Assembly: GCA_027452205.1 (NCBI GenBank)
Contig: DAIDGV010000023.1
Span: 62,001-126,000 of the forward strand
Direction of reading: 5' to 3'
DNA length: 64,000 nt
From: a candidate division FCPU426 bacterium
Lineage (GTDB): Bacteria; Oederibacteriota; Muellerivitia; Muellerivitales; Muellerivitaceae
The notes beneath the pieces are model-generated. The model saw only the letters and a program-made list of their open reading frames with translations. It ran no database searches and was not told where the DNA came from. This document shows, piece after piece, positions 1-64,000 of the stretch. Made by a program: the position numbers and the translations under genes. Numbering within the stretch: position 1 is the stretch's first letter; each line of letters opens with the position of its first letter.

Positions 1-40
1 CCGACACCAGTGGGATGCGCGGTTTGGCTTGGGTCTTCAT
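1..40 (-). CDS. Possible start of a truncated minus-strand gene
   Basis: A minus-strand ATG at 40 opens a frame that reads MKTQAKPRIPLVS before the window edge. It lies 87 bp downstream of the glycosyltransferase stop on the same strand. A Pro-Leu-Val-Ser run a few residues after the start is typical of family 2 glycosyltransferases, but 13 residues cannot prove that. A GGGA stretch sits just upstream of the ATG. It may equally be a chance frame; sequence to the left of the window is needed. Confidence 0.3.
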   Translation of the reverse strand, partial: MKTQAKPRIPLVS

Positions 41-126
41 TGGCGGTCCCTATCAATGGATTGGTGGAACGTCTTTTGAATAGAAGCCTATCATAACCTA
101 ATGCCCCGAGGCACCGGTTACGCAAA

Positions 127-1290
127 TCAACGGGATAAGGCGGCCTTTAATACCCTCTCGTATTCGTCCATAGATGCCTGAAAGCTGACCTGCATCAGCA
201 ATGGCTTGACATGGGAAAGCGACTCCGGGGTCACTGGAGAGACCTTTTCTAGCCATTCCTCATAGGCTGCCGTAACCTCCGGAAGATTGTTTGGATCGAC
301 CCGGGTGCCATTGAGCCCATTCTGGACCAAGACCGATGCCCCGGCGTATTTGGAACAGATGACCGGCAAACCGGAAATAAGGGCTTCGTTTACAACCGCG
401 CCAAAGGTTTCCCGGCGTGAGGTCAATGAAAACACTTGCCCAATTTGAAACCAAGCGTAGAGGGCTGTGCCTTCGCAGTGTCCAGCGAATATGACCTTGT
501 TCTCGATGCCCAAAGAAACGCTTAAATCCTTCAAACGTTGGCGTTCAGGTCCCTCTCCGACCAAGACCAAGGTCGTATTTTTTAAACGGGACTGTACTTG
601 AGAAAAACCCTCTAATAAGACCCCAAGCCGCTTCAATTCAGCTAAACGACCGACATAAAGAAGTACTCTTTGGCCATATAAGTTCCATTTTTGAGCGAGC
701 TTATCCGCTTCGGGTATGGCAATTTCCAATTGTTGGCGAAAATAGGCATCTTCTTGGAGAATGGGCACGCAGCCCATGGGAAGTTTCGCGCCAAACCGGG
801 TCCGATAAATTTCGGCCATCGGTTCTAACAGTAGGACCAAGCCGTCCAAGCGAGGTAATAGGATACGTCGAAGTAGTTTGCGCAAGATGACATCCTTTTT
901 GATCCATTCGGGGTTGTCGTCGGTCATGATCACGTGCTTGTACCGGGCCCCGGTGAAGAGCCTTTTGGCCCAAACGGCCACTGAAGCGGGACAGTATTCA
1001 AAGGTGACGACCACATCGGGTTTAAAACGGTCGATTTCTTTTCCGACGCCAAAGCGAAAGACGCGATTCATGATCTCGAAACCGTTTAACAAATGAGCGT
1101 GGTCAGCCGTTAGCCGTTTCAATAATTCGTTTTGGTCGTATGCGTAATAATCCAAGTTCCAATTGGTGAAGAGGACCTTGAAATCGAACCGCTCGGCCAA
1201 CGTGTTGAACATGGGCAGCCGATAGCCGATCAATGCGGGATAGATCATGAGCACGCGGGGTTTATCGCGGGGCTCTAACGTGGCGTTCAT
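127..1290 (-). CDS. Glycosyltransferase family 4 (GT-B fold)
   Basis: A 387-residue cytoplasmic or membrane-associated sugar transferase without a signal peptide. The C-terminal Rossmann half shows family-4 hallmarks: VLLYVGRLAELKRLGVLLEG, then VLVGEGPERQRL, then ETFGAVVNEALISGLPVI, which contains the E-x7-E motif that binds the nucleotide-sugar donor. The N-terminal half (IYPALIGYRLPMFNTLAERF) fits the acceptor domain. Length is normal for the family. It probably acts in lipopolysaccharide, exopolysaccharide or glycoprotein glycan assembly; donor and acceptor cannot be told from sequence. The start is the ATG at 1290. A further minus-strand frame begins at 40, so this may be the end of a glycan-synthesis operon extending off the window. 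Confidence 0.88.
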   Translation of the reverse strand: MNATLEPRDKPRVLMIYPALIGYRLPMFNTLAERFDFKVLFTNWNLDYYAYDQNELLKRLTADHAHLLNGFEIMNRVFRFGVGKEIDRFKPDVVVTFEYCPASVAVWAKRLFTGARYKHVIMTDDNPEWIKKDVILRKLLRRILLPRLDGLVLLLEPMAEIYRTRFGAKLPMGCVPILQEDAYFRQQLEIAIPEADKLAQKWNLYGQRVLLYVGRLAELKRLGVLLEGFSQVQSRLKNTTLVLVGEGPERQRLKDLSVSLGIENKVIFAGHCEGTALYAWFQIGQVFSLTSRRETFGAVVNEALISGLPVICSKYAGASVLVQNGLNGTRVDPNNLPEVTAAYEEWLEKVSPVTPESLSHVKPLLMQVSFQASMDEYERVLKAALSR

Positions 1291-1416
1291 TTGCTATTTC
1301 CTTAAATATTCAAGTCTGAATAGAGATCAAGAGGCTATCGATAGTTCGATTTGCCCCAAAAACAAGCTATATCTTACATTTTTTGGAGGGATTTGCGTAG
1401 CGGACAAATGACTAGG

Positions 1417-4392
1417 TTAGCGAAGGATCAGCAATTTAGAGATCGAGTTTTTTCCATTAATGACAACAGAGACATAGTAAAGACCGTCGGCTAGTTGGGC
1501 TCCCATGCGGTCCAAGAGCCGCACAGCCACGGATTGACCGGGCATGACCAATTGAGAAGGCGAATCATAGACCATGCGGAAAGCCAAGGTATATATCTTG
1601 ATCTTCACGTTCACGGGGGTCTCGAGACCAGGATAGATCGAGATAGTGGAACCAGTGCAGGGATTAGGATAAATGACGGGCGCGGGCAGGCCCAGCGGAG
1701 TCGGGGTAGCGGTGAAGGGCGCCGTGGCGGTGCCGGTAGGAGTGGTCGTTGAAGTGGTTGAAAAGGTATTGGTGAGTATGGGTGTGGCGGTACCGGTGGA
1801 GGTGTTGATTATCTTAACGGTATTTGTCGCAGTCGCGGTCGTTGTGTAAGTCTGTGTGTTGGTGGCGGTGAGGGTGACGGTTTGAGTGTTTGTGACCGTT
1901 TGGCTATTGGTGACCGTGGGTGTACTGGTCAGGGTCTGGGTCGAGCTTTGGGTCGGGCTGAGGGTAGAGGTAGAGGTGTTGAGCGGCGTGTTAGTGATCG
2001 TGAAGGTTTGAGTGACGGTGTTGGTCGCGGTCGAAGTCTTGGTCGAAGTGGTCGTGGGGGTACTGGTTCCGGTCATGGTATTGGGCGCCGTATTGGTCGT
2101 GGTGGGCGTATAGGTCACGGTGTGGGTAGCGCTGTTGGTGGCGCTATTGGTAACGGTCGCGGTATTGGCCAAAGTCGCTGTCGATGTGGCTGTTGAAGTG
2201 ACCGTTGAGGTGGAGCTTGCGGTGGGGCTATTGGTCAAGGTTTGAGTGGAAGTGTCGGTTTGGGTATTGCCGATGGTCGGGGTGGAGGTGTCGGTATAGG
2301 TACTGGCCGGGGTCAAAGTAGATGTCGAGGTAGCGGTGTTAGTGTGAGCGGCGGTAAAGGTCATGGTAGGAGTAGCTGTTTGTGTGGCGGTGCTGGTGGA
2401 TGTATTGGCAGGAGTACTCGTAGAGGTTGAGGTGGCTGTGTTAGTGGAGGTACGTGTTGCGGTGGATGTAGAGCTGTTCGTGGCGGTCGAAGTGGCGCTG
2501 GCGGTGGCCGTGGAGGTCGCGGAGGCGGTCCTTGTTTCTGTGGAAGTAGCGGTGGTGGTGGCGGTGGGGGCGGTCAGACAGCTGTTCGTGACCAGATCGA
2601 CATCATCGATCCATAAATAAGCGGCTCCATTGGTCTGCGGCTGAAAGACCAATTGAGTGGCGTTCTGCAAATTCTGCGCGAAGGTACCGCTATTGCCATT
2701 AGGGTTGGAAAACGTGGTGGAGTTCAGGTTGAGGGTAACCTGGGTCCAACCCATGGAAGTGACGTTAAAAGGAGCCTGCCACCAGGAATAGCCGGCCCCG
2801 CCATAGGTTTGGGTGGAGGCCACCTTGAACCAATAGGCGCCGGGGACCGTTGCCACGACCCAGAAAGATACTTGTCCATAATTCGAGAGATTGACCATTC
2901 CAGTGCCGGCGCCCGTGGGATTGGCCGTGGCGCTGAGCCCGGTGAAACATTCGCCGTAACTTCCGCTGGCAATACTCCAACTAAATTGCATGCTGTAACC
3001 CGAATAACCGGGGGAAGTGTAATTGAGCGCCCCGCCGCTGCCGGATCCGAAAGAAGTGGACCAAGTACCGTTGAATGTATTCGTTCCCCCCGCGGCGTTA
3101 TTGAAATCGTCGACCACCGTAACGCAACCCGCGCCGTAGGTGGGGGCGGGAGTCGGACTGAAGGTGGGGGAAGGGGTGGGGCTTAAACTGCAGTCCGCCG
3201 GTACGGTTGTGTTATATGGAGAGTTGGTCCAGAAGGACTGCAAGGTATTGTAAGCCGTTCGATAGGTTCGAGGTCCGGTGCTTCCGATGGCTAGAGCGGT
3301 GCTCAAGCCGAACCATTCCTCGTTGGCGTAATTGTCCGGAAGGACATTGAGGGTTTCCCCGCAGGAATCGTGGGTGCTATCCCCGCCACATTTCCACCAT
3401 TCGTCGCACCACTCAAAGACGCATCCACCTAAAAGTTTATTGGAAGAGTTCAAGGCGCTTAGGTTGTTGCCGATCGCATTGGGCCACACGTCGCTATAAA
3501 AGGATGATTGGTCCGCATCATCCTCAGTGCCCGTATTGTTGTTGTAGGCGTCGTTTCCGAATTCGGTGATCAATAAGGGTTTGGTCAGTGAATAAGGTGA
3601 GATGATGTTGCTGGTCCAAGTGGAGGAAGCGGCCAGATAGACATTTACGGACCAGAGGTCGATAGAAGAAACCAAGCCGGTCAAACTGCCGTTATTGATA
3701 TCGTTGTTGTTCACTAGAACGGCGGTATAGGGGTGGCTGGTATCCGCGTTGGCTTTTTCATAAGCGATGACATTCTGATAGAACTGGAACATTTGGGTAT
3801 CGCTCATGGGTGTCAGGTTGGTCGAACTGTTGTTCTCGTCGCCCAGTGCCCACATGAGAATGTTGGGGTAAGTATTCAGGTCCTTGAAAAGGTTGATGAC
3901 GGCGGCGAATTGGGTCTCGATCTGGGTTAGGTTGGCGGAGACGGTGTAGTCCACGTTATAGGGAACCCAAAAGTCAGGGATCACGTAAATGCCGTCCGCG
4001 GCGGCGGCCGCGAGAAGGCGGTCGTAGTTAGCTTTCATAGCGGCATTCACACTACCGTCCGTATCGATCAAGGCTGCGTAGTTAAAATAGACGCGAATGG
4101 TGTTCACCCCCATTAATTTCATCTGAGCTAGATCCGCTAGGGTGACGTTGTATCCGTAGGCCCATTCTTGGTCATTGTCGGCGATGGGGACAGGGTTGTA
4201 GTTAACACCCCGAACCATAAAGGGGGAACAGTTGACCAGCAATTGATGCCCCGAAACACTGACGGAGGCGGCATGGGTTAGACCGGGCATTAGCCAGAGA
4301 CTCAATAGAAACGTTCCAAGGATGGAACGCAACGTAACGACGGTCGTTCGTGAAATGGGGTGGATTTGTTGGTTATTCACGGGCCTTTTCAC
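1417..4392 (-). CDS. Secreted clan GH-A (GH5-like) glycoside hydrolase with CBM11-like domain, Thr-rich linker and C-terminal sorting domain
   Basis: A 991-residue exported enzyme. Residues 1-41 are a signal peptide ending in THAAS. Residues 45-395 form a TIM-barrel hydrolase of clan GH-A: VRGVNYNP near the start, GVNTIRVYF on a core strand, and two candidate catalytic glutamates, E186 in WALGDENN (acid/base) and E277 in PLLITEFGND (nucleophile). The usual Asn before the acid/base Glu is replaced by Asp. Residues 425-610 (VVDDFNN ... LWIDDVDLV) look like a CBM11/CIA30-type jelly roll. Residues 615-895 are Thr/Ser/Asn low complexity. The last 90 residues begin PVIYPNPC and end SKLLILR, a T9SS-like C-terminal domain. 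A LacI-type palindrome lies 57 bp upstream. GH5, GH2-like or GH72-like specificity is unresolved; a beta-glucan substrate is an inference. Confidence 0.82.
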   Translation of the reverse strand: MKRPVNNQQIHPISRTTVVTLRSILGTFLLSLWLMPGLTHAASVSVSGHQLLVNCSPFMVRGVNYNPVPIADNDQEWAYGYNVTLADLAQMKLMGVNTIRVYFNYAALIDTDGSVNAAMKANYDRLLAAAAADGIYVIPDFWVPYNVDYTVSANLTQIETQFAAVINLFKDLNTYPNILMWALGDENNSSTNLTPMSDTQMFQFYQNVIAYEKANADTSHPYTAVLVNNNDINNGSLTGLVSSIDLWSVNVYLAASSTWTSNIISPYSLTKPLLITEFGNDAYNNNTGTEDDADQSSFYSDVWPNAIGNNLSALNSSNKLLGGCVFEWCDEWWKCGGDSTHDSCGETLNVLPDNYANEEWFGLSTALAIGSTGPRTYRTAYNTLQSFWTNSPYNTTVPADCSLSPTPSPTFSPTPAPTYGAGCVTVVDDFNNAAGGTNTFNGTWSTSFGSGSGGALNYTSPGYSGYSMQFSWSIASGSYGECFTGLSATANPTGAGTGMVNLSNYGQVSFWVVATVPGAYWFKVASTQTYGGAGYSWWQAPFNVTSMGWTQVTLNLNSTTFSNPNGNSGTFAQNLQNATQLVFQPQTNGAAYLWIDDVDLVTNSCLTAPTATTTATSTETRTASATSTATASATSTATNSSTSTATRTSTNTATSTSTSTPANTSTSTATQTATPTMTFTAAHTNTATSTSTLTPASTYTDTSTPTIGNTQTDTSTQTLTNSPTASSTSTVTSTATSTATLANTATVTNSATNSATHTVTYTPTTTNTAPNTMTGTSTPTTTSTKTSTATNTVTQTFTITNTPLNTSTSTLSPTQSSTQTLTSTPTVTNSQTVTNTQTVTLTATNTQTYTTTATATNTVKIINTSTGTATPILTNTFSTTSTTTPTGTATAPFTATPTPLGLPAPVIYPNPCTGSTISIYPGLETPVNVKIKIYTLAFRMVYDSPSQLVMPGQSVAVRLLDRMGAQLADGLYYVSVVINGKNSISKLLILR

Positions 4393-4449
4393 TTAATTCA
4401 CTCAATTAGGGCGGAATTTGAAGGGTGAGGAGCCATTGGGATGATTAAA

Positions 4450-4465
4450 TTGAGAACGTTCTCAA
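4450..4465. promoter_or_regulatory. LacI/CcpA-type palindromic operator
   Basis: TTGAGAACGTTCTCAA is a perfect 16-bp palindrome centred on CG, 57 bp upstream of the GH-A hydrolase start. Its core matches the catabolite-responsive consensus TGWNANCGNTNWCA at every defined position. No LacI-family gene lies in the window, so the regulator is unknown. Confidence 0.6.
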
Positions 4466-4718
4466 AATTGTATCAGGTTCTTTTTAGATTGCCACTTATT
4501 GTTCAAACGAAAGGGATTGTCGGTAAAAAAACGAAAAGGAATTGCTTTATCGACGCGGGTTAAACGTCCTCATTGAAAGGCGTAAAAAAATTGTAAACCC
4601 ATGATGAAAGGAGAGTTTGAGGCCCCGCAGATGTGATTAATTCCTTCGACTGTTTCTTTCTCTTTGTATGATATTTAAAGTCAGTAGGTTGTTCATTTTG
4701 AACAGCGAAGGACGGGCG

Positions 4719-6140
4719 ATGAAAAAATATACTTTGCTCCCTTATATCACCTTCTTCGGCCTGGGTTTGTCCACGGTGGTTTGGGGACAAACGCTGACAC
4801 CGACGACCGCACCAACGACGCTCCCCGTACCCTCAGCCTCATACACGCTCAATTGGGATAATTCAGGTCAAGGTTACAAGATGGGCGGAAGGCATTTTCA
4901 ATCATCCGAGGTAATGAATCAGCGTTTGTGGATCATTGCGGGCGAGAGCAATAATCTGCCCACGGCGGATGTTTGGTCATCAGGGGATGGCTTGAGCTGG
5001 TCGGCCGCCACGACCCAAGCTGCTTTTGGTGGCCGGTGGGGACAAGCGACCGTGGTTTTCGACGGGGGACAAGGCCAGGCCCTTTGGGTCATCGGTGGTT
5101 CGGACAATAAAACCTTTTTCAATGATGTCTGGCAATCCAAGGATGGCGCCATTTGGACCTCAGTCACTACCGCGGCGGCTTTTTCGCAAAGAGTGCGCGA
5201 GAGTGCGGTTGTGTTCAATCACAAAATGTGGGTCGTCGGCGGAAGGAATGCTACCGCGGTCCTGAACGATGTTTGGTGTTCGACGGACGGTAAAACTTGG
5301 ACTCAAGTGACGCCCGCGGCGGCTTTTCCGGCCAGATATTCGGCCTCACTGGTCGTCTATAAAAACGCTCTTTATTTAATGGCGGGGCAAGGAAATGCGG
5401 GAGCATTGAACGATGTTTGGACCTCGACCGATGGGGCTGCTTGGACCAATGTGACGGTTGATCCCGGCTTCCCGGCCCGTGCCAGCCAATCGGCGGTCGT
5501 CTACAACGGCCTTTTGTGGGTCCTGGGAGGACACGATGTCTCGTCCCAGACGGTCTTCGCAGATGCCTGGTGGAGTAATAATGGCAGCCAATGGTATCAA
5601 GCGGCCACTTCTAAGACTTACACCCCTCGATGGGGTCAAACGAGCGAAGTGTTCGAACAATCGCTTTGGATGATCACAGGAGCTAGCGGTACTCAAATGA
5701 AGCCGGTGGACTATTCCGATATTTGGAGCGGGACGCTTTCGACCGGCTCGGGTTTTGTGAGTGCGTTGGTCGGCAGCACGGGTTCGAAACCGACAGCCAC
5801 CGCAACCCAAACCTTAACGGGTACTCCGGCACCGATCGCACCGACACAGACACCTACCGCGACTATTGGAACAGTTCCGGTCGCTTATCCTAATCCTTGC
5901 ATGAGCGACCACGTGAGTTTGAACCTGCCGCTTCACCAGGTGGGCGACGTGAAAGTGGAGATCTTCACGGTCGGGTCCCGCCATGTGAGGACCTGTGTCT
6001 ATCATCAGCAGGCTGTTGGACAGGACGTGACACTGACCCTGGCCGATGATGCGGGTATCGCTTTGGCGAACGGTCTTTATTTTGTCCGGGTGACGACCCC
6101 GGAAGGGAGTCATATCGTCAAACTGTTGGTGATCCGGTAA
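4719..6140 (+). CDS. Secreted Kelch-like beta-propeller protein with C-terminal sorting domain
   Basis: A 473-residue exported protein. The ATG at 4719 is preferred over the upstream in-frame start (4668) because GAAGGAC lies five bases upstream and the product begins with a clean signal peptide, MKKYTLLPYITFFGLGLSTVVWGQ. Residues 40-340 hold about six Kelch-type blades built on a repeated pattern such as NDVWxSTDGxxWTxVTxxAAFPAR followed by a hydrophobic strand and GG or AG. A short Thr/Pro linker follows, then the family C-terminal domain (VAYPNPCMSDHVSL ... HIVKLLVIR). Propellers of this kind bind proteins or sugars; no catalytic residues are visible. It is divergent from the GH-A gene and uses the same C-terminal domain, so a role at the cell surface is likely. 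Confidence 0.8.
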   Translation: MKKYTLLPYITFFGLGLSTVVWGQTLTPTTAPTTLPVPSASYTLNWDNSGQGYKMGGRHFQSSEVMNQRLWIIAGESNNLPTADVWSSGDGLSWSAATTQAAFGGRWGQATVVFDGGQGQALWVIGGSDNKTFFNDVWQSKDGAIWTSVTTAAAFSQRVRESAVVFNHKMWVVGGRNATAVLNDVWCSTDGKTWTQVTPAAAFPARYSASLVVYKNALYLMAGQGNAGALNDVWTSTDGAAWTNVTVDPGFPARASQSAVVYNGLLWVLGGHDVSSQTVFADAWWSNNGSQWYQAATSKTYTPRWGQTSEVFEQSLWMITGASGTQMKPVDYSDIWSGTLSTGSGFVSALVGSTGSKPTATATQTLTGTPAPIAPTQTPTATIGTVPVAYPNPCMSDHVSLNLPLHQVGDVKVEIFTVGSRHVRTCVYHQQAVGQDVTLTLADDAGIALANGLYFVRVTTPEGSHIVKLLVIR

Positions 6141-6164
6141 ATTTGATCTTGAGCTTGCTGAGTA

Positions 6165-6198
6165 AAAAGTCTAGGCCTCAAGGTTCTCGACTTTTTTC
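6165..6198 (+). terminator. Possible rho-independent terminator
   Basis: AAAAAGTC pairs with GACTTTTT across a 17-base loop, ending in a run of T, 25 bp after the Kelch gene stop. The loop is long and the stem short, so it may be weak. Confidence 0.4.
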
Positions 6199-6507
6199 GG
6201 ATACGGGTGACTTACTCTGGCGATGTTTTCTTCGGGCTGGTTGCCAAAGTGCTTCATTTGAGAAGGCTGGCGTGAAAGGTTGATGGTAGAAATCGGGCGC
6301 AAAAAATGATCTGCCTTGTTGAATGAAAGATTTTTACCTTGAAAATTGGTAAAAAGTTGTGATTTTTCAGTAAAAATGACCCTTTAATACAATCGTTTGT
6401 ATTTTTGTGTTGAGTTTACAAAATGACCGTAAATCGTTATCCTTGTTTTAAGGCCAATGCTCTAACATCGCCCTATGAAACCGCTTTTATGCTGAATTGA
6501 GAGACGC
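6199..6507. other. AT-rich intergenic region with a 7-bp dyad
   Basis: About 310 bp upstream of the next gene. The only structure I see is AATACAATCGTTTGTATT (6386-6403), two 7-base arms around TCGT, a possible regulator site. No convincing -35/-10 pair or RNA gene was found. Confidence 0.3.
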
Positions 6508-9500
6508 TTGTCGAATCGTCTGAAAACGATTACAGCTCTAAAACGAAGGATCTGCGCCACCCTGGTGCTATGGTTCTTTGTGGCCGCTCAACCCCTTTGG
6601 GCGGGGTTGAATGTGACTGTGACGGGTTGTCCCTGCACCAGTGGAAACTGGCCGGGTCTTGTTTTTAACGTTTGCAATACAACCTCGGCAGTTTACCAAG
6701 TAACAGGAGTTCAATTTCAAACTCCATCCTTTAAGATCCCGGCAGGTAATTTTTACAACAGCGCTCCGGTGACCGAATGGGGCACAGGCCCTTATAACTA
6801 TCAGGTGTGGCTGGCTAATACGGTCCAAGTTTTTCCACCGACCCATTGCGACACATCGGACCTTAACGGGAGTTTCAGTGTAACTTCCGGCGATGGTACG
6901 CCCTACAACGTGCAAGTGATGTACAAGACTGGATCTTGCGTCCAACCCCCGACGCCGGCCACGCCGACTCCCATTCCTAATTCCAGTTGCGCCGCGATGG
7001 ATACGGCCTTGACCACACTGACTTCGCAGCCCAGCTATTACAGCACGACCTGCGTACCTTGGGCCTATAACGGCGGGATCGACGGCGGGGGATTCATCAA
7101 CACCTTCGAAAATCAAGGGACCATGACCCCCTATACCCAGATCCAAATCGGATATTCCAACACGCCTATCGCGATCAACGGCACTTGCACTTTCGATCCC
7201 ACCAGCATGGGTGGGCCTCAATACATGATGGCGGTAGCGGCGGGCCAGGAATATTTCAATATGGACATGATCAATTTGTTGGCTATCGGCGCCCGTGAGA
7301 ACGCGGCGGCTTTGCAGGGTGGCGATTATTTTGTGGGTAATGCAGGCAATGAATGTCCGGCTTTGGGTGTAGGTGGTGTATTCAATGTCGAGGATTCCAC
7401 TTTCATGCGGGATATCCAAGGTTTCCCGGAACTGTATCCTCAGTATGGGACCTGCGTGGCCTCTTATACCAGCGTGGCCGGGGCTCTCGCGGGTTGTCCG
7501 GGTGTAGGGCCGAGCGGCGACACTTACCTCTACTTCTTCACCCATACGGCCGGCTTCAGCCCGGGCGGCGGGAACTGTTTATCAGGCGACTCGGCCCAAA
7601 TGATCAATTCAGTGGTCTTGGCGGGTTGCGATCTGTGGTTCACCTATGACCTGTTGGGTCAAGCCAACGGGTTGTGCTTCAAAGAACAAATGGAGAACGG
7701 CGCCGATCAATATGCCGCTATTAAAATGATCGACGGGGCTTATAACAGCGGTGTTCACGCTGGTATTGAAGCGCCTATCTTGCCGCCGACAGTGAGCAGT
7801 TTGGCTAACCCCAATTTGGGTTCACCCAATGGCGCTTACACGAACACACTGATCAATTTCATCACTCAAGTCCGGACGGACTCCTCTTGTAACGGTTCTA
7901 CTATCTATGACGGACAGATATCCTGGGCGGAAGTGGAAAAGTTCTTTTTTGGTAACGGCGGGACCGCTGCGGCCCAGGGTGATGGCGGTCTCTTACTTCA
8001 TTTCAATCTGACCAACGCCCAAAGAACGGCTTTGGAGAATGACCTACTATGCGCTTTCACCAAATTGTCAGCTCATTGGGGCGGGTCTTATGTCAGCTAC
8101 CGCTATGACTGGTTGACCATGATGCGGGTCGCCAAGAACTATCTCAACACCACACTGCCGATCCCCACCTCGACCGAGTTCAATCAGGACCTGGCCAATT
8201 TTGGTGGCTACACTGTGGCCAATCCGACCTGTCCGGGGGTGGTCAATGAAACAACATATCCAAGCATGACCATTACCTCGCCGGCGACGGGCCTAGCTTT
8301 GAACAACCCTGTTACGGTTTGCCCGCCCTTTAATCTGTCGATGAGCGCTACGGATAGCAGCTCGGTCTCCATCGCCCAATGGACGTTGGACCCCACTTGG
8401 ACCACATGGACCCCTTTTGCGGGCACGGGACCTGCCTATACCGCCTCGCTTACATCCACTACACCAGGAATGCCCGCTTCTGGGCCAGTCACGGCTTGGG
8501 TGATGGTGGGAAACCCTTGCTATAACGATATCGTTCAAGAGGTCTATCTTTATGTGCAGTGTTCTGTGAACACGGCCACTTCCACCATGACCAGTACTCC
8601 GACCCAAACGGCCACAAAGACCAGTACTCAAACGCCGACGAATTCGCCGACAAATTCGGCTACCCAAACGCCCAGCAATACGCCGACGAACTCGGCCACT
8701 CAAACGCTAACCGAGAGCTCTACCTCGACACCGACGGTGACGAATACCCAAACCTCCACCGCTACAGTGGCCAGCACTTCGACTTTTACGAGCACCTTAA
8801 GCCCCACTTTAAGCGCGACCATGACGAATACGGCAACGGTCTTGAACACCGCTACGGCCACAGCGACCCAAACGGCCTCGTCCAGCTTTACGCCGACAGC
8901 TGTTAACAGCTATACCTCCACGGCCACCTTGAGCAGTACGGCCACTCTAGCGGATTCGGCCACCAGCACTCAGACAGAAACTTCCACATTGACCTTGGCC
9001 GATACAGCTACCAACACCCAGACCGAAACCTCGACGGCTACCTTGGTCGATACCGCGACGCCTACCGCCACCCTGACCTCAACATTCACCTTGGCGGATA
9101 CAGCTACTTACACCCAGACCGAAACTTCCACGGTGACCTTGGCCGATACGGCCACCAGCTCCCAGACCGAAACGGCTACCAGCACCTCCACTTCCACCGG
9201 GGTTGCCACCAACACGCACACCATGACCCAGACGGCGACCGTCACCCCCACGGTCACTTTTACCCAAACCTGCACCTCCACGAACACTTGGGAACCGACC
9301 TGGACCTTTACGGTGACCCCGACCCCAGTGAACTTCTTCATCGGCGAGAACCTATACCGCTCCTCGGGACCTGACCTGCCGATCCATCTCTCGGTCAAGG
9401 AATACCCGGGTAAGGTAGGGTTATATATCTTCAATTCGGCGGGAGAACATGTCCGGACCCTCATTGAAACGAATATTACGGGTCCCTACGAGAATACTTT

Positions 9501-9612
9501 TGGGTGGGATGGAAAGAACAAATATGGCGCCAAATGCGCCTCTGGTATCTACGTCATTTATGCGTTAGAACCGGCCAGGACCCTTAAAGGCCGGGTGGTC
9601 CTGATCCGTTAA
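6508..9612 (+). CDS. Large secreted protein of unknown function with Thr-rich repeats and FlgD-like C-terminal domain
   Basis: A 1034-residue exported protein read from a TTG start; no ATG is available before the signal peptide (LVLWFFVAAQPLWAG). Residues 34-145 are a small Cys-containing beta domain. Residues 155-600 form an unrecognised domain with many Cys, Trp and Tyr (MINLLAIGARENAA, DRxIQGFPELYP-like segments), possibly an enzyme of lysozyme or hydrolase type, but I cannot place it. A beta domain follows (residues 600-690), then a Thr-rich stalk (691-935) with a clear 16-residue tandem repeat. The last 90 residues (YIFNSAGEHVRTLIE ... GRVVLIR) are an FlgD/Ig-like C-terminal domain ending in Arg. 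A perfect cre-like site lies inside the first codons. Function is not assigned. Confidence 0.75.
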   Translation: MSNRLKTITALKRRICATLVLWFFVAAQPLWAGLNVTVTGCPCTSGNWPGLVFNVCNTTSAVYQVTGVQFQTPSFKIPAGNFYNSAPVTEWGTGPYNYQVWLANTVQVFPPTHCDTSDLNGSFSVTSGDGTPYNVQVMYKTGSCVQPPTPATPTPIPNSSCAAMDTALTTLTSQPSYYSTTCVPWAYNGGIDGGGFINTFENQGTMTPYTQIQIGYSNTPIAINGTCTFDPTSMGGPQYMMAVAAGQEYFNMDMINLLAIGARENAAALQGGDYFVGNAGNECPALGVGGVFNVEDSTFMRDIQGFPELYPQYGTCVASYTSVAGALAGCPGVGPSGDTYLYFFTHTAGFSPGGGNCLSGDSAQMINSVVLAGCDLWFTYDLLGQANGLCFKEQMENGADQYAAIKMIDGAYNSGVHAGIEAPILPPTVSSLANPNLGSPNGAYTNTLINFITQVRTDSSCNGSTIYDGQISWAEVEKFFFGNGGTAAAQGDGGLLLHFNLTNAQRTALENDLLCAFTKLSAHWGGSYVSYRYDWLTMMRVAKNYLNTTLPIPTSTEFNQDLANFGGYTVANPTCPGVVNETTYPSMTITSPATGLALNNPVTVCPPFNLSMSATDSSSVSIAQWTLDPTWTTWTPFAGTGPAYTASLTSTTPGMPASGPVTAWVMVGNPCYNDIVQEVYLYVQCSVNTATSTMTSTPTQTATKTSTQTPTNSPTNSATQTPSNTPTNSATQTLTESSTSTPTVTNTQTSTATVASTSTFTSTLSPTLSATMTNTATVLNTATATATQTASSSFTPTAVNSYTSTATLSSTATLADSATSTQTETSTLTLADTATNTQTETSTATLVDTATPTATLTSTFTLADTATYTQTETSTVTLADTATSSQTETATSTSTSTGVATNTHTMTQTATVTPTVTFTQTCTSTNTWEPTWTFTVTPTPVNFFIGENLYRSSGPDLPIHLSVKEYPGKVGLYIFNSAGEHVRTLIETNITGPYENTFGWDGKNKYGAKCASGIYVIYALEPARTLKGRVVLIR
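6521..6534. promoter_or_regulatory. cre/LacI-type operator-like site at the gene start
   Basis: TGAAAACGATTACA matches TGWNANCGNTNWCA at every defined position. It begins 13 bases after the TTG start, so it could act as a roadblock-type operator, or the true start could lie further in. Confidence 0.45.
8947..9186 (+). repeat. 48-bp in-frame tandem repeat (five copies) in the Thr-rich stalk
   Basis: Five consecutive 16-residue units of the form LADTATxTQTETSTxT are encoded by 48-bp repeats. The third copy is the most diverged (LVDTATPTATLTSTFT). The repeats sit inside the linker that separates the globular part from the C-terminal domain, and suggest that stalk length changes by unequal recombination or slippage. 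Confidence 0.8.
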
Positions 9613-9682
9613 AATTCTCGAAACAAGTGCTGAAAAAATGTGCTTTTCAACACCCCGCAAATAGCGGGTCAGGATCGTTATG

Positions 9683-10084
9683 CTATTTTCCGATCGAAAC
9701 CGTTGTTGCGGGTTGAGGTAGGGCATTTGCAACCGTTGGTGTTACGTTGGCCGGTGTGGTGACAGGCGTGGTATTGGGAATGAGGGCGGTGATGGTGGAC
9801 TGCATCGTCTCCAAGCTCACCGGCGTGGCTGTTCCATCGGCGGGTGAAGCTCCCTTCGGCATGGCCATGAGACCCATATCGTCGCCAATGGGTTCATCGG
9901 TGGGTGGTTGGATATCTTCTTCAATGGGGTTGACCCGCAGTACGGCTGTTGGTGTCCCTTGGATCACGGTCGTGATGACCGGCGTGGGCACATTATTCAG
10001 GATTGGGATCGTTGGCTGGGCCAGGATATTTAAAGGTAAAAATGCCATCGCCAGGATAACCAGCAGAGAAAAAACATTTTTCAT
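9683..10084 (-). CDS. Small secreted Pro/Thr-rich protein
   Basis: A 133-residue protein from the ATG at 10084 (MKNVFSLLVILAMAFLPLNILAQ, a good signal peptide). An in-frame ATG five codons upstream is possible. The mature part is rich in Pro, Thr and Ala with an acidic patch (EEDIQPPTDEPIGDD) and no recognisable domain; it looks disordered. It faces the preceding gene tail to tail across 70 bp containing CCCGCAAATAGCGGG. It may be a periplasmic or surface linker protein. Real but uncharacterised. Confidence 0.6.
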   Translation of the reverse strand: MKNVFSLLVILAMAFLPLNILAQPTIPILNNVPTPVITTVIQGTPTAVLRVNPIEEDIQPPTDEPIGDDMGLMAMPKGASPADGTATPVSLETMQSTITALIPNTTPVTTPANVTPTVANALPQPATTVSIGK

Positions 10085-10296
10085 GGTCGTACCATCCATT
10101 TAAAGATGCCGTATTTTACGGCTATCCGAGTCCTGGATATAGTGGAAATAGAGTTTCGAATAAAGGCTTTAGCCCAAGATCGGGAAAATCGTTAGTGACA
10201 ATGCCTTGTCGCGGTTTTGCGCTAACCGAATCCAGGACATCGTTTTAAAATATAAGGCGCATTGATGATCGCCGGACGCTCCAGGAAAGGCTGACG

Positions 10297-10950
10297 ATGC
10301 TCTATCTACGCTTACTTTTAACACTTTTGCTGGTGTTGTTCTTCTGCAATAAGCATTCTTGGGCGGAGAAACCTGTTTTCTACGCTTTCACGTCCGAGGA
10401 CGGGCATTACAATTTCGACGGTGGTTTCAGCATCAAGGCCGACCCCAGTGTGGTCTGGGATGTATTGACGGACTATAACCATTACAACCGTTATATCAGC
10501 AACATTAAGGCCAAGGTCATCCGGGAAAAGCCCGGGGAGGACCTGATCGTGGAACAAGACGCGGGTGGTGGCTTCCTTTTCATCCAAGAACACATCAAGG
10601 CCCGGCTGGATGTCCATGAAGTCGCGGAACAATCCATTTCTTTCCAAGATATCGACCATGAGCATTTCCTTCTTTATGCCGGCGTTTGGACACTGCGTTT
10701 TGATCCTGAACAAGATGAAGTGGTGGTGGGCTATGCCTTGCAGGCGACCCGGTCCCCTCAAACGCCGAAGTTTCTCACCTCGGACCTTTTCGGGTCCAGT
10801 TTGGGAGATCTTTTGTCCGAAATGAAAAAGGAAATGGTCCGGCGGGAAGCGAAGCGAGAGAAGCAGTTGAATTTGGCCGTTAAGACTAATCCGTCCCCGG
10901 TTGCCACGCTTATCAACAGCACTGCTACACCCATTGTTTTGAACGAATAA
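10297..10950 (+). CDS. Exported START/SRPBCC-fold protein
   Basis: A 217-residue protein with a signal peptide (LLLTLLLVLFFCNKHSWA) and a central START-like helix-grip domain. DPSVVWDVLTDYNHYNRYISNIKAKVI is the typical N-terminal helix and first strands of polyketide-cyclase/COQ10-type SRPBCC proteins, and the long C-terminal helix (FGSSLGDLLSEMKKEMVRREAKRE) closes the cavity. Family members bind hydrophobic ligands such as lipids, quinones or polyketides. An exported version suggests a periplasmic lipid or envelope role, which is inference. The tail (VATLINSTATPIVLNE) is low complexity. It lies alone between oppositely oriented genes. Confidence 0.75.
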   Translation: MLYLRLLLTLLLVLFFCNKHSWAEKPVFYAFTSEDGHYNFDGGFSIKADPSVVWDVLTDYNHYNRYISNIKAKVIREKPGEDLIVEQDAGGGFLFIQEHIKARLDVHEVAEQSISFQDIDHEHFLLYAGVWTLRFDPEQDEVVVGYALQATRSPQTPKFLTSDLFGSSLGDLLSEMKKEMVRREAKREKQLNLAVKTNPSPVATLINSTATPIVLNE

Positions 10951-11018
10951 GTATCTCGATCGCTAGTGTAGATCCATTCTTTGGGTCACGATTGGCAGAT
11001 ATAATTTTTCTGTCGGTG

Positions 11019-12569
11019 TCAATTCCTGAACTCGCTGGGACTGCGCTTGACCAACTTATGGAACAAACGGCTGAAATGGTCCCGGTTCTTATAGCCCACC
11101 TGATAAGCGATCTCCCCGATGGACAGGGAACTTTTCTTTAAAAGGACCTTGGCACGCTCCATTTTGGTCTCGTTAATGTATTGCAGGGGGGTCTGACGGG
11201 TGCTTTCCTTGAAGATCCGGATGAAATGCTCGGGTGTGACATTGAGGTATTTGGCAATCTCCTCGACTTTGATGGTCTTTTCCAGGTTGGTCTGGATATA
11301 CCCAATGGCTTTGGCGGTCAGGCCTGAATAAAGCTGTTGGGGTAATAGGGAAGCGAACCGATCTTCCATTCGGTCGATGGTCTCGGCGGAGGAAGCTTTT
11401 CCTTCCAGGAAAAAGGTCAACTCTTGGCCTCCGATGGAGAGCCAATCCAAATAATCCCCCTGAAAATAGCCGCATTCCTCCATGATCTTTCCGTGCCGCA
11501 GGAAGAACTCCGCCTGGTCTAGATAAGGCCGCTTTTGCCGCAGCAATTTCTCCAAATAGACGGATTTCATTCCGGGAAAGGGCGTTCCCAGATTTCCCGC
11601 GTACCAGTTCTGGAAGGGATCTTCCATGATCTTGACCAGCGCCTTGGAAGCGGCCTCGGGATAGCGGGTGTTCTTGGGAATGACGTAATTCAGGCCGCCG
11701 ACCATGGACTTGCCCGGTGTCTTGAAACTGGCGGAGGGGAGGGGACACCAGCCGAACTTGTCCCTTTCGCTTGCGGGTAATTGATTGATCATCTCGATCC
11801 CGTCGGACCAATGGTGCATGAAGACGCAATGGCCTTCCAGGAAGGCGCGGTAGGGGTTCGAATAATCCCAGGTCAGGACATAAGGCGGGATCATCCCATT
11901 CTTGAAAAAACGCTCAATTTGCTTGAGGGCGGTCTCCAGGGCTTTTCGGTTCAATACCCAGTTGGGGCCGTTCTCATAAAGGTCCGCGCCCTGGGACCAA
12001 AGATAGTCCAGGAAGACCGAGAAACGAATAGGGGCGTTGAAGTTGATCAGTAGTCCGAGCAATTCCGCGCTGTTCTCGCCCTTGAGGATCGTGAGGGTTT
12101 GTTCCTCCAGGTCGTCCCAGGTCTGTGGGGGCTCAAAAAAATATTTCTTCAAAAGGTCTCGGCGATAAAAAAGAAGGCGGATCGAAACGTGCTGGGGCAC
12201 GCTGAAGAGATTGTTACCGACCACGCCCTTGCGCCAACCCATATCCAGGAAAGTATATTGATAGCTGGGGAAGAGATTCTCCAGAGGTTGTAAAAGTCCT
12301 TGCCGCCCATAGTGCGCGGCGGCACCCAAATTGGTGATGGCCAATAGTCCTAGATGGGTCTCAGAGGCGTAAAGTGAGGCGGGTTTAGCGTCTTTTGCCG
12401 GTTCCCACTGGATCTCTTTCTTGCCTTGAAAGAGCCTGTCCTTTTCCAAATGCCGCCGCAACGCTTTGGTATAGATGGATTTTTGCGCTTCATCGGGGAA
12501 GAAGGGATAGCCCAGTTCCATGATGTTCGTCTTTTTGTTCTTGGGTACGCCCGGTCTTTTTGAACTCAA
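11019..12569 (-). CDS. Solute-binding-protein/AraC HTH fusion: candidate one-component sugar sensor and regulator
   Basis: About 516 residues in two parts. Residues 20-400 resemble an extracellular solute-binding protein of ABC sugar importers (SBP_bac_1): LLAITNLG, LFSVPQHVSIRLLFYRRDLL, PPQTWDDLEEQTLTIL, AFLEGHCVFMHHWSDG and GGLNYVIPKNTRYPEAASKAL. The last 100 residues are an AraC/XylS DNA-binding domain with two HTHs (KVEEIAKYLNVTPEHFIRIFKE and SIGEIAYQVGYKNRDHFSRLFHK). There is no signal peptide or membrane segment, so it should sense a cytosolic ligand directly. The open frame extends to 12635, but those codons overlap a tandem operator; a TTG at 12569 has AGAGGGA six bases upstream and is preferred. 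Divergent from the GH16-GH18 enzyme gene it probably controls. Confidence 0.85.
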   Translation of the reverse strand: MSSKRPGVPKNKKTNIMELGYPFFPDEAQKSIYTKALRRHLEKDRLFQGKKEIQWEPAKDAKPASLYASETHLGLLAITNLGAAAHYGRQGLLQPLENLFPSYQYTFLDMGWRKGVVGNNLFSVPQHVSIRLLFYRRDLLKKYFFEPPQTWDDLEEQTLTILKGENSAELLGLLINFNAPIRFSVFLDYLWSQGADLYENGPNWVLNRKALETALKQIERFFKNGMIPPYVLTWDYSNPYRAFLEGHCVFMHHWSDGIEMINQLPASERDKFGWCPLPSASFKTPGKSMVGGLNYVIPKNTRYPEAASKALVKIMEDPFQNWYAGNLGTPFPGMKSVYLEKLLRQKRPYLDQAEFFLRHGKIMEECGYFQGDYLDWLSIGGQELTFFLEGKASSAETIDRMEDRFASLLPQQLYSGLTAKAIGYIQTNLEKTIKVEEIAKYLNVTPEHFIRIFKESTRQTPLQYINETKMERAKVLLKKSSLSIGEIAYQVGYKNRDHFSRLFHKLVKRSPSEFRN

Positions 12570-12634
12570 GTTGGATCCCTCTGGCCATGCCTTGAAACGA
12601 TTTTTCGGGTTACCGTTTTCCTCAAAAAAGAACA

Positions 12635-12668
12635 TCAACTTTAGTCATATCATATCAAGAATGGTCAT
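12635..12668. promoter_or_regulatory. Tandem AraC-type operator, copy A
   Basis: Two direct half-sites, TCAACTTTAGTCAT and TCAAGAATGGTCAT, begin exactly 20 bp apart (12635 and 12655). They lie between the fusion regulator and the divergent GH16-GH18 gene. The same two-half-site arrangement occurs at 34382. Two-turn direct repeats are typical of AraC-family binding. Confidence 0.7.
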
Positions 12669-12810
12669 GTGATTTAAATACTTCTTCCAGGTACCAAAGG
12701 CTAAGCTTTCTATGGTTTCGAAGGGCATCAATCCCTGTGCCCGGGAAAGCCTATTATCCCCTGAATGTTGTGTGTTTAAGGGCATTTTCGGTCTTCGGAC
12801 GGAGGGTTCT

Positions 12811-15800
12811 TTGAAGAGAACTGATCACATGTCTCATATCGTTCGTTGTTCCATGAAAACGGTTTCAGTGGTGATTTTCGCTTTCCTCCTCCTCTTCACC
12901 CGGCAAGCCTTGGCGGATTACAGTTATGAAAACATCCCGGCGGGCTATGGCCTGGCTTGGAGCGACGAGTTCAACGGTGCCGTCGGCAGTTTGCCTAACT
13001 CCGCCAATTGGTCCTATGACACGGGGATCAATCAACCCAACAACGAACTGGAAAACTACACCAACAGCACTAATAACGTCCATGTGATCAGCGATCCCAA
13101 CGCTGTGGATGGTAAGTCCCTCGTCATCATCGCCCAAGATCCGGGCGGTAATAACGATCAAATGGGAAACTACACTTCAGCCCGCATCGATACCGCGGAC
13201 AAACAAACCTTCACCTACGGCTATATGGAAGCGCGCGTGCGCATGTCTTATGGGCAGGGAATCTGGCCCGCCTTTTGGATGCTGGGCAATGACATCAACC
13301 ACGGCACCAACTGGCCCTATTGCGATGAGATCGACATCATGGAAAACATCGGCAATACCGGTGACCAAGGAACCAACCACATGTCGCTTCACGATGGAAA
13401 CGACACTACCTTCTATCCGGCGCTTCCGGGTGGACAGCTTTATCACAATGCTTATCACACCTTCGCGGCCTTGTGGCAACCCAACCAGATCCAGTTCTTT
13501 GTGGACGGAAATCTGATGGTGACCGATACGCCGGCCAGCATGGGCAATAACTGGGCTTTCAACAACAATCCGAATTTCTTCCTCTTGAACTGTGCCGTGG
13601 GCGGCGCTTGGCCCGGCAACCCCGACAGCAGCACGTCTTTCCCGCAGACCATGTATGTGGACTATGTGCGCGCTTACCAGACCGGGTTCGCCACCCCCAC
13701 GCCGGTGGTCCAATCCACCTGGCGCGTGCGTTGCGGCGGCGACAACTATACGGATAGTCAAGGCAATCTTTGGACGGCGGATAGCAATTTCACCGGCGGT
13801 TGGCCCGCGGCCAACACCGGCACCGCTGTGTCCGGCGCTTTGCCCGCATCTTCGGACGGCACTTTATACCAATGGGAACGCTACGGTAATACTACCGGCG
13901 GCCAGACGCTGACCTATACCTTCAATGTCCCTACTGGTTCCAATTACCAGGTCACGATGAAGTTCGCGGAAGACTACTGGACCGCAGCGGGCCAACGTTT
14001 ATTCAACTACGCGATCAATGGCACGACCGAAGCCACCAATTTTGATATCTTTGCCAACGCAGGCGGACAGTTCAAAGCCCTCGACAAGGTCTATAACAAC
14101 ATCACCCCGAATTCGAACGGACAGATCGTCATCACCTTGTCCCCGGGCAGCGCAGACAATCCGAAAGTCGACGCCATTCAAGTCGTCCCCATGGCGGGCG
14201 GTGCCACCAACACAGCTACTTATACCCCGACCGCTTTAGCCACCAATACGCCCACCGCCACCGCGACCCAAGTTGCCGGGAACAGTGTTTGGCGCGTGCG
14301 CGCCGGTGGACCTGCCTATACGGATAGCCAAGGTAATGTTTGGGCAGCCGATGAGAACTTCACCGGCGGTACTGCCGCTACCGGCACCAACGCCATTTCA
14401 GGCGCCTTGCCCAATTCGGGCGATCAAGCCCTGTACCAAGACCAGCGCTATGCCTCCACGTTCAGCTATAGCTTTGCCGTGCCGACGGGTTCCTATCAAG
14501 TGCTCCTCAAGTTCGCGGAAACCTATTGGACCGCCTCGGGTCAACGGGTCTTTAATGTGGGCATCAACGGTTCCACGGTCTTGACCAATTTCGACATCTT
14601 CGCCACCGCAGGTGGCGCCAATATCGCCGTGGATAAGGTGTTCAATAACATCTCGCCGGTGAATGGCGTCATTACGCTTAATTTTGGCCCCGCCAGCGCG
14701 GACCAGGCCATGATCACGGCCATCCAGATCGCGCCTCAGTCCCAAGCCCAAGCCACACCGACACGCACCTTTACGGCCACACCGACCACGGGCTCCTCCG
14801 GGGGTAAATTGCCCTATCAAGTGGTGGGTTACTGCTATACGGGCAATAAGGCCAGCGTCTCCAGCCTGACCGGGTCCGGCGGCAGCATCAATTGGAGTAC
14901 CGACGTTCCTTGGCAGGACCTGACGGTGGCGGTGGACGCTTTCATGATCCCCAACACCAATAACACCTTCAGCAACGGGGGCGCCAAGAACGCGGCCCTG
15001 ATCAGCGCGGCCCACGCCCATGGCGTACGTTGTATCGTCTCCATCGGCGGCGGCGGGCAGGACGGCGCTTTTCCGACCGTCTGTACCTCGGCTAACCGGC
15101 AAAATTTCGCCTCGGCGGTCACCGCTTTGATCGCCCAATATGGTTATGACGGCGCGGATATCGACTGGGAAAGCCCGAATTCGGCGGCCCAGTCTGACGC
15201 GACGGTCATGATGCAGGACATCTACACCAAGATCAAAGCCATGGCGCCCTCCAGCGTGGACGGCCTGCCCCGTACGTTGTCTTTCGCCACGGTGGATTAT
15301 GTGTTCGGTATCTACAACATGACCACTTTGGCCAATTACACGGACTGGCTCTTCTATATGGGTTACGACTGGTACGACTGTCCGAACCTCTATAACGGTC
15401 CCTTGAACCTGGAAAAGAGCGGTATCGCCAGCATCACCAATGGCACCACCTGGAGTTACCCGATCAACAAGGTGGTCCTGGGCTGCCCGCTCTATACGAA
15501 CGACTACAACACGTCCAATTGCACGGCCAGCGAATATAACGTCCTGTCCATCCTGCATTTGGGCACGCCGGGTTCCTATAACAGCACCTACGCCGAACAG
15601 GCCTATACGGCGCCCAACGGCCATACGGTCTATGTGGATACGGCTCAAAGCTATTGCGACAAGATCAATTACGCTTATAGCAACCACCTGAAAGGCATCG
15701 GCATGTGGGATGTGGGTATGGCCCTGCCTTATACCGACAGCGCTGTCTCGGGTATCTGGAATACCATCGGAGCTCAAGCGAGCTGTTTGAACATCGGCCC

Positions 15801-17595
15801 TACAGCTACCCCGACTAGGACGGCTACCCCGGTGATCGCCTCCACTTGGCGCGTCAACGCGGGAGGTCCCCAATATACGGACAGCCTGGGCAATGTCTGG
15901 GCGGCGGACGAGAATTTCACCGGCGGCACCGCCGCAGTGACGACCTCGACCATTACCGGTGCCTTGCCCACGGGGGCCCAGACGCTGTATCAATCGCAGC
16001 GCTATGGCAACCCCTTTAGCTACAGCTTCAACGTGCCAGCGGGGAACTATCAGGTCACTTTGAAGTTCACTGAGACCTACTGGACCGCGGCGGGCCAGAG
16101 AGTGTTCAACGTCTCGGTCAACGGTTCGACCGTTCTGACGAACTTTGACATCCTGAAGACGGCGGGATCGCAGAACAAGGCCATCGACGAGGTGTTCAAT
16201 AACATCGCCCCGTCTGGCGGGACCGTCACCATCACTTTGGGACCTGCCAGCGTGGATAACGCGATGGTGGACGCTATCCAGATCGTCCCGCAGCCTTCCA
16301 CCCCAACTTTTACGCCGTCCAACACCACCACCAAGCCGTTCACGGCCACCAATACGGTGACGTCAACGCAGACCTCGACGATGTCATCCACGATGATCTC
16401 AACGAACACCCTGACCGATACGGCCACGGTGGCGAGTACATCGACGAACACGTCGACCATGACCAACACCAGCACTGTCTCCAATACCGCTACGAATAGT
16501 TCTACGGTGACGGCCCCTAACACGGCTACGGAAACTTCGACGCTGACGCCGGTGTTGACCAGTACGCCCACCAACACCAATACGGCAGCTAATACGGCCA
16601 CGTCCACGAACACAGCGGGCAACACCGCTACCTCGACGAATACGGTCATCAATAGTGCCACCAATACCAGCACGCCGCCCAATACGGCGACCAATACCAA
16701 TACGGCCTTGAACACGGCGACCAGCACCAGTACGTCCGTGAACACCGCCACGAACACGTTGACCAGCACGAATACGGCCCCTAACACGGCCACTTCGAGC
16801 AATACACCGGTCAATACGGCCACTTCAACGTTGTCCTTCACCTCGACGGCAACCCGGACCAATACGGCGCTCAACACCGCGACCGCGACGGCCTCGTCGA
16901 CGAAGACCTGGACCGCGGTATTCACCAACACTTCGACGCCGACGCTGACCTTGTCGCCGACGAAGACGAATACCTTCACCTTTACCGCGACCAAGACCAA
17001 CACCGGCACACCGACCAAGACGGCCACGCCGTCCGGTCCTTGCGCGGGGGTCCCGGCTTGGAACGGCAATATGGTCTATTACGCCATCGGGGCAAAGGTG
17101 ACTTATAACGGGGAACTGTACCAATGTATCCAGGCCCATACGTCTCTTTCGACCTGGATGCCCTCGGTTACCCCCGCTTTGTGGCAAGACCTGGGCACTT
17201 GCGGGGCCACGGGCAATGTGGTGCAGATGGCACAGGTGCCGGGCCAAGCTTTAATCCAAAGCGCGAACCCCAAGACGCCGGTGGAAACGCCTCAAGTGCC
17301 CACTTCGACGCCGACGGTCGCCATCGGCAACCATCCTTTGGTCGTCCCGAATCCGGTCACTTCGGATACGGCGAACCTGCGCCTGCCCATGACGATGGCG
17401 CAGGACGTGTCGGTAAAGATCTACACGGTGTCCATGCGGTTGGTACAGACGGTGAACTACGGAACCGTGAACTCGGGTAGCGTGCCTGTGAAACTGAACG
17501 ATAAGAACAACATCCAGTTGTCGAACGGACTTTATTACTTCCGTGTCCAAGCGAACGGCATTTCTTGGATCGTGAAAGTGCTCGTATTGCGCTGA
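12811..17595 (+). CDS. Secreted bifunctional GH16 (laminarinase-like) + GH18 (chitinase-like) enzyme with three malectin domains and CBM5/12
   Basis: About 1594 residues from a TTG preceded by GGAGGG at four bases; other starts are possible at 12712, 12829 and 12853. Order: signal peptide (SVVIFAFLLLFTRQALAD); GH16 at about 28-295 with the laminarinase active site DEIDIMENIG (Glu173, Asp175, Glu178); malectin/CBM57-like domains at about 300-460 and 491-650; GH18 at about 666-985 with DGADIDWE (DxxDxDxE, acid Glu787) and SIGGGG; a third malectin at about 1010-1160; a Thr/Asn linker; a CBM5/12 chitin-binding module at about 1409-1465 (AWNGNMVYYAIGAKVTYNG); and the sorting domain ending VKVLVLR. 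It should cleave beta-1,3-glucan and chitin outside the cell, as in fungal walls. Divergent from the fusion regulator. Confidence 0.9.
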   Translation: MKRTDHMSHIVRCSMKTVSVVIFAFLLLFTRQALADYSYENIPAGYGLAWSDEFNGAVGSLPNSANWSYDTGINQPNNELENYTNSTNNVHVISDPNAVDGKSLVIIAQDPGGNNDQMGNYTSARIDTADKQTFTYGYMEARVRMSYGQGIWPAFWMLGNDINHGTNWPYCDEIDIMENIGNTGDQGTNHMSLHDGNDTTFYPALPGGQLYHNAYHTFAALWQPNQIQFFVDGNLMVTDTPASMGNNWAFNNNPNFFLLNCAVGGAWPGNPDSSTSFPQTMYVDYVRAYQTGFATPTPVVQSTWRVRCGGDNYTDSQGNLWTADSNFTGGWPAANTGTAVSGALPASSDGTLYQWERYGNTTGGQTLTYTFNVPTGSNYQVTMKFAEDYWTAAGQRLFNYAINGTTEATNFDIFANAGGQFKALDKVYNNITPNSNGQIVITLSPGSADNPKVDAIQVVPMAGGATNTATYTPTALATNTPTATATQVAGNSVWRVRAGGPAYTDSQGNVWAADENFTGGTAATGTNAISGALPNSGDQALYQDQRYASTFSYSFAVPTGSYQVLLKFAETYWTASGQRVFNVGINGSTVLTNFDIFATAGGANIAVDKVFNNISPVNGVITLNFGPASADQAMITAIQIAPQSQAQATPTRTFTATPTTGSSGGKLPYQVVGYCYTGNKASVSSLTGSGGSINWSTDVPWQDLTVAVDAFMIPNTNNTFSNGGAKNAALISAAHAHGVRCIVSIGGGGQDGAFPTVCTSANRQNFASAVTALIAQYGYDGADIDWESPNSAAQSDATVMMQDIYTKIKAMAPSSVDGLPRTLSFATVDYVFGIYNMTTLANYTDWLFYMGYDWYDCPNLYNGPLNLEKSGIASITNGTTWSYPINKVVLGCPLYTNDYNTSNCTASEYNVLSILHLGTPGSYNSTYAEQAYTAPNGHTVYVDTAQSYCDKINYAYSNHLKGIGMWDVGMALPYTDSAVSGIWNTIGAQASCLNIGPTATPTRTATPVIASTWRVNAGGPQYTDSLGNVWAADENFTGGTAAVTTSTITGALPTGAQTLYQSQRYGNPFSYSFNVPAGNYQVTLKFTETYWTAAGQRVFNVSVNGSTVLTNFDILKTAGSQNKAIDEVFNNIAPSGGTVTITLGPASVDNAMVDAIQIVPQPSTPTFTPSNTTTKPFTATNTVTSTQTSTMSSTMISTNTLTDTATVASTSTNTSTMTNTSTVSNTATNSSTVTAPNTATETSTLTPVLTSTPTNTNTAANTATSTNTAGNTATSTNTVINSATNTSTPPNTATNTNTALNTATSTSTSVNTATNTLTSTNTAPNTATSSNTPVNTATSTLSFTSTATRTNTALNTATATASSTKTWTAVFTNTSTPTLTLSPTKTNTFTFTATKTNTGTPTKTATPSGPCAGVPAWNGNMVYYAIGAKVTYNGELYQCIQAHTSLSTWMPSVTPALWQDLGTCGATGNVVQMAQVPGQALIQSANPKTPVETPQVPTSTPTVAIGNHPLVVPNPVTSDTANLRLPMTMAQDVSVKIYTVSMRLVQTVNYGTVNSGSVPVKLNDKNNIQLSNGLYYFRVQANGISWIVKVLVLR

Positions 17596-17613
17596 TCGTT
17601 ACCCGCAATGAGT

Positions 17614-17642
17614 CCGGGTTCCTTAGGAACTCGGGCTTTTTT
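17614..17642 (+). terminator. Rho-independent terminator
   Basis: CCGGGTTCC-TTA-GGAACTCGG (one G:T pair) followed by GC and six T, 19 bp after the GH16-GH18 stop. Confidence 0.85.
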
Positions 17643-17706
17643 GTTTTAGGCCACTGGGGCCGGTCCGTAGGGCAATATTGAGGTTTAGAGAAGCCGGGCT
17701 CTCTAA

Positions 17707-20595
17707 TTACCGCAATACCATCACTTTGTGGCGCTCGGTGCGGATCGTCCCGCCGACCGAATTGAAAACGGTGGTCGCCGACACATAGATCCCGCTGGCG
17801 ATCCCCGCCGCGTTCCAAGAGACCTGAGGTTGTCCTGTAGGCGAGGTCAAAGTGGCCACCCTTTCCCCTGATAAGGTATAGAGCTGTACCCGGATGGAAA
17901 AGGACTCGGCGATGGAAGACGCGTCAAAGAACGCTGTCGTGCCGTACTTCACGCCCAGCACGTTGGGGGCGATAGCCACTCCTCCTGCCTGTCCCTGGGG
18001 CGACAGCACCATGACTTCCCGGACGACAGTCCTTTCCTGACTTTCCCCTCCGGACCAATGGATCTGCACCGAATAACCACCCGGCGTGACGTAGGTTCCC
18101 TGGTTGTTACTGCCGTCCCATAATAGGGTCACGGGCCCGGAGCCACTATCCACCACGATGGAGATATCCGGCACCGCGTCCTGGGAAGTGGTGGCAGTAG
18201 CCCCGGGCTTCAGGACATTCGGTCCCAAGACCGCTCCCGCCGTGTTCGCCCCGGCGGCATTCGCGTCCGCGACAGAGGCGTAAAGGTTCCTCACCAGCTC
18301 TCCGGCGGAGTTGAAGATGTTGACCGTCAACGTCCCCAAGTCCCGGTTGACGATGGCCTGTTGGGATACGCTGGTCACGGTGCCCGCGCCGCTGATGCTG
18401 TCCACTTGCACACGGTAGGTCCCATTCGAGACCGGCTGACCGGAATTATTGCTCCCGTTCCAAGTCCCGATGATGACCCCTTGGAAAAGGATATCGATGG
18501 TGCTGCCCGGCCCCTGCAGGGTGGTGATTCGGTTGGTCGCGCTCAGGGAAATATTGTTGATCGGTTGGCCGAACCGTTGGATGGCGATGGTCTTCACTAC
18601 CTCACCCGCGCTGTTATAGATATTCACGTCGATCGTGTACTGGCCCAGCACGGTGACCGGTACGCTGGCAGTCACCGGCCGGGAAGCGCCGGTGAAGACC
18701 CCCTGGGCGAAATTGACGAGGTGAGCGTTGGCCGGGGCCGAGGCGGCTACCTGGGTTCGATAGAGCAATTGATAGACGCCCGTGGATAGGGGCGAGGGAA
18801 GGGCCCACCGCAGTTGATCCGTGGCCGTATTGAAGACCGACTGGGTTCCATTGGGGCTGGAGACGAAAGAAACAAAGGTCATGGAAGGCGGCAAGTCGTC
18901 CGTCACGACCACTCCGCCCAGGCTGCCGCCGGTGACCGTGACCGCGATGTCGTAGGTCAGGATGTCCCCGCCCGCGACCTGGGGTTGGCTGACAATTTTG
19001 CCGATCGACATAACTCCGGTAGGTGTGGCGGTGGGGGAAAAGGTCGGCGAGGCGGTGCAAGTGTTGGTGGCGGTCCGGGTCATGGTCGAACTGGCAGTGG
19101 AAGTGGAGCTCTGGGTAGCCGTATCCGTATAGGTTTGGGTGTGGGTCCAGGTGTGGGTGGCGCTGGGGGTGTAAGTATTGGTGCTGGTCGGGGTCGTAGT
19201 GGCGGTAGCAGTGCTGGTCCGCGTGTTGGTAAAAGTTTCGGTCACGGTCGATGTGGCGGTGTTCACGTTCGTGTTGGTGTTGGTCGGGGTATTGGTGCTG
19301 GTGTTTGCCACGGTCTGAGTGTTGGTACAAGTATTGGTGGCCGTATGGGTGAAGGTATTCGTCACGGTGTTCGTCCGGGTCGAGGTAGACGTGTTCGTGG
19401 AGGTGAAAGTGTTGGTGGGTGTGTTCGTTTGCGTCGATGTGTTCGTGGGGACCGAAGTTGATGTATTGGTCATGGTGGAGGTGTTCGTTGGCGTAGGGGT
19501 ACAGGTCCATACCTGGTTGATGACCAGGTTCGATAACAGGTCCCCGCCGTCCAGATCGGTCTCTTTGGCAATGTTCGTGACCGGGCCTTGCGAACAACCG
19601 GGCGACTTCACCGCGAAGCTTACCGATCCGGACGCGCCGGGCCCCAGGTACCCGACGTTCCAAATGATGTCACTGCCGATCTGGTTGGTGAAAGGCAAGG
19701 GAGGATTTGCGCCGATGGACCCCGCCACCAAATTGGTTCCTGTGGGTATGGTGTCGTTCACTTCCACTCCGGCCACGCCCTGGGTTCCCGGGTTCGAGTA
19801 AGACAAAGTGTAAGTAATGGTTCCCCCCGGCGCCACCGCGCCCGTGGGGTTGTGCGACTTGGTCAATTGCACCGTCGAGGGCACGCAGGTCGACCAGGAA
19901 ACATTGTCCAGGTAAGCCACGCCATAATGCCCGCCCGCGTCGCAGTCATACATGGTCGCGCGCAGTGTCGCTTGCTGGCCCGCGTAAGCGGATAAATTGA
20001 TCGTGTAATTGGTCCAGGGGACATAACCCCAATCGAAATTGCCCGAAGCATTGCAGGCCGCGTAGTTGCCATTGCCTGTCAAACCGCTATAAAGGATCTG
20101 AGCCAAATTATTGGGCCAGTTGTAATTGATGGTCGCCACGACCGTGCCACCGATCAATATATCTATCTGCAATTTAGAGTCGCCGTAAATATCGCCTTGT
20201 AGGTAGTGGTAATCCTCAAAGATGCCCGCGAACCAAAAAGAAAGACAGGACGCACCGGCGGGGACCGTGTCGGTCTGGGAGACCTGTGCCCAATCCTGAT
20301 AGTTGCTATCGCCCCGGCCTGAAAAAAGTTGTACCGCGTTCACGCCGCTTTGAACTTCATTCAACTGTCCGGCGACCGTATTGATGGCAGGACCAGGCCC
20401 CACAACGGAAACGCTCGGGGGACAGGCCACGTTGCCGCCCGAATTGGTCGCGCTGGTCCAACCCGCCAGATTGCCGGTCTCGAACCCCGGGTTGACCCAG
20501 GCGAAAAGGTTATGGGTCATTCCCCAAAAAAGAAAGACTGCTATGGGTTTGATCGCCGCTCGTCGAAGAACATAACCGAACTTCGTCTTGAACAT
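17707..20595 (-). CDS. Secreted DUF11-repeat surface protein with FlgD/Ig-like C-terminus
   Basis: A 962-residue exported protein. After the signal peptide, residues 33-225 (WVNPGFETGNLAGWTSA ... VAYLDNVSWSTC) resemble a carbohydrate-binding jelly roll. A DUF11 domain follows (LTKSHNPTGAVAPGGTITYTL), then a Thr/Asn stalk (about 355-515), a second DUF11-like domain (IGKIVSQPQVAGGDILTYDI), and two or three FlgD/Ig-like units (VNIYNSAGEVVKTIAI, VNIFNSAGELVRNLYAS) each containing a WDGSNN or WNGSNN turn. It ends HKVMVLR. No catalytic motif is visible; adhesion or a structural surface role is likely. It converges with the chitinase gene. A weak cre-like site lies 65 bp upstream. Confidence 0.78.
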   Translation of the reverse strand: MFKTKFGYVLRRAAIKPIAVFLFWGMTHNLFAWVNPGFETGNLAGWTSATNSGGNVACPPSVSVVGPGPAINTVAGQLNEVQSGVNAVQLFSGRGDSNYQDWAQVSQTDTVPAGASCLSFWFAGIFEDYHYLQGDIYGDSKLQIDILIGGTVVATINYNWPNNLAQILYSGLTGNGNYAACNASGNFDWGYVPWTNYTINLSAYAGQQATLRATMYDCDAGGHYGVAYLDNVSWSTCVPSTVQLTKSHNPTGAVAPGGTITYTLSYSNPGTQGVAGVEVNDTIPTGTNLVAGSIGANPPLPFTNQIGSDIIWNVGYLGPGASGSVSFAVKSPGCSQGPVTNIAKETDLDGGDLLSNLVINQVWTCTPTPTNTSTMTNTSTSVPTNTSTQTNTPTNTFTSTNTSTSTRTNTVTNTFTHTATNTCTNTQTVANTSTNTPTNTNTNVNTATSTVTETFTNTRTSTATATTTPTSTNTYTPSATHTWTHTQTYTDTATQSSTSTASSTMTRTATNTCTASPTFSPTATPTGVMSIGKIVSQPQVAGGDILTYDIAVTVTGGSLGGVVVTDDLPPSMTFVSFVSSPNGTQSVFNTATDQLRWALPSPLSTGVYQLLYRTQVAASAPANAHLVNFAQGVFTGASRPVTASVPVTVLGQYTIDVNIYNSAGEVVKTIAIQRFGQPINNISLSATNRITTLQGPGSTIDILFQGVIIGTWNGSNNSGQPVSNGTYRVQVDSISGAGTVTSVSQQAIVNRDLGTLTVNIFNSAGELVRNLYASVADANAAGANTAGAVLGPNVLKPGATATTSQDAVPDISIVVDSGSGPVTLLWDGSNNQGTYVTPGGYSVQIHWSGGESQERTVVREVMVLSPQGQAGGVAIAPNVLGVKYGTTAFFDASSIAESFSIRVQLYTLSGERVATLTSPTGQPQVSWNAAGIASGIYVSATTVFNSVGGTIRTERHKVMVLR

Positions 20596-20659
20596 CGATA
20601 CCCTCTAAGGAAGGGGGTGAATAGCGAAGTGTTGATTAATGAATTTTATTGATCGCTCG

Positions 20660-20673
20660 TGAAAGCGTTTTTA
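20660..20673. promoter_or_regulatory. Weak cre/LacI-type site
   Basis: TGAAAGCGTTTTTA differs from the TGWNANCGNTNWCA consensus at one defined position and lies 65 bp upstream of the DUF11 surface-protein gene. Confidence 0.3.
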
Positions 20674-20794
20674 TGAATAGGCCCAGTTGTACCCTTGTGG
20701 GAATTGAGCCGGGTAAAGTTTATGAAATGGGGGAAAAGGGACTTAAAAGGATTCGCTCAATCTCATTGAACAAATCGTGTCGATCGTTTCTTTG

Positions 20795-20810
20795 AATTCA
20801 AATTTGAATT
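20795..20810. promoter_or_regulatory. Perfect 16-bp palindrome
   Basis: AATTCAAATTTGAATT is fully self-complementary and lies between the divergent genes at 20595 and 21303. It could be a regulator site, but AT-rich palindromes also arise by chance in such DNA. Confidence 0.3.
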
Positions 20811-21302
20811 TTCCATCATTTGAGATTACGCACGTTTAACCCTATGCATTTCAAGGAACGAAAGGGTGAAAATACAAAAAGATGAAAAACTTGTTCGAAA
20901 TTTAATACAACATTGGCGTTTTTTTATATGTCCAATTCGATGGATAAAATAATGAAAAGCCAGCGCATATTCTGTCTTCGGTTCATTTTGGAATGGTGTT
21001 TTGTTTGTGGATCCGCTCCCGTTTTTGGGTGACCCTTTTTGTTCGATATTTTTTCACAGCGGCCAGGATGAAAGACGGTATCCTCCACTGAAATCCGAAG
21101 GATAGTTCCTTCTTGTTCTTGCGGGTCCTGCGGTGGTCGCCACGGTAGGGCTAGGCTGATATTTGTTTTTTTGACACAATTCCCTTAAAAACAGGGCCAA
21201 AAATATCATGTATATGACGATTCCAGGGTTTATTCGAGGTTGGAGGTCCGATATATTCACCGTCGGTTCAAGAAAGAACTGAAATTGAAGAGTGAGAAAA
21301 TA

Positions 21303-22250
21303 ATGGGATTTAAAATGAGCTTCTTTACTTCTTGGAAGGGCGTGCTCTTTTTTTTGTTGGCGCTACTTCCATTGATCATCGGCGGCTGGATGGGCTGCGG
21401 TAAACCGGGCCAAGACGCGCCGGTGGAACCCAGCACGGGCATGAATCTTTCGGTCCATTTGCAAACCACCGGGGCGGCCCGGGCCCAGCTTTTAGGCGCC
21501 GGTTCCAATGAGGTTTATTACAGCGTGACAGGACGGGCGATGTCGCCGGTCACCGGGGTCGTGGGTCCTTTTTCCACCACCAGTGACTCGGGTACGGTCA
21601 GTTTATCCCTCTTGGTGCCCCAGGGCTCGGCCCGGTTGATGGCCTTTCAGATCAATAACGCGTCCACTCACCAACCCTTGGCGATCGGGGCGGTCCAAAT
21701 GGACATCGGCGCCCAAGGCGTGAACCAGACGGTGGAAATGGGATCTTTGGTTCGCAATTGCTACAACCAAAGCGGGTACTTTGATTCCGACGGGCTTTAT
21801 TTCGCTTTTCAATCCGAGACCTTGACGGACGCGGGAGCGGTAGGTTCGACTACCGGTTATGACATCGATTTTCTGCCGAACGGCGCCACTTATAAGTTGA
21901 ATACCCTCAATGGCGACAGCCTCACTTATATGGGGAACAAAAATTTGGTCAATGACGCCATGGCGCCTTCCTCGGGCTATGTGGCCGATTCCGCCACCGC
22001 GAAATCGGCGGCTGGCGTGTCGGTGACCGACCCCGTAGCGGGGGACGTCTTCTGCGTCAAATTAGGGTCGAATGGATTCGCTTGGGTCTACATTACCAAT
22101 ATGGGTGGCGGCCCGGGATTATCGGGCCCGACTTTCGAGTTCCGGACCAATAGCACGCTTAATTATTACGGTTATCAGCAAACTACCGGTGATCTGGCGG
22201 GACCCTGCCCGACGCAAGTACCAACACCGACGCCGTGCCCCCTCTGTTGA
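21303..22250 (+). CDS. Probable lipoprotein, first gene of FecR/beta-barrel operon
   Basis: About 315 residues from the ATG at 21303 (the open frame starts at 21240). The N-terminus has a hydrophobic segment (VLFFLLALLPLIIGGWMGC) ending at a Cys, so lipid modification is plausible although the lipobox is imperfect. The mature part is beta-rich (MNLSVHLQTTGAARAQLLGAG, TVSLSLLVPQGSARLMAFQI) with Cys pairs, including a C-terminal CPTQVPTPTPCPLC. The opening strands resemble domains found in many surface lipoproteins; no known family is assigned. It lies 33 bp upstream of the FecR-domain gene with no terminator between them, so the three genes are probably co-transcribed. Confidence 0.65.
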   Translation: MGFKMSFFTSWKGVLFFLLALLPLIIGGWMGCGKPGQDAPVEPSTGMNLSVHLQTTGAARAQLLGAGSNEVYYSVTGRAMSPVTGVVGPFSTTSDSGTVSLSLLVPQGSARLMAFQINNASTHQPLAIGAVQMDIGAQGVNQTVEMGSLVRNCYNQSGYFDSDGLYFAFQSETLTDAGAVGSTTGYDIDFLPNGATYKLNTLNGDSLTYMGNKNLVNDAMAPSSGYVADSATAKSAAGVSVTDPVAGDVFCVKLGSNGFAWVYITNMGGGPGLSGPTFEFRTNSTLNYYGYQQTTGDLAGPCPTQVPTPTPCPLC

Positions 22251-22283
22251 GCAGGTCTTAAAAAAACAGTTAAAGGAAAAAGA

Positions 22284-23078
22284 ATGCAAGCCACGATCCT
22301 GATGTTAGGTTGGATGCTCTTGGCCGGTCAGCCGCTTTGGGCGGACAACATCTCCTCGACCTCGCAGCCGAACCAGGCAATCTTCGTTTCGGTGGATGGC
22401 GATGTGGAGGTGATCTTGGACAATGGAAAAAAGACCATCGCGGCCAAAAAAGACCTGACAGTAATCGAAGGTGCCCGGATCATCGCGAAGACCGATTCCT
22501 CGGCGGTATTGCGCTTGTTCGACGGATCTGAACTGACGGTCTCACCCCAGACCGAGTTCGCGCTGACGAAAATGCAAAAGCCCTCGGCCCAGGATAAGGC
22601 CTTCAAATTCGACCTTTTCATAGGCAAACTCGAAGCGGTAGTAAAGGCATTGACGACGGCCAACTCCTCCTTCGAGATCGAGGCGGGCGGCGTGGTTTGC
22701 GGCGTGCGGGGAACCCGGTTCTGGATGGAGTGCGATCCGCGCATCCGCGAGGTGCTTTTGAACGTGGATGAAGGAAAAGTGGCGGTTCAGCAGAAGGGCC
22801 ATCCGACCCAATTGGTCAAGGCGGGGGAGCATCGTATCTTCAATGATCTTCACATGACGGCCCCCAAAGGAACCACCCCGCAGGAATTGCCCAGCGAGGT
22901 AGGCTCGGCGCCGGTCTCAGCAGGTACTTCCACGAGCCCGCTGAACAATCCGGCCTTGAAGAGCATGGTCCATAATTCCCAAGAAGTGAACCAGACCAAC
23001 AAGAACAATTTGGTCCATACGATCCAACAGAACTCCAATCTTAATCTGCATGTAGGCTCGGGTGAGACAGCTCCGTGA
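22284..23078 (+). CDS. Exported FecR-domain protein
   Basis: A 264-residue protein with AAAGGA upstream of its ATG and a signal peptide (LMLGWMLLAGQPLWAD). Residues 30-190 form a FecR beta-helical domain: VSVDGDVEVILDNGKK, an EGARIIAKTDSSAVLRLFDGS turn, and the characteristic GGVVCGVRGTRFWME. Unlike FecR anti-sigma factors it has no cytoplasmic tail or inner-membrane helix, so it is probably a periplasmic or surface protein rather than a signal transducer. The C-terminal 70 residues are Asn/Gln/Ser-rich. Its stop overlaps the GTG start of the next gene (GTGA), which indicates translational coupling with the beta-barrel protein. Confidence 0.8.
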   Translation: MQATILMLGWMLLAGQPLWADNISSTSQPNQAIFVSVDGDVEVILDNGKKTIAAKKDLTVIEGARIIAKTDSSAVLRLFDGSELTVSPQTEFALTKMQKPSAQDKAFKFDLFIGKLEAVVKALTTANSSFEIEAGGVVCGVRGTRFWMECDPRIREVLLNVDEGKVAVQQKGHPTQLVKAGEHRIFNDLHMTAPKGTTPQELPSEVGSAPVSAGTSTSPLNNPALKSMVHNSQEVNQTNKNNLVHTIQQNSNLNLHVGSGETAP

Positions 23079-24694
23079 AAAGATCTGTCCGCATCCTCTT
23101 TTGTCTTGTCCTTATTTTCCTGACCGCCGCTTCGGCCGGGGCCCAGACCCCTCCGGTGGATGGCGCGCCGGTTACTTTATCTACCCAGCGCCGGTATGAC
23201 CTGGCTTTGAGGGCCCAAAGCCTTTGGTTGATGATCCAGATGACCTTTGACGCGAAGAATCGGTGGGTCTATGAAAAGGAATTGAGCGATTGTTACGCCC
23301 AGTTAGGCGAGATGGACAAGGCCCAGGAAGAATTAAAAGCCTCGATCGCGGATAATCCCAATGGAGTACCCGCGCCCGAACCGACGATGCGAAAGATCCG
23401 TAGACACCGCAAAAAAGTCGGATTGGCCGTGACCCCCGAGCCTACAGTTGAAACCCCGGTGTCCACGAAGACCATGGCCACCTCGACGCCGCGGGGGAAA
23501 GTGACTTTAACTCCTACCCACATACCAACGGATACCCCCGCTGATGAAGTGGCGACCGCACCCGCGACTGAAAGCGATACAACCTCGTCGAACGCCGCTG
23601 TCACGCCCACCGAACAACCTACCGCCGCTCCGGTGACGATCGGTACTTTGACCCTGGGATCCTATTTCGGTCTCTGGAGCGTCAATTATGCCGACCCGAC
23701 CAATGGGGCGGAGATCCTGTTCCCGGTCTCGGCTTCGGTCAATTTGGCCAGTGATATCGCTTTGACCGCTTCCACGAACTATCTGGTGGGTTATTACCAA
23801 TATCAGGCAGGAGATACCCTGGATCTGAACAGCTTTTCGGACACGACCGTCGCGGTCCAATACGGCTTCAAAACCCTGGACCTGGACACAGTGCTGTCAG
23901 AGACCGTTAACATCCCCACCGGGGAACCTTCCTGGACCAGCCAGTCCTCCGGGTCCGACCTGCCGATCTTTTTGGTGGATCCGCGTTATAGCGCGGCGGC
24001 CCTTTCCTTTAACACGCTGTACGCTATTTCTATCCCGGTGGATTCGTCCAAGTGGGGCCTGGGGATGGGCTATGTGTTGAACACCGATTACAACTCCAAT
24101 GGAGGTTGGGCGGTCGACGCGGTCGATGTCAGACCGGGCGATTCGCTTTACTTCAGCATGAACCGGGTGACCCCGACGGGAAGCAACCAGTCCGATGTTT
24201 TCCAAGCGTCGGTCTATTTCTCATTCGTTACGACGGAGTCGGGCATCCCCTTTACCTGTCCGGGGCCCAACATCAACTTTTCCTATGCTTGGAACAATCC
24301 GACCGCTTTTTCCTTTGAATTGGGCAGCCAGTTCTACCTGCCGGGACAGACTGCGGTGAACGGCGTTCTCGCGCCGGACCCTACTTATTCTTCCGGGCCC
24401 CGTCTTTATCTCAAACCAAGCTATGTCATCGATAACCTAACACTGGCCGGTCAGGTGAAATACGTGTTGCCGAACGGCTATGACGCTTCGGACCTGAATT
24501 ATGTCGAAGGCGGTCTTCTTCTCTCGGTGGGTCCCAATTACAACCTGAAGCTGGACGGTCAAGCCTTCTTGACCCTGACCGCTTCTTATAACTTCGTCGA
24601 CAGCCTAGGCGGGGGATTCGACGCCAATGGCAACCGTGTTGATCTTCTTTATAACTGGTTCAACTGCTCGGCCAGCTATAGTTTTACGTTTTAA
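23075..24694 (+). CDS. Putative outer-membrane beta-barrel with N-terminal TPR-like helices
   Basis: A 539-residue exported protein starting at GTG and overlapping the FecR gene by four bases. A signal peptide (ILFCLVLIFLTAASAGAQ) is followed by helices resembling a TPR (RWVYEKELSDCYAQLGEMDKAQEELKASI), a Thr/Pro linker, and about 350 residues of alternating amphipathic strands from residue 185 (TLTLGSYFGLWSVNYA, SDIALTASTNYLVGYYQYQ). The last strand ends in Phe (NCSASYSFTF), the usual recognition signal for outer-membrane barrel assembly. With the FecR protein it may form an envelope export or adhesion unit; this is inference from coupling. A MetA/phenol-type transporter family is an alternative. 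Confidence 0.7.
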   Translation: MKRSVRILFCLVLIFLTAASAGAQTPPVDGAPVTLSTQRRYDLALRAQSLWLMIQMTFDAKNRWVYEKELSDCYAQLGEMDKAQEELKASIADNPNGVPAPEPTMRKIRRHRKKVGLAVTPEPTVETPVSTKTMATSTPRGKVTLTPTHIPTDTPADEVATAPATESDTTSSNAAVTPTEQPTAAPVTIGTLTLGSYFGLWSVNYADPTNGAEILFPVSASVNLASDIALTASTNYLVGYYQYQAGDTLDLNSFSDTTVAVQYGFKTLDLDTVLSETVNIPTGEPSWTSQSSGSDLPIFLVDPRYSAAALSFNTLYAISIPVDSSKWGLGMGYVLNTDYNSNGGWAVDAVDVRPGDSLYFSMNRVTPTGSNQSDVFQASVYFSFVTTESGIPFTCPGPNINFSYAWNNPTAFSFELGSQFYLPGQTAVNGVLAPDPTYSSGPRLYLKPSYVIDNLTLAGQVKYVLPNGYDASDLNYVEGGLLLSVGPNYNLKLDGQAFLTLTASYNFVDSLGGGFDANGNRVDLLYNWFNCSASYSFTF

Positions 24695-24759
24695 AAGGTC
24701 TTGTTTCGGTGGAGTTGGCCCTGGGTTGTTATCTTACCGAGTAGACCTGATAGGACCCT

Positions 24760-27700
24760 TTAGTTCTCGACCAACCTCAACTTCGGCGCGAAGTGGTCCT
24801 TCTTGATCAAAAGCTCGGTCGCCTTTTCAGCGCTCAAAGGCTGGCTAAAGTAATAGCCCTGCACTTCGTCACAGTCCCGCTCCCTCAAAAAGGCAACTTG
24901 GTCCTCGGTCTCTACTCCTTCGGCGATGACCTGCAACTGTAAATTCCGCGCCATGGCGATGATGGTGCCGGTGATGGCGGCGTTATCCAGGTCGTTCGGG
25001 ACGTTCTTCAAGAACGATTGATCGATCTTCAAGGTCGTAGCGGGCGACCGCTTGAGCGAACTTAAAGAAGAATAACCCGTTCCGAAGTCGTCAATGGCGA
25101 TGGGGATGCCCATGAAGTTGAACTTAAAGAGGGTCTCGAATCCGGGGTCGGATTTCATGGCGATGCTTTCGGTGATCTCCAGGATCAGGGTCTTGGCGTT
25201 CATGTGGGTATCCCAGAGGATATTCTGGATCATCTTCAAAGGGTCGGGGTGCTGCAACTGCCGCGCGGAAAAATTGACGGATAGTTTCAGGTGGGGGAAC
25301 CCCATCAACTGCCAGGCGCGGTTCTGGGCGCAGGCGGCCTTGAGCAGCCATTCTCCCATGGGCAGGATGAGTCCCGTTTCCTCGGCCAGAGGGATGAACT
25401 CGCTCGGCGGCAGGAAACCCTTTTCGGGGTGCTGCCAGCGCATCAGGGCCTCAAAGCCGGTGATGGCCCCGGTCTTCAGGGAGAGGATCGGCTGGTAATA
25501 AATGACGAATTCCTGGTGCTCAATGGCCCGCCACAGGTCGTTCTCCATCTGCAGTAAGGCCACCGCCCGGGTATGCATGTCCGTATCAAAGACCTCGTAG
25601 CGCGCCTTGCCGTTGGCCTTGGCCCGGTACATGGCGGTGTCGGCGTCGCGCAACAGTTCCTCAGGTTTAGAATAGTCCGGGGTATTCATCGCGATGCCCA
25701 CGCTGGCGGTGGCGAAAACCTCCTGATCGTTCAGGTGGTAGGGCATGGACAGTTCTTTTAGGATACGGGCGGTGATCTGGACCGCTTCCCGGGCATCCTT
25801 GATGTCCTCCAACAGAACGGTGAACTCGTCCCCGCCCAACCGGGCGGCCATATCCATGGGTCTCAAACATCTTTCCAGCCGCCGCCCGGTTTCCTTCAAC
25901 AACTCATCGCCCATCATGTGGCCCAGGCTGTCGTTGACGCCCTTGAAGCGGTCCAGGTCCAGGAAGAGCACAGCGAACCGCATATTCTTGCGCCGCTTAC
26001 ACAGGTCGATATTGTGCTGAAGCTGGTTCAAGAATAGGGTGCGATTGGGCAGGCCGGTCAGGGCGTCGTAATGGGCCTGTTGGCGGAACAGTTCCTCCGA
26101 ATTCTTGCGGGCCGATATGTCGATCAACGAGCCGGCGACCCGGGTGGACTTGCCCGAGGCGTTTCGTACGGCCAGGCCGCGGCAGAAAACCCAAAGATAA
26201 TTGCCGTCCTTGGCCCGGATGCGGTGCTCGTTCTCCAAAAAGGGAGTGGTCCCGTTCAGGTGGGCGGTCAAGGCGTTCTCCAAGGCTTCCCGGTCATCCT
26301 CGTGTACCCGGTCCAGCCATTCCCCGGGCGTTGCGCCGATCTCCTCATCGTTGTGGCCTAAAATGGCTTTCCAACGGGGGGAATAATAAACCTCGTCGGT
26401 CAGCAGGTTCCAATCCCAAATGCCGCCGTTGGTCCCCCGGGCCACCAATTCATAACGCTCCATGTTCTCGACCAGGGCCCTTTCGATCTTTTTGGCCTCG
26501 GTCACGTCGCGAAAGTTCGCAACGATACCGCCAACCGCGTGAACATCCAGGAGGTTCCTGAGGGTAATTTCCATCAATTGCCAAGTGCCGTTCTTGTTCC
26601 GCATCCGCAGGTTGGTCAGGGAGTGGGCGGACCGCCGAAGGGTTTCGTGAAAGTAACGCTGATAACCGCTGAAATCATCGGGATGGACCATCTCGACGAA
26701 CCGCTTGCCAATCACTTCCTGGGGGTGGAATCCCAGGCCGGTCTCAAAGGAAGGGCTGGCGTCCAGCAAGCAGCCTTCTGCGTCCAGCAAGGCGGCCAAT
26801 TCGTGGGTGTCCCCGTAAAGGGAAAGGTAATATTTCTGGCGGTCGGCGAGTTTGCCTTCCCACTCTTTCCGCTCGGCTATATCGCGGATGACGCAAACCA
26901 GAGAATCCCGGGTGCCATCGGTCATCTTCCGGCAATTCACGAGCAAGGAAAGGTTCTTCCCGTTCTTGTGACAGCCGGACAACTCGACCGGATTCTCGGC
27001 GGCGTTCTTGATCGAGGCGGACATTAAATGGGAAAGGGGCTTGCCCAACAGCTCGTTGTTCTCGTAACCGAAAAGTTTGGCGGCGCGGGCGTTGGAAAAG
27101 ACGATCTTCTCTTCCTCGTCGACGGCCAGAACGCCCTCGTCGGCGGCCTGGGCGATACTTTGTCCCTGCTGCAAGCTCCAATTGGCGATTTCCTCCCGAT
27201 GGGCTTGGAAGTAATTTTTGAACAGGCCGATCAGGGTCAGCAGATAGGCCGAAAACTTGAGGCCGTGGGCCAGGTCAAACCCATTGCTTAAAAATTGGGT
27301 GCCGCCCAGGCAGATATAAAGCTGAGCCAAGGCCTGGGGCCAAAGGGCCGCCAGGAAGTAGATCAAAAAGGAATTATTGGGCGTGGCTTGATAGGCCTGC
27401 CAGGCCAAGGGCGCGCAAGCTGCGTATAAAAAGAGCGCCGACAGGTCCAGGGGCAGGTCCTGTTTGAAAGCCGCGTCGCCCGAAAGCGGGAAAAAGAAAC
27501 CCCATTGGGCCAGCAGGAAAAATGCGATCCCGATCCCAAAAAGACCGAAGGGCATGAAGCGGTAGGAAAAGGATTTGGTCGATAGCGGGCGGGATAGGAT
27601 GGAAAAAGTCGCCCATAGTCCCAGGGCATTGAAAAGGCGGCTTAGGCTCCAGGTCCAGGCGATGGCATCCACCCGGGGGCCCCAATCGCCGCCGGGCTCC

Positions 27701-28050
27701 ACTGCCATGCTGGCGTGGAGGAAATCCAGCAGACCCGTGGCCCAAAAGACCGCGCAGGTCAGGGCCATCAAGGGGCTGCGGATCAAATGCCAATGGCGCC
27801 AGGCCAGCCAGCCGATCCAAAAGGCCATGCCGCAACAGACCGCGTTGAGGATCAGATAGGCTAGGCCCACTGTGACGAATTGGGAAAGGATATGGGGATC
27901 GGTCACGGGCTGGATGGGGTAATGAAAACCGAAAGAAAAACCGAAGGAGTTCAGTAGCAGCGGCGTGAAACAGATAACGAATACGGCCCAGCGCAACCGC
28001 CGGTGATCCAGTTTCTGGTTCAAGGTCGTAAGGAGCAGGAAGTTAGGCAT
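24760..28050 (-). CDS. Membrane-bound GGDEF-EAL cyclic-di-GMP enzyme with PAS domains
   Basis: A 1096-residue inner-membrane signalling protein. Residues 1-285 contain about eight hydrophobic segments with DFLHASMA, suggesting a MASE3-like sensor. Three PAS domains follow (about 290-400, 410-525, 530-650). The GGDEF domain (655-820) has an intact LGGDEF. The EAL domain (835-1085) keeps GFEALMRW, EITES, DDFGTGYSS and EGVET, so both diguanylate cyclase and phosphodiesterase activities are possible. AGGACGG precedes the ATG. A PilZ protein, a possible c-di-GMP receptor, is encoded 9 kb away. It is monocistronic and converges with the beta-barrel gene. The signal sensed is unknown. Confidence 0.92.
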   Translation of the reverse strand: MPNFLLLTTLNQKLDHRRLRWAVFVICFTPLLLNSFGFSFGFHYPIQPVTDPHILSQFVTVGLAYLILNAVCCGMAFWIGWLAWRHWHLIRSPLMALTCAVFWATGLLDFLHASMAVEPGGDWGPRVDAIAWTWSLSRLFNALGLWATFSILSRPLSTKSFSYRFMPFGLFGIGIAFFLLAQWGFFFPLSGDAAFKQDLPLDLSALFLYAACAPLAWQAYQATPNNSFLIYFLAALWPQALAQLYICLGGTQFLSNGFDLAHGLKFSAYLLTLIGLFKNYFQAHREEIANWSLQQGQSIAQAADEGVLAVDEEEKIVFSNARAAKLFGYENNELLGKPLSHLMSASIKNAAENPVELSGCHKNGKNLSLLVNCRKMTDGTRDSLVCVIRDIAERKEWEGKLADRQKYYLSLYGDTHELAALLDAEGCLLDASPSFETGLGFHPQEVIGKRFVEMVHPDDFSGYQRYFHETLRRSAHSLTNLRMRNKNGTWQLMEITLRNLLDVHAVGGIVANFRDVTEAKKIERALVENMERYELVARGTNGGIWDWNLLTDEVYYSPRWKAILGHNDEEIGATPGEWLDRVHEDDREALENALTAHLNGTTPFLENEHRIRAKDGNYLWVFCRGLAVRNASGKSTRVAGSLIDISARKNSEELFRQQAHYDALTGLPNRTLFLNQLQHNIDLCKRRKNMRFAVLFLDLDRFKGVNDSLGHMMGDELLKETGRRLERCLRPMDMAARLGGDEFTVLLEDIKDAREAVQITARILKELSMPYHLNDQEVFATASVGIAMNTPDYSKPEELLRDADTAMYRAKANGKARYEVFDTDMHTRAVALLQMENDLWRAIEHQEFVIYYQPILSLKTGAITGFEALMRWQHPEKGFLPPSEFIPLAEETGLILPMGEWLLKAACAQNRAWQLMGFPHLKLSVNFSARQLQHPDPLKMIQNILWDTHMNAKTLILEITESIAMKSDPGFETLFKFNFMGIPIAIDDFGTGYSSLSSLKRSPATTLKIDQSFLKNVPNDLDNAAITGTIIAMARNLQLQVIAEGVETEDQVAFLRERDCDEVQGYYFSQPLSAEKATELLIKKDHFAPKLRLVEN

Positions 28051-28193
28051 GGTTTCCGTCCTGTCGGGGGCCAGTTTTTTGTTTTTGCTCTAGAAAAAGT
28101 GTAAGTAAGAATTTTTTGAATGGAAAGAGGGCCACTGAAGAAAGTGGGAGTGCTTGGAGAAGGGGAAGGAACGGAAATGAGTTAAGAGATAAA

Positions 28194-28207
28194 TGAAAAC
28201 GATTGCA
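28194..28207. promoter_or_regulatory. Weak cre/LacI-type site upstream of the GGDEF-EAL gene
   Basis: TGAAAACGATTGCA has one mismatch to TGWNANCGNTNWCA and lies 144 bp upstream of the GGDEF-EAL start, in a 235-bp gap. Confidence 0.3.
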
Positions 28208-28285
28208 AATAAAACGGGAAAAGAATTATTTTTCGGTCATTCGGTCAATGATTTCTGATCTTTCGTTTCAAGACCATAAATCCTA

Positions 28286-28789
28286 TCAAAACTTGAACCA
28301 ACTTCCACTGTGTGCCGCCAAAAAATAGCCGATGGCAAAATAGAGACAAACGTAAAGCGTGGACCCCAAAAAATTGTAGACCAAAAAGGGCCAGGCGGGG
28401 GTCCCACCCGTGCCCGCCACGAAACCGGTAAAAGGGTGAACCAAAGAGATGAAACGAGCCAGAAAAACCGCTTTGGCCCCGTATTTCTGGAAAAAGTCTT
28501 CCACTCGCTTCAACCTTTGGGGTGTCAAATGTGGCGATTTGACATGACCGAGAAGCGGATGACCATAACGAACGCCAAGCCAGTAAGTGGCGTTGCAGCC
28601 CATAAAACAACCTAACGCGGCCATGGCGAGGGTGCCTTCCCAGGGTAGATCGCCTTTGGCGGCCAAAAAGCCAGAGGCTATCAAAATGGTGTCGCCGGGC
28701 AGGATTAAGCCGAAGTTGTTGATGAAGAGGATCAAACCCAACAACCAGTAACCATATTGAAGAAGCAGTGATTGCAGCCAATGGATCAT
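28286..28789 (-). CDS. DedA-family membrane protein
   Basis: A 167-residue polytopic inner-membrane protein of the DedA/SNARE-associated family: NNFGLILPGDTILIASGFLAAKG near the N-terminus and the conserved FFQKYGAKAVFLARFISLVHPFTGFVAGTGG re-entrant region with the family Arg. DedA proteins act in lipid flipping and membrane homeostasis. It is slightly shorter than the usual 190-220 residues. It begins 20 bp after the phospholipase-D gene on the same strand, so the two are probably co-transcribed, which fits a shared phospholipid role. A longer overlapping frame (28245-28781) is a shadow. Confidence 0.88.
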   Translation of the reverse strand: MIHWLQSLLLQYGYWLLGLILFINNFGLILPGDTILIASGFLAAKGDLPWEGTLAMAALGCFMGCNATYWLGVRYGHPLLGHVKSPHLTPQRLKRVEDFFQKYGAKAVFLARFISLVHPFTGFVAGTGGTPAWPFLVYNFLGSTLYVCLYFAIGYFLAAHSGSWFKF

Positions 28790-28809
28790 GTTTTTGCCTT
28801 ATCTGAAGA

Positions 28810-30081
28810 TCAAAACCAGAACCGAAAACGGAAGAACAACCAAGATAAGAAGCGGATGGACAGGGGTCTTTGTCGGACCATCTGGGCGGTGACCTCTTTC
28901 GAGAGCGACAGATCCTTCCGGAATCGGTCCTCTAACTTTTTTTTTGTTCTTTCACTTTGCGGCAGAACGTTGACCTCTAGGTCCATTCGAAGGCTCCGGT
29001 AATCGAGGTTGCTGGAGCCTACCAATATCCAAGAATCCAAGAACAGGGTTTTGGCGTGCAGGATATTTTTTTGATATTCATATAAACGACAACCGGCCCG
29101 GATTAGGGGGGCGTAAAAAGCGCTGGAAACCCATTGGACCATCGGCACATCGGAAAGGCCGGGAAGGACAACCCTCACATCGCACCCGCGCCGGGCGGCT
29201 TGCGCCAGCGCTTTGAGCAAAGCTCGATTCGGAACGAAATAGGGGATGAGGATCCAAATATGCTTTTTCGCCGTCCGAAAATGTTCCAGAAGCTCGTGAC
29301 GGTAGGCAACCCGCAATCGCCGGGTTGCGGTCATTCGAATGGGCATACCTGATAAGTGGCTGTACAACTGTTGTTCGAGGAGGTATTTGTATCCTATTCC
29401 CAATCGGCGGGGCCAACTGTCTTCCCAAGCCAATTCAAAAGCCAAACGAAAGACTGGATTACTGACCCCGCCCAGTTCGATCCCTGTGTCCCTCCAGGGC
29501 CGTTTTTGGGGAGGCCGGGAGATATGATCGTCGTTGATGTTGAAGCTTCCGATCCACACTCGGCCGTCGTCCACGATATAAAGCTTGCGGTGATCCCGGT
29601 GGTTACCACCCCGCAATAAAATCTGGAACCAGCGTCGGCTTTCGATCAGGCGGTACAAATGAAAATGATGGAACGCATGGGTGAAGAACACCGGCCAGGA
29701 CCGGTAAATCTTGAAGGCTATCCCGTTTTTGTCCAGCCTGGAACCATAATGATCGGCAAAATCCGGCGAACCTACCCCGTCAACAAGAATTCGGACTCGA
29801 ACACCCCGGGCAGATGCTTTTTCTAAGGCTGACATGAAATGATCGGCCACCCGGCCCTTCTCGAAAATGTAAGTTTCCAGGTCAATGGTATGGCGGGCCC
29901 GATGAATGGCCTGGATAAGGCCACGAAAATAGGCGGCTCCCTCGAAATAGACCTTTTCAGTTCTCCACGGGTTACCGTGGGAAAGACCGGTAGGCCGGGT
30001 AGACCGACGTGAGGTTGATCCTGGTTTTTGAAGGGTTCTCAAAATACGCCTCGAACCATTGCTCGAAGTGTGGCGGAACAT
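28810..30081 (-). CDS. Cardiolipin synthase-like phospholipase D
   Basis: A 423-residue enzyme with both HKD motifs of the PLD superfamily: HRKLYIVDDGRVWIGSFN and HAKTLFLDSWILVGSSNLDYRS. These form one active site that transfers a phosphatidyl group, typically making cardiolipin from phosphatidylglycerol. It lacks the N-terminal transmembrane pair of ClsA and is closer in layout to ClsB; a hydrophobic segment at the extreme C-terminus (FLSWLFFRFRFWF) may touch the membrane. It is the first gene of the pair with DedA. A nuclease or other PLD activity cannot be excluded. Confidence 0.9.
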   Translation of the reverse strand: MFRHTSSNGSRRILRTLQKPGSTSRRSTRPTGLSHGNPWRTEKVYFEGAAYFRGLIQAIHRARHTIDLETYIFEKGRVADHFMSALEKASARGVRVRILVDGVGSPDFADHYGSRLDKNGIAFKIYRSWPVFFTHAFHHFHLYRLIESRRWFQILLRGGNHRDHRKLYIVDDGRVWIGSFNINDDHISRPPQKRPWRDTGIELGGVSNPVFRLAFELAWEDSWPRRLGIGYKYLLEQQLYSHLSGMPIRMTATRRLRVAYRHELLEHFRTAKKHIWILIPYFVPNRALLKALAQAARRGCDVRVVLPGLSDVPMVQWVSSAFYAPLIRAGCRLYEYQKNILHAKTLFLDSWILVGSSNLDYRSLRMDLEVNVLPQSERTKKKLEDRFRKDLSLSKEVTAQMVRQRPLSIRFLSWLFFRFRFWF

Positions 30082-30370
30082 TAGGGTTCAGGAACATACT
30101 ACAGGATTAGATGGCGGGTTGCCGGTTTTCCGGGCCAAAGGGAAATGCATTATTGATCTTTTTTGGAAAAACTGGGTCACTTTTACATATTGTGGCAACT
30201 TTGAATAGCCGGGTTTATTGTGGTTTCAAAAATTCAACTGATGTGCAACTTTTTAATGTCCTCGTTCGTCCAAGAAAATGAGCCCCTTTTATAGCGATTT
30301 TCCAAGGGCTTGATTCATAGGCCCGAATTCTTCCATGATTTGGGCCGATGCTATTCCAGGGATGAGGCCG

Positions 30371-30697
30371 ATGCGTCAAAAGCTTCGAATATTCGCCCAA
30401 ATTTTGCTATTCGTCAGCCTGCCAGCCTTTGTCCTAAGACCGGTATTGGTCACTGTGCAAAGTGGTGTCCAGTTGGCGAAAGTTGCTCCAGTCCAGAAAT
30501 CTCTCGATAATATTCAAGTTTCCTTGGTCGGGACTCACACCATCTTACATTCGGTCTCGCGGGAAGATTTTCAGTCTCCCCTTTTGGTGCCTTGTATCAC
30601 CCGGATGATCCTTTCTTCGTCCGTCTGTCGTGTCGTAGATAGTGGTTCTCAAGTCGTCAGCCGTACCTCCCGTAGTCCCCTCATTCTCCGCATTTAA
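30371..30697 (+). CDS. Small hypothetical membrane-anchored protein
   Basis: About 108 residues; starts at 30362 or 30371 are equally possible and the open frame begins at 30335. One hydrophobic N-terminal segment (IFAQILLFVSLPAFVLRPVLV) is followed by a basic, Ser-rich tail with no known domain. It is the weakest coding call of this cluster, accepted because of the N-terminal segment, an AGGG sequence upstream, and position ahead of a run of small envelope genes. Confidence 0.45.
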   Translation: MRQKLRIFAQILLFVSLPAFVLRPVLVTVQSGVQLAKVAPVQKSLDNIQVSLVGTHTILHSVSREDFQSPLLVPCITRMILSSSVCRVVDSGSQVVSRTSRSPLILRI

Positions 30698-30720
30698 AAA
30701 TCCTTTCTAAACGAGTTTTT

Positions 30721-30768
30721 TGACCGTTGCTTTGCGCGGTCATCGGTTTGGGCCCTTTTGCGCCCAAA
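30721..30768 (+). other. Two hairpins in the leader of the 30793 gene
   Basis: TGACCG...CGGTCA (30721-30742) and TTTGGGC...GCCCAAA (30747-30768) lie directly upstream of a strong AAAGGAG. Similar hairpins precede the next four genes. Roles in transcript processing or stability are inference. Confidence 0.5.
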
Positions 30769-30792
30769 ATCACTCAAAAGAAAGGAGTTCCC

Positions 30793-31077
30793 ATGTATCG
30801 TCAAGAATTTTGGATCGGTTTCGTCATCTTAGCTATTTTAATCTCAAAGGGTTTTTTGATCCCGGTTAGTGAAAGGATTGACCGATCCTTTCTGGATATT
30901 CCCGTCATTCCTCGGGTCGGGTCCATTCTTGAAACCGAACAAAAGCGGTTTGGTACATGGATCCGAACGGCCCTGGATCATGAACAGGCCGTTTTGACCC
31001 GCCGTCAACCTTCCGTCATTCCGTCGCTCATCCAATCGCATCGGGTTCCGGCAAGGGAAGAGTGGAAGCGCGGTTAG
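30793..31077 (+). CDS. Small single-span membrane protein
   Basis: A 94-residue protein starting at the ATG at 30793, which has AAAGGAG seven bases upstream (the open frame begins at 30727). One N-terminal hydrophobic segment (FWIGFVILAILISKGFLIPV) is followed by a basic tail (RFGTWIRTALDHEQAVLTRRQP). No family is recognised. The very strong ribosome binding site and the position in a run of small envelope genes argue that it is real and well expressed. Confidence 0.65.
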   Translation: MYRQEFWIGFVILAILISKGFLIPVSERIDRSFLDIPVIPRVGSILETEQKRFGTWIRTALDHEQAVLTRRQPSVIPSLIQSHRVPAREEWKRG

Positions 31078-31102
31078 TTTATGAAGTGATCTGTTGTGTT
31101 AC

Positions 31103-31126
31103 CCGCGCCGATCGGGTTCGGCGCGG
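31103..31126 (+). other. GC-rich hairpin before the LysM gene
   Basis: CCGCGCCG and CGGCGCGG pair perfectly across an 8-base loop, followed by AAAAAATTAAGGAG, the ribosome binding site of the LysM gene. There is no T-run on the plus strand, so it does not look like a terminator of the preceding gene. Confidence 0.55.
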
Positions 31127-31147
31127 AAAAAATTAAGGAGAGTCGTT

Positions 31148-31573
31148 ATGTTCAACACCAAGAAGATTTATTGTTTATTCGCTTTTGTGGCTCTGGGCGC
31201 TTTGTCCACGGGCTGTGCTGGTAACAAGCAGATCAGTAGCACGCAAATGCCGGGAGAAGGTTCGTCGGACCAGGCGACCGCGAAGTCTTCGTTGAAGCAC
31301 GCGGACCATTACGTGGTGAAACGCCATGACACGCTCTGGGCCATCGCCGGGAAGTCGAGTGTTTATGGTGATCCGTTCGAATGGCCCCTGCTTTTCAAGG
31401 CCAACCGGGACAAGATCCAGGACCCGGACCTGATCTATCCGAAGCAGAAGTTCAGCGTGGTAAGGACCGTCACTTCGGCTGAAAAAGCGAAAGCCGAAGA
31501 GTTAGCGGACCAAACGCCTAAATATCAGCCGCATGATAAACCTAAGGAGAAACTGGCCGTTTCGTATTTCTAA
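31148..31573 (+). CDS. LysM-domain lipoprotein
   Basis: A 141-residue lipoprotein from the ATG at 31148, which follows AAGGAG. The signal peptide ends in a lipobox, ALSTGC. A single LysM domain (HYVVKRHDTLWAIAGKSS ... NRDKIQDPDLIYPKQKFSV) should bind peptidoglycan N-acetylglucosamine. The Tyr-Gly-Asp-Pro-Phe insertion between the two helices is common in LysM proteins linked to the envelope. The C-terminal tail is charged. It sits between other small envelope genes and probably anchors the outer membrane or a partner to the wall. Confidence 0.85.
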   Translation: MFNTKKIYCLFAFVALGALSTGCAGNKQISSTQMPGEGSSDQATAKSSLKHADHYVVKRHDTLWAIAGKSSVYGDPFEWPLLFKANRDKIQDPDLIYPKQKFSVVRTVTSAEKAKAEELADQTPKYQPHDKPKEKLAVSYF

Positions 31574-31585
31574 CCTCCTACCCGA

Positions 31586-31612
31586 AAGTTTCGCCCGGCA
31601 GCGGCGAAACTT
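31586..31612 (+). other. Hairpin in the leader of the Lys-rich peptide gene
   Basis: AAGTTTCGCC pairs perfectly with GGCGAAACTT across 7 bases. It lies in a 165-bp gap that also contains TTTCCA...TGGAAA, ahead of AAGGAG at 31729. It may be an attenuator or an mRNA-stability element. Confidence 0.5.
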
Positions 31613-31738
31613 GGACGTCCGGTGCCCCAGCCCGGGCGTTTCCACCAGTCCCGGTCCTTGACCGTGGAAATGGGGAACGGTGGTGTCTGTTCGGACCTGA
31701 ATGGGCACCGGGCCGTTCAATTCAATTAAGGAGTTGTT

Positions 31739-31945
31739 ATGAAAAAGTCGTTAGCTGTTCTTTTGTCGGTTTTGTTCTTCAGTGCGTTGTCCGGCGCCAC
31801 TTTCGCCGCGACCACGACTGCCGCGACCACGCCGGTCGCGAAAAAGAAGATGACCCGGAAGATCCACAAGGGCAAGAAAAAGATGACGAAGGCCGCGAAA
31901 ACCGCGAAGCCCGTTAAACCCACTACCACACCTAAGGCTAAGTAA
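31739..31945 (+). CDS. Small exported Lys/Thr-rich protein
   Basis: A 68-residue protein with AAGGAG upstream. A signal peptide (SLAVLLSVLFFSALSGATFAA) precedes a short, very basic mature part (KKKMTRKIHKGKKKMTKAAK, then TAKPVKPTTTPKAK). The composition recalls histone H1-like tails, but export is predicted, so binding to acidic surface polymers or extracellular DNA is more likely than nucleoid binding. No family is recognised. Its own hairpin leader and strong ribosome binding site suggest high expression. Confidence 0.65.
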   Translation: MKKSLAVLLSVLFFSALSGATFAATTTAATTPVAKKKMTRKIHKGKKKMTKAAKTAKPVKPTTTPKAK

Positions 31946-31956
31946 GGCAGGCCAGG

Positions 31957-31994
31957 ACCCGTCCCTTGGAAGAACAGATCTTCTTTGGGCGGGT
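31957..31994 (+). other. Hairpin in the leader of the OmpA-like gene
   Basis: ACCCGTCC pairs with GGCGGGT-type sequence (one G:T pair) and an inner AAGA/TCTT extends the stem. It lies 12 bp after the preceding stop and 44 bp before the OmpA-like start. Confidence 0.45.
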
Positions 31995-32037
31995 TCATCA
32001 TCCGGCAGTCCGGGGGCATGAAAAAAAGGAGGTTTTT

Positions 32038-32559
32038 ATGAAGGGATATTGGTTATTGGCGTTCATGGGTTGGCTCCTATTTTTGACGAGCTGTGGTACG
32101 ACCCACTCGATGGTCAAGGGTTCCACAAGTCCTCAAAAAAACCCACAGATGCAGGCTTTTTTGGGGTTGGGAGAAGTTGAGCAGACGATGAAAGGTATTC
32201 AGGTCACGGTGAGCGCGGACGCGATCTTCAAGAAACATAGCAGCCGTTTGAGCCACGATGGAACGGTAAACGTGGATGCCATTGCAGCGGCTTTGTTGAA
32301 ATATCCAAACGACCAAGTGATCGTTGTGGGCTATACGGATAACAGCGGAACGGACATGAAGAACGTCGCCTTTTCCCAGCGTCGCGCGGATTCGGTCAAG
32401 AAGGAATTGATCAGGCAAGGCCTGCTGGCGTCCAACCTGAGCGCGGTGGGCAATGGGCCGGCCGAGCCGGTGGCTCCGAATGATACGGCCGAGAATAAAA
32501 AGAAGAACCGTCGGATCCTTTTCTTGATCAGCTCGCCTGAAACGGCGGCGGAAAGATAG
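32038..32559 (+). CDS. OmpA-family lipoprotein
   Basis: A 173-residue protein from the ATG at 32038, preceded by AAAGGAGG. The lipobox is LFLTSCG. The C-terminal 110 residues are an OmpA-like peptidoglycan-binding domain: VTVSADAIFKKHSSRLSHDG, VIVVGYTDNSGTDMKN, FSQRRADSVKKELIRQG and NKKKNRRILFLIS. The TDNSG, SQRRA and NRR elements bind diaminopimelate in the wall. It is of Pal or YiaD type, tethering the outer membrane to peptidoglycan. Its neighbours are a LysM lipoprotein and small membrane proteins, forming an envelope-integrity cluster. Confidence 0.9.
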   Translation: MKGYWLLAFMGWLLFLTSCGTTHSMVKGSTSPQKNPQMQAFLGLGEVEQTMKGIQVTVSADAIFKKHSSRLSHDGTVNVDAIAAALLKYPNDQVIVVGYTDNSGTDMKNVAFSQRRADSVKKELIRQGLLASNLSAVGNGPAEPVAPNDTAENKKKNRRILFLISSPETAAER

Positions 32560-32573
32560 TGATGGATGCGTAC

Positions 32574-32603
32574 CGGGAAAGTGAATGACCTTTCGCTTTC
32601 CCG
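32574..32603 (+). other. Hairpin between the OmpA-like and membrane-protein genes
   Basis: CGGGAAAG pairs perfectly with CTTTCCCG across 14 bases, followed by CCTTTTCG. It could be a weak terminator or an mRNA-stability hairpin; the next gene starts 28 bp later with AAGGAGGG. Confidence 0.5.
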
Positions 32604-32630
32604 CCTTTTCGTCGATGTAAGGAGGGCTTT

Positions 32631-33023
32631 ATGTCACGAAAGATAAAGAACGATCCAATGGAGGAGAGGCGGTTCCGGTTGTTCTGCCTCACGGGTGGCA
32701 TGGCCACTTGTTTGGTATTCATGGACCGCTCTATTCCCTACGACGCCGTTTGGAACACCAAGCTATGTCTGCTTCTCGGGCCTTTTATATTTGGGTTCAT
32801 TTACCGGTTCGAGTTTTTTGCCATCTCGTTTTGGCTCATGGTGATATTGGGTATCACCGATCTTCTGATGGGACCCAACCTGAGCGTGACCGGAGCCAGT
32901 TGTTGGAGCGGGTTCGAGGTTTGGGCCCTGACCCTGCCGGCGGGGTTTGCGGGATGTCTGATCTCCTATTTAGTGCCCCAGGGCCATAAAACCCGGGACA
33001 ACATCGTTCAACTCCATCACTAA
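32631..33023 (+). CDS. Small multi-pass membrane protein
   Basis: A 130-residue protein with AAGGAGGG upstream. After a basic N-terminus, three or four hydrophobic segments (LFCLTGGMATCLVFM, LCLLLGPFIFGFIYRF, FFAISFWLMVILGITDLLMG, ALTLPAGFAGCLISYLV) indicate an inner-membrane protein with a short C-terminal tail. No family is recognised. It is the last of five genes with a hairpin-plus-strong-ribosome-binding-site leader. Confidence 0.65.
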   Translation: MSRKIKNDPMEERRFRLFCLTGGMATCLVFMDRSIPYDAVWNTKLCLLLGPFIFGFIYRFEFFAISFWLMVILGITDLLMGPNLSVTGASCWSGFEVWALTLPAGFAGCLISYLVPQGHKTRDNIVQLHH

Positions 33024-33116
33024 ATGAAAAGAGCTTAAAACACAGGTACAAAAAGGATCGTTTTGCGGGGGGATCGCTCAAGCGGGACCCGCGGTTGGAT
33101 CTTAAGGATGGGATCG

Positions 33117-33710
33117 ATGAGGAATACAAAAATAACTTTTGGAACGTTGGATCGCCTTTGGAAAAGGGACCTGGTCCCCAAGGACCTGGAACGGCACTAT
33201 TTCCTCTATTGGTTCGCGCTTCACTCGGGCGATGTGGACCACATCGCCGAAACGCTTCAGGTGCACCGTAACACGATCCAGTTCCAATTCGATCGGCTGG
33301 GTCTGTCGGAAAGGTCGGAGGCTTTACGCAAGTTCTGGCTGATCCTCGCCCAGGGCCGGCAAAAGAACCCGTTCGAAGCGGACTTTTTGAAGTTCCTCCA
33401 TATGGACGAGTCGCAGGTGTTGTTCACTTTGGACGAAAACGGGGCATTGATCGAACTGTGGAGGTCCGGGTTTCCCTTCAGGGCGCTGAGCGCCCATTAC
33501 ATCCTTTGGGCCCTTCGGAACGGCAGGTCCAAATTGTGGGTCCAGAAGCGGGTGGGCTTTTCCTCGCACCACTGTATGCGCCTCTTGGTCTCGATCCTGG
33601 ATCCGCGCACGGAAAATGGCCGCTGGTTGGCGCCGCTTAAACCCATGCCCGATGAGATCTATGTCCGGGGTCCCAAACGGGGCTACCGGATGAAGGTAAA
33701 GATGTCGTAG
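33117..33710 (+). CDS. Putative regulator with an N-terminal Fis-like HTH
   Basis: About 197 residues from the ATG at 33117 with AAGGATGGG upstream; the open frame begins at 33063. Near residues 35-65, GDVDHIAETLQVHRNTIQFQFDRLGLSER matches the Fis-type HTH normally found at the C-terminus of NtrC-family activators. Here it is at the N-terminus and followed by 130 residues of unrecognised sequence, ending in a basic stretch (YVRGPKRGYRMKVKMS). No ATPase or receiver domain is present. A DNA-binding role is likely; targets are unknown, though the adjacent envelope cluster is the obvious candidate. Confidence 0.6.
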   Translation: MRNTKITFGTLDRLWKRDLVPKDLERHYFLYWFALHSGDVDHIAETLQVHRNTIQFQFDRLGLSERSEALRKFWLILAQGRQKNPFEADFLKFLHMDESQVLFTLDENGALIELWRSGFPFRALSAHYILWALRNGRSKLWVQKRVGFSSHHCMRLLVSILDPRTENGRWLAPLKPMPDEIYVRGPKRGYRMKVKMS

Positions 33711-33827
33711 GTGACCAAAGGGTCTGGCTCATACCCTGTATCCTATCCCGCCTTTTGCGGGGTAGACCTTGTCTTCCCTGGCGATCCATCCATAAGTTGA
33801 AAATAAAGGGAAAGGGGAGGTGAGACT

Positions 33828-34205
33828 ATGGCACTGATGAAGGAAATGTTACGAGAAAAGATGAAAGATCCGCGTGTCGTGGTGTTGAACGTTCTTCCAA
33901 CGGCAGAATTCGAGAAACTTCACATTACGGGTTCGAAAAGCCTTCCCTTGGCGGGGGATCTGGTCGGTTTTGTGGAGGCTGTGGAAAAGAAGTTTGGTAG
34001 GGACCACTTTTTCGTCACGCATTGCAGTGGTTATGGCTGCAGCGCGGGGCCTAACGCCGCCCGGGCGTTAAAAGAAAAGGGTTTTGAAGCGGAATATTAT
34101 GGCGGCGGTATCGAGGAGTGGTCCGCGGCGGGCTATCCTACCGAAGGCACTGTTGCTCGGGCACCGGAGACGGGTAAAACGACCGCTACGGGTCGTACTC
34201 GCTGA
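33828..34205 (+). CDS. Rhodanese-like single-domain protein
   Basis: A 125-residue cytosolic protein with GGGGAGGTGAG upstream. It has the rhodanese pattern: RVVVLNVLPTAEFEKLHITGSKSLPL, an active-site loop HCSGYGCSAGPNAA with the catalytic Cys after His, and FEAEYYGGGIEEWSAAGYP at the end. Single-domain rhodaneses carry persulfide sulfur on the loop Cys. The loop resembles the CSGYGC type rather than the classical CRKGVT. No neighbour indicates a sulfur pathway. A hairpin terminator follows at 34259. Confidence 0.85.
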   Translation: MALMKEMLREKMKDPRVVVLNVLPTAEFEKLHITGSKSLPLAGDLVGFVEAVEKKFGRDHFFVTHCSGYGCSAGPNAARALKEKGFEAEYYGGGIEEWSAAGYPTEGTVARAPETGKTTATGRTR

Positions 34206-34258
34206 TCTGTCTTAAAAGACGGAGCGGTATCGATAGAGCGTAAAATCGATCTTGAAAG

Positions 34259-34287
34259 GCGTCGGAATGGATTTCCGGCGCTTTTTT
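34259..34287 (+). terminator. Rho-independent terminator
   Basis: GCGTCGGAA and TTCCGGCGC (one G:T pair) flank a 5-base loop and are followed by TTTTTT, about 55 bp after the rhodanese gene. Confidence 0.75.
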
Positions 34288-34381
34288 ATTTTCAAACGAT
34301 CGGAATAAAAGAAAATGGAACGGATCGCTACCACCAGCGACAAATACTCTGTTCGTGTCTTTTTCATATCGTTCCAGAGCG

Positions 34382-34415
34382 TCAATTTTAGTCATGACAT
34401 ATCAATTTTAGTCAT
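34382..34415. promoter_or_regulatory. Tandem AraC-type operator, copy B
   Basis: TCAATTTTAGTCAT occurs twice, at 34382 and 34402, identical in all 14 bases and exactly 20 bp apart. It matches copy A (12635-12668) in spacing and sequence and lies 117 bp upstream of the second GH18 gene. It probably binds the solute-binding/AraC fusion regulator. Confidence 0.7.
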
Positions 34416-34532
34416 TTCATTTTGGACCCGGAAAAACAATTGCGCGATAAGCTTTTTATCGGTCCAGAAGCGACGCGTTTGTGGGGTGAAGTTCATTTTG
34501 CCGCAAGCTGGAACTATCTGCTGGGGGGATTT

Positions 34533-36992
34533 TTGACAAGACGAGGGAAATCGACTCATAACGTTCGCCGAGTCCTAAAAGCGCTTTTGCCGCTCTGGGT
34601 CCTCCTCTATACTCCCGCCTTCGTCCAGGCCGCTCCGCCTTACGCGGTGATCTGTTACGCCTCTACCGGTAATGAATCCAGCGCCACCAACATCAACGCC
34701 GGCGCGGGGCCGGGTATCAATTGGACCACCGACGTTCCCTGGAACGATATTACGGTCGTCGCCGACGCGTTCCTGCTGCCCAACGCCAACTATACCTTCA
34801 GTAATGGCGGGGCCAGGGAAGCCGCGCTCATCATTCCTGCTCACGCCAATGGGGTGCGTTGTATCGTCGCCCTCAGCGCCGGAGCCTTTTCCACCCTTTG
34901 TCAGCCGGGCAATACGGGGCCTTTCGCCTCGGCGGTCACCGCCATGATGATGCAGTATGGCTATGACGGCGTGGAGGTGGACTGGGAACAGACGGGGGTC
35001 GCCAGCCAAGCCAATGCCACTGCCATGATGCAGGCCATGTATACGGCTATCAAAGCCCTGCCCAATTCCACCGTGGACAATCTGCCTCGGACGCTTTCCT
35101 TCACCACCAATCCGTCCTATTCCCAGATCTACAACATGACCACCCTGGGCAGTTATACCGACTGGTGCTTTTTTATGGGCTACGACTGGTATGACACCCC
35201 CGCCACTTACGCCAATGGGCCCCTGAACGGGGTCAATCCATCCATCGCCGGGACAATCGCCAGCATGACCAACGGCAGCCAGTGGAGCTATCCCATCAGC
35301 AAAATGGTGGTGGGCTGTCCGCTCTATACGAACGACTATAACGCGGGGGTCTATTACGACACCCTCTCGATCCTTCACCTGGGTACCGCCCAGGGCTATA
35401 ACGCTTCTTACGCCGAACAGGCCTACACCGCCCCCAATGGCAACACCGTTTATGTGGATACGGCCCAAAGCTTTTGTGACAAGATCAATTGGTCTTTGAC
35501 CTCGGGCTGCAAGGGCATCGGTTTGTGGGACATGGGCCAAGCCCTGCCTTATACGGATAGCGCGGTGACGGCGATCTGGAACACCATCGGCGGCCAAGCT
35601 TCTTGCCTCAATTTGGGTCCCACCAATACGCCCACCAAAACACCCACCCCGGTGGTAGCTTCCACATGGCGTGTGGTGGCGGGCGGCCCCGCTCATACGG
35701 ATTGCAACGGCAATGTTTGGGCGGCGGACGAAAATTATGTCGGCGGTTTGCCAGCCACCTCGACAAATACGATCACTGGCGCTTTGCCTTGCACCACCGA
35801 CCAGGCCCTTTACCAGGACCAACGCTACGGCAATCCCTTTAGCTATGTCTTTAATGTACCGGCGGGGTCATATCAGGTCACGCTCAAGTTCGCCGAAACC
35901 TATTGGACGGCGGCGGGGGCCCGGCAATTCAATGTGTCCATCAACGGCACGACCGAACTGACCAATTTTGATGTTTACGCCACCGCGGGCGGGCAAAACA
36001 TCGCGGTCGACCGGGTATTCAATAATATCGCGCCCTCGGGCGGGGCCATCACCATCACCTTGGGGCCCGCCAGCGTGGACAATGCTTTGGTCTCCTCACT
36101 CCAGATCATCCCGCAGCCTGCCACCGCCACGGCCACTTCCACCCATACCTCTACGGCGGCCTCGACCCATACCGCCACCTCAACCTCCACCGCGACCTCG
36201 ACGGCCACCCACAGTTCGACCTCCACCTCGACCAGCGTGGTCAGTTCCACAGCGACCCAAACCAGCACCCAGACCCCCTCCAACAGCCCCACTGCGTCCG
36301 CGACCGCCAGTTCAACGCCCACCGCCACCGCCTCGGGCACCTTAACGCCGGTCAATACCAACACAGCGGCGAATACGGCTTCATCCACAGCGACCGCCAC
36401 TTCGTCCAATACCGCCACCTCAACGTCCACGTCCAGCATGACGCAGACCTCTACGGCCACGCTGACCAATACGGCCACCAGCACGCCGGCCGTTCCCACG
36501 GCGACCCAGACCAACAGCTCGACCCTCAACAATCCCGCGACCCATACGTCGACCGCGACCGCCAGCTCGACCAACACCCGAACGCCGTCCTCAACGGCGA
36601 CCGCCGCTTTCAGCAATACGGCGACGGCTACGGCCAAAGCGCCGACGGCCACCTGTACCACTACTGCCACCCCGACGCTGACCTCCACCACCGCGCCGCC
36701 GACGCTTACCTCCACGCCTAGCCTGGGTCACCCGGTGGTCTATCCCAATCCGGTCACCTCGGACAATGCCACCCTTCAATTACCGGTGATGAACGCAACC
36801 CATGTCACGGTCGAGATCCTTACCCTGGCGATGCGTAAAGTGCAGACCATATCGGTCGCGCGGGTGGAAGGGAATACCCTGCCGGTCCGGTTGGCCGATA
36901 AGGGGGGGACGACGCTGGCCAATGGGCTTTATTACTTCCTGATCCAAGCCAATGGGCAGAGGTGGATCACCAAGGTCCTGGTCCTGAGATGA
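34533..36992 (+). CDS. Secreted GH18 (chitinase-like) enzyme with malectin domain, Thr-rich linker and C-terminal sorting domain
   Basis: About 819 residues from a TTG that follows GGGGGGA; the open frame begins at a TTG at 34422. The signal peptide (LKALLPLWVLLYTPAFVQA) leads to a GH18 barrel (about 32-345) closely similar to that of the 12.8-kb enzyme. Its active-site motif is DGVEVDWE: the catalytic Glu152 and preceding Asp150 are kept, but the second Asp of DxxDxDxE is Glu. A malectin-like domain (376-530), a Thr/Ser/Ala linker and the sorting domain (VVYPNPVTSDNATL ... TKVLVLR) follow. It should act on chitin or a related GlcNAc polymer outside the cell. The tandem operator upstream places it in the same regulon as the GH16-GH18 gene. 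Confidence 0.87.
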   Translation: MTRRGKSTHNVRRVLKALLPLWVLLYTPAFVQAAPPYAVICYASTGNESSATNINAGAGPGINWTTDVPWNDITVVADAFLLPNANYTFSNGGAREAALIIPAHANGVRCIVALSAGAFSTLCQPGNTGPFASAVTAMMMQYGYDGVEVDWEQTGVASQANATAMMQAMYTAIKALPNSTVDNLPRTLSFTTNPSYSQIYNMTTLGSYTDWCFFMGYDWYDTPATYANGPLNGVNPSIAGTIASMTNGSQWSYPISKMVVGCPLYTNDYNAGVYYDTLSILHLGTAQGYNASYAEQAYTAPNGNTVYVDTAQSFCDKINWSLTSGCKGIGLWDMGQALPYTDSAVTAIWNTIGGQASCLNLGPTNTPTKTPTPVVASTWRVVAGGPAHTDCNGNVWAADENYVGGLPATSTNTITGALPCTTDQALYQDQRYGNPFSYVFNVPAGSYQVTLKFAETYWTAAGARQFNVSINGTTELTNFDVYATAGGQNIAVDRVFNNIAPSGGAITITLGPASVDNALVSSLQIIPQPATATATSTHTSTAASTHTATSTSTATSTATHSSTSTSTSVVSSTATQTSTQTPSNSPTASATASSTPTATASGTLTPVNTNTAANTASSTATATSSNTATSTSTSSMTQTSTATLTNTATSTPAVPTATQTNSSTLNNPATHTSTATASSTNTRTPSSTATAAFSNTATATAKAPTATCTTTATPTLTSTTAPPTLTSTPSLGHPVVYPNPVTSDNATLQLPVMNATHVTVEILTLAMRKVQTISVARVEGNTLPVRLADKGGTTLANGLYYFLIQANGQRWITKVLVLR

Positions 36993-37048
36993 CGAATGAA
37001 GCAGCTCTGTGTATTTAAAATAGCTAGCCGGGTTAGATAAGGGCGATC

Positions 37049-37081
37049 AAAAGGGCCCTCTGATAAACCCAGGGCCCTTTT
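37049..37081. terminator. Bidirectional rho-independent terminator
   Basis: AAAAGGGCCCT and AGGGCCCTTTT are perfect inverted repeats around an 11-base loop, between the convergent chitinase and PilZ genes, so it can serve both strands. Confidence 0.85.
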
Positions 37082-37100
37082 AATAGGGAGATGTCCGCCG

Positions 37101-37502
37101 TTAGGAAGCCACTAAGGGAAGGTCCAGTTTCTTCTGGGCCTGCACATACTGCCGAACAGATTCCCGGTCCTCAGGGCTGATGCCCAAAAAGCGGAAGCCC
37201 GCCGAATTGCCGCGGGCCCAGATCTTTTTCAGGAAGGCCCGATGGTCGGTCTCTTTCCGGTGGAAACGGAAGCTCACCGTCAGGTAGTGGCATTCTTGCA
37301 GATCCGGGGGAAGGAACAGCCGGATGCCGCTCTCGCTGATATCCCATCCCCGCGCCCAATGGACCGGCGAGGGTATTTCCCAGTTGTTCTCTTTTTCGTT
37401 CAGCAAAAGGGGAGCAACCCTGACTTTAAGATCCAGATAGACCCGATTGTATTTCCGCTTGTCATTGGAACGATCAGCGTAGTTCAAAGTGTTGTTTGTC
37501 AC
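37101..37502 (-). CDS. PilZ-domain protein
   Basis: About 133 residues from a GTG at 37502 with AGGAG nine bases upstream; the open frame extends to 37616 but has no good ribosome binding site there. The PilZ hallmarks are present: the Arg-rich N-terminal motif RKYNRVYLDLKVRV (RxxxR) and the D/NxSxxG motif as DISESGIRLFLP. PilZ domains bind cyclic di-GMP; the GGDEF-EAL protein at 24.8-28.1 kb could supply it. No partner domain is present, so it probably acts on a separate protein. It converges with the chitinase gene through a shared terminator. Confidence 0.82.
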   Translation of the reverse strand: MTNNTLNYADRSNDKRKYNRVYLDLKVRVAPLLLNEKENNWEIPSPVHWARGWDISESGIRLFLPPDLQECHYLTVSFRFHRKETDHRAFLKKIWARGNSAGFRFLGISPEDRESVRQYVQAQKKLDLPLVAS

Positions 37503-37980
37503 GATTATTTTCTCCTGTGCGCACAGTTTTTTCTGTGCGGAAATGAATGACCAAAAATTGAAAGATTTGGATGAAAAAAGGGCCGGCTGGATCTGGTGAT
37601 GAATGGGTTCGGCCATTCGACCGCCGGTTGGGTATTACGATTGTCCCTGAAATGATTCCATGAAGAAGGGTACTGCGCAATCCCCCGGCCTAAGAAAGTC
37701 GGTGTTTTTTTAGGGACTTAAATGATGTGTTAATAGCTATTTTTGGGTAATATCTGGCTCCTTTAGGTTTTATATTATGTGTTAAGTTTCCCGTGATACC
37801 TTATTTTCATGCCCGTTCAGGGGCGGATAACCCGAAGGGGTCCCGCTTATCGTCTTTGGTCATGCCGTAATAATTTCGGTCATTTCGTTTGATCCCTCAG
37901 CCCGGATCGCGCGCGAGGTTGTCCCGCGCTGAAAAAACGCGCGGGCTGCGCGTTGGAACGGAGGGCTCAAGGGATCGTTC
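37503..37980. other. Intergenic region upstream of the STAS gene
   Basis: About 480 bp between divergent genes. Apart from a possible tandem GTCAT site (37859-37883) I see no RNA gene, repeat or convincing promoter. Confidence 0.4.
37859..37883. promoter_or_regulatory. Possible third tandem AraC-type operator
   Basis: GTCAT occurs at 37859 and 37879, exactly 20 bp apart. Over the 27 bases from the first GTCAT, 21 match copy B. It lies about 100 bp upstream of the STAS gene. The outer TCAA elements are degraded, so it is a weaker candidate than copies A and B. Confidence 0.35.
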
Positions 37981-38361
37981 ATGCAAAAATTCACCATCAC
38001 GACGCGGGCCGCGGCATCGGATCCGGCTCTTTCGATCCTGGACCTGGCGGGCGTCCTGGACGTCAATACGGTCGGGGACCTGGAAACGGGATTTGAGCAG
38101 TTGTGGAGGGAAAAGCGGCACAAGGTCATCCTTAATTTTGAAAAGCTGACCTATGTTTCCAGCGCGGGCATCTGGCTGCTGCTTGACCGGGCCCAGGATA
38201 TCCGGAAAAAACGCGGGGACCTGATGCTTGTCGGTTTGCGCCCCGACATTTACAAACTGTTCGATCTTTTGGAACTTCCGATGTTGTTCTATATCCTGGA
38301 GACCGAGCAAGAGGCCGTCACGGCCTTTGGGACAGGCAACTTCCGAACGGATCGACCTTAA
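37981..38361 (+). CDS. STAS-domain anti-sigma-factor antagonist
   Basis: A 126-residue cytosolic protein of the SpoIIAA/RsbV type. The conserved phosphorylation loop is TYVSSAGIWLLL, preceded by DLAGVLDVNTVGDLETGF and a KVILNFEKL strand. In this family, dephosphorylated antagonists bind the anti-sigma kinase and free a sigma factor. No anti-sigma kinase or PP2C phosphatase is encoded nearby. It overlaps the convergent oxidase gene by four bases at a shared TTAA. A candidate AraC-type site lies upstream. Confidence 0.87.
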   Translation: MQKFTITTRAAASDPALSILDLAGVLDVNTVGDLETGFEQLWREKRHKVILNFEKLTYVSSAGIWLLLDRAQDIRKKRGDLMLVGLRPDIYKLFDLLELPMLFYILETEQEAVTAFGTGNFRTDRP

Positions 38362-40154
38362 GGTTTCGAGCAGGTCGGGTCGAACATCAAAGAACAAGCG
38401 GGTAGATAATCGTTCTCGGTCTTGCCTCCCGGTTGCACGCTCAAGTAAGTCACCAAACCGCCCATTTCAGGGATCTTTTTATCAGAACCGTCCCCGCCGG
38501 GACCGGGATTGATCATGTGATCCAAAATATGGCAGTGGAACATCCAAGTGCCCGGGTTATTGGCAACCAAGACAACGTCCGCCGTTTGCGAAGGGGCCAA
38601 GGAAACCGTATTGACCGAAATGGGGGTCGCCAAGGGATTGCCGTCCAAGGCGACGATCTTGAAAGTGTATCCGTGCAAATGCATCACGTGGGACGATTCG
38701 GCGCTGGCATTGACCAAGCGCAACCGCACCTTGGCGCCCAAGGGCACCCGCAAAGCGGGGGCTTCGGGATAGGCCTTTCCGTCCAACAAGAACAGGTTCT
38801 CGACCTCCGAATCCATGACCTTCCAAGAAGCGATCTCGTAAGTGGCGTCGACGGTATTCGGCTCCGGTTTGGCCGCGGCGGGGTCCACGATCAGCACCCC
38901 GTGCAGCCCCTGGTTGACCTGAAAGTCGTCATTGACGTGGCTGTGGTAAAGATGGGTGCCGATCATTTGGGGCGTCACGACAAAATGATAAGTGTAGGTC
39001 TGGCCGGGCTCGATGGCCTTTTGGGTGACCCGGGGCACGCCGTCCGCTTGGTTTGGTACGGCTAAACCGTGCCAGTGAACGCTGGTGGGCTGGGGAAGCC
39101 GGTTGGTCACGACGATGGAGACCTTGTCGCCCACCTTAAAGCGCAGGATGGGGCCGGGCACCTGGCCGTTATAGCCCCAAGCGGTCACGCGGGCATTGTC
39201 GTAAAGCTGCCAGGTGAAGGCGGAGGCGGTGAGGTCGTATTCCTTGGTCCCGTCCGGCAATAATTTGGGCCGCATGGCTTTTTCGTGAAGCACGTCATTG
39301 GAAGCTTCGTCCTGGTCTTTCACGTCGCCGGGTAACAGCGGCAGCCAGGGAAGGGCCCTGAAGTTCTTGTCGCCATCCGGATCCCCGATCTTGCTCAGGA
39401 CGGGGCGGGTGTTGATCGGAACGGATTCGACATACCAGCCGAACAGGAACCCAACGGCCAATAGGGCGAGGAGACCCTCTTTGAAAAGTTCGGGATCGGC
39501 TTTTTTAAGAATGTCGATCAAAACGTACAAAAGGATGCCGCTGGTGACGGAGAGGTAAAGAACGGGGTCAGGGGAAGCGGTCCAAAAAACGCCGCCAAAA
39601 AGTTTATAGCAGTAGGGCGCGGTGGCGATGAGAGCGAAAGAAATAAGCTGCCGGGTCCGAGGGTGTTTTTCTTTGGGGGAGAAGGCGGGTAGGACGGCCA
39701 GGCTTAGGGCCAAACTATGGAGGATGAGAACGGAAAGCGATCTGGGTGAGATCTGGTAATAGGGGGGGATATAAAGACGGTCCGAAGTGAAACATTGGCT
39801 GAGGTTGTAAAAACCCATGCCCAGGGCCGCCCAAAAAGTGGTCGAGGCGGGGTTTTTGGAACGGAAAAGGACCGCGGGTGCGGCCAACCCCAAGAAAAGA
39901 CCGACTACCAAGGTCCCGGCGATCGAAAGCCATTGCTGATCTTGCGCCCAAGAATCCAACTTAAAAGGAAGCTCGAAAACCGATTGGTTGCCCGCCTCAC
40001 TGAGGGATTTGATCAAAAAACAGATCAAAGTACCCAGAGCCAGCATCTTGACGTAGTTCCTAATCGAAAGGGGTATTTGACCGTTGAGCTTGAAGATCCC
40101 GAAGGGGATGGCGATCGAGAGGGCCCCAATCAGGGCAAGAAGTAGAAGGCTCAT
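38358..40154 (-). CDS. Two-domain multicopper oxidase fused to an N-terminal membrane domain
   Basis: A 598-residue protein. Residues 1-240 contain about seven hydrophobic segments. Residues 285-590 are a cupredoxin pair with all four copper-binding motifs: HWHG and HSH in the first domain, HLHG and HCHILDHM in the second. This matches two-domain laccase-type oxidases, which trimerise so that a trinuclear copper centre forms between subunits. They oxidise phenols or metal ions and reduce oxygen to water. Joining it to a multi-pass membrane domain is unusual and would fix the oxidase on the outer face of the inner membrane. The partner substrate is unknown. It overlaps the STAS stop by four bases. 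Confidence 0.87.
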   Translation of the reverse strand: MSLLLLALIGALSIAIPFGIFKLNGQIPLSIRNYVKMLALGTLICFLIKSLSEAGNQSVFELPFKLDSWAQDQQWLSIAGTLVVGLFLGLAAPAVLFRSKNPASTTFWAALGMGFYNLSQCFTSDRLYIPPYYQISPRSLSVLILHSLALSLAVLPAFSPKEKHPRTRQLISFALIATAPYCYKLFGGVFWTASPDPVLYLSVTSGILLYVLIDILKKADPELFKEGLLALLAVGFLFGWYVESVPINTRPVLSKIGDPDGDKNFRALPWLPLLPGDVKDQDEASNDVLHEKAMRPKLLPDGTKEYDLTASAFTWQLYDNARVTAWGYNGQVPGPILRFKVGDKVSIVVTNRLPQPTSVHWHGLAVPNQADGVPRVTQKAIEPGQTYTYHFVVTPQMIGTHLYHSHVNDDFQVNQGLHGVLIVDPAAAKPEPNTVDATYEIASWKVMDSEVENLFLLDGKAYPEAPALRVPLGAKVRLRLVNASAESSHVMHLHGYTFKIVALDGNPLATPISVNTVSLAPSQTADVVLVANNPGTWMFHCHILDHMINPGPGGDGSDKKIPEMGGLVTYLSVQPGGKTENDYLPACSLMFDPTCSKP

Positions 40155-40338
40155 GAAACCCTTTTTTGAAAAGAGTGTGAAAGAAGTGTGTAAAACTTCA
40201 GATATTTTAAGTTGTTTGCCATTTGAAGCCTATCAAATTCAAGGATCGGAACTATTACCAAGGCGGTCTCCGGTAAAATGGGGGTGGGTTCAAGCGGCGC
40301 AGTTGGCGGGGAACCGAAAAAAATGGTGGAGGGGAGTC

Positions 40339-40941
40339 ATGAGAAAGCTCATCGCGCTGGAACAACTCTCGCTGGACGGCGTCATGCAGGGCCCCGGCGG
40401 CCCGGCGGAGGATCCAAGGAATGGCTTCACCCTGGGTGGTTGGGCGATGGCCTTTGGGGACGAGGTCTTGGGCCGGGAGATCGACAAGATCATGGCCAGA
40501 AAATTCGACCTGCTTTTGGGACATTACACCTATAACATCTGGGCCAAATATTGGCCGCATGAGACCAACGGCATCGCCAAGGCCTTCAACCAGGCCACCA
40601 AGTATGTCGCGACCCGTGGGCAGGACAAACTGGATTGGGAAAAGTCCGTGCGCCTCAGCGGCGATGTGGCGCAAGAGGTACGCCAGCTGAAGACTTCGGA
40701 TGGGCCGGACCTGCATATTTGGGGCAGTGGTGTCCTGATGCAAAGGCTGATGGTCGCCGAACTCATCGACGAATACCGCTTCTGGGTCTGTCCGGTAATG
40801 CTGGGTCAAGGAAAACGGCTGTTCGAGAAGTCCCTTCCGCCGGGCCGCTTTACCCTGGCCGAGTCGATCAAGACCTCCACAGGGGTTCTGCTCAATACCT
40901 ATCGCTTTGTAGGGCCGGTCAAGCCCGGGGATTTCGCCTAG
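40339..40941 (+). CDS. RibD C-terminal/dihydrofolate-reductase-like protein
   Basis: A 200-residue cytosolic protein from the ATG at 40339, preceded by GGAGGGGAG; the longer open frame from 40084 is not used. It begins MRKLIALEQLSLDGVMQGPGG, the standard opening of the YyaP/YwjB branch of the RibD-C family, with KFDLLLGHYTYNIWAKYWP and LHIWGSGVLMQRLMVAELIDEYRFWVCPVMLGQGKRLF later. These proteins bind NADPH in a DHFR-like fold, but most members have no proven substrate. Neighbours do not suggest folate or riboflavin synthesis. Confidence 0.85.
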   Translation: MRKLIALEQLSLDGVMQGPGGPAEDPRNGFTLGGWAMAFGDEVLGREIDKIMARKFDLLLGHYTYNIWAKYWPHETNGIAKAFNQATKYVATRGQDKLDWEKSVRLSGDVAQEVRQLKTSDGPDLHIWGSGVLMQRLMVAELIDEYRFWVCPVMLGQGKRLFEKSLPPGRFTLAESIKTSTGVLLNTYRFVGPVKPGDFA

Positions 40942-40961
40942 TCCAGACATCCAAGTGTCAT

Positions 40962-40999
40962 AAAAAAAGGGACCCTTCGAAAGAGGGGGTCCCTTTTTT
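40962..40999 (+). terminator. Rho-independent terminator
   Basis: AAAAAAGGGACCC and GGGTCCCTTTTTT pair around an 11-base loop just after the RibD-like gene; the A and T runs allow it to act in both directions for the convergent gene at 41029. Confidence 0.85.
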
Positions 41000-41028
41000 A
41001 TTGTTCGAAACCGTCAAAGACTTTTTCG

Positions 41029-41877
41029 TTACCAGCCGTTCGAGTTGCCCGACGACGAAAAGTTGGTGGTAATACCCGGCTGCCCGTTGGCCGGCGGCGG
41101 GGCGCTGGGTTGGAAGTGGTCCACCAGACCGGGAGACAGCGACGAGGTGGCATGTTGCGGCAAGGGCTGGGAATGGTTCACCGGCTGGATCGCCGGGGGC
41201 TGGGCGACCACGTTCATCGCGCGGTCCGAGCTGTCCACCGGCGGAGCGTTGCCGGAGGGGGGCTGGGAACCGGAGTTCAACGAGGTTTTTTGTCCAGCCG
41301 AGGTGATCAAATTGGGGGACCCGATCTGCGAAATTAGTGCGGGTTGGTTCGAGGGAGAGTTGGGCGCGTTGGGCGATGAGCCCGAGGTCGAGTTGGCGGG
41401 CGACTTCGCGATAGTAGTCCCGGTTTTCGAGCCGGTGGAAGGCGCGGAAGCTTGGAACAGCGAGCCGCTTGCCGGGGGCGCGGCGCTCAAGCCGGCGGGA
41501 GGCGCCGAGGCCGAGGACTTCGTAACAGGAGGCGCGGAAGCCAAAGACGGCTGCGAATTACCCGCGGGGGCGGACGGCTTCACGCTCGCCGGGGGCGCCT
41601 GAGCGGTCTTCGTCGTCGGTTTCGGGGCGGAAGTGGTACCGGTCGTCACCACTGTTTTATTGTGCTTGTGACCCGTGTGGTTCTTGACAGTGATCACAGG
41701 CTTTTTGCCCGTCACCGGTTTGGGTTTGATCGAGGTGGTCTTGGGCAAAGTGTTCGGTTTTGCCTTTGTAGGCGGCGCTAAGACGGGGGCAGGGGCGGTC
41801 GTCGCGGCAAAACATAAAGAATTCGCGGCCACAAATAGAACAGCACACAAACTGACGACAAAATTTTTCAAATCCAT
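41029..41877 (-). CDS. Secreted disordered Pro/Ser/Ala-rich protein
   Basis: A 282-residue protein with AAGGAG upstream and a signal peptide (FVVSLCAVLFVAANSLCFAA). The mature protein has no globular domain: a Lys/Pro/Thr segment with a His-rich stretch (NHTGHKHNKT) is followed by about 200 residues of Pro, Ser, Ala, Asn and Gly. It is probably intrinsically disordered, either a periplasmic spacer or an extracellular matrix component. It has no C-terminal sorting domain, unlike the big secreted proteins. No family is recognised. Confidence 0.62.
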   Translation of the reverse strand: MDLKNFVVSLCAVLFVAANSLCFAATTAPAPVLAPPTKAKPNTLPKTTSIKPKPVTGKKPVITVKNHTGHKHNKTVVTTGTTSAPKPTTKTAQAPPASVKPSAPAGNSQPSLASAPPVTKSSASAPPAGLSAAPPASGSLFQASAPSTGSKTGTTIAKSPANSTSGSSPNAPNSPSNQPALISQIGSPNLITSAGQKTSLNSGSQPPSGNAPPVDSSDRAMNVVAQPPAIQPVNHSQPLPQHATSSLSPGLVDHFQPSAPPPANGQPGITTNFSSSGNSNGW

Positions 41878-42699
41878 GCTCCTTGGTTTAATGACGAACG
41901 ACTATGGCGGGCCAGGATCGAACTGTATCCATGAATATTGATATCGGCCGGGTTAAATGAAGGGATTTACATACTTAATTCCCTCGTAATGTTTCGTTTA
42001 GTGATTTTTTCTTTTTCGACCTTCTCCACTCAGACCGCCATCCATCATCGATTTGGGATAATGTCCGGTCAAACAATAGCCCCGCTCCACCCATCCCCCA
42101 ATGGGTCCCTTTCGCTCGGTTTTCAAAGATCCGAACCTGCTCTTGGTCGGGGTCTTCGTTGGAGAAGGTCGGGATTTTTAAAGACTTTAAAAAAACACTC
42201 TGCCCCTTCCTTCGAAAACCCCTGCCGCGTGGCCCGCTGGGGTTTTCTCAAGTGAGCGAAAGGGATGCCTTTTGGTTTTGCGGGTACACAGGGGTACTTC
42301 CCTGTGAGGCCTTTTCCCACGGGGGATGGGTGGAGCGAAACAATGTTCCTCATCTCATTTCCCAGGCCCCGCTGACGGATGAGGGCTTGAGATGGAAGGG
42401 ACAAAAAAAGAAAGCTGGTAGGCATTTAATATATAAGTCCCTAAATGAATGGGGTTCTGTAAAAGGTGTGTAACTTGAGACGACCGATCGGAGATGGGAG
42501 TCGCGGCCTCGCGGACCGGCCCGTCATAAAATTTTTGTCGATATTCTGTCTGAACTAATCCTTTAACCCCCTCTAAATACCCGTGCATACTTGCCAGTTC
42601 GCCGCGCTCCTCTAAAGATATCCCGGTCGAAGATCGTTGAGCATTGCGCCTGATCGTTTTGGATCGGTTTTGCGGCGCAAAACTAAATCCTGGATCGAC
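41878..42699. other. Non-coding region with nested inverted repeats
   Basis: About 820 bp before the signalling cluster. Frames on both strands here (41938-42255, 42159-42473, 42123-42425, 42355-42588) mirror each other because of the inverted repeat and have no plausible product. The structured part is listed separately. The rest shows nothing recognisable. Confidence 0.5.
42083..42337. repeat. 255-bp element bounded by 17-bp perfect inverted repeats, with nested stems
   Basis: CGCTCCACCCATCCCCC (42083-42099) is the exact reverse complement of 42321-42337. Inside, CCCTTTCGCTC (42107-42117) pairs with 42254-42264, GAAAACCCC (42214-42222) pairs with 42239-42247, and CACAGGG...CCCTGTG forms a small stem near 42288. 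The layout suggests a folded RNA or a small non-autonomous mobile element. No transposase or obvious target-site duplication was found. Confidence 0.6.
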
Positions 42700-43617
42700 A
42701 TGGAGGATCCTTTGAACAAGTTCGAAAAGTTGCAGCGACAGGTCGAAATATTGATGGTGGAGGATAATGTCGCGGATCTTCTTTTGATGATGAAGTTCTT
42801 CAAGGAGTCGCCGGTCAAAAACCGCGTCAATGTAGTCCGGGAGGGGATGGCGGCCATGGACTATTTGAATCGCGTCAATGGCTTTGAAGATGCCGTTAGG
42901 CCGGACCTGATCCTTTTGGACCTGAATTTACCGGGTAAAGACGGTCGTGAGGTTTTACGCGAAGTGAAAAAGGATCCGGCTCTCCAAGCCATTCCGGTGG
43001 TGATCGTGACCGATTCCAACGATCCGGAAGAAGTTACAAAAGCTTATGAAAATAAAGCTAATTTTTACATGATCAAGCCGTCCGACATGGAGCAATTCTT
43101 GACGTCCATGAAATATCTTGAACTGGTCTGGGTGAAAAAAGCCGAAGCGCAAGAACCTGAAAGGGCAAAAACGCGGCGCCAAGTCGCTGTCCATGAAAAA
43201 AAGGGGGATATGGTCCGTGTTTTCATGGTGGAAGAGAACATGGGCGATGTTAGCTGGATGAGGGAGGCGTTAAATATCCACTCCCGGTTCATCGAATTGA
43301 ACATGGTGAAAAGCTGGGGAGAGATGGTCGAACGGTTCAGCGGTTTTCAAGACGGGTCATCCCTGCCCGACGTGGTCCTAATGGACCTGAGCGAGCCTCA
43401 AACGCCCGATTGGAAACTTTTGACCCGGATCCGGTTTAACGGAGCGCTCGCGGATATTCCGGTGGTCATTTTGACGAGCCCGGGATCGGAGGCTGAGATC
43501 CGCCGGACGCTGGACGACCCTTCCATTTTTTGCGTCAGGAAAACAAGGAAACCGGATGAGTTGTTCGGGGCGATCCACCACATCATCACCTACAACGTGA
43601 AGAAAGTCCTCGTATGA
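42700..43617 (+). CDS. Tandem two-receiver response regulator
   Basis: About 305 residues from the ATG at 42700 (the open frame starts with TTG at 42637; neither has a strong ribosome binding site). The first receiver (about 10-145) is Rcp1-like with VEDN, the phospho-acceptor in LILLDLNLPGKDG, Thr in VIVTDS and Lys in IKPS. The second (about 170-300) has VEEN, VLMDLSEP, ILTS and a degenerate RKTRKP, so its acidic pocket is altered. No output domain is present; it would act as a phosphorelay or protein-binding switch. The next gene overlaps its stop by four bases (ATGA), so they are coupled. Confidence 0.85.
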   Translation: MEDPLNKFEKLQRQVEILMVEDNVADLLLMMKFFKESPVKNRVNVVREGMAAMDYLNRVNGFEDAVRPDLILLDLNLPGKDGREVLREVKKDPALQAIPVVIVTDSNDPEEVTKAYENKANFYMIKPSDMEQFLTSMKYLELVWVKKAEAQEPERAKTRRQVAVHEKKGDMVRVFMVEENMGDVSWMREALNIHSRFIELNMVKSWGEMVERFSGFQDGSSLPDVVLMDLSEPQTPDWKLLTRIRFNGALADIPVVILTSPGSEAEIRRTLDDPSIFCVRKTRKPDELFGAIHHIITYNVKKVLV

Positions 43618-44102
43618 CCATGGATCCGGGAAAAGAGAGAGTGGGGATGAACGCGCGGGCGCCCAAGAGGCCGCTCGAGATCCTTCTGGTAGAGGATAGT
43701 TTGCCGGACGTCCTGTTGATGAAAAATGAATTTGACCGGTTCGGACACCCGGTGAACTTGCGTATCCTGACCGACGGCGAGCAGGCGCTCTCCTTTTTAA
43801 AGCGGGAGGGCAAATACCTTCTCGCGCCCGTTCCCGATCTGGTCATCTTGGACCTGAACCTGCCCCGTATGGATGGTCGGGCCCTGTTGCGCAGCATTAA
43901 ATGCGTGGACCGGCTCAGTGATCTTAAGATCATTGTGGTGACGGGTTCCCGGTCGGATTCGGATATCCGCGAAATGAACGAAATGCGGATCAGCGGCTAT
44001 CTGATCAAGCCGAGGGATCTATACGGTCTTCGCCAACTGATGCGCGAGATCAAGAATTTCTTACTGAACGATCAGCAACTGCCCATCGTAAAGGGTTGTT
44101 GA
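43614..44102 (+). CDS. Single-domain response regulator (Rcp1-like)
   Basis: A 162-residue receiver protein. The start overlaps the upstream stop (ATGA); an in-frame ATG at 43647 with GAGAGTGGGG upstream is an alternative. It keeps the full pocket: VEDSLPD, the acceptor Asp in LVILDLNLPRMDG, Thr in IVVTGS and Lys in LIKPRD. The layout matches Rcp1-type receivers that work with phytochrome or hybrid kinases. It lies 560 bp before the methyltransferase-kinase cluster and may receive phosphate from one of the kinases there. Confidence 0.87.
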   Translation: MTMDPGKERVGMNARAPKRPLEILLVEDSLPDVLLMKNEFDRFGHPVNLRILTDGEQALSFLKREGKYLLAPVPDLVILDLNLPRMDGRALLRSIKCVDRLSDLKIIVVTGSRSDSDIREMNEMRISGYLIKPRDLYGLRQLMREIKNFLLNDQQLPIVKGC

Positions 44103-44660
44103 ATCCCTAAAAGTCCCTCGTCCGATTCAATACCGAGAATCCAAAAAGATCCGCACAGAGCGACTGACGGCTAAAGGTTCGTTGCATCGTTCCTTAAAAC
44201 GCTTTTCAGTTCGATTTTGGTCATCAATATCCGCCTCAAGCCCATCCCGATCCTGATCCGACCTTGTGTTTTGAATCATGTCTTATTCCTTTAAAGAACG
44301 GGTAAAGCCCGGTTTCGAAAGAAGGCGAGTTTTTTACCAGTTTGGATCGTTGTTTTCCCATAGGGTTCGAACTTTAAATCGATTTCTGTTCGGCCCTTCA
44401 AGACCCTTTTGATGTCCGGTGTGTTTTTCCGATAAAACGAGGGTGCCTAGGTTTCAAACACCTCTCAATCGTAGTAATTTAAATCCTCGTAAAGTCGTTC
44501 CGGCAGGTTTGGCGGGACCGGACAAAAATGCTACAAAAATAAATTCCTGAAATTAAGGGACGCGCTCAAAATTAAGTTATAGTCGAGGTCGTTCCAGCCG
44601 GGTCGCCGATATAAAGAAATAAATCGCAACTAAAATTCAAACGAGAACTCCAAACACAAA
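44103..44660. other. Intergenic region before the methyltransferase-kinase cluster
   Basis: 558 bp with no credible gene. A small stem CGGGTAAAGCCCG occurs near 44310. The DNA becomes AT-rich close to the start at 44661, consistent with a promoter, but no clear -35/-10 or sigma-54 element was found. Confidence 0.4.
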
Positions 44661-46079
44661 ATGGCGATCTCCCAAAACAAAGATACCTTAATTGTCTGCC
44701 GCAACAGCCAAGGCATGGAGTTCCGCGCGACCCTTCTTCGGCTCTCCCGCTACCTAGTCGTCTTCGAGGTCTACAATCCCTACAGCATCCTGCAGCTGTC
44801 CGAGGTCTTGGTCGATTTTCGCATCATCATGAACGACCGGATGATCTATTCGGGCCGGGCGGTGGTCAGCAATCTGGTGAATACCGGTACTGTCCTGGTC
44901 TGCGAAGCGACCTTGAACGATTCCTGGCTGGACGTGGACATCTTCACGTCGATGTTCACCGCCAAGAATTTAAAGACCGAATTCACCGACTTCCTCAAAG
45001 AGTGGGAGAAGTTCCGGATGGTCGTTCCGGATTTTAAGATCGTAGTCGCGGATATGCAGACGTTGTTGATGGACCTGAGGGGTTGGTTGGAACAAGTGGA
45101 ACTGGGCATCCGTTCGGAACCGTCCAAGAACAGGGACGAGATGGAACGGGAGATCGTCCAGGAATTGAAAGCGCCGGTAATGCAAACGGCGGAGCGCCTG
45201 TTCAAACGCTTCGAGGACGTGTCCAGCAAGATCGACGATGACATCCAACCGATCCACCGCGCCTACGTGAAACGCCAGCTTCATCCACTGGTACTCTGTT
45301 CCCCCTTCTTATACCGAACGTTCCAAAAGCCCCTGGGTTACGCGGGGGACTACGAGATGGTCAACATGATGCTGAGGGACCCCTTCGAGGGCAGCTCGGT
45401 CTTCGCGAAGATGTTGAATGTTTTCTTCCTGGATATCGCGCCCTGCGTGGCCCACCGGAACCGTATCGTTTACCTGAATGAAAGGCTCAAGGACGAGGTT
45501 CGCCGAGTTGCTCCAACGGGGCGAAGCGCCCGGATACTGAACTTAGGATGCGGCCCCGCCGGAGAGATCCAGAAATTCATCGCCGAAGAGGAGGTGGCGG
45601 ACCAGGCGGATCTCCTGTTGCTGGATTTCAACGACGAAACCCTGGTCCACACCAACAAGGTTTTGGAGGACGTCCGATGGAAGCACGGGCGAAAGACCCG
45701 GATCCAGACGGTCAAAAAATCCGTGAACCAGATCCTAAAAGAGACCCTCAAATCTTTCGCGGCCGATCCCGGGCAACGGTACGACCTGATCTATTGCGCG
45801 GGGTTGTTCGATTATCTCTCGGACCGGATCTGCAAAAGACTGATGGGCCATTTTTATGAGGTGCTGGCGCCGGGCGGACTTTTGATCGCGACGAACGTGG
45901 ATATCTCCAACCCCAACCGGGGATTGATGGAGTTCATCTCGGAATGGCATTTGGTTTACCGCAATTCACAGCAGTTGAAAAGCCTGATACCGGACGGGGT
46001 CCGCCCGGAGGATGTGCAATTGCGGGCGGACGCCACCGGCGTCAACATCTTCATCGAAGTCAGAAAAAACAATGATTGA
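44661..46079 (+). CDS. PhcB-like SAM-dependent methyltransferase, probable signal synthase
   Basis: A 472-residue cytosolic protein. Residues 1-100 are a PilZ-like beta domain (LIVCRNSQGMEFRATLLRLSRYLVVFEVYNP). A helical region follows (105-215), then LHPLVLCSPFLYRTFQKPLGYAGDYEMVN, then a class I methyltransferase fold with the SAM motif ILNLGCGPAGEI (about 295) and YDLIYCAGLFDYLSD. This order is what I recall for proteins annotated as 3-hydroxypalmitic acid methyl ester synthesis, the PhcB family of Ralstonia, which makes a quorum signal by methylating a 3-hydroxy fatty acid. The substrate here is inferred. The next gene overlaps by 8 bp and encodes a membrane kinase hybrid, as expected for a phc-type operon. 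Confidence 0.72.
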   Translation: MAISQNKDTLIVCRNSQGMEFRATLLRLSRYLVVFEVYNPYSILQLSEVLVDFRIIMNDRMIYSGRAVVSNLVNTGTVLVCEATLNDSWLDVDIFTSMFTAKNLKTEFTDFLKEWEKFRMVVPDFKIVVADMQTLLMDLRGWLEQVELGIRSEPSKNRDEMEREIVQELKAPVMQTAERLFKRFEDVSSKIDDDIQPIHRAYVKRQLHPLVLCSPFLYRTFQKPLGYAGDYEMVNMMLRDPFEGSSVFAKMLNVFFLDIAPCVAHRNRIVYLNERLKDEVRRVAPTGRSARILNLGCGPAGEIQKFIAEEEVADQADLLLLDFNDETLVHTNKVLEDVRWKHGRKTRIQTVKKSVNQILKETLKSFAADPGQRYDLIYCAGLFDYLSDRICKRLMGHFYEVLAPGGLLIATNVDISNPNRGLMEFISEWHLVYRNSQQLKSLIPDGVRPEDVQLRADATGVNIFIEVRKNND

Positions 46080-48729
46080 ACAAAGCCAGACCTTTCAGGC
46101 GGAACTCCACGACGCTTTCTTGAATTACCAGCGGGAAACCCGCATCCATAACACGAAAGTGGGATGTTGGCTGGCCTTTGTCCTGATGCCTGCGGGTTCG
46201 GTCCTGGATTATTTCGTTTATCCCGGTTCCTTTTTCCATTTTTTCAAATTGAGGCTTTTGTGCTCTTTTTTGATCCTCCTGGACCGGGTTTTTCTTGAAA
46301 CCCCCTGGGGAAAGAAATATTTCAACCTGCCCGGATTCATCCTGGTCTTTCTTCCGACCTTCTTCATTTCCTGGATGATCGGCGCCACCCAGGGGGCGGC
46401 CTCGCCCTATTACGCGGGCTTGAATTTGGTGTTGCTGGCCCTGGGGTTTGTCCTGCACTTCACCTTCATCGAGAACCTGATGGCGGGCGTGATGGTGATC
46501 ATCAATTACGCCTTGGCCTGCTGGGTGCAACGCGGCCCGGCTCCCGAATTCGCCGTCTTTTTCAACAACCTTTATTTCCTGGTCCTGACCGACATCTTCA
46601 TCGTCACGGGCAGCTATTTCAGCCACCGCCTGATGAAAAGGGAGTTCGCCGCCCGGTTCGAGCTGGACCGCAACCGGCAGCAGTTGGAGGAGTCGAACCG
46701 CAAATTGGTGGAATTGGACCAGATGAAGAGCCGTTTCTTCGCCAACATCAGCCACGAGCTTCGCACGCCCCTGACGCTCCTGATCTCGCCGCTGGAAACC
46801 CTCCAAAGGGAAAAGGCCCACCTGATGGACGAGGAATCCAGGGGCATCCTCCGCATGATGTCCAACAACGCGATGCGGCTTTTAAAGCTCATCAACGATC
46901 TTTTGGACCTGGTCAAGCTGGAATCGGGCCGGATGGAGATCAAAAAGGACGTGGTCCATATGCCCGAGATGGTAAGTGGGTTGGTCCAATCCATCCAGAA
47001 CACGACCCGCGACAAAAGGGTGCGTCTCTCCACCCTGGTGGAAAGCGAGGTGGATTGGCTGGTGTTGGACCGGGACAAGCTTGAGAAGATCATCTTGAAC
47101 CTGCTGTTCAACGCCTTGAAATTCACCCCCGCAGGGGGGCTGGTGGAACTGACCGTTCAAAAGGTCGACAACCAACTGGTGATGAAGGTGAAGGACACCG
47201 GAATGGGCATCGAGGAAGAGAATATTCCTTTTATTTTTGACCGTTTTTGGCAAGCGGATTCCAACTCGAACCGAAAGTACCAAGGAACTGGCATTGGGTT
47301 GGCCTTGGTGAAGGAACTGGTCGAGGTCCAGGGGGGCGTGGTGGAAGTGGAAAGCCGGGTATCGCGGGGAACGACCATGACCATCCGGCTTCCATATATG
47401 AAAGCCCATCATTCCCAAATTTTCGAGGAACAAAAGGGGCTGGTGGAAGAGATCAAACCCGAGGCGGAACCCGATGAGTGGCTGGCCAAACTTTACCGCC
47501 GGGCCGAGCTTTTCCCAACCCTGGTGTCCCCTCCGAACACGCCGTCCCTGGACCATTACGGCCACCGGCGAGCGCTCAAGTTGTTGGTGGCGGACGACGA
47601 ACCGGACATGCTGCGGTTCCTCAAATCCCAGTTGAAAAAGCATTACGAGATCATCGAGGCGGTCGACGGCAACCAGGCGGTGGCCAAGGCCAAGCAGTTC
47701 CTGCCCGACCTCATGCTGCTCGACATGATGATGCCCGAGAGGGACGGCATCGCCGCCTGCCGCGAATTGAAGGAGATCACTTCCACCCAAGCCATCCCGA
47801 TCATCCTTTTGACCGCCCGGGCCGACGACGCCACCAAACTTGAAGCCTTGAACGCGGGCGCCAACGATTTCCTGACGAAACCCTTTTCCACCACCGAACT
47901 GCACGTGCGCATCAAGAACCTGCTGGATACCCACCGGGCCCAGGCCGAGCTGATCCGCCAGAACCAGCGGTTGGAGGCGGCGTTGGAACAATTGAAGGAA
48001 ACCGAGGCCACCCTGGTCCAGACCGAGAAAATGTCCGCCCTGGGCCGCATGAGCGCGGGAATGATCCACGAGATCAACAACCCCCTCAATTACGCCCTGG
48101 CGGCCCTGGCCCTGTTGAAGAACATGCGGGAGAAATGGCCCGAGGCCGAAAGGCCGAAGCTGGACGACCTGGTGGCCGACATGCAGGAAGGCATGAAGCG
48201 GGTCAAAAATATCGTGTCCGACCTGAGGGGATTCAGCCATCCGGGCCACGCCGCCGACCTGGTGCCTTTGGAGGACGTGATCGCCGTGGCCCTTCGGTTC
48301 CTGGGACAGGAAACCAAGAACGGCACGCGGATCGAGGTGCGGGTGCCTCCTGACCTAAAAATCTTCGCCGTGAAGAACAATTTGATCCATGTGTTCGTCA
48401 ACCTGCTCCAGAACTCCATCGACGCTTTCAAGGGGAAACAATTCAACGGCGAGGGACCGGCCATCCTGATCCGCAGCGAGACCGACCGTGAAATGGTGAA
48501 GGTTTGGGTGAGGGACAATGGAACGGGGATCCCTCCGGAGTACCTGAACAAGGTTTTCGACCCGTTCTTTACGACCAAGGATGTGGGGCAGGGCATGGGG
48601 TTGGGGTTGAACATCTGTTATCGGGTGATGAAAGAGCAGGGCGGGAACATCTCGGTCCAAAGCGAGCCGGGTCAATTCACCGAATTCCTGCTGGAGTTGC
48701 CGTTGAAACCAAATGAGAAGGCGGGTTAG
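46072..48729 (+). CDS. Membrane hybrid histidine kinase HK-REC-HK (PhcS-PhcR-like fusion)
   Basis: About 885 residues from the ATG at 46072, which overlaps the methyltransferase stop. Residues 30-190 hold five or six membrane segments without a periplasmic sensor domain. A first kinase follows: ANISHELRTPLTLL (H box), NLLFNALKFTP (N box), VKDTGMGI and GTGIGLALVKELV. A receiver (about 515-635) has VADDEPD, LLDMMMPERDG, LTAR and LTKPF. A second kinase follows: MIHEINNPLNYAL, NLLQNSIDAFKG, VRDNGTGIPPEY and GLGLNICYRV. In Ralstonia the sensor PhcS and the receiver-kinase PhcR are separate; here both architectures are joined in that order. A short membrane sensor suits a hydrophobic signal. Confidence 0.88.
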   Translation: MIEQSQTFQAELHDAFLNYQRETRIHNTKVGCWLAFVLMPAGSVLDYFVYPGSFFHFFKLRLLCSFLILLDRVFLETPWGKKYFNLPGFILVFLPTFFISWMIGATQGAASPYYAGLNLVLLALGFVLHFTFIENLMAGVMVIINYALACWVQRGPAPEFAVFFNNLYFLVLTDIFIVTGSYFSHRLMKREFAARFELDRNRQQLEESNRKLVELDQMKSRFFANISHELRTPLTLLISPLETLQREKAHLMDEESRGILRMMSNNAMRLLKLINDLLDLVKLESGRMEIKKDVVHMPEMVSGLVQSIQNTTRDKRVRLSTLVESEVDWLVLDRDKLEKIILNLLFNALKFTPAGGLVELTVQKVDNQLVMKVKDTGMGIEEENIPFIFDRFWQADSNSNRKYQGTGIGLALVKELVEVQGGVVEVESRVSRGTTMTIRLPYMKAHHSQIFEEQKGLVEEIKPEAEPDEWLAKLYRRAELFPTLVSPPNTPSLDHYGHRRALKLLVADDEPDMLRFLKSQLKKHYEIIEAVDGNQAVAKAKQFLPDLMLLDMMMPERDGIAACRELKEITSTQAIPIILLTARADDATKLEALNAGANDFLTKPFSTTELHVRIKNLLDTHRAQAELIRQNQRLEAALEQLKETEATLVQTEKMSALGRMSAGMIHEINNPLNYALAALALLKNMREKWPEAERPKLDDLVADMQEGMKRVKNIVSDLRGFSHPGHAADLVPLEDVIAVALRFLGQETKNGTRIEVRVPPDLKIFAVKNNLIHVFVNLLQNSIDAFKGKQFNGEGPAILIRSETDREMVKVWVRDNGTGIPPEYLNKVFDPFFTTKDVGQGMGLGLNICYRVMKEQGGNISVQSEPGQFTEFLLELPLKPNEKAG

Positions 48730-48737
48730 GAGCGATC

Positions 48738-50000
48738 ATGGAATTTTTATATGACTACAAAAAGTTTTACATCCTTTACGTGGATGACGAGGAAAAATCC
48801 CTCAAATACTTCCGGGAAATTTTCGGCGGGACCTTCAACATCATGACCGCTTCCAGTGCGGAAGAGGGTTTTCGGATATTGAGGGAAAAGGCCGATCAGA
48901 TCGGCCTTTTAATGACCGATCAGCGCATGCCCGGGGAAAAGGGCGTCCAGTTCCTGGAAAAAGCCCGGCAGTTCCGGCCCCGGATCATCCGCGTCTTGAT
49001 CACCGCTTACTCGGATATGGAAACGGCCATCGAGTCCGTGAATACGGGCGCTATCTATAAGTATGTGAACAAACCCTGGGATATCCCCCAGCTGGAGATC
49101 ACCCTGAAGCGGGGCCTGGAGTTCTTCCTGGTCCAGGCCGAAAGGGACCAACTGCTGCGGGAAAAGATGTCGACCCTTTACAACGTTATGCTCACCGACC
49201 GCATCCTCAGCTTGGGCATCCTGGCGACGGGATTGAGCCACCATATTCGCAATTCCATGGTGGCGGTCAAGACCTTCCTGGACCTGACCCCCCAAAAAAT
49301 GAAAGAGGAAAACCTGGATTTTGAGCAGTTGCGCAACCCCGACTTTTGGAAGGATTACTACCAAAAAGTCCAGGGCCAGATGGACAAAGTGGCGCGCTTG
49401 TTGGGCGACTTGTGGGAATCCTCCGAAAAGTTCAAGGATCGGTTCACCGACAAGGTCCAATTGCACGAGGTGGTGGAAAGGGCCGTGGCCGCGGTGAAGC
49501 CTGATCTGGATAAAAAGGGGATCAAGGTCGAGAACCTGATCCCGAAGAACCTTCCGGAATTGAAAGTGGACCTTAAAAAGTTCGACCGCCTTTTTGAGAT
49601 GCTGGTCAAGGAGGAGGCGGTTACGCTGACCCGGGGTGGAAAACTGAAATTCACGACGGTGGTCCTCGGGCCGAAAGAAGGCCCCTCGGAGATCCAATTG
49701 GAACTCCAGGATGACGGTCCGGGCCTGCCCGCGGACGCGATGCGGTCCATTTTCGATCCCTTTTTCGTGCGTGGCGGCGATCCCCAGGAATTCGGCATCT
49801 ATTTGATGTCCTGTTTTTTCATCGTCTATCACCACGGCGGCCGTATCTCCGCCCAGAGCCTGGAAGGCAAGGGCAATGTGTTGACCCTGACCTTTCCCCT
49901 GGAACCGCAGGCCAAATTACCGATGGCCGAAGAGAAGGACTTCATCAGCAAGATCATGGTCAACGAATCTTTGTGGGAAAAAATATTATCAGGAAATTGA
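48738..50000 (+). CDS. Receiver-histidine kinase (PhcR/PhcQ-like)
   Basis: A 420-residue cytosolic protein with AGGAG upstream, eight bases after the preceding stop. The receiver (1-130) opens YILYVDDEEKSLKYFREIF and has the acceptor Asp in LLMTDQRMPGEKG, Thr in VLITAYS and Lys in YVNKPW. A kinase-like region follows with a HisKA-type LSHHIRNSMVAVKTF and an ATPase fold (DDGPGLP, IFDPFFVRGG). Its N box (FDRLFEMLVKEEAV) lacks the usual Asn, so catalysis may be impaired. An N-terminal receiver with a C-terminal kinase is the unusual order reported for PhcR, and PhcQ is a comparable regulator. It is probably the output relay for the hybrid kinase. Confidence 0.82.
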   Translation: MEFLYDYKKFYILYVDDEEKSLKYFREIFGGTFNIMTASSAEEGFRILREKADQIGLLMTDQRMPGEKGVQFLEKARQFRPRIIRVLITAYSDMETAIESVNTGAIYKYVNKPWDIPQLEITLKRGLEFFLVQAERDQLLREKMSTLYNVMLTDRILSLGILATGLSHHIRNSMVAVKTFLDLTPQKMKEENLDFEQLRNPDFWKDYYQKVQGQMDKVARLLGDLWESSEKFKDRFTDKVQLHEVVERAVAAVKPDLDKKGIKVENLIPKNLPELKVDLKKFDRLFEMLVKEEAVTLTRGGKLKFTTVVLGPKEGPSEIQLELQDDGPGLPADAMRSIFDPFFVRGGDPQEFGIYLMSCFFIVYHHGGRISAQSLEGKGNVLTLTFPLEPQAKLPMAEEKDFISKIMVNESLWEKILSGN

Positions 50001-50016
50001 CCGGAGAGACCCCCTG

Positions 50017-51462
50017 ATGATCCCCCCGAACTTAACGTCAACGCGGTCCGTCCCCCCGGCGCGAAAAAAAACAGGCCCGGTGAGACCGGTCCTTTTCATC
50101 GTGGACGACGAGGAAAGCGTGCGCGAGTCCTTTCGCCTGATCCTCCAGGACGATCATGACCTGGTCTTCGCCAAGGACGCCAAGACCGCCTTACAGGCGA
50201 TCAAGGCCCAGACCTTCGACCTGTGCTTGCTGGACATCCTGCTGCCCGACGGATCGGGCCTGGACCTGTTGCGGCAGATCAAACGAAAGGACTCCTCGGC
50301 GGAAGTGATCATGGTGACGGCCCTGCAGGGCGTGGAGACCGCCTTGACCGCCATGAAAGGGGAAGCGCGGGATTACATCACCAAACCCTTCAAGGTGGAT
50401 GAACTGCGAGAGCTGATCCGGAAGGTGCTGGCCCGGCGGGCGGAACATTCCGCGAAGAACGGTCCGAAAAGCGGTTCCGGCGGGCCGGAGGCTTTGTGCC
50501 TCTTAGGGTCCAGCCCCAAAGTTCGCAAGTTCGCGAAGGAGATCAAGGCGGCGGCCCAAAGCCGTAAAACGATCTGCCTGGTCGGCGAAAAAGGATCGGG
50601 TATGGAAGAGGCGGCGCGGGAGATCCACCAGCTGAGCCCGCGCAGGGACGGGCCCTGGGTGGTCCTGGATGTTTCCCCCCGGAGCGAAAAGGAACTGGAA
50701 AGGGAATTGTGGGGCGATGAAAGGAAAGGGGAACTGCCGGAAGTGGGCAAACTGGAATTCGCCCACCGGGGGACCTTGTTCATCCAGCAAGTGGAGAAAC
50801 TGCCTTTGCGGCTCCAGGACAAGTTGACCCAAGCCTTCCTCCACCAAAGGATATTCCGGTCCGAGAAGGGGAACCGGCTCCCCCTGGATATCCGAGTGAT
50901 CCTGTCCTGGCGAGTCGATCCGGCACGGCCCCTGGCGAAGGGCGCTTTGTCAGAGACCTTATTCCGTTCCATCGGCCGGGATATCCTGACGGTGCCCGCG
51001 TTGAGGGACCGAAAAGAGGATATCCCGCTGTTGGTCCGCCGGGTCATCGACCGGACCAATCCCCATGCCCGGATACCGGTGAAAAGCGTGCATGCCGACG
51101 CGATGGGGCTCTTGACCCAATATCCCTGGCCCGGCAATATCCAGGAGCTGGAAAGCTGCGTGGAAAACATGGTGCTTTTCGCCCGGGAAGCCACCTTGAC
51201 CCTGGACGACGTCCCCATGGATATCCTGGTCCAAATGATGGGTGTCGCCATCAGCCGGGAAAAAGTAAAATTGTCCCTCAAAGAGGTAAATCGCCAGTTC
51301 GAGCGTCAATATATCCAGATGATCCTGGGAAAAACCCAGGGTTACCAAACCCGGGCGGCTAAAATGCTGGGCCTGCACCGGACCACCCTGATCTTGAAAC
51401 TCAAGAATTTGGGCCTGGAATCGGACTACCGGAAGATCGTCCGAAAAAGACGCGGGAAATGA
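50017..51462 (+). CDS. NtrC-like response regulator with degenerate AAA+ domain
   Basis: A 481-residue protein with GGAGAG upstream, 16 bp after the previous stop. An intact receiver (20-140: FIVDDEES, LLDILLPDGSG, VTAL, ITKPF) is joined to an AAA+-like domain and a Fis-type HTH (YIQMILGKTQGYQTRAAKMLGLHRTTLILKLKNLGL). The ATPase core is eroded: Walker A reads GEKGSGMEE with Met for the catalytic Lys; the GAFTGA loop that contacts sigma-54 is absent (DERKGELPEVG instead); Walker B reads LFIQQVEKLP instead of LFLDEI. PALRDRKEDIPLL is retained. It probably cannot remodel sigma-54 holoenzyme and may act as a plain DNA-binding switch. Confidence 0.85.
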   Translation: MIPPNLTSTRSVPPARKKTGPVRPVLFIVDDEESVRESFRLILQDDHDLVFAKDAKTALQAIKAQTFDLCLLDILLPDGSGLDLLRQIKRKDSSAEVIMVTALQGVETALTAMKGEARDYITKPFKVDELRELIRKVLARRAEHSAKNGPKSGSGGPEALCLLGSSPKVRKFAKEIKAAAQSRKTICLVGEKGSGMEEAAREIHQLSPRRDGPWVVLDVSPRSEKELERELWGDERKGELPEVGKLEFAHRGTLFIQQVEKLPLRLQDKLTQAFLHQRIFRSEKGNRLPLDIRVILSWRVDPARPLAKGALSETLFRSIGRDILTVPALRDRKEDIPLLVRRVIDRTNPHARIPVKSVHADAMGLLTQYPWPGNIQELESCVENMVLFAREATLTLDDVPMDILVQMMGVAISREKVKLSLKEVNRQFERQYIQMILGKTQGYQTRAAKMLGLHRTTLILKLKNLGLESDYRKIVRKRRGK

Positions 51463-51487
51463 ACGGTCCTTTGAAAGAAGCCGCGAT

Positions 51488-52186
51488 TTGAAAAAAATAA
51501 AATGGGCGGGTTATAAAAATCCGCGCGACCTCCAGATCGCGGCGCTGATCCACGAATTCCGCGGGCCGCTGACGGCCTTGAACGCCCTGGTCCAGTTGTT
51601 CCCTGAAAAAAAGGGCGACCCGCGTTTCATGCGGTCCTTCCAACCCATGATGCTCCAGCAGATCGACCGTTTGATCGGCATGATGGAGGGTTTGGCGGAT
51701 ATGCGGCGGGCCCGGAAAAGGGCCGCCGATACGATCGATCTCTCGGAACTGGTGAGCAACTCGGTCCGGGAGTTGGAGATCCTCTTCGCGGCCAAGAACG
51801 TCCGGTTGAAGGTGAAGGCTGTTCCGGGGCTTTATTTAAGGGGCGACCAGGAACAACTGACAAGCCTGGTGTGGAACCTGGCGCAAAACGCCCTGGAATC
51901 GGTGGCCCCCCGGGGAAGGGTATGGGTCTCCACCAGCCGGGTCACCCGGCCGGGTCATTCCGGTCCCTGGTTGGAATTGAACGTGAGGGACGACGGCCCG
52001 GGGATACCGAAGAAATGGTTCAAGAAAATATTCGGCCCTTATTTTTCCACCAAGGGCCCGGGCAATGGACTGGGCCTGGCCATTTGCAAAAGGGTGGTGA
52101 AGCAGCACCGGGGGCACATCAAGGTCAGCTCTTCCCAAAAAGAAACGCTGTTCCAAGTCCGCCTTCCGGCGGCCCGGAAGGGTTGA
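51488..52186 (+). CDS. Short soluble histidine kinase
   Basis: A 232-residue kinase core starting at TTG, 25 bp after the NtrC-like gene. It has HisKA (ALIHEFRGPLTALNALV), an N box (VWNLAQNALESV), G1 (RDDGPGIPKKW) and G2 (GPGNGLGLAICKRVV), with no sensor or membrane domain. It therefore needs a partner for input or is recruited by another protein. Co-directional packing with the NtrC-like regulator suggests it phosphorylates that receiver. Confidence 0.83.
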   Translation: MKKIKWAGYKNPRDLQIAALIHEFRGPLTALNALVQLFPEKKGDPRFMRSFQPMMLQQIDRLIGMMEGLADMRRARKRAADTIDLSELVSNSVRELEILFAAKNVRLKVKAVPGLYLRGDQEQLTSLVWNLAQNALESVAPRGRVWVSTSRVTRPGHSGPWLELNVRDDGPGIPKKWFKKIFGPYFSTKGPGNGLGLAICKRVVKQHRGHIKVSSSQKETLFQVRLPAARKG

Positions 52187-52243
52187 CCGGAAAGCCCTTG
52201 GGGGCTTTCGGCGGCCGGTGAATGCATCCTTGAGGGAGCGCGC

Positions 52244-52825
52244 ATGAAGAAAAAAACTCATATCCTAATCCTGGAGAAACCCACCCCGTTCCGCGACCGG
52301 TTGAAAGCGGTTTGTGCCGAAGTGGGCAAGGCCTGGGTGGCGGATGACCTGAAAATGGCCCAAGGATTGATCTCGCGAAGGTCCTTCCGGCTTTTGCTCT
52401 TGGATTGGGACCTCATCCGGACGGACCTGGCCGATCTTTCCCGGGTGCTGGACATCTTCCAGCCCCATGCCCGGCGGATCGCCCTGTTCACCGCGCCCCA
52501 ACTCCACGAGGTCGTCGCGGCGATGAAATCGGGCATGGACGATGTCCTGTGGCTGGCGCAAAACTCCTCGGTGTTAAGGGACAAGCTGACCGCTTCGCTG
52601 GCCGCCCCCAAGCCGGTGGCGGCGCAGCATTTTCATATCCCGCAATTGACCCGGTCCCTGGCCGAGCGGGCGGCCTCCAAGAAGATCTCCCTGATCGCCG
52701 CCCGGAAGGAATTCTCAAAAACCTTCCTGAACCAGGTCCTTCTCCAGAAAAGGATGCGCAAATTCCAATTGGCCAACCTGATGAATGTGGCCACCCGCAC
52801 CCTGCGCCGTCATCTGATGAAATAA
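52244..52825 (+). CDS. Degenerate receiver with C-terminal Fis-like HTH
   Basis: A 193-residue protein with GAGGGAGCGC upstream. The first 120 residues have receiver topology (ILILEKPTPFRDRLKAV, LLLLDWDLIRTD, IALFTAPQ), but the acidic pair is replaced by Glu-Lys and the switch Lys is missing, so it is probably not phosphorylated normally, although one Asp remains. The tail (RKFQLANLMNVATRTLRRHLMK) is a short Fis-type HTH like that of the NtrC-like gene two positions upstream. It may be a constitutive or ligand-tuned DNA-binding partner. It ends the eight-gene signalling block; a palindromic repeat follows. Confidence 0.68.
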   Translation: MKKKTHILILEKPTPFRDRLKAVCAEVGKAWVADDLKMAQGLISRRSFRLLLLDWDLIRTDLADLSRVLDIFQPHARRIALFTAPQLHEVVAAMKSGMDDVLWLAQNSSVLRDKLTASLAAPKPVAAQHFHIPQLTRSLAERAASKKISLIAARKEFSKTFLNQVLLQKRMRKFQLANLMNVATRTLRRHLMK

Positions 52826-52867
52826 AACCTTAATATCGAACCCTCTTAAAATGATTTTTATCATTTC

Positions 52868-53045
52868 CCCCAAAACCCAAAACAAAGGCCGTTTGAACCA
52901 CAAAGGGCACCAAGTTCACCAAGAAGGCCAAGGCAAGATGGGATCAAAAGGGTTTTTAAACAATTGTCTTTCGTCGTTCTTGGTGCCCTTGGTGCCTTCG
53001 TGGTGAAATAGATTTTTCTAGTTCTAAGGTTTATCGGCTGTTGCT
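52868..53045. repeat. Long-hairpin interspersed repeat, family 1, copy 1
   Basis: Starts CCAAAACCCAAAACAAAGG and contains GAACCACAAAGGGCACCAAG with, 80 bp later, a near-complementary CTTGGTGCCCTTGGTGCC. The two arms would fold into a long stem. Three further copies are at 56305, 56504 and 61124. Short frames in such repeats are spurious. Confidence 0.75.
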
Positions 53046-53059
53046 TTGCGGAAAGCGCC

Positions 53060-53848
53060 CTATTTGTCTTTCGCTTCCGCCGGGCCCCAGGTCCAATAAA
53101 GCCCCAAATAAGTAACGGTCGTATCCTGCCCGACGATCGAATGCCCGCCGGAGAACAGAAGACTGAAGTTCGGCGAGAAATTGAACTGACCGCCGATGTT
53201 GACCAGGAGGAATCCTTGGTTGCTGTCCATGTCCTGGCCCTGGGCGAAAAGTTCCCCTCCCAAGGTCAACGAACTATCCAGGTCCCTCTGCAGAAGCCAA
53301 CCGCCAAAGGGGTAGTTGCGCATCCCGGCGGCGGCATTGAAGGCGTAACCGCCCCCGCCATAGGTGGTCCAGGGGCCCCAGCTTTTTTGCATCCAAAGGG
53401 GGAACTTATACCAGGCCAGGCCGTTGCCCAATCCGTTGCCGGGGTTGCCGGTGGGGATCTCCACCATGGGGAAGATCCCCACTTGCGGGCTGTTGTCGCT
53501 TTCTTTAATGAAACGGAACTTGATCCCCATTTCGGTGTCGCCCAAACCATAAACGGAAGGGTTTCCGGGGGTCGATAGGGAGGTCAGTCCGCTAATGACA
53601 TGTAACTGAACATCGGACAGGGGACCCCAATTGAACTCCGCGGCGGGCCCCTGAATGGTGACGCTTCCCAGGGAAGCGAGCGAGGACTCGAAAATATAGA
53701 ATTCAAAGTGGTTCAGGTCCACCGGCTCCGGGTCGTCCGTTAAAAAGGGAGGTCCCGCCCATAGGGGGAAGGCGGTGAAGGTCAAAAAAACCGTGAGGAA
53801 AAGGAATTTCATCAAAGGTCCGAACCCCGATGTTTTTGCCCGACTCAT
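53060..53848 (-). CDS. Putative outer-membrane protein (phenol-pathway MetA-like/transporter family)
   Basis: A 262-residue exported protein with a signal peptide (LMKFLFLTVFLTFTAFPLWAG). The mature N-terminus PPFLTDDPEPVDLNHFEFYIF is the signature of a widespread family of predicted outer-membrane barrels loosely named after the MetA phenol-degradation protein. Alternating strands follow (VQLHVISGLTSL, MGIKFRFIKESDNSPQVGIFPMVEIPTG) and the C-terminus is TVTYLGLYWTWGPAEAKDK. The family has no established substrate. It stands alone between two repeat-rich gaps; repeat family 1 lies immediately downstream. Confidence 0.72.
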   Translation of the reverse strand: MSRAKTSGFGPLMKFLFLTVFLTFTAFPLWAGPPFLTDDPEPVDLNHFEFYIFESSLASLGSVTIQGPAAEFNWGPLSDVQLHVISGLTSLSTPGNPSVYGLGDTEMGIKFRFIKESDNSPQVGIFPMVEIPTGNPGNGLGNGLAWYKFPLWMQKSWGPWTTYGGGGYAFNAAAGMRNYPFGGWLLQRDLDSSLTLGGELFAQGQDMDSNQGFLLVNIGGQFNFSPNFSLLFSGGHSIVGQDTTVTYLGLYWTWGPAEAKDK

Positions 53849-53944
53849 TGAACCCTACCCCAGCTTCGATTTAAAACCCGGCCTAAAGTATAGGGGATTT
53901 CATATTTTAGCCATAGGGAAGGAGCCGTCATGAAAGTCGCTTAT

Positions 53945-54390
53945 GGTCTTTTGCTTTCATCCCCTGTATCCCCCGCATCCGTGGCTAGAAATCCCTTTTA
54001 TCCTTTGCCTTTAACCCAAAACCAAAACTTGTTTAGCCACAGATTCATAGGATAAACAACAAGATGGAATCGTTTTGGCCGCAGATCCACGCAAATGAAC
54101 GCAGATAAGCTTTTTGTTTTCGGCTTTAATGGCGTCGATCGGCGTCAATTTGTGGCTTGGGTTCATTCCATATATCCCCTGCATCCGTGGCTAGATCGGT
54201 TTTGCCTAGGCCGTTCTTCGTCTTTTGACGGCCTGCCTTTATTTTTAAAACCAAAGAGTTTTATTATTTATCTGCGTCCATCCGCGGCCAATTGGTTTTG
54301 CCTGGACCGTTCATCCCCTGTATCCCCTGCATCTGTGGCAAGAAATGCCTTTATCCTTTGCCTTGACCCCTTTGTTTTGTGTCCTTGCTG
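53945..54390. repeat. Interspersed repeat family 2 (CCCCTGCATCCGTGGC-type), several degenerate units
   Basis: Several forms of ATCCCCTGCATCCGTGGC and its complement GCCACAGAT occur between 53958 and 54390, with filler such as TTTATCCTTTGCCTT repeated. The same family appears at 61308-61412. The frame 54095-54553 lies mostly in this material and is rejected as a gene. The remainder of the gap to 54530 shows nothing else. Confidence 0.65.
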
Positions 54391-54530
54391 CTCGTGGGCG
54401 GGGCCGCTACGCGGCCGAATCCTGGTTGAAAGTGAAACCGAAATTGAAAAAGCGATTGCTGTTGGCGTAAGGGCCGGAGGGCCCTTCCTTCACGCGCTGT
54501 CCGGTTTTTTCACCCTTGAAAGAGGCGGGC

Positions 54531-56159
54531 TCAGATCACCAGGGAGTTGGTGAGGGGAAGGTCGGGGACGATCGAAGTGATCGCCGTTCTGACCCGGGGG
54601 TCGCCGTCCTTTTTCAAGATCGAGATCTCCGTATCCAGCCGGCCCAGCACGAAATCCTTGAAGGGCCCGAAATGCAAATAAAGGGCCATGAGGGAAACGG
54701 CGTTCCGCAGGACTTTGGGGTTCCTGAACAGGCAAACCAAAAAGACTTTCCAGAAATAAAAACGGGTCTTGGCGGGCATTCCCAGTTTGGCGATGAGCCG
54801 GGAAAAGGACCGCAAGTCCCGCAGTTGATGGCTCAGGGGCAGTCTCATCCGTTTTTTCGAGCAATCCTGCATCAGGGCCAGCCGCAGGATACGGTTGAAA
54901 TATTTGTCCGGGGCCAGGGATTCGCTCACCACCCGGCGGAAATCGTTCAGGATGTCGAACCGGGGCCGCAGGGTGGTGTAGTTCAGACCGGCCACGCATT
55001 GGCAGGCGGTCTGGTCCGGCGGGACCTCGAAATGATCGTCCAACCGGCCTTCCCGGGAAAGCCTTTTGGTCAACTGGGTGTTGGGCAGGGCGAACAACAG
55101 CCCCACCATGTTCACGGGGATCGAGGTGGCCTCGATGCTGTTCAAGATGGCCTGGGATACATCCCCCTTTTCGGCGTCGAAGCCGATGATGTAACCGGCG
55201 TTGACGATCATGCCGTGGCGCATGATCTTGTGGATGCTGTCCGCGATGGATCGGTGGGTGTTCTGGCGCTTTTGGGTGGAAAGCAGCGTCTCCTCATTGG
55301 GGTTCTCGATGCCCACGAAGAGCCAGTTGAATCCGGCCTCCTGCATCAGGTTCATCAAGTCCTCGTCGTCGGCCAGGTTCATCGAGGCCTCGGTGCTGAA
55401 CTCGAAGGGCCAACGGTGGTCCTGGAGCCATTGAATGATGTGGGGCAGCAGCAGTTTGACCTCTTTTTTGTTCCCGATGAAATTGTCGTCCACGATGTCG
55501 ATATGGCCCCGGTACCCCAGGTCATAAAGGCTTTGCAGTTCGGTCAGGACCTGGCGGGTGTTCTTGCCCCGGGGAACCCGGCCAAAAAGCTCGATGATGT
55601 CGCAGAACTCGCACATGAAGGGGCATCCGCGGTTCCATTGGATGCCCACATGAAGGTAATTCTCGAACTTCAGCAGGTCGAAGCGGGGCGTGGGACTTTC
55701 GGCCATGACGGCCCGGACCCCGCCTGATTCGTAACGGTGATGGGCCTCTCCCCGGGCCAGGTCGGCCAAAAAGGGCGGCATCGTCACCTCGGCCTCGCCC
55801 AGGATCAGGTAGTCCGCCTTGTCGTAAAGATGGGGGCTGGAGGTGGCGTCGGGCCCGCCGACGATCACGGTCTTGCCCAGGGCCTTGAAGTGGTCGATCA
55901 GGCGGATGTGGTCCGGTTGTTGGGAGATCATGCCGCCGAGAAAGACCATCTGGGCCCATTCGACGTCCTTGGGGTCCAACTCCTCGGCGTTCAGGTCGTT
56001 CAGCCGCACTTCCCAGTCGGGGGGAAGCATGGCGGCCACCGTGATGAGCCCCAGGGGGGAAGCGGGATATTTGGCCCCGGCGGCCTCGCAGGTCGCCCGG
56101 TAGTTCCAAAAGGATTGGGAGGTGAAGTGGGGGTAGACGAATAAACAGCGGGGCGCCAT
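54531..56159 (-). CDS. B12-binding radical SAM protein (HpnP-like family)
   Basis: A 542-residue cytosolic enzyme. Residues 1-140 are a cobalamin-binding Rossmann domain (FVYPHFTSQSFW, SPLGLITVAAMLP, VIVGGPDATSSP, YLILGEAE). The radical SAM core begins at about 175 with the iron-sulfur motif CPFMCEFCDI, then DIVDDNFIGNKKE and FSTEASMNLADD. The C-terminal 200 residues resemble the DUF4070 region found in HpnP-type C-methylases. HpnP methylates hopanoids at C-2; other family members act on other substrates, and no squalene-hopene gene is in this window, so the substrate is open. Repeat copies separate it from the GT9 gene on the same strand. Confidence 0.85.
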   Translation of the reverse strand: MAPRCLFVYPHFTSQSFWNYRATCEAAGAKYPASPLGLITVAAMLPPDWEVRLNDLNAEELDPKDVEWAQMVFLGGMISQQPDHIRLIDHFKALGKTVIVGGPDATSSPHLYDKADYLILGEAEVTMPPFLADLARGEAHHRYESGGVRAVMAESPTPRFDLLKFENYLHVGIQWNRGCPFMCEFCDIIELFGRVPRGKNTRQVLTELQSLYDLGYRGHIDIVDDNFIGNKKEVKLLLPHIIQWLQDHRWPFEFSTEASMNLADDEDLMNLMQEAGFNWLFVGIENPNEETLLSTQKRQNTHRSIADSIHKIMRHGMIVNAGYIIGFDAEKGDVSQAILNSIEATSIPVNMVGLLFALPNTQLTKRLSREGRLDDHFEVPPDQTACQCVAGLNYTTLRPRFDILNDFRRVVSESLAPDKYFNRILRLALMQDCSKKRMRLPLSHQLRDLRSFSRLIAKLGMPAKTRFYFWKVFLVCLFRNPKVLRNAVSLMALYLHFGPFKDFVLGRLDTEISILKKDGDPRVRTAITSIVPDLPLTNSLVI

Positions 56160-56304
56160 GAAGTTTTTTTCTTTCGGAAGTCCGGGATGAGAAAGGGAAC
56201 TTTCGGGTCCCCATCGGCGGCGGGTTTGGAACGATTGGAGGATATTAGGGGGTCTTCCGGATATCCCTTTATGAGAAATGTCATAGAGGGCGGCTTTTCA
56301 ACTG

Positions 56305-56500
56305 CCCCAAAACCCAAAACAAAGGCCGTTTGAACCACAAAGGGCACCAAGTTCACCAAGAAAGGCCAAGGCAAGATGGGATTAAAAGGATTTTTTAACA
56401 ATTGTCTTTCGTTGTTCTTGGTGAACTTGGTGTCTTGGTGGTGAAATGGATTTTTCTAGTTCTAAGGTTTGTCGGCGGTTGCTTTTGATCTTTTGTCTTT
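56305..56500. repeat. Long-hairpin interspersed repeat, family 1, copy 2
   Basis: Opens CCCCAAAACCCAAAACAAAGG and repeats the CACCAAGTTCACCAAGAAAGG arm with a matching CTTGGTGAACTTGGTGTC arm. It is directly followed by copy 3. Confidence 0.78.
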
Positions 56501-56503
56501 ACC

Positions 56504-56682
56504 CCGAGAACCCAAAACAAAGGCCGTTTGAACCACCAAGGGCACCAAGTTCACCAAGAAAGGCCAAGGCAAGATGGGATTAAAAGGGTTTTTAAACAAT
56601 TGTCTTTCGTCGTTCTTGGTGAACTTGGTGTCTTGGTGGTGAAATGGATTTTTTAGTTCTAAGGTTTATCGGCGGTTGTTTT
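56504..56682. repeat. Long-hairpin interspersed repeat, family 1, copy 3
   Basis: Nearly identical to copy 2 and in the same orientation, so the two form a tandem pair between the radical SAM and GT9 genes. Confidence 0.78.
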
Positions 56683-56694
56683 GCCGCCGGTGAG

Positions 56695-57990
56695 TCAAAA
56701 ATGCGACCACTTTAAATGAAGCCGGATATCCGACAGGATCTTCTCCACGTTCAAAGACTCGAAACAGCGCACTTCCTCGCAGGTTTTCGCCATCTTGTTC
56801 ATGCAGGTGATATTGCGGCAGGAACTTTCCGAGACATAACAGCGCGAAGGGGCGTTCTGGTCCGCGGGCGGGAACCGCGGGTCGGTGGAGTCGTAACCCG
56901 ACATGCGGGCGTTGGTGGCCCCGAAGACCGAGACCACGAAGGTCCGGTTCCGGAAAGGAACGTTCCCGCTCCGGGACAACTTCTTGGCCGCGGCGATATG
57001 CAGGGGGCCCGTATCGCCGGAAATGAAGACATGGGCGAAATCCACTAAAGCCGCGTAAGCGTCCAGCGCCAGGGTCTTGGGGACGATGGTCAAGCGGGAC
57101 CTTTCCTCCCCGGTGAGCTGTTCCTCCAACTGCCGCTCGATGTCCTTGGCGGTAAAACCCGAGCCCAACAGCACATGGCCCCCCAGCGCCAGCAGGCCCC
57201 GCAGCAGGGCCAATTGGTATTTGAACAGCATGCGGTTGTAACGCGAAGCGGTGTCGGGGTTGAGGAAGAACAGTCGCTGGTCCCGGGGAACCCCGTTCTC
57301 CGCCAAAAAGCCTTGGGCCTGGTCAAAAGCCCCGTCGGAGAGGGTGACCGGGAAACCGGTGAAAGGTTTGGTCCTTTTTTTCACGGCGACCTGGCGCAGC
57401 AAATTCGCGGGCAGGTCATAGGTCTGGTACATGAAGTGGCAATAGCCCTCGTCGCGGGTCAGGTTCAAAAGCACATCGGGCGCGGCGGTGACCATGTTGA
57501 GCACCTTCCGGCCCCCGGGGGTTATTTGTTTGTCGCCGATGAAGGGGCAGCAGTTCAAATAAAGGTCATATTGGTTTTCACGGACCAGTGCCCGGACCGC
57601 CTCCAGGTCCGCCGGGTTGGGGAACCGCTCGCCGGTGAAGACCGGGTAAAGATGGGATATTTCCGGGTTGCCCTCGAAAAGGCAGGCCACGGACTTTTTG
57701 ACCACGTAATCGATCCGGGCGCCGGGGAAATAGTCCCGGAAGGCCGATACTCCCCCGGCGGCCAGGATGGAATCCCCGATGTGGATGTCCGAGATCACCA
57801 GGATCTTTTGGAACGACGGCACCGACCGGACGATCCGAAGGTTGTGCCTTTCGCTCAAACCCTTGACCAGTTTGTTGCCGATGGCGGGGATGAGGGTGTG
57901 GTCGAACAGCCAAGCGCCTTCCCGTGGGAATTGGGCGGTGAGCTTGCTGGTCAGGTCGAAAAAAGCGCTGGAGATCGAGTTGTCGAGCAT
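56695..57990 (-). CDS. Glycosyltransferase family 9 (heptosyltransferase-like)
   Basis: A 431-residue protein with GT-B fold. The N-terminal half has ILVISDIHIGDSILAAGGVSAFRDYFPGARIDYVV, matching the GT9 pattern where the protein meets its acceptor, and the C-terminal half has FAHVFISGDTGPLHIAAA, the GT9 donor-site signature, then VVSVFGAT. It probably adds heptose or a related sugar to the lipopolysaccharide core. The C-terminal 80 residues are Cys-rich (CYVSESSCRNITCMNKMAKTCEEVRC), which is not usual for GT9 and might bind metal. Its ATG lies four bases after the acyltransferase stop, so the two are coupled, joining lipid and sugar steps of envelope synthesis. Confidence 0.85.
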   Translation of the reverse strand: MLDNSISSAFFDLTSKLTAQFPREGAWLFDHTLIPAIGNKLVKGLSERHNLRIVRSVPSFQKILVISDIHIGDSILAAGGVSAFRDYFPGARIDYVVKKSVACLFEGNPEISHLYPVFTGERFPNPADLEAVRALVRENQYDLYLNCCPFIGDKQITPGGRKVLNMVTAAPDVLLNLTRDEGYCHFMYQTYDLPANLLRQVAVKKRTKPFTGFPVTLSDGAFDQAQGFLAENGVPRDQRLFFLNPDTASRYNRMLFKYQLALLRGLLALGGHVLLGSGFTAKDIERQLEEQLTGEERSRLTIVPKTLALDAYAALVDFAHVFISGDTGPLHIAAAKKLSRSGNVPFRNRTFVVSVFGATNARMSGYDSTDPRFPPADQNAPSRCYVSESSCRNITCMNKMAKTCEEVRCFESLNVEKILSDIRLHLKWSHF

Positions 57991-57994
57991 GGGC

Positions 57995-58636
57995 TTAACC
58001 TAACGCAAGAGGGGATCGGGCCGGGGCGGGCCGCAGTTGTCCGATGTGTTCCATCAGCCGGTCGGTGATCCGGTTGTAGGTGTTCTTTTCCGGTCCCTTC
58101 TCATACAGGTCCTCCAGGGGAATGGCCGGGCCGAAGGTGATGGAAACCCGGCCCGGGCCGGGGAAAGCCTTGCCCTTGGGATAGCACTCAAAGGTGCCGT
58201 CGATATAAGCGGGGATCACCGGGACCCGGGCGTTGTAAAGCAGCATTCCCGAACCTCTTTTGCCGGGCTGCAGCTCACCTGTCGGGGTCCGGGTGCCTTC
58301 AGGAAAAAATCCAACGGGTTTGCCGGACCGCAGCAAACGGTGAAAGGTCTGGATGGCGCTCTCGTCCAACACGCCCCTTTTCACCGGGAAGGCGTTGCAC
58401 TGGGTGAGGAACCATCCGAAGAACCAATTGCGGAAAAGTTCCGCCTTCGCCATGAAATAGAGCTCCCGTTTTTTACTGGCCCAGTCCACCAAAAAGGGGT
58501 CCAGGTAGCTGGCGTGATTGATGACCGTCACGAAGGGCCCGGTGGACGGGATGTTCCCGGCGCCATGGACTTTGACCCGCCAATAAAGAAGCACGAACCA
58601 AGTGGTGAGGAACCGGATCTTAGGGAATGAAGCCAT
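57995..58636 (-). CDS. plsC: 1-acylglycerol-3-phosphate acyltransferase (PlsC family)
   Basis: About 213 residues from the ATG at 58636 with AAAGGA upstream; the open frame extends to 58798. Both acyltransferase motifs are present: NHASYLDPF (NHx4D, catalytic His and Asp) and FPEGTRTPTG (glycerophosphate binding). An N-terminal hydrophobic segment (LTTWFVLLYWRVKV) associates it with the inner membrane. It makes phosphatidic acid, or acylates a related lipid, and is translationally coupled to the GT9 gene. Other PlsC-like acyltransferases, for example for ornithine lipids, look similar. Confidence 0.88.
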   Translation of the reverse strand: MASFPKIRFLTTWFVLLYWRVKVHGAGNIPSTGPFVTVINHASYLDPFLVDWASKKRELYFMAKAELFRNWFFGWFLTQCNAFPVKRGVLDESAIQTFHRLLRSGKPVGFFPEGTRTPTGELQPGKRGSGMLLYNARVPVIPAYIDGTFECYPKGKAFPGPGRVSITFGPAIPLEDLYEKGPEKNTYNRITDRLMEHIGQLRPAPARSPLALG

Positions 58637-58893
58637 TCCAAATCCTTTCAAAGGGTTTGCGCGCCCGCCTGTCTGGAGAGCCGCTGGGCCGCCATTTTGA
58701 AAGGAAATTTGTAAAGGCTTTGTGATATTCGTCACATAGCATCCCGGAAAAATATTGTTTAATTCCGGGAGTTTCGCCGCGCGGGAAGCCGCTCTCAACC
58801 CTCTAAGTGGAAAAACGTTTCATTCCATCCATATAGAAGTGAGTCCCGCAAGATAGCTGTTGTTTTTGAATTCATCGACACCAAGGAGAAAGC

Positions 58894-60315
58894 ATGAAAG
58901 AACCGGTCGTTATTCAGGGTGGCATGGGCATCGGGGTGTCCAATTGGAGGCTGGCCCGGGCGGTTTCGCTTACCGGGCAATTGGGCGTGGTATCGGGCAC
59001 CATCCTTGAGACGATCCTGGCCCGCCGTCTCCAGCAGGGGGACCCGGAGGGCGCCATGCGCCGGGCGCTGCATCATTTCCCCAATCCCCAGATCGCCGAA
59101 AGGATCCTCAAGCGCTATTTCGTCGCCGGCGGCCTGCCCCCGGGCGCGTCCTTCAAGAACCCGCCGATGTATTCCGTCAATCCCTCCCAGGACCTGGTTG
59201 AACTGACCGTCGCCGCCAATTTCACGGAGGTCTACCTGGCCAAGGAAGGCCACTCCGGCCTGGTGGGCATTAATTACCTGGAAAAGATCCAATTGCCGAC
59301 CCTGCCGTCCCTTTACGGGGCCCTTTTGGCGGGGGTGGATTATGTGCTGATGGGGGCGGGCATTCCCAAGGCCATCCCCGCGCTGTTGGACCGGCTGGCC
59401 CTGCACCAGGCGGTCACCCTGAAGCTCAACGTGAAGGGGGCCATCTCGGCGGATGAAGACCTGGTCCGGTTCGATCCCCAGGTCATCCTGGACCCCAGCC
59501 CCGCGCCCTTGAAGCGGCCCAAGTTCCTGGCCATCGTTTCCTCAGAGGTGTTGGGCATCAACCTGGCGAAAAAGTCATCCAGCCATGTGGATGGTTTCGT
59601 CATCGAGGCGCCCACCGCCGGCGGGCACAATGCCCCGCCCCGGGGCCCGCTGCAATTGAGCGAAAAGGGCGAGCCGATTTACGGGCCCAAGGACGCGGTG
59701 GACTTCGCCACTTTCCGCGAGTTGGGCCTGCCTTTTTGGCTGGCCGGCAAGTACGGCGAACCGAACAAAGTGCAAGAAGCCCTGGCCCAGGGCGCGGCGG
59801 GGGTGCAGGTGGGGACCCTGTTCGCCTATTGCGACGAATCGGGCTTCACGGATGTCATCAAACGACAGGCCTTTGAGAAAGCCATGAGGGAAGAGGTGGA
59901 GGTTTTCACCGACCCCCTGGCCTCGCCCACGGGTTTTCCTTTCAAGGTCGTTCAGTTGGAAGGCACCCTGTCGGACCCGGAGGATTACCAGGCCCGGCCC
60001 CGCATGTGTGACCTGGGTTTACTGCGCACACTCTATAAAAGGGAAGACGGCTCGGTGGGTTACCGCTGTCCCGGCGAACCGGTGGATGCTTACCTGCAAA
60101 AGGACGGAAAGATCGAGGAAACCGCCGGGCGTAAATGTATCTGCAACGGGCTGGTGGCCGCGGTGGGATTGGAACAGAACCAAAGATCCGGCTACCGGGA
60201 AAAAGCCCTGGTGACCTCGGGGGACGATATCCCCCGCATCGCCTCGTTGTTGAAGGGCGGCGAGGTGTCTTATACCGCCGCCGACGTGGTGGATTACCTT
60301 CTGGGCCGTGGGTGA
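58894..60315 (+). CDS. Nitronate monooxygenase-family flavoprotein
   Basis: A 473-residue cytosolic FMN enzyme with AAGGAG upstream. It opens VVIQGGMGIGVSNWRLARAVS, the flavin-binding start of the nitropropane-dioxygenase family, with VEAPTAGGH-like EAPTAGGHNAPPRG and GAAGVQVGTLFAYCDESG (phosphate site) later. The family oxidises alkyl nitronates; a long subgroup of about 470 residues like this one has no proven substrate. The C-terminal 80 residues contain Cys (GRKCICNGLVAA) that could form a metal or disulfide site. It is divergent from the acyltransferase gene and stands alone. Confidence 0.88.
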   Translation: MKEPVVIQGGMGIGVSNWRLARAVSLTGQLGVVSGTILETILARRLQQGDPEGAMRRALHHFPNPQIAERILKRYFVAGGLPPGASFKNPPMYSVNPSQDLVELTVAANFTEVYLAKEGHSGLVGINYLEKIQLPTLPSLYGALLAGVDYVLMGAGIPKAIPALLDRLALHQAVTLKLNVKGAISADEDLVRFDPQVILDPSPAPLKRPKFLAIVSSEVLGINLAKKSSSHVDGFVIEAPTAGGHNAPPRGPLQLSEKGEPIYGPKDAVDFATFRELGLPFWLAGKYGEPNKVQEALAQGAAGVQVGTLFAYCDESGFTDVIKRQAFEKAMREEVEVFTDPLASPTGFPFKVVQLEGTLSDPEDYQARPRMCDLGLLRTLYKREDGSVGYRCPGEPVDAYLQKDGKIEETAGRKCICNGLVAAVGLEQNQRSGYREKALVTSGDDIPRIASLLKGGEVSYTAADVVDYLLGRG

Positions 60316-60474
60316 GAATTCAGCGGGGCAGGGGCCTTTTTTTAAGGCCTCACGCGCTTGGAATGTTTTTTGAAGAAGACGGCGAGGGGGCATCCCCTTG
60401 ATGTCCAAGAAACGTCTGTGGTCATATGCCGTTCGGGCCTCCTTTTTTAGATCATCTCGAAAAACCCCTTTACC

Positions 60475-60490
60475 CCGGACTATAGTACGG
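60475..60490. promoter_or_regulatory. MerR-type operator dyad
   Basis: CCGGACTATAGTACGG is a 16-bp dyad with one mismatched pair, resembling the mer operator CCGTAC...GTACGG. It sits 31 bp upstream of the MerR-family gene, where MerR regulators normally bind between stretched -35 and -10 elements. Confidence 0.6.
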
Positions 60491-60520
60491 ACCTTATCCT
60501 TTTTCCTAAGGGAGGGAATC

Positions 60521-60949
60521 ATGACTTTTACCATCGGTTCCTTGGCAAAAGCCGCCAAGGTCAATCTGGAAACGCTGAGATATTACGAACGTAAAGGGTT
60601 GTTGAAACCCGTGCGGCGTACCGATTCAGCCTACCGGATCTATGATGAAGGGTCCCTTGAACGGCTCCAATTCATCCGCCGGACGCAAAGCCTGGGATTT
60701 TCCCTGCGGGAGATCTCGGAACTTTTGCGGCTGGAGGCGCTGACTCCCCGTGTTTGCGGCAAGGTCATGGCGAAAGCCAAGGCCAAGGTGTCGCAGATCC
60801 GGGAAAAGCGCGAAAGTTTGAAACGGATGGAAGAAACTTTGACCCGTTTGATCGGGGATTGCCAATGCGGTAAAACCAGCGGTTCCTGCCCCATGATGAG
60901 TTGTTTTACCGAAAGGGGTGAGTCGAATGGAAACTGTAAAGCCTGTTGA
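60521..60949 (+). CDS. MerR-family metal-responsive regulator
   Basis: A 142-residue regulator from the ATG at 60521 (the open frame starts at 60398). The HTH is FTIGSLAKAAKVNLETLRYYERKGLLKP, then YRIYDEGSLERLQFIRRTQSLGFSLREI and a dimerisation helix. Metal ligands resemble MerR itself: one Cys in TPRVCGKV and a pair in DCQCGKTSGSCP, with the loop between the last two Cys two residues shorter than in Tn501 MerR. Extra Cys occur at the end (MMSCF, NGNCKAC). It could sense Hg, Cd, Pb, Cu or Zn. Its last 23 bases overlap a gene for a Cys-rich peptide, so regulator and metal binder are co-expressed. Confidence 0.85.
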   Translation: MTFTIGSLAKAAKVNLETLRYYERKGLLKPVRRTDSAYRIYDEGSLERLQFIRRTQSLGFSLREISELLRLEALTPRVCGKVMAKAKAKVSQIREKRESLKRMEETLTRLIGDCQCGKTSGSCPMMSCFTERGESNGNCKAC

Positions 60950-61013
60950 AGCGAATGAGGGCGGTTGTTGCGGCTGCGGTGAAGACTGCAAATGCGGCAA
61001 GGGTTGCTGCTAA
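60927..61013 (+). CDS. 28-residue Cys-rich metallothionein-like peptide
   Basis: A frame too short for the ORF track: ATG at 60927, TAA at 61011-61013. It overlaps the MerR gene by 23 bases in another frame and has GAAAGGGGTGAG five bases upstream. Seven of 28 residues are Cys, all in the second half (GGCCGCGEDCKCGKGCC), in CC, CxC and CxxxC arrangements like metallothioneins. A strong terminator follows 9 bp after the stop. It is probably a thiolate metal buffer controlled with the MerR gene. No homolog is known to me. Confidence 0.7.
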   Translation: METVKPVEANEGGCCGCGEDCKCGKGCC

Positions 61014-61022
61014 TTGGGAGTG

Positions 61023-61056
61023 AAAGGCCAGGCGGGAATTTTCCGCCTGGCCTTTT
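61023..61056 (+). terminator. Rho-independent terminator
   Basis: AAAGGCCAGGCGG pairs perfectly with CCGCCTGGCCTTT around a 7-base loop and ends in TTTT, just after the Cys-rich peptide gene. Confidence 0.88.
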
Positions 61057-61123
61057 GTTTTAAGCCCGCCCGGAAAGCTTTTGGCGGTATTGATCGGCGG
61101 TTGCTTTTGATATTTTGTCTCTG

Positions 61124-61303
61124 CCCCCAGAAACCAAAACAAAGGCTATTTGAACCACAAAGGGCACCAAGTTCACCAAGAAAGGCCAAGGCGTAATGGG
61201 ATTAAAAGAGAGTTTTAAACAGTTGTCTTTCGTCGTTCTTGGTGTTCTTTGTGCCCTTCGTGGTGAAATGGATGGTTTATCGGTAGTTGCTTTTAATCTT
61301 TTG
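61124..61303. repeat. Long-hairpin interspersed repeat, family 1, copy 4
   Basis: Contains GAACCACAAAGGGCACCAAG and the opposing arm CTTGGTGTTCTTTGTGCCCT. The right arm differs more from copies 2 and 3, though still partly complementary to the left arm. Confidence 0.72.
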
Positions 61304-61307
61304 CTTT

Positions 61308-61412
61308 CATCCCCTGCATCCGCGGCTAAAGATACCTTTATCCTTCGCCTTTACCCCGAAATCAAATCTTGTTTTGCCACAGATGCAGGGGATAAACAAC
61401 CAAGACAAAATC
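61308..61412. repeat. Interspersed repeat family 2 unit
   Basis: CATCCCCTGCATCCGCGGC and, 60 bp later, GCCACAGATGCAGGGGATAA are near inverted copies and match the units at 53.9-54.4 kb. As at that locus it is close to a family 1 copy. Confidence 0.65.
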
Positions 61413-61489
61413 TGTTTAACCGCCGATCGGGGGGGGAAGGCCGGGCGGCAATTTCCCATCCGGCCTTTTGCTTTATGCCCGCCGAAGGC

Positions 61490-61882
61490 TTAATTCAGGT
61501 CCCATTGTTCCAGGAAGGTGGGGATGTTCCTGACCAAGTCTTTCTGGTCCCGGGTCAGTCCACTCCAGTCTTTTTTCAAGGTCACCTGGTCATACTGCAG
61601 GTCCGCCCGATACCCGGTGATGGTCTCGTGATCCCCGGCCAGGATACCCACGTAAGAATCACGGTCGTTGCCGGTGAGGATCCAATCATCCAGTTTTTGG
61701 CGGGTGGTTTGCAGGTCCAGTTCCGCCTTTTGGATCTTCTTTTCCGCCTTGTTGAGGTCCACGATCCTGGCCTGGACACCCGTCAACTTTGGCGTCAAAT
61801 TTGACTGCGCGTGGACTCTCAAGGGCAGGGAAAGCGAGCCCGCCACAAGAATGCTGGTTAAGAATGCCGTTGATCTTTTCAT
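61490..61882 (-). CDS. Small exported helical protein
   Basis: A 130-residue protein with GGGAGG upstream and a signal peptide (FLTSILVAGSLSLPLRVHAQ). The mature part is predominantly helical, with a heptad-like region (VQARIVDLNKAEKKIQKAELDLQTTRQKLDDWI) that may form a coiled coil. No family is recognised. It is monocistronic, next to repeat units. Confidence 0.6.
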   Translation of the reverse strand: MKRSTAFLTSILVAGSLSLPLRVHAQSNLTPKLTGVQARIVDLNKAEKKIQKAELDLQTTRQKLDDWILTGNDRDSYVGILAGDHETITGYRADLQYDQVTLKKDWSGLTRDQKDLVRNIPTFLEQWDLN

Positions 61883-63101
61883 AAGAACCTCCCTTGTTCC
61901 AACTGAGGGTCGATCCTGTGGCTCCCCCTTGTTTTAAGGGTCGGTCCTAGTCGAATACGGTTTCAATGGGAGTAAGGCAGATTCTGGGAAAGACACGTGG
62001 GTGGTGGGATCGGGTTGTATATAAAGAGGAGTGGCTTTAAGGTATCTCCCCAAAAACCCTTATTTGAATTGCCCCTCTGGGCTTCTGTGTTGAGGCCCGG
62101 CAGAGGGCCAGGCCTTAAATTCCCTTATTTTTCAACTGCACCGGATGCAGTCGGAAAACAAGGCTTTTTTGAGGGTTGCTAAAGAAGTGGGTTCTTGCGT
62201 CCAATTCCGTCCACAATAAGTCGGGAATTGACCGGGTCCAATCCTTCGGCATACCCTTACGTCCCCCAAAATTACGAGTCGTAATTTTGGGCCTGTTCCA
62301 CCCTTTGGTTTATTCCGTCGGAATAAGATTACCTCCTCCGGGCACCTTAGGTTTATGCCGGCGGCATAAAACATTCGCTCCAGGCAGCCTAGGTTTATGC
62401 AGACTGCATAAAACAACTACCCAGATCGGGGTGGAATGGTCGAAGTTCGGGCAAATGGTCCCCCGAAAAGTTATTTGAAGTAACTTTTGAAGGTTGGGGA
62501 CGTGTGCCGCACAGGCGTTGTGTAGGCCTGCGCCAAGTTCACTTCTCTCAATTTCCCTTTGTTTTCGACATTCTTGTCTCCGAAGGAGACAAGACCATCA
62601 AAAAATAAGGCTTTTTCGAGATATCTGTGTGATAGGGGCTTTTGAGTCCAATAAAAGTGCTTCTGGCAATTTTTACCCGTCCCTTATCCCCCTAGTTTAT
62701 TCGGACCGAATAAAACAGTCCTTTGGATCGGGCGGGGAGTCCTTTGGAGGCCGCGGGCCTGGCAAGGTATACCCGCCGGGGCTGGTTGGGTATGGGGTCG
62801 GATCTGGGTAATGGGACTGGCTTGCACGATGTGGAATTGGACATAGGCACTTCGCAAGATAAGAGTTAAAAGACGGTCTGCCATCCGAAGCCACAGAGGG
62901 GGGGCGTAGGATGGGAGAAATTTATAAAAACCCATTCCCGGGTGTAGAAAAAGCAGGATTTTGGATTTTCGTTAAACCTTGGCCTGTACCGTTTTAAGGT
63001 TTGGGTGTAGAAGGGAAACCCGGTAGGTTTGAAGGACGATGCGGACCCTTTGTGGACAAAGAAGCTAAGGGTTAATTTTCAAAACAGGAAATGGATCGCG
63101 A
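61883..63101. other. 1.2-kb non-coding stretch
   Basis: No convincing gene on either strand; the short frames here lack ribosome binding sites and protein-like composition. It holds the hairpin array listed separately, a duplicated block (AAGGCTTTTT...GTCCAAT at about 62160 and 62607), and nothing recognisable after 62800. Confidence 0.5.
62135..62714. repeat. Array of short hairpins with different arms but similar flanks
   Basis: Eight stems: ACTGCA/TGCAGT (62135-62151), CCCAAAATTACGA/TCGTAATTTTGGG (62265-62291), TTATTCCG/CGGAATAA (62310-62326), TTTATGCCG/CGGCATAAA (62352-62370), TTTATGCAG/CTGCATAAA (62394-62412), AAAAGTTA/TAACTTTT (62466-62488), TCTTGTCTCC/GGAGACAAGA (62572-62594) and TTTATTCGG/CCGAATAAA (62696-62714). 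Most have a one-base centre. Three in the middle are spaced 42-43 bp and share CCTnGGTTTAT-type flanks; the arm bases differ but always pair. Confidence 0.75.
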
Positions 63102-63518
63102 ATGGAATTAAGGGGCTTTCGATCTGAAGATGAAAAAAGCGTCATCCAACTTTGGCGGGATTGCGGGCTTGTGGTTCCCCAAAATGACCCGGCCAAGGAT
63201 ATCCAACGAAAGAAAAAGATACAGCCTGAATTATTTCTTGTCGCCGTTAGCGAAGGGGAAGTTGTTGGGACGGTTATGGGTGGCTATGAGGGCCACCGGG
63301 GTTGGATCAATTATTTGGCGGTCGCCCCCAACCGAAGAAAAGCCGGGATCGGGAAAATGCTCGTGAAAGAGATCGAAACGCGGTTATTGAAAATGGGTTG
63401 CCCTAAGATCAATCTCCAGGTCAGGGAAACGAACGCCGACGTCAGGGCTTTCTATGAAAAGATCGGTTATGCCCAAGACAAAGTTATCAGCTATGGGAAA
63501 CCGCTTCTCAAAGACTGA
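63102..63518 (+). CDS. ypeA: GNAT-family acetyltransferase, YpeA-like
   Basis: A 138-residue N-acetyltransferase, the size of E. coli YpeA. It follows the YpeA pattern closely: ELRGFRSEDEKSVIQLWRDCGL, QNDPAKDIQRK, GTVMGGYEGHRGWINYLAV, and the acetyl-CoA pyrophosphate loop RRKAGIGKMLVKEIE, then RAFYEKIGY. YpeA is itself uncharacterised, so the substrate is unknown. A weak AGGAAA lies upstream. It is not obviously part of an operon. Confidence 0.88.
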   Translation: MELRGFRSEDEKSVIQLWRDCGLVVPQNDPAKDIQRKKKIQPELFLVAVSEGEVVGTVMGGYEGHRGWINYLAVAPNRRKAGIGKMLVKEIETRLLKMGCPKINLQVRETNADVRAFYEKIGYAQDKVISYGKPLLKD

Positions 63519-63683
63519 AGAACCCCGTCAATGTGTAAAAGGGTCGGTACATTAGCGTGAAGCTGTCCGCAGCGGGAAGCTTTTCGATGCGCTTCGCTTA
63601 CTCAAGGCAACTGATAAGTTGTCCGATCTGGGGAGCTGGGTCGGACGGCAAAACAGCCGGTTGAATTGACCCCGATTTTGGCA

Positions 63684-63703
63684 TATTCTTACTAGTAAGA
63701 ATA
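63684..63703. promoter_or_regulatory. Palindromic operator of the toxin-antitoxin pair
   Basis: TATTCTTACTAGTAAGAATA is a perfect 20-bp palindrome ending 14 bp before the antitoxin start, just ahead of its GGGAGG ribosome binding site. Autoregulation by the AbrB-fold antitoxin is typical of such modules. Confidence 0.65.
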
Positions 63704-63717
63704 CTGGGAGGTGACCT

Positions 63718-63981
63718 ATGACTGTAGCAACCACGAAGCTTTCCTCGAAAGGGCAGGTGGTTATTCCTGAATCCATCCGCAAGAGCCTGCATCTCAAAGA
63801 AGGCGATCAGTTTGTTGTGATGGGCCAAGGCGATTCGGTCATCTTTAAGGCGATCACGCCGCCCTCCTTGGATCAATTGGACGGCCTTTTGGCGAAGGTG
63901 CGTATCGAAGCCCGTAAAGCGGGACTCCGGCCATCGGACGCAAAGGCTGCCATCGCTTGGGCCCGGTCTCGGCGGAAATGA
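63718..63981 (+). CDS. AbrB/MazE-fold antitoxin
   Basis: An 87-residue protein with GGGAGG upstream. The SpoVT-AbrB swapped-hairpin domain is clear: TKLSSKGQVVIPESIRKSLHLKEGDQFVVMGQGDSVIFK. The C-terminal half (LDGLLAKVRIEARKAGLRPSDAKAAIAWARSRRK) is the helical tail that binds a PIN-domain toxin in VapB-type antitoxins. Its stop overlaps the ATG of the next gene (ATGA). It probably binds the palindrome upstream and neutralises the toxin. Confidence 0.88.
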   Translation: MTVATTKLSSKGQVVIPESIRKSLHLKEGDQFVVMGQGDSVIFKAITPPSLDQLDGLLAKVRIEARKAGLRPSDAKAAIAWARSRRK

Positions 63982-64000
63982 TTCGAGTTGTAGTCGATAC
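63978..64000 (+). CDS. Start of a PIN-domain toxin gene (truncated by window end)
   Basis: An ATG overlapping the antitoxin stop opens MIRVVVDT before the window ends. That opening is characteristic of PIN-domain ribonuclease toxins, where the Asp is the first catalytic residue. The overlap with an AbrB-fold antitoxin supports a VapBC-like module. Confidence 0.6.

Follow-up and report, generated by a model that had tools for sequence, protein, structure and literature searches.

AraC/XylS regulators bind direct-repeat half-sites that are about 20-21 bp apart. Some regulators are also known that carry a solute-binding domain. In E. coli SgrR such a domain is fused to a DNA-binding domain, and the gene adjoins its divergent target. 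The HTH class and SBP family of SgrR are other than those of the regulator described here. In Btr (YbbB) of Bacillus a cytoplasmic substrate-binding domain is fused to an AraC HTH, and this gene too adjoins its target. E. coli XylR and Vibrio XylRA have an N-terminal sugar-binding domain and a C-terminal AraC HTH, and the DNA that XylRA binds consists of AT-rich direct repeats in front of xylanase genes (PMC12125979).

The window, meaning the whole stretch of 64,000 nucleotides that was analysed, encodes a fusion regulator whose nearest analogues among known systems are XylR and Btr, and which is neither. Like XylR and XylRA it has its sensor domain at the N-terminus, an AraC HTH at the C-terminus and (putative) AT-rich direct-repeat operators, and it too would control polysaccharide-utilisation genes. 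Unlike the type-I LacI/GalR fold of XylR, its sensor domain is a type-II SBP_bac_1/8 domain, similar to maltose-binding protein. The XylR structures 4fe4 and 4fe7 match the regulator through the HTH only. With Btr it shares the general design and the place next to a (putative) target, but in Btr the HTH is N-terminal of a siderophore-type, FeuA-like SBP. The NCBIfam equivalog for Btr, NF049932, gives 48.3 bits over the HTH part only, where the cut-off is 900.

A paired repeat is found beside this regulator and again in front of a distant chitinase gene. Very probably it is the binding site of such regulators, which would control secreted polysaccharide-digesting enzymes through it. We consider it likely, with good confidence, that one-component SBP-AraC HTH regulators, which form a small family, use the repeat as their operator. 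Upon meeting an oligosaccharide they would activate the rightward gene. For an uncultured lineage, this yields a prediction of the operator, regulator and targets that serve polysaccharide digestion. Type-II sugar-binding domains would also, as a counterpart of XylR, be at work inside the cell as sensors for transcription.

Table 1 Features of the window, in order of position
Feature	Position	Strand	Remarks
SBP_bac_1/8-AraC (HTH_18) fusion regulator	11019..12521	-	from profile matches
Operator 1 (predicted)	12635..12668	+	two direct half-sites, 20 bp start to start; spacer atcata
Operator 1, first half-site	12635-12648		TCAACTTTAGTCAT
Operator 1, second half-site	12655-12668		TCAAGAATGGTCAT
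Promoter-like TTTAAA-N18-TATGAT	12649..12678	-	reads toward regulator; 0.5 such matches expected by chance
Secreted GH16-malectin-malectin-GH18-malectin-CBM5/12 protein	12829..17595	+	divergent from regulator; ORF 12712-17595
Operator 2 (predicted)	34382..34415	+	two perfect TCAATTTTAGTCAT half-sites at 34382/34402, 20 bp start to start; spacer gacata
Secreted GH18-malectin protein	34535..36992	+	downstream of operator 2; ORF 34422-36992
Weak look-alike	37850..37883	+	TCGTCTTTGGTCAT-N6-ATAATTTCGGTCAT; upstream of STAS-domain gene 37981-38361

The fusion regulator

The regulator, of 500 amino acids, consists of an SBP domain (PF01547 at 5.6e-16, PF13416 at 1e-15), which is of the SBP_bac_1/8 type, followed by a C-terminal double HTH (PF12833 at 1e-21, PF00165 at 3.8e-15), which places the protein in the AraC/XylS family. 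Its reading frame is open up to a TTG at 12638. Judging from the sequence, the ATG at 12521 is the most likely start; its counterpart in the paralogue described below is an internal ATG (MELGYPFF and MLLGFPFF).

By eye, no hydrophobic leader is visible in the N-terminus, MELGYPFFPDEAQKS, and the regulator should therefore be cytoplasmic. A missing export signal is what is expected of a cytoplasmic sensor.

The solved structures related to the SBP domain are mostly sugar-binding proteins. The top matches are SmoF, a series of ABC-transporter SBPs and trehalose/maltose-binding proteins, with the chitin-oligosaccharide proteins NagB1 and NagB2 lower in the list. An AlphaFold2 model based on a 3-sequence alignment is poor over this domain (mean pLDDT 43.6). 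No relatives of the regulator were found in viral contigs.

Predicted operator sites in the window

The sequence-only reading had reported paired half-sites, 20 bp apart, at 12635/12655 and 34382/34402, both next to GH18-malectin genes. The pairs are indeed present at these positions, as direct half-sites of 14 bp. Operator 1 has the fusion regulator on one side and the divergent GH16/GH18 gene on the other, and its second half-site is degenerate, with 3 mismatches. The neighbouring genes were also named correctly, with the refinement that the first one encodes the longer GH16-GH18-CBM5/12 protein of Table 1. The starts of the two secreted proteins, 12829 and a TTG at 34535, are predicted from their signal peptides.

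Allowing up to 3 mismatches, 12 single half-sites are found in the window versus 11.75 expected, which is not above chance, so the signal resides in the pair. At a spacing of 20 bp the two sites have 0 and 3 mismatches out of 26, and the next best pair, at 37850, has 7. In two of three leave-one-out scans this look-alike, a degenerate double GTCAT repeat, again takes the place directly behind the true sites. It is without both TCAA boxes and is not accepted as an operator.

When the two intergenic regions are compared, the top ungapped 34-mer match is the operator itself, with 27 of 34 bases identical; none of 1000 dinucleotide shuffles reaches this. The flanks show no obvious similarity (21/60 identical upstream, 11/40 downstream). 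This bears on the idea that the operator at 34382 is a non-functional leftover of a duplication of the GH18-malectin gene. The two proteins are 60% identical over 684 amino acids, which speaks for such a duplication, yet drift should not spare the operator alone while its flanks have become this different, and the site at 34382 is in fact the better of the two. A mere leftover is thus improbable.

Scans of the genome and the phylum

A genome-wide motif scan had been named beforehand as a refuting test, in which the motif might turn up at random genes. The window's own genome (2.89 Mb) was searched with a relaxed double-motif pattern. Only three double sites are found, versus none for the reversed control pattern, and they are not at random genes: downstream of all three is a gene for a secreted carbohydrate-active protein.

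The third site (C26:15847-15880, minus strand) played no part in the definition of the motif. The regulator's only full-length paralogue (51% identity) has its ATG 21 bp downstream of this site, which on its other side faces a secreted CBM5/12 protein. The spacing is again 20 bp, and with respect to regulator and target the site points the same way as at 12635. This ties the motif independently to this type of regulator and to secreted polysaccharide-active genes. The putative AraC regulon under the fusion protein, as first proposed, is supported by this third site.

The stretch from the paralogue's operator to the CBM5/12 gene contains a decayed, frame-shifted C-terminal copy of such a secreted protein (L041:14289-14714, minus strand, in the own genome). 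The position of this fragment counts against the explanation preferred here.

When 44 further genomes of the phylum, 117 Mb in all, were scanned in this way, a single match turned up, in G031, which is taken as chance. From this rate 0.025 matches are expected in the own genome, and the probability of at least three is about 2e-6. With a PWM made by leaving out one pair at a time, every real site comes out top among 167,308 positions (window plus C26 stretch).

The similarity of the two window sites had been called unlikely by chance at the outset, and this stands. The relaxed 34-bp pattern was picked after the fact, which is the one point in favour of coincidence. Given the shuffles, the single match elsewhere in the phylum and a third site found blind at the paralogue, chance similarity is very hard to believe.

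A looser pattern, TTTRGTCAT-N11-TTTRGTCAT, delivers 11 extra matches, mostly with 3 mismatches. Since its control gives 6, these are regarded as mostly noise.

Two of the three genomic sites are divergent from regulators, and adjoin the only two compact SBP-AraC genes of the genome. This is difficult to reconcile with the sites belonging to another transcription factor that is unrelated to the fusion protein, for which candidates do exist, as the genome has genes for five more proteins with an AraC-type HTH. A distance of about 20 bp between direct repeats also suits an AraC dimer, as with XylRA (PMC12125979). We give such an unrelated factor little credence.

The double site is present at just two of eight GH18 loci; the other six are without it, a point against the preferred explanation. 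This is therefore not a general chitin regulon, and the regulon is small. Separately, other AraC-type HTH genes are found within a few kb of further GH18 or CBM5/12 genes of the own genome (G000:C21:25886, C13:14933 and C24:206110), which suggests a separate, local AraC regulator for each of several chitinase loci.

Which regulator may read which site

In AraC, the first HTH reads the A box and the second HTH reads the B box. The TCAA box is present in six of six half-sites across the three operators. The other box is GTCAT in all four half-sites of the window, and GTCAA or GACAA at the C26 paralogue.

The HTHs of the window regulator and the paralogue are identical at 46 of 85 positions. Helix 3 is nearly the same in both (TPEH[FL]IR[IV]F), and helix 6 differs (NRDHFSRLF in the window regulator versus SLPHFSRLF). 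A constant helix 3 with a constant TCAA, and a varying helix 6 with a varying GTCAT, would fit each regulator reading its own site, in a comparison of two paralogues. For the site at 34382 this pattern, again from two paralogues, favours the window regulator as the probable binder.

It could also be that each paralogue controls its own divergent gene only, and that the main binder at 34382 is the C26 paralogue, or that both proteins bind there. Cross-binding is plausible with HTHs this similar and a nearly identical helix 3, and the 34382 half-sites share their central TTTTAG with the C26 half-sites. The 34382 half-sites end in GTCAT as at 12635, however, and the site shares a contig with the window regulator. 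We regard this division of labour as possible but unlikely, and continue to prefer the window regulator as the protein that would bind at 34382.

The only close orthologue of the regulator (59%) is in G018 (MAG DBS1-3.bin31). That gene is cut by the end of its contig, so that the N-terminus and promoter are off the contig. No double site was found elsewhere in this 76%-complete genome, which is a further point against the preferred explanation.

Proposed mechanism

In the mechanism that we infer, a cytoplasmic sugar-binding SBP domain and an AraC-type HTH together would form a one-component regulator. Two subunits would bind to the two direct half-sites, which are spaced by about two helical turns and each contain a TCAA box and a GTCAT box. 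The ligand of the SBP domain would be an oligosaccharide from the breakdown of chitin or beta-glucan. The sign of control would be positive: the ligand-bound regulator would switch on the rightward gene. The proposed targets are the GH16-GH18-CBM5/12 gene, the distant GH18-malectin chitinase gene and the gene for the CBM5/12 protein at the paralogue, or about three operons.

The regulator's own expression is probably also controlled. The -10 of the promoter-like signal that reads toward the regulator falls between the two half-sites of operator 1, which suggests autoregulation. It is this overlap at 12635, together with the location of the site in the divergent region, that makes autoregulation probable. 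The operator of the paralogue contains TTGATT-N18-TATTAA by eye, which is below the search criteria. A search downstream of the three sites gave no consensus -35/-10; this counts against the mechanism, though it would suit dependence on an activator.

A wider family with a KaiC domain

The finding also points to a wider family of proteins. KaiC-SBP-AraC proteins are present in G010, G018, G030, G172 and G309. Their SBP and HTH are homologous to those of the window regulator and follow one another in the same way. The proteins are about 735-760 amino acids long, and are 24-40% identical where they can be aligned pairwise. What sets them apart is an extra N-terminal KaiC-type ATPase, which the window regulator and its paralogue are without. 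The KaiC domain is present in L043, L013, L081, L082 and L083, and was not recognised in L084.

By its sequence, the window regulator is the compact form of this family. The form without KaiC is seen in the own genome only, in two copies, and possibly in G018, whose gene lacks its N-terminus. Within the limited literature searched, no description of a fusion of KaiC, AraC and solute-binding domains was found.

Somewhat speculatively, and with less than even confidence, these proteins may be a little-described class of intracellular glycan sensors. SBP domains similar to maltose-binding protein would have been recruited into the cytoplasm as AraC regulators, with a KaiC ATPase that was ancestral and then lost here. 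They would have direct-repeat operators of their own in front of divergent secreted polysaccharide-active genes, with recognition helix and operator co-evolving after duplication.

Of the genes for a KaiC ATPase, SBP and AraC HTH, the surroundings of two were inspected (L043:4442-6709 and L013:1492-3753, both on the minus strand), and both are next to genes for secreted-looking proteins. G010 and G030 contain several further candidate copies of similar length, the domains having been examined in one copy each.
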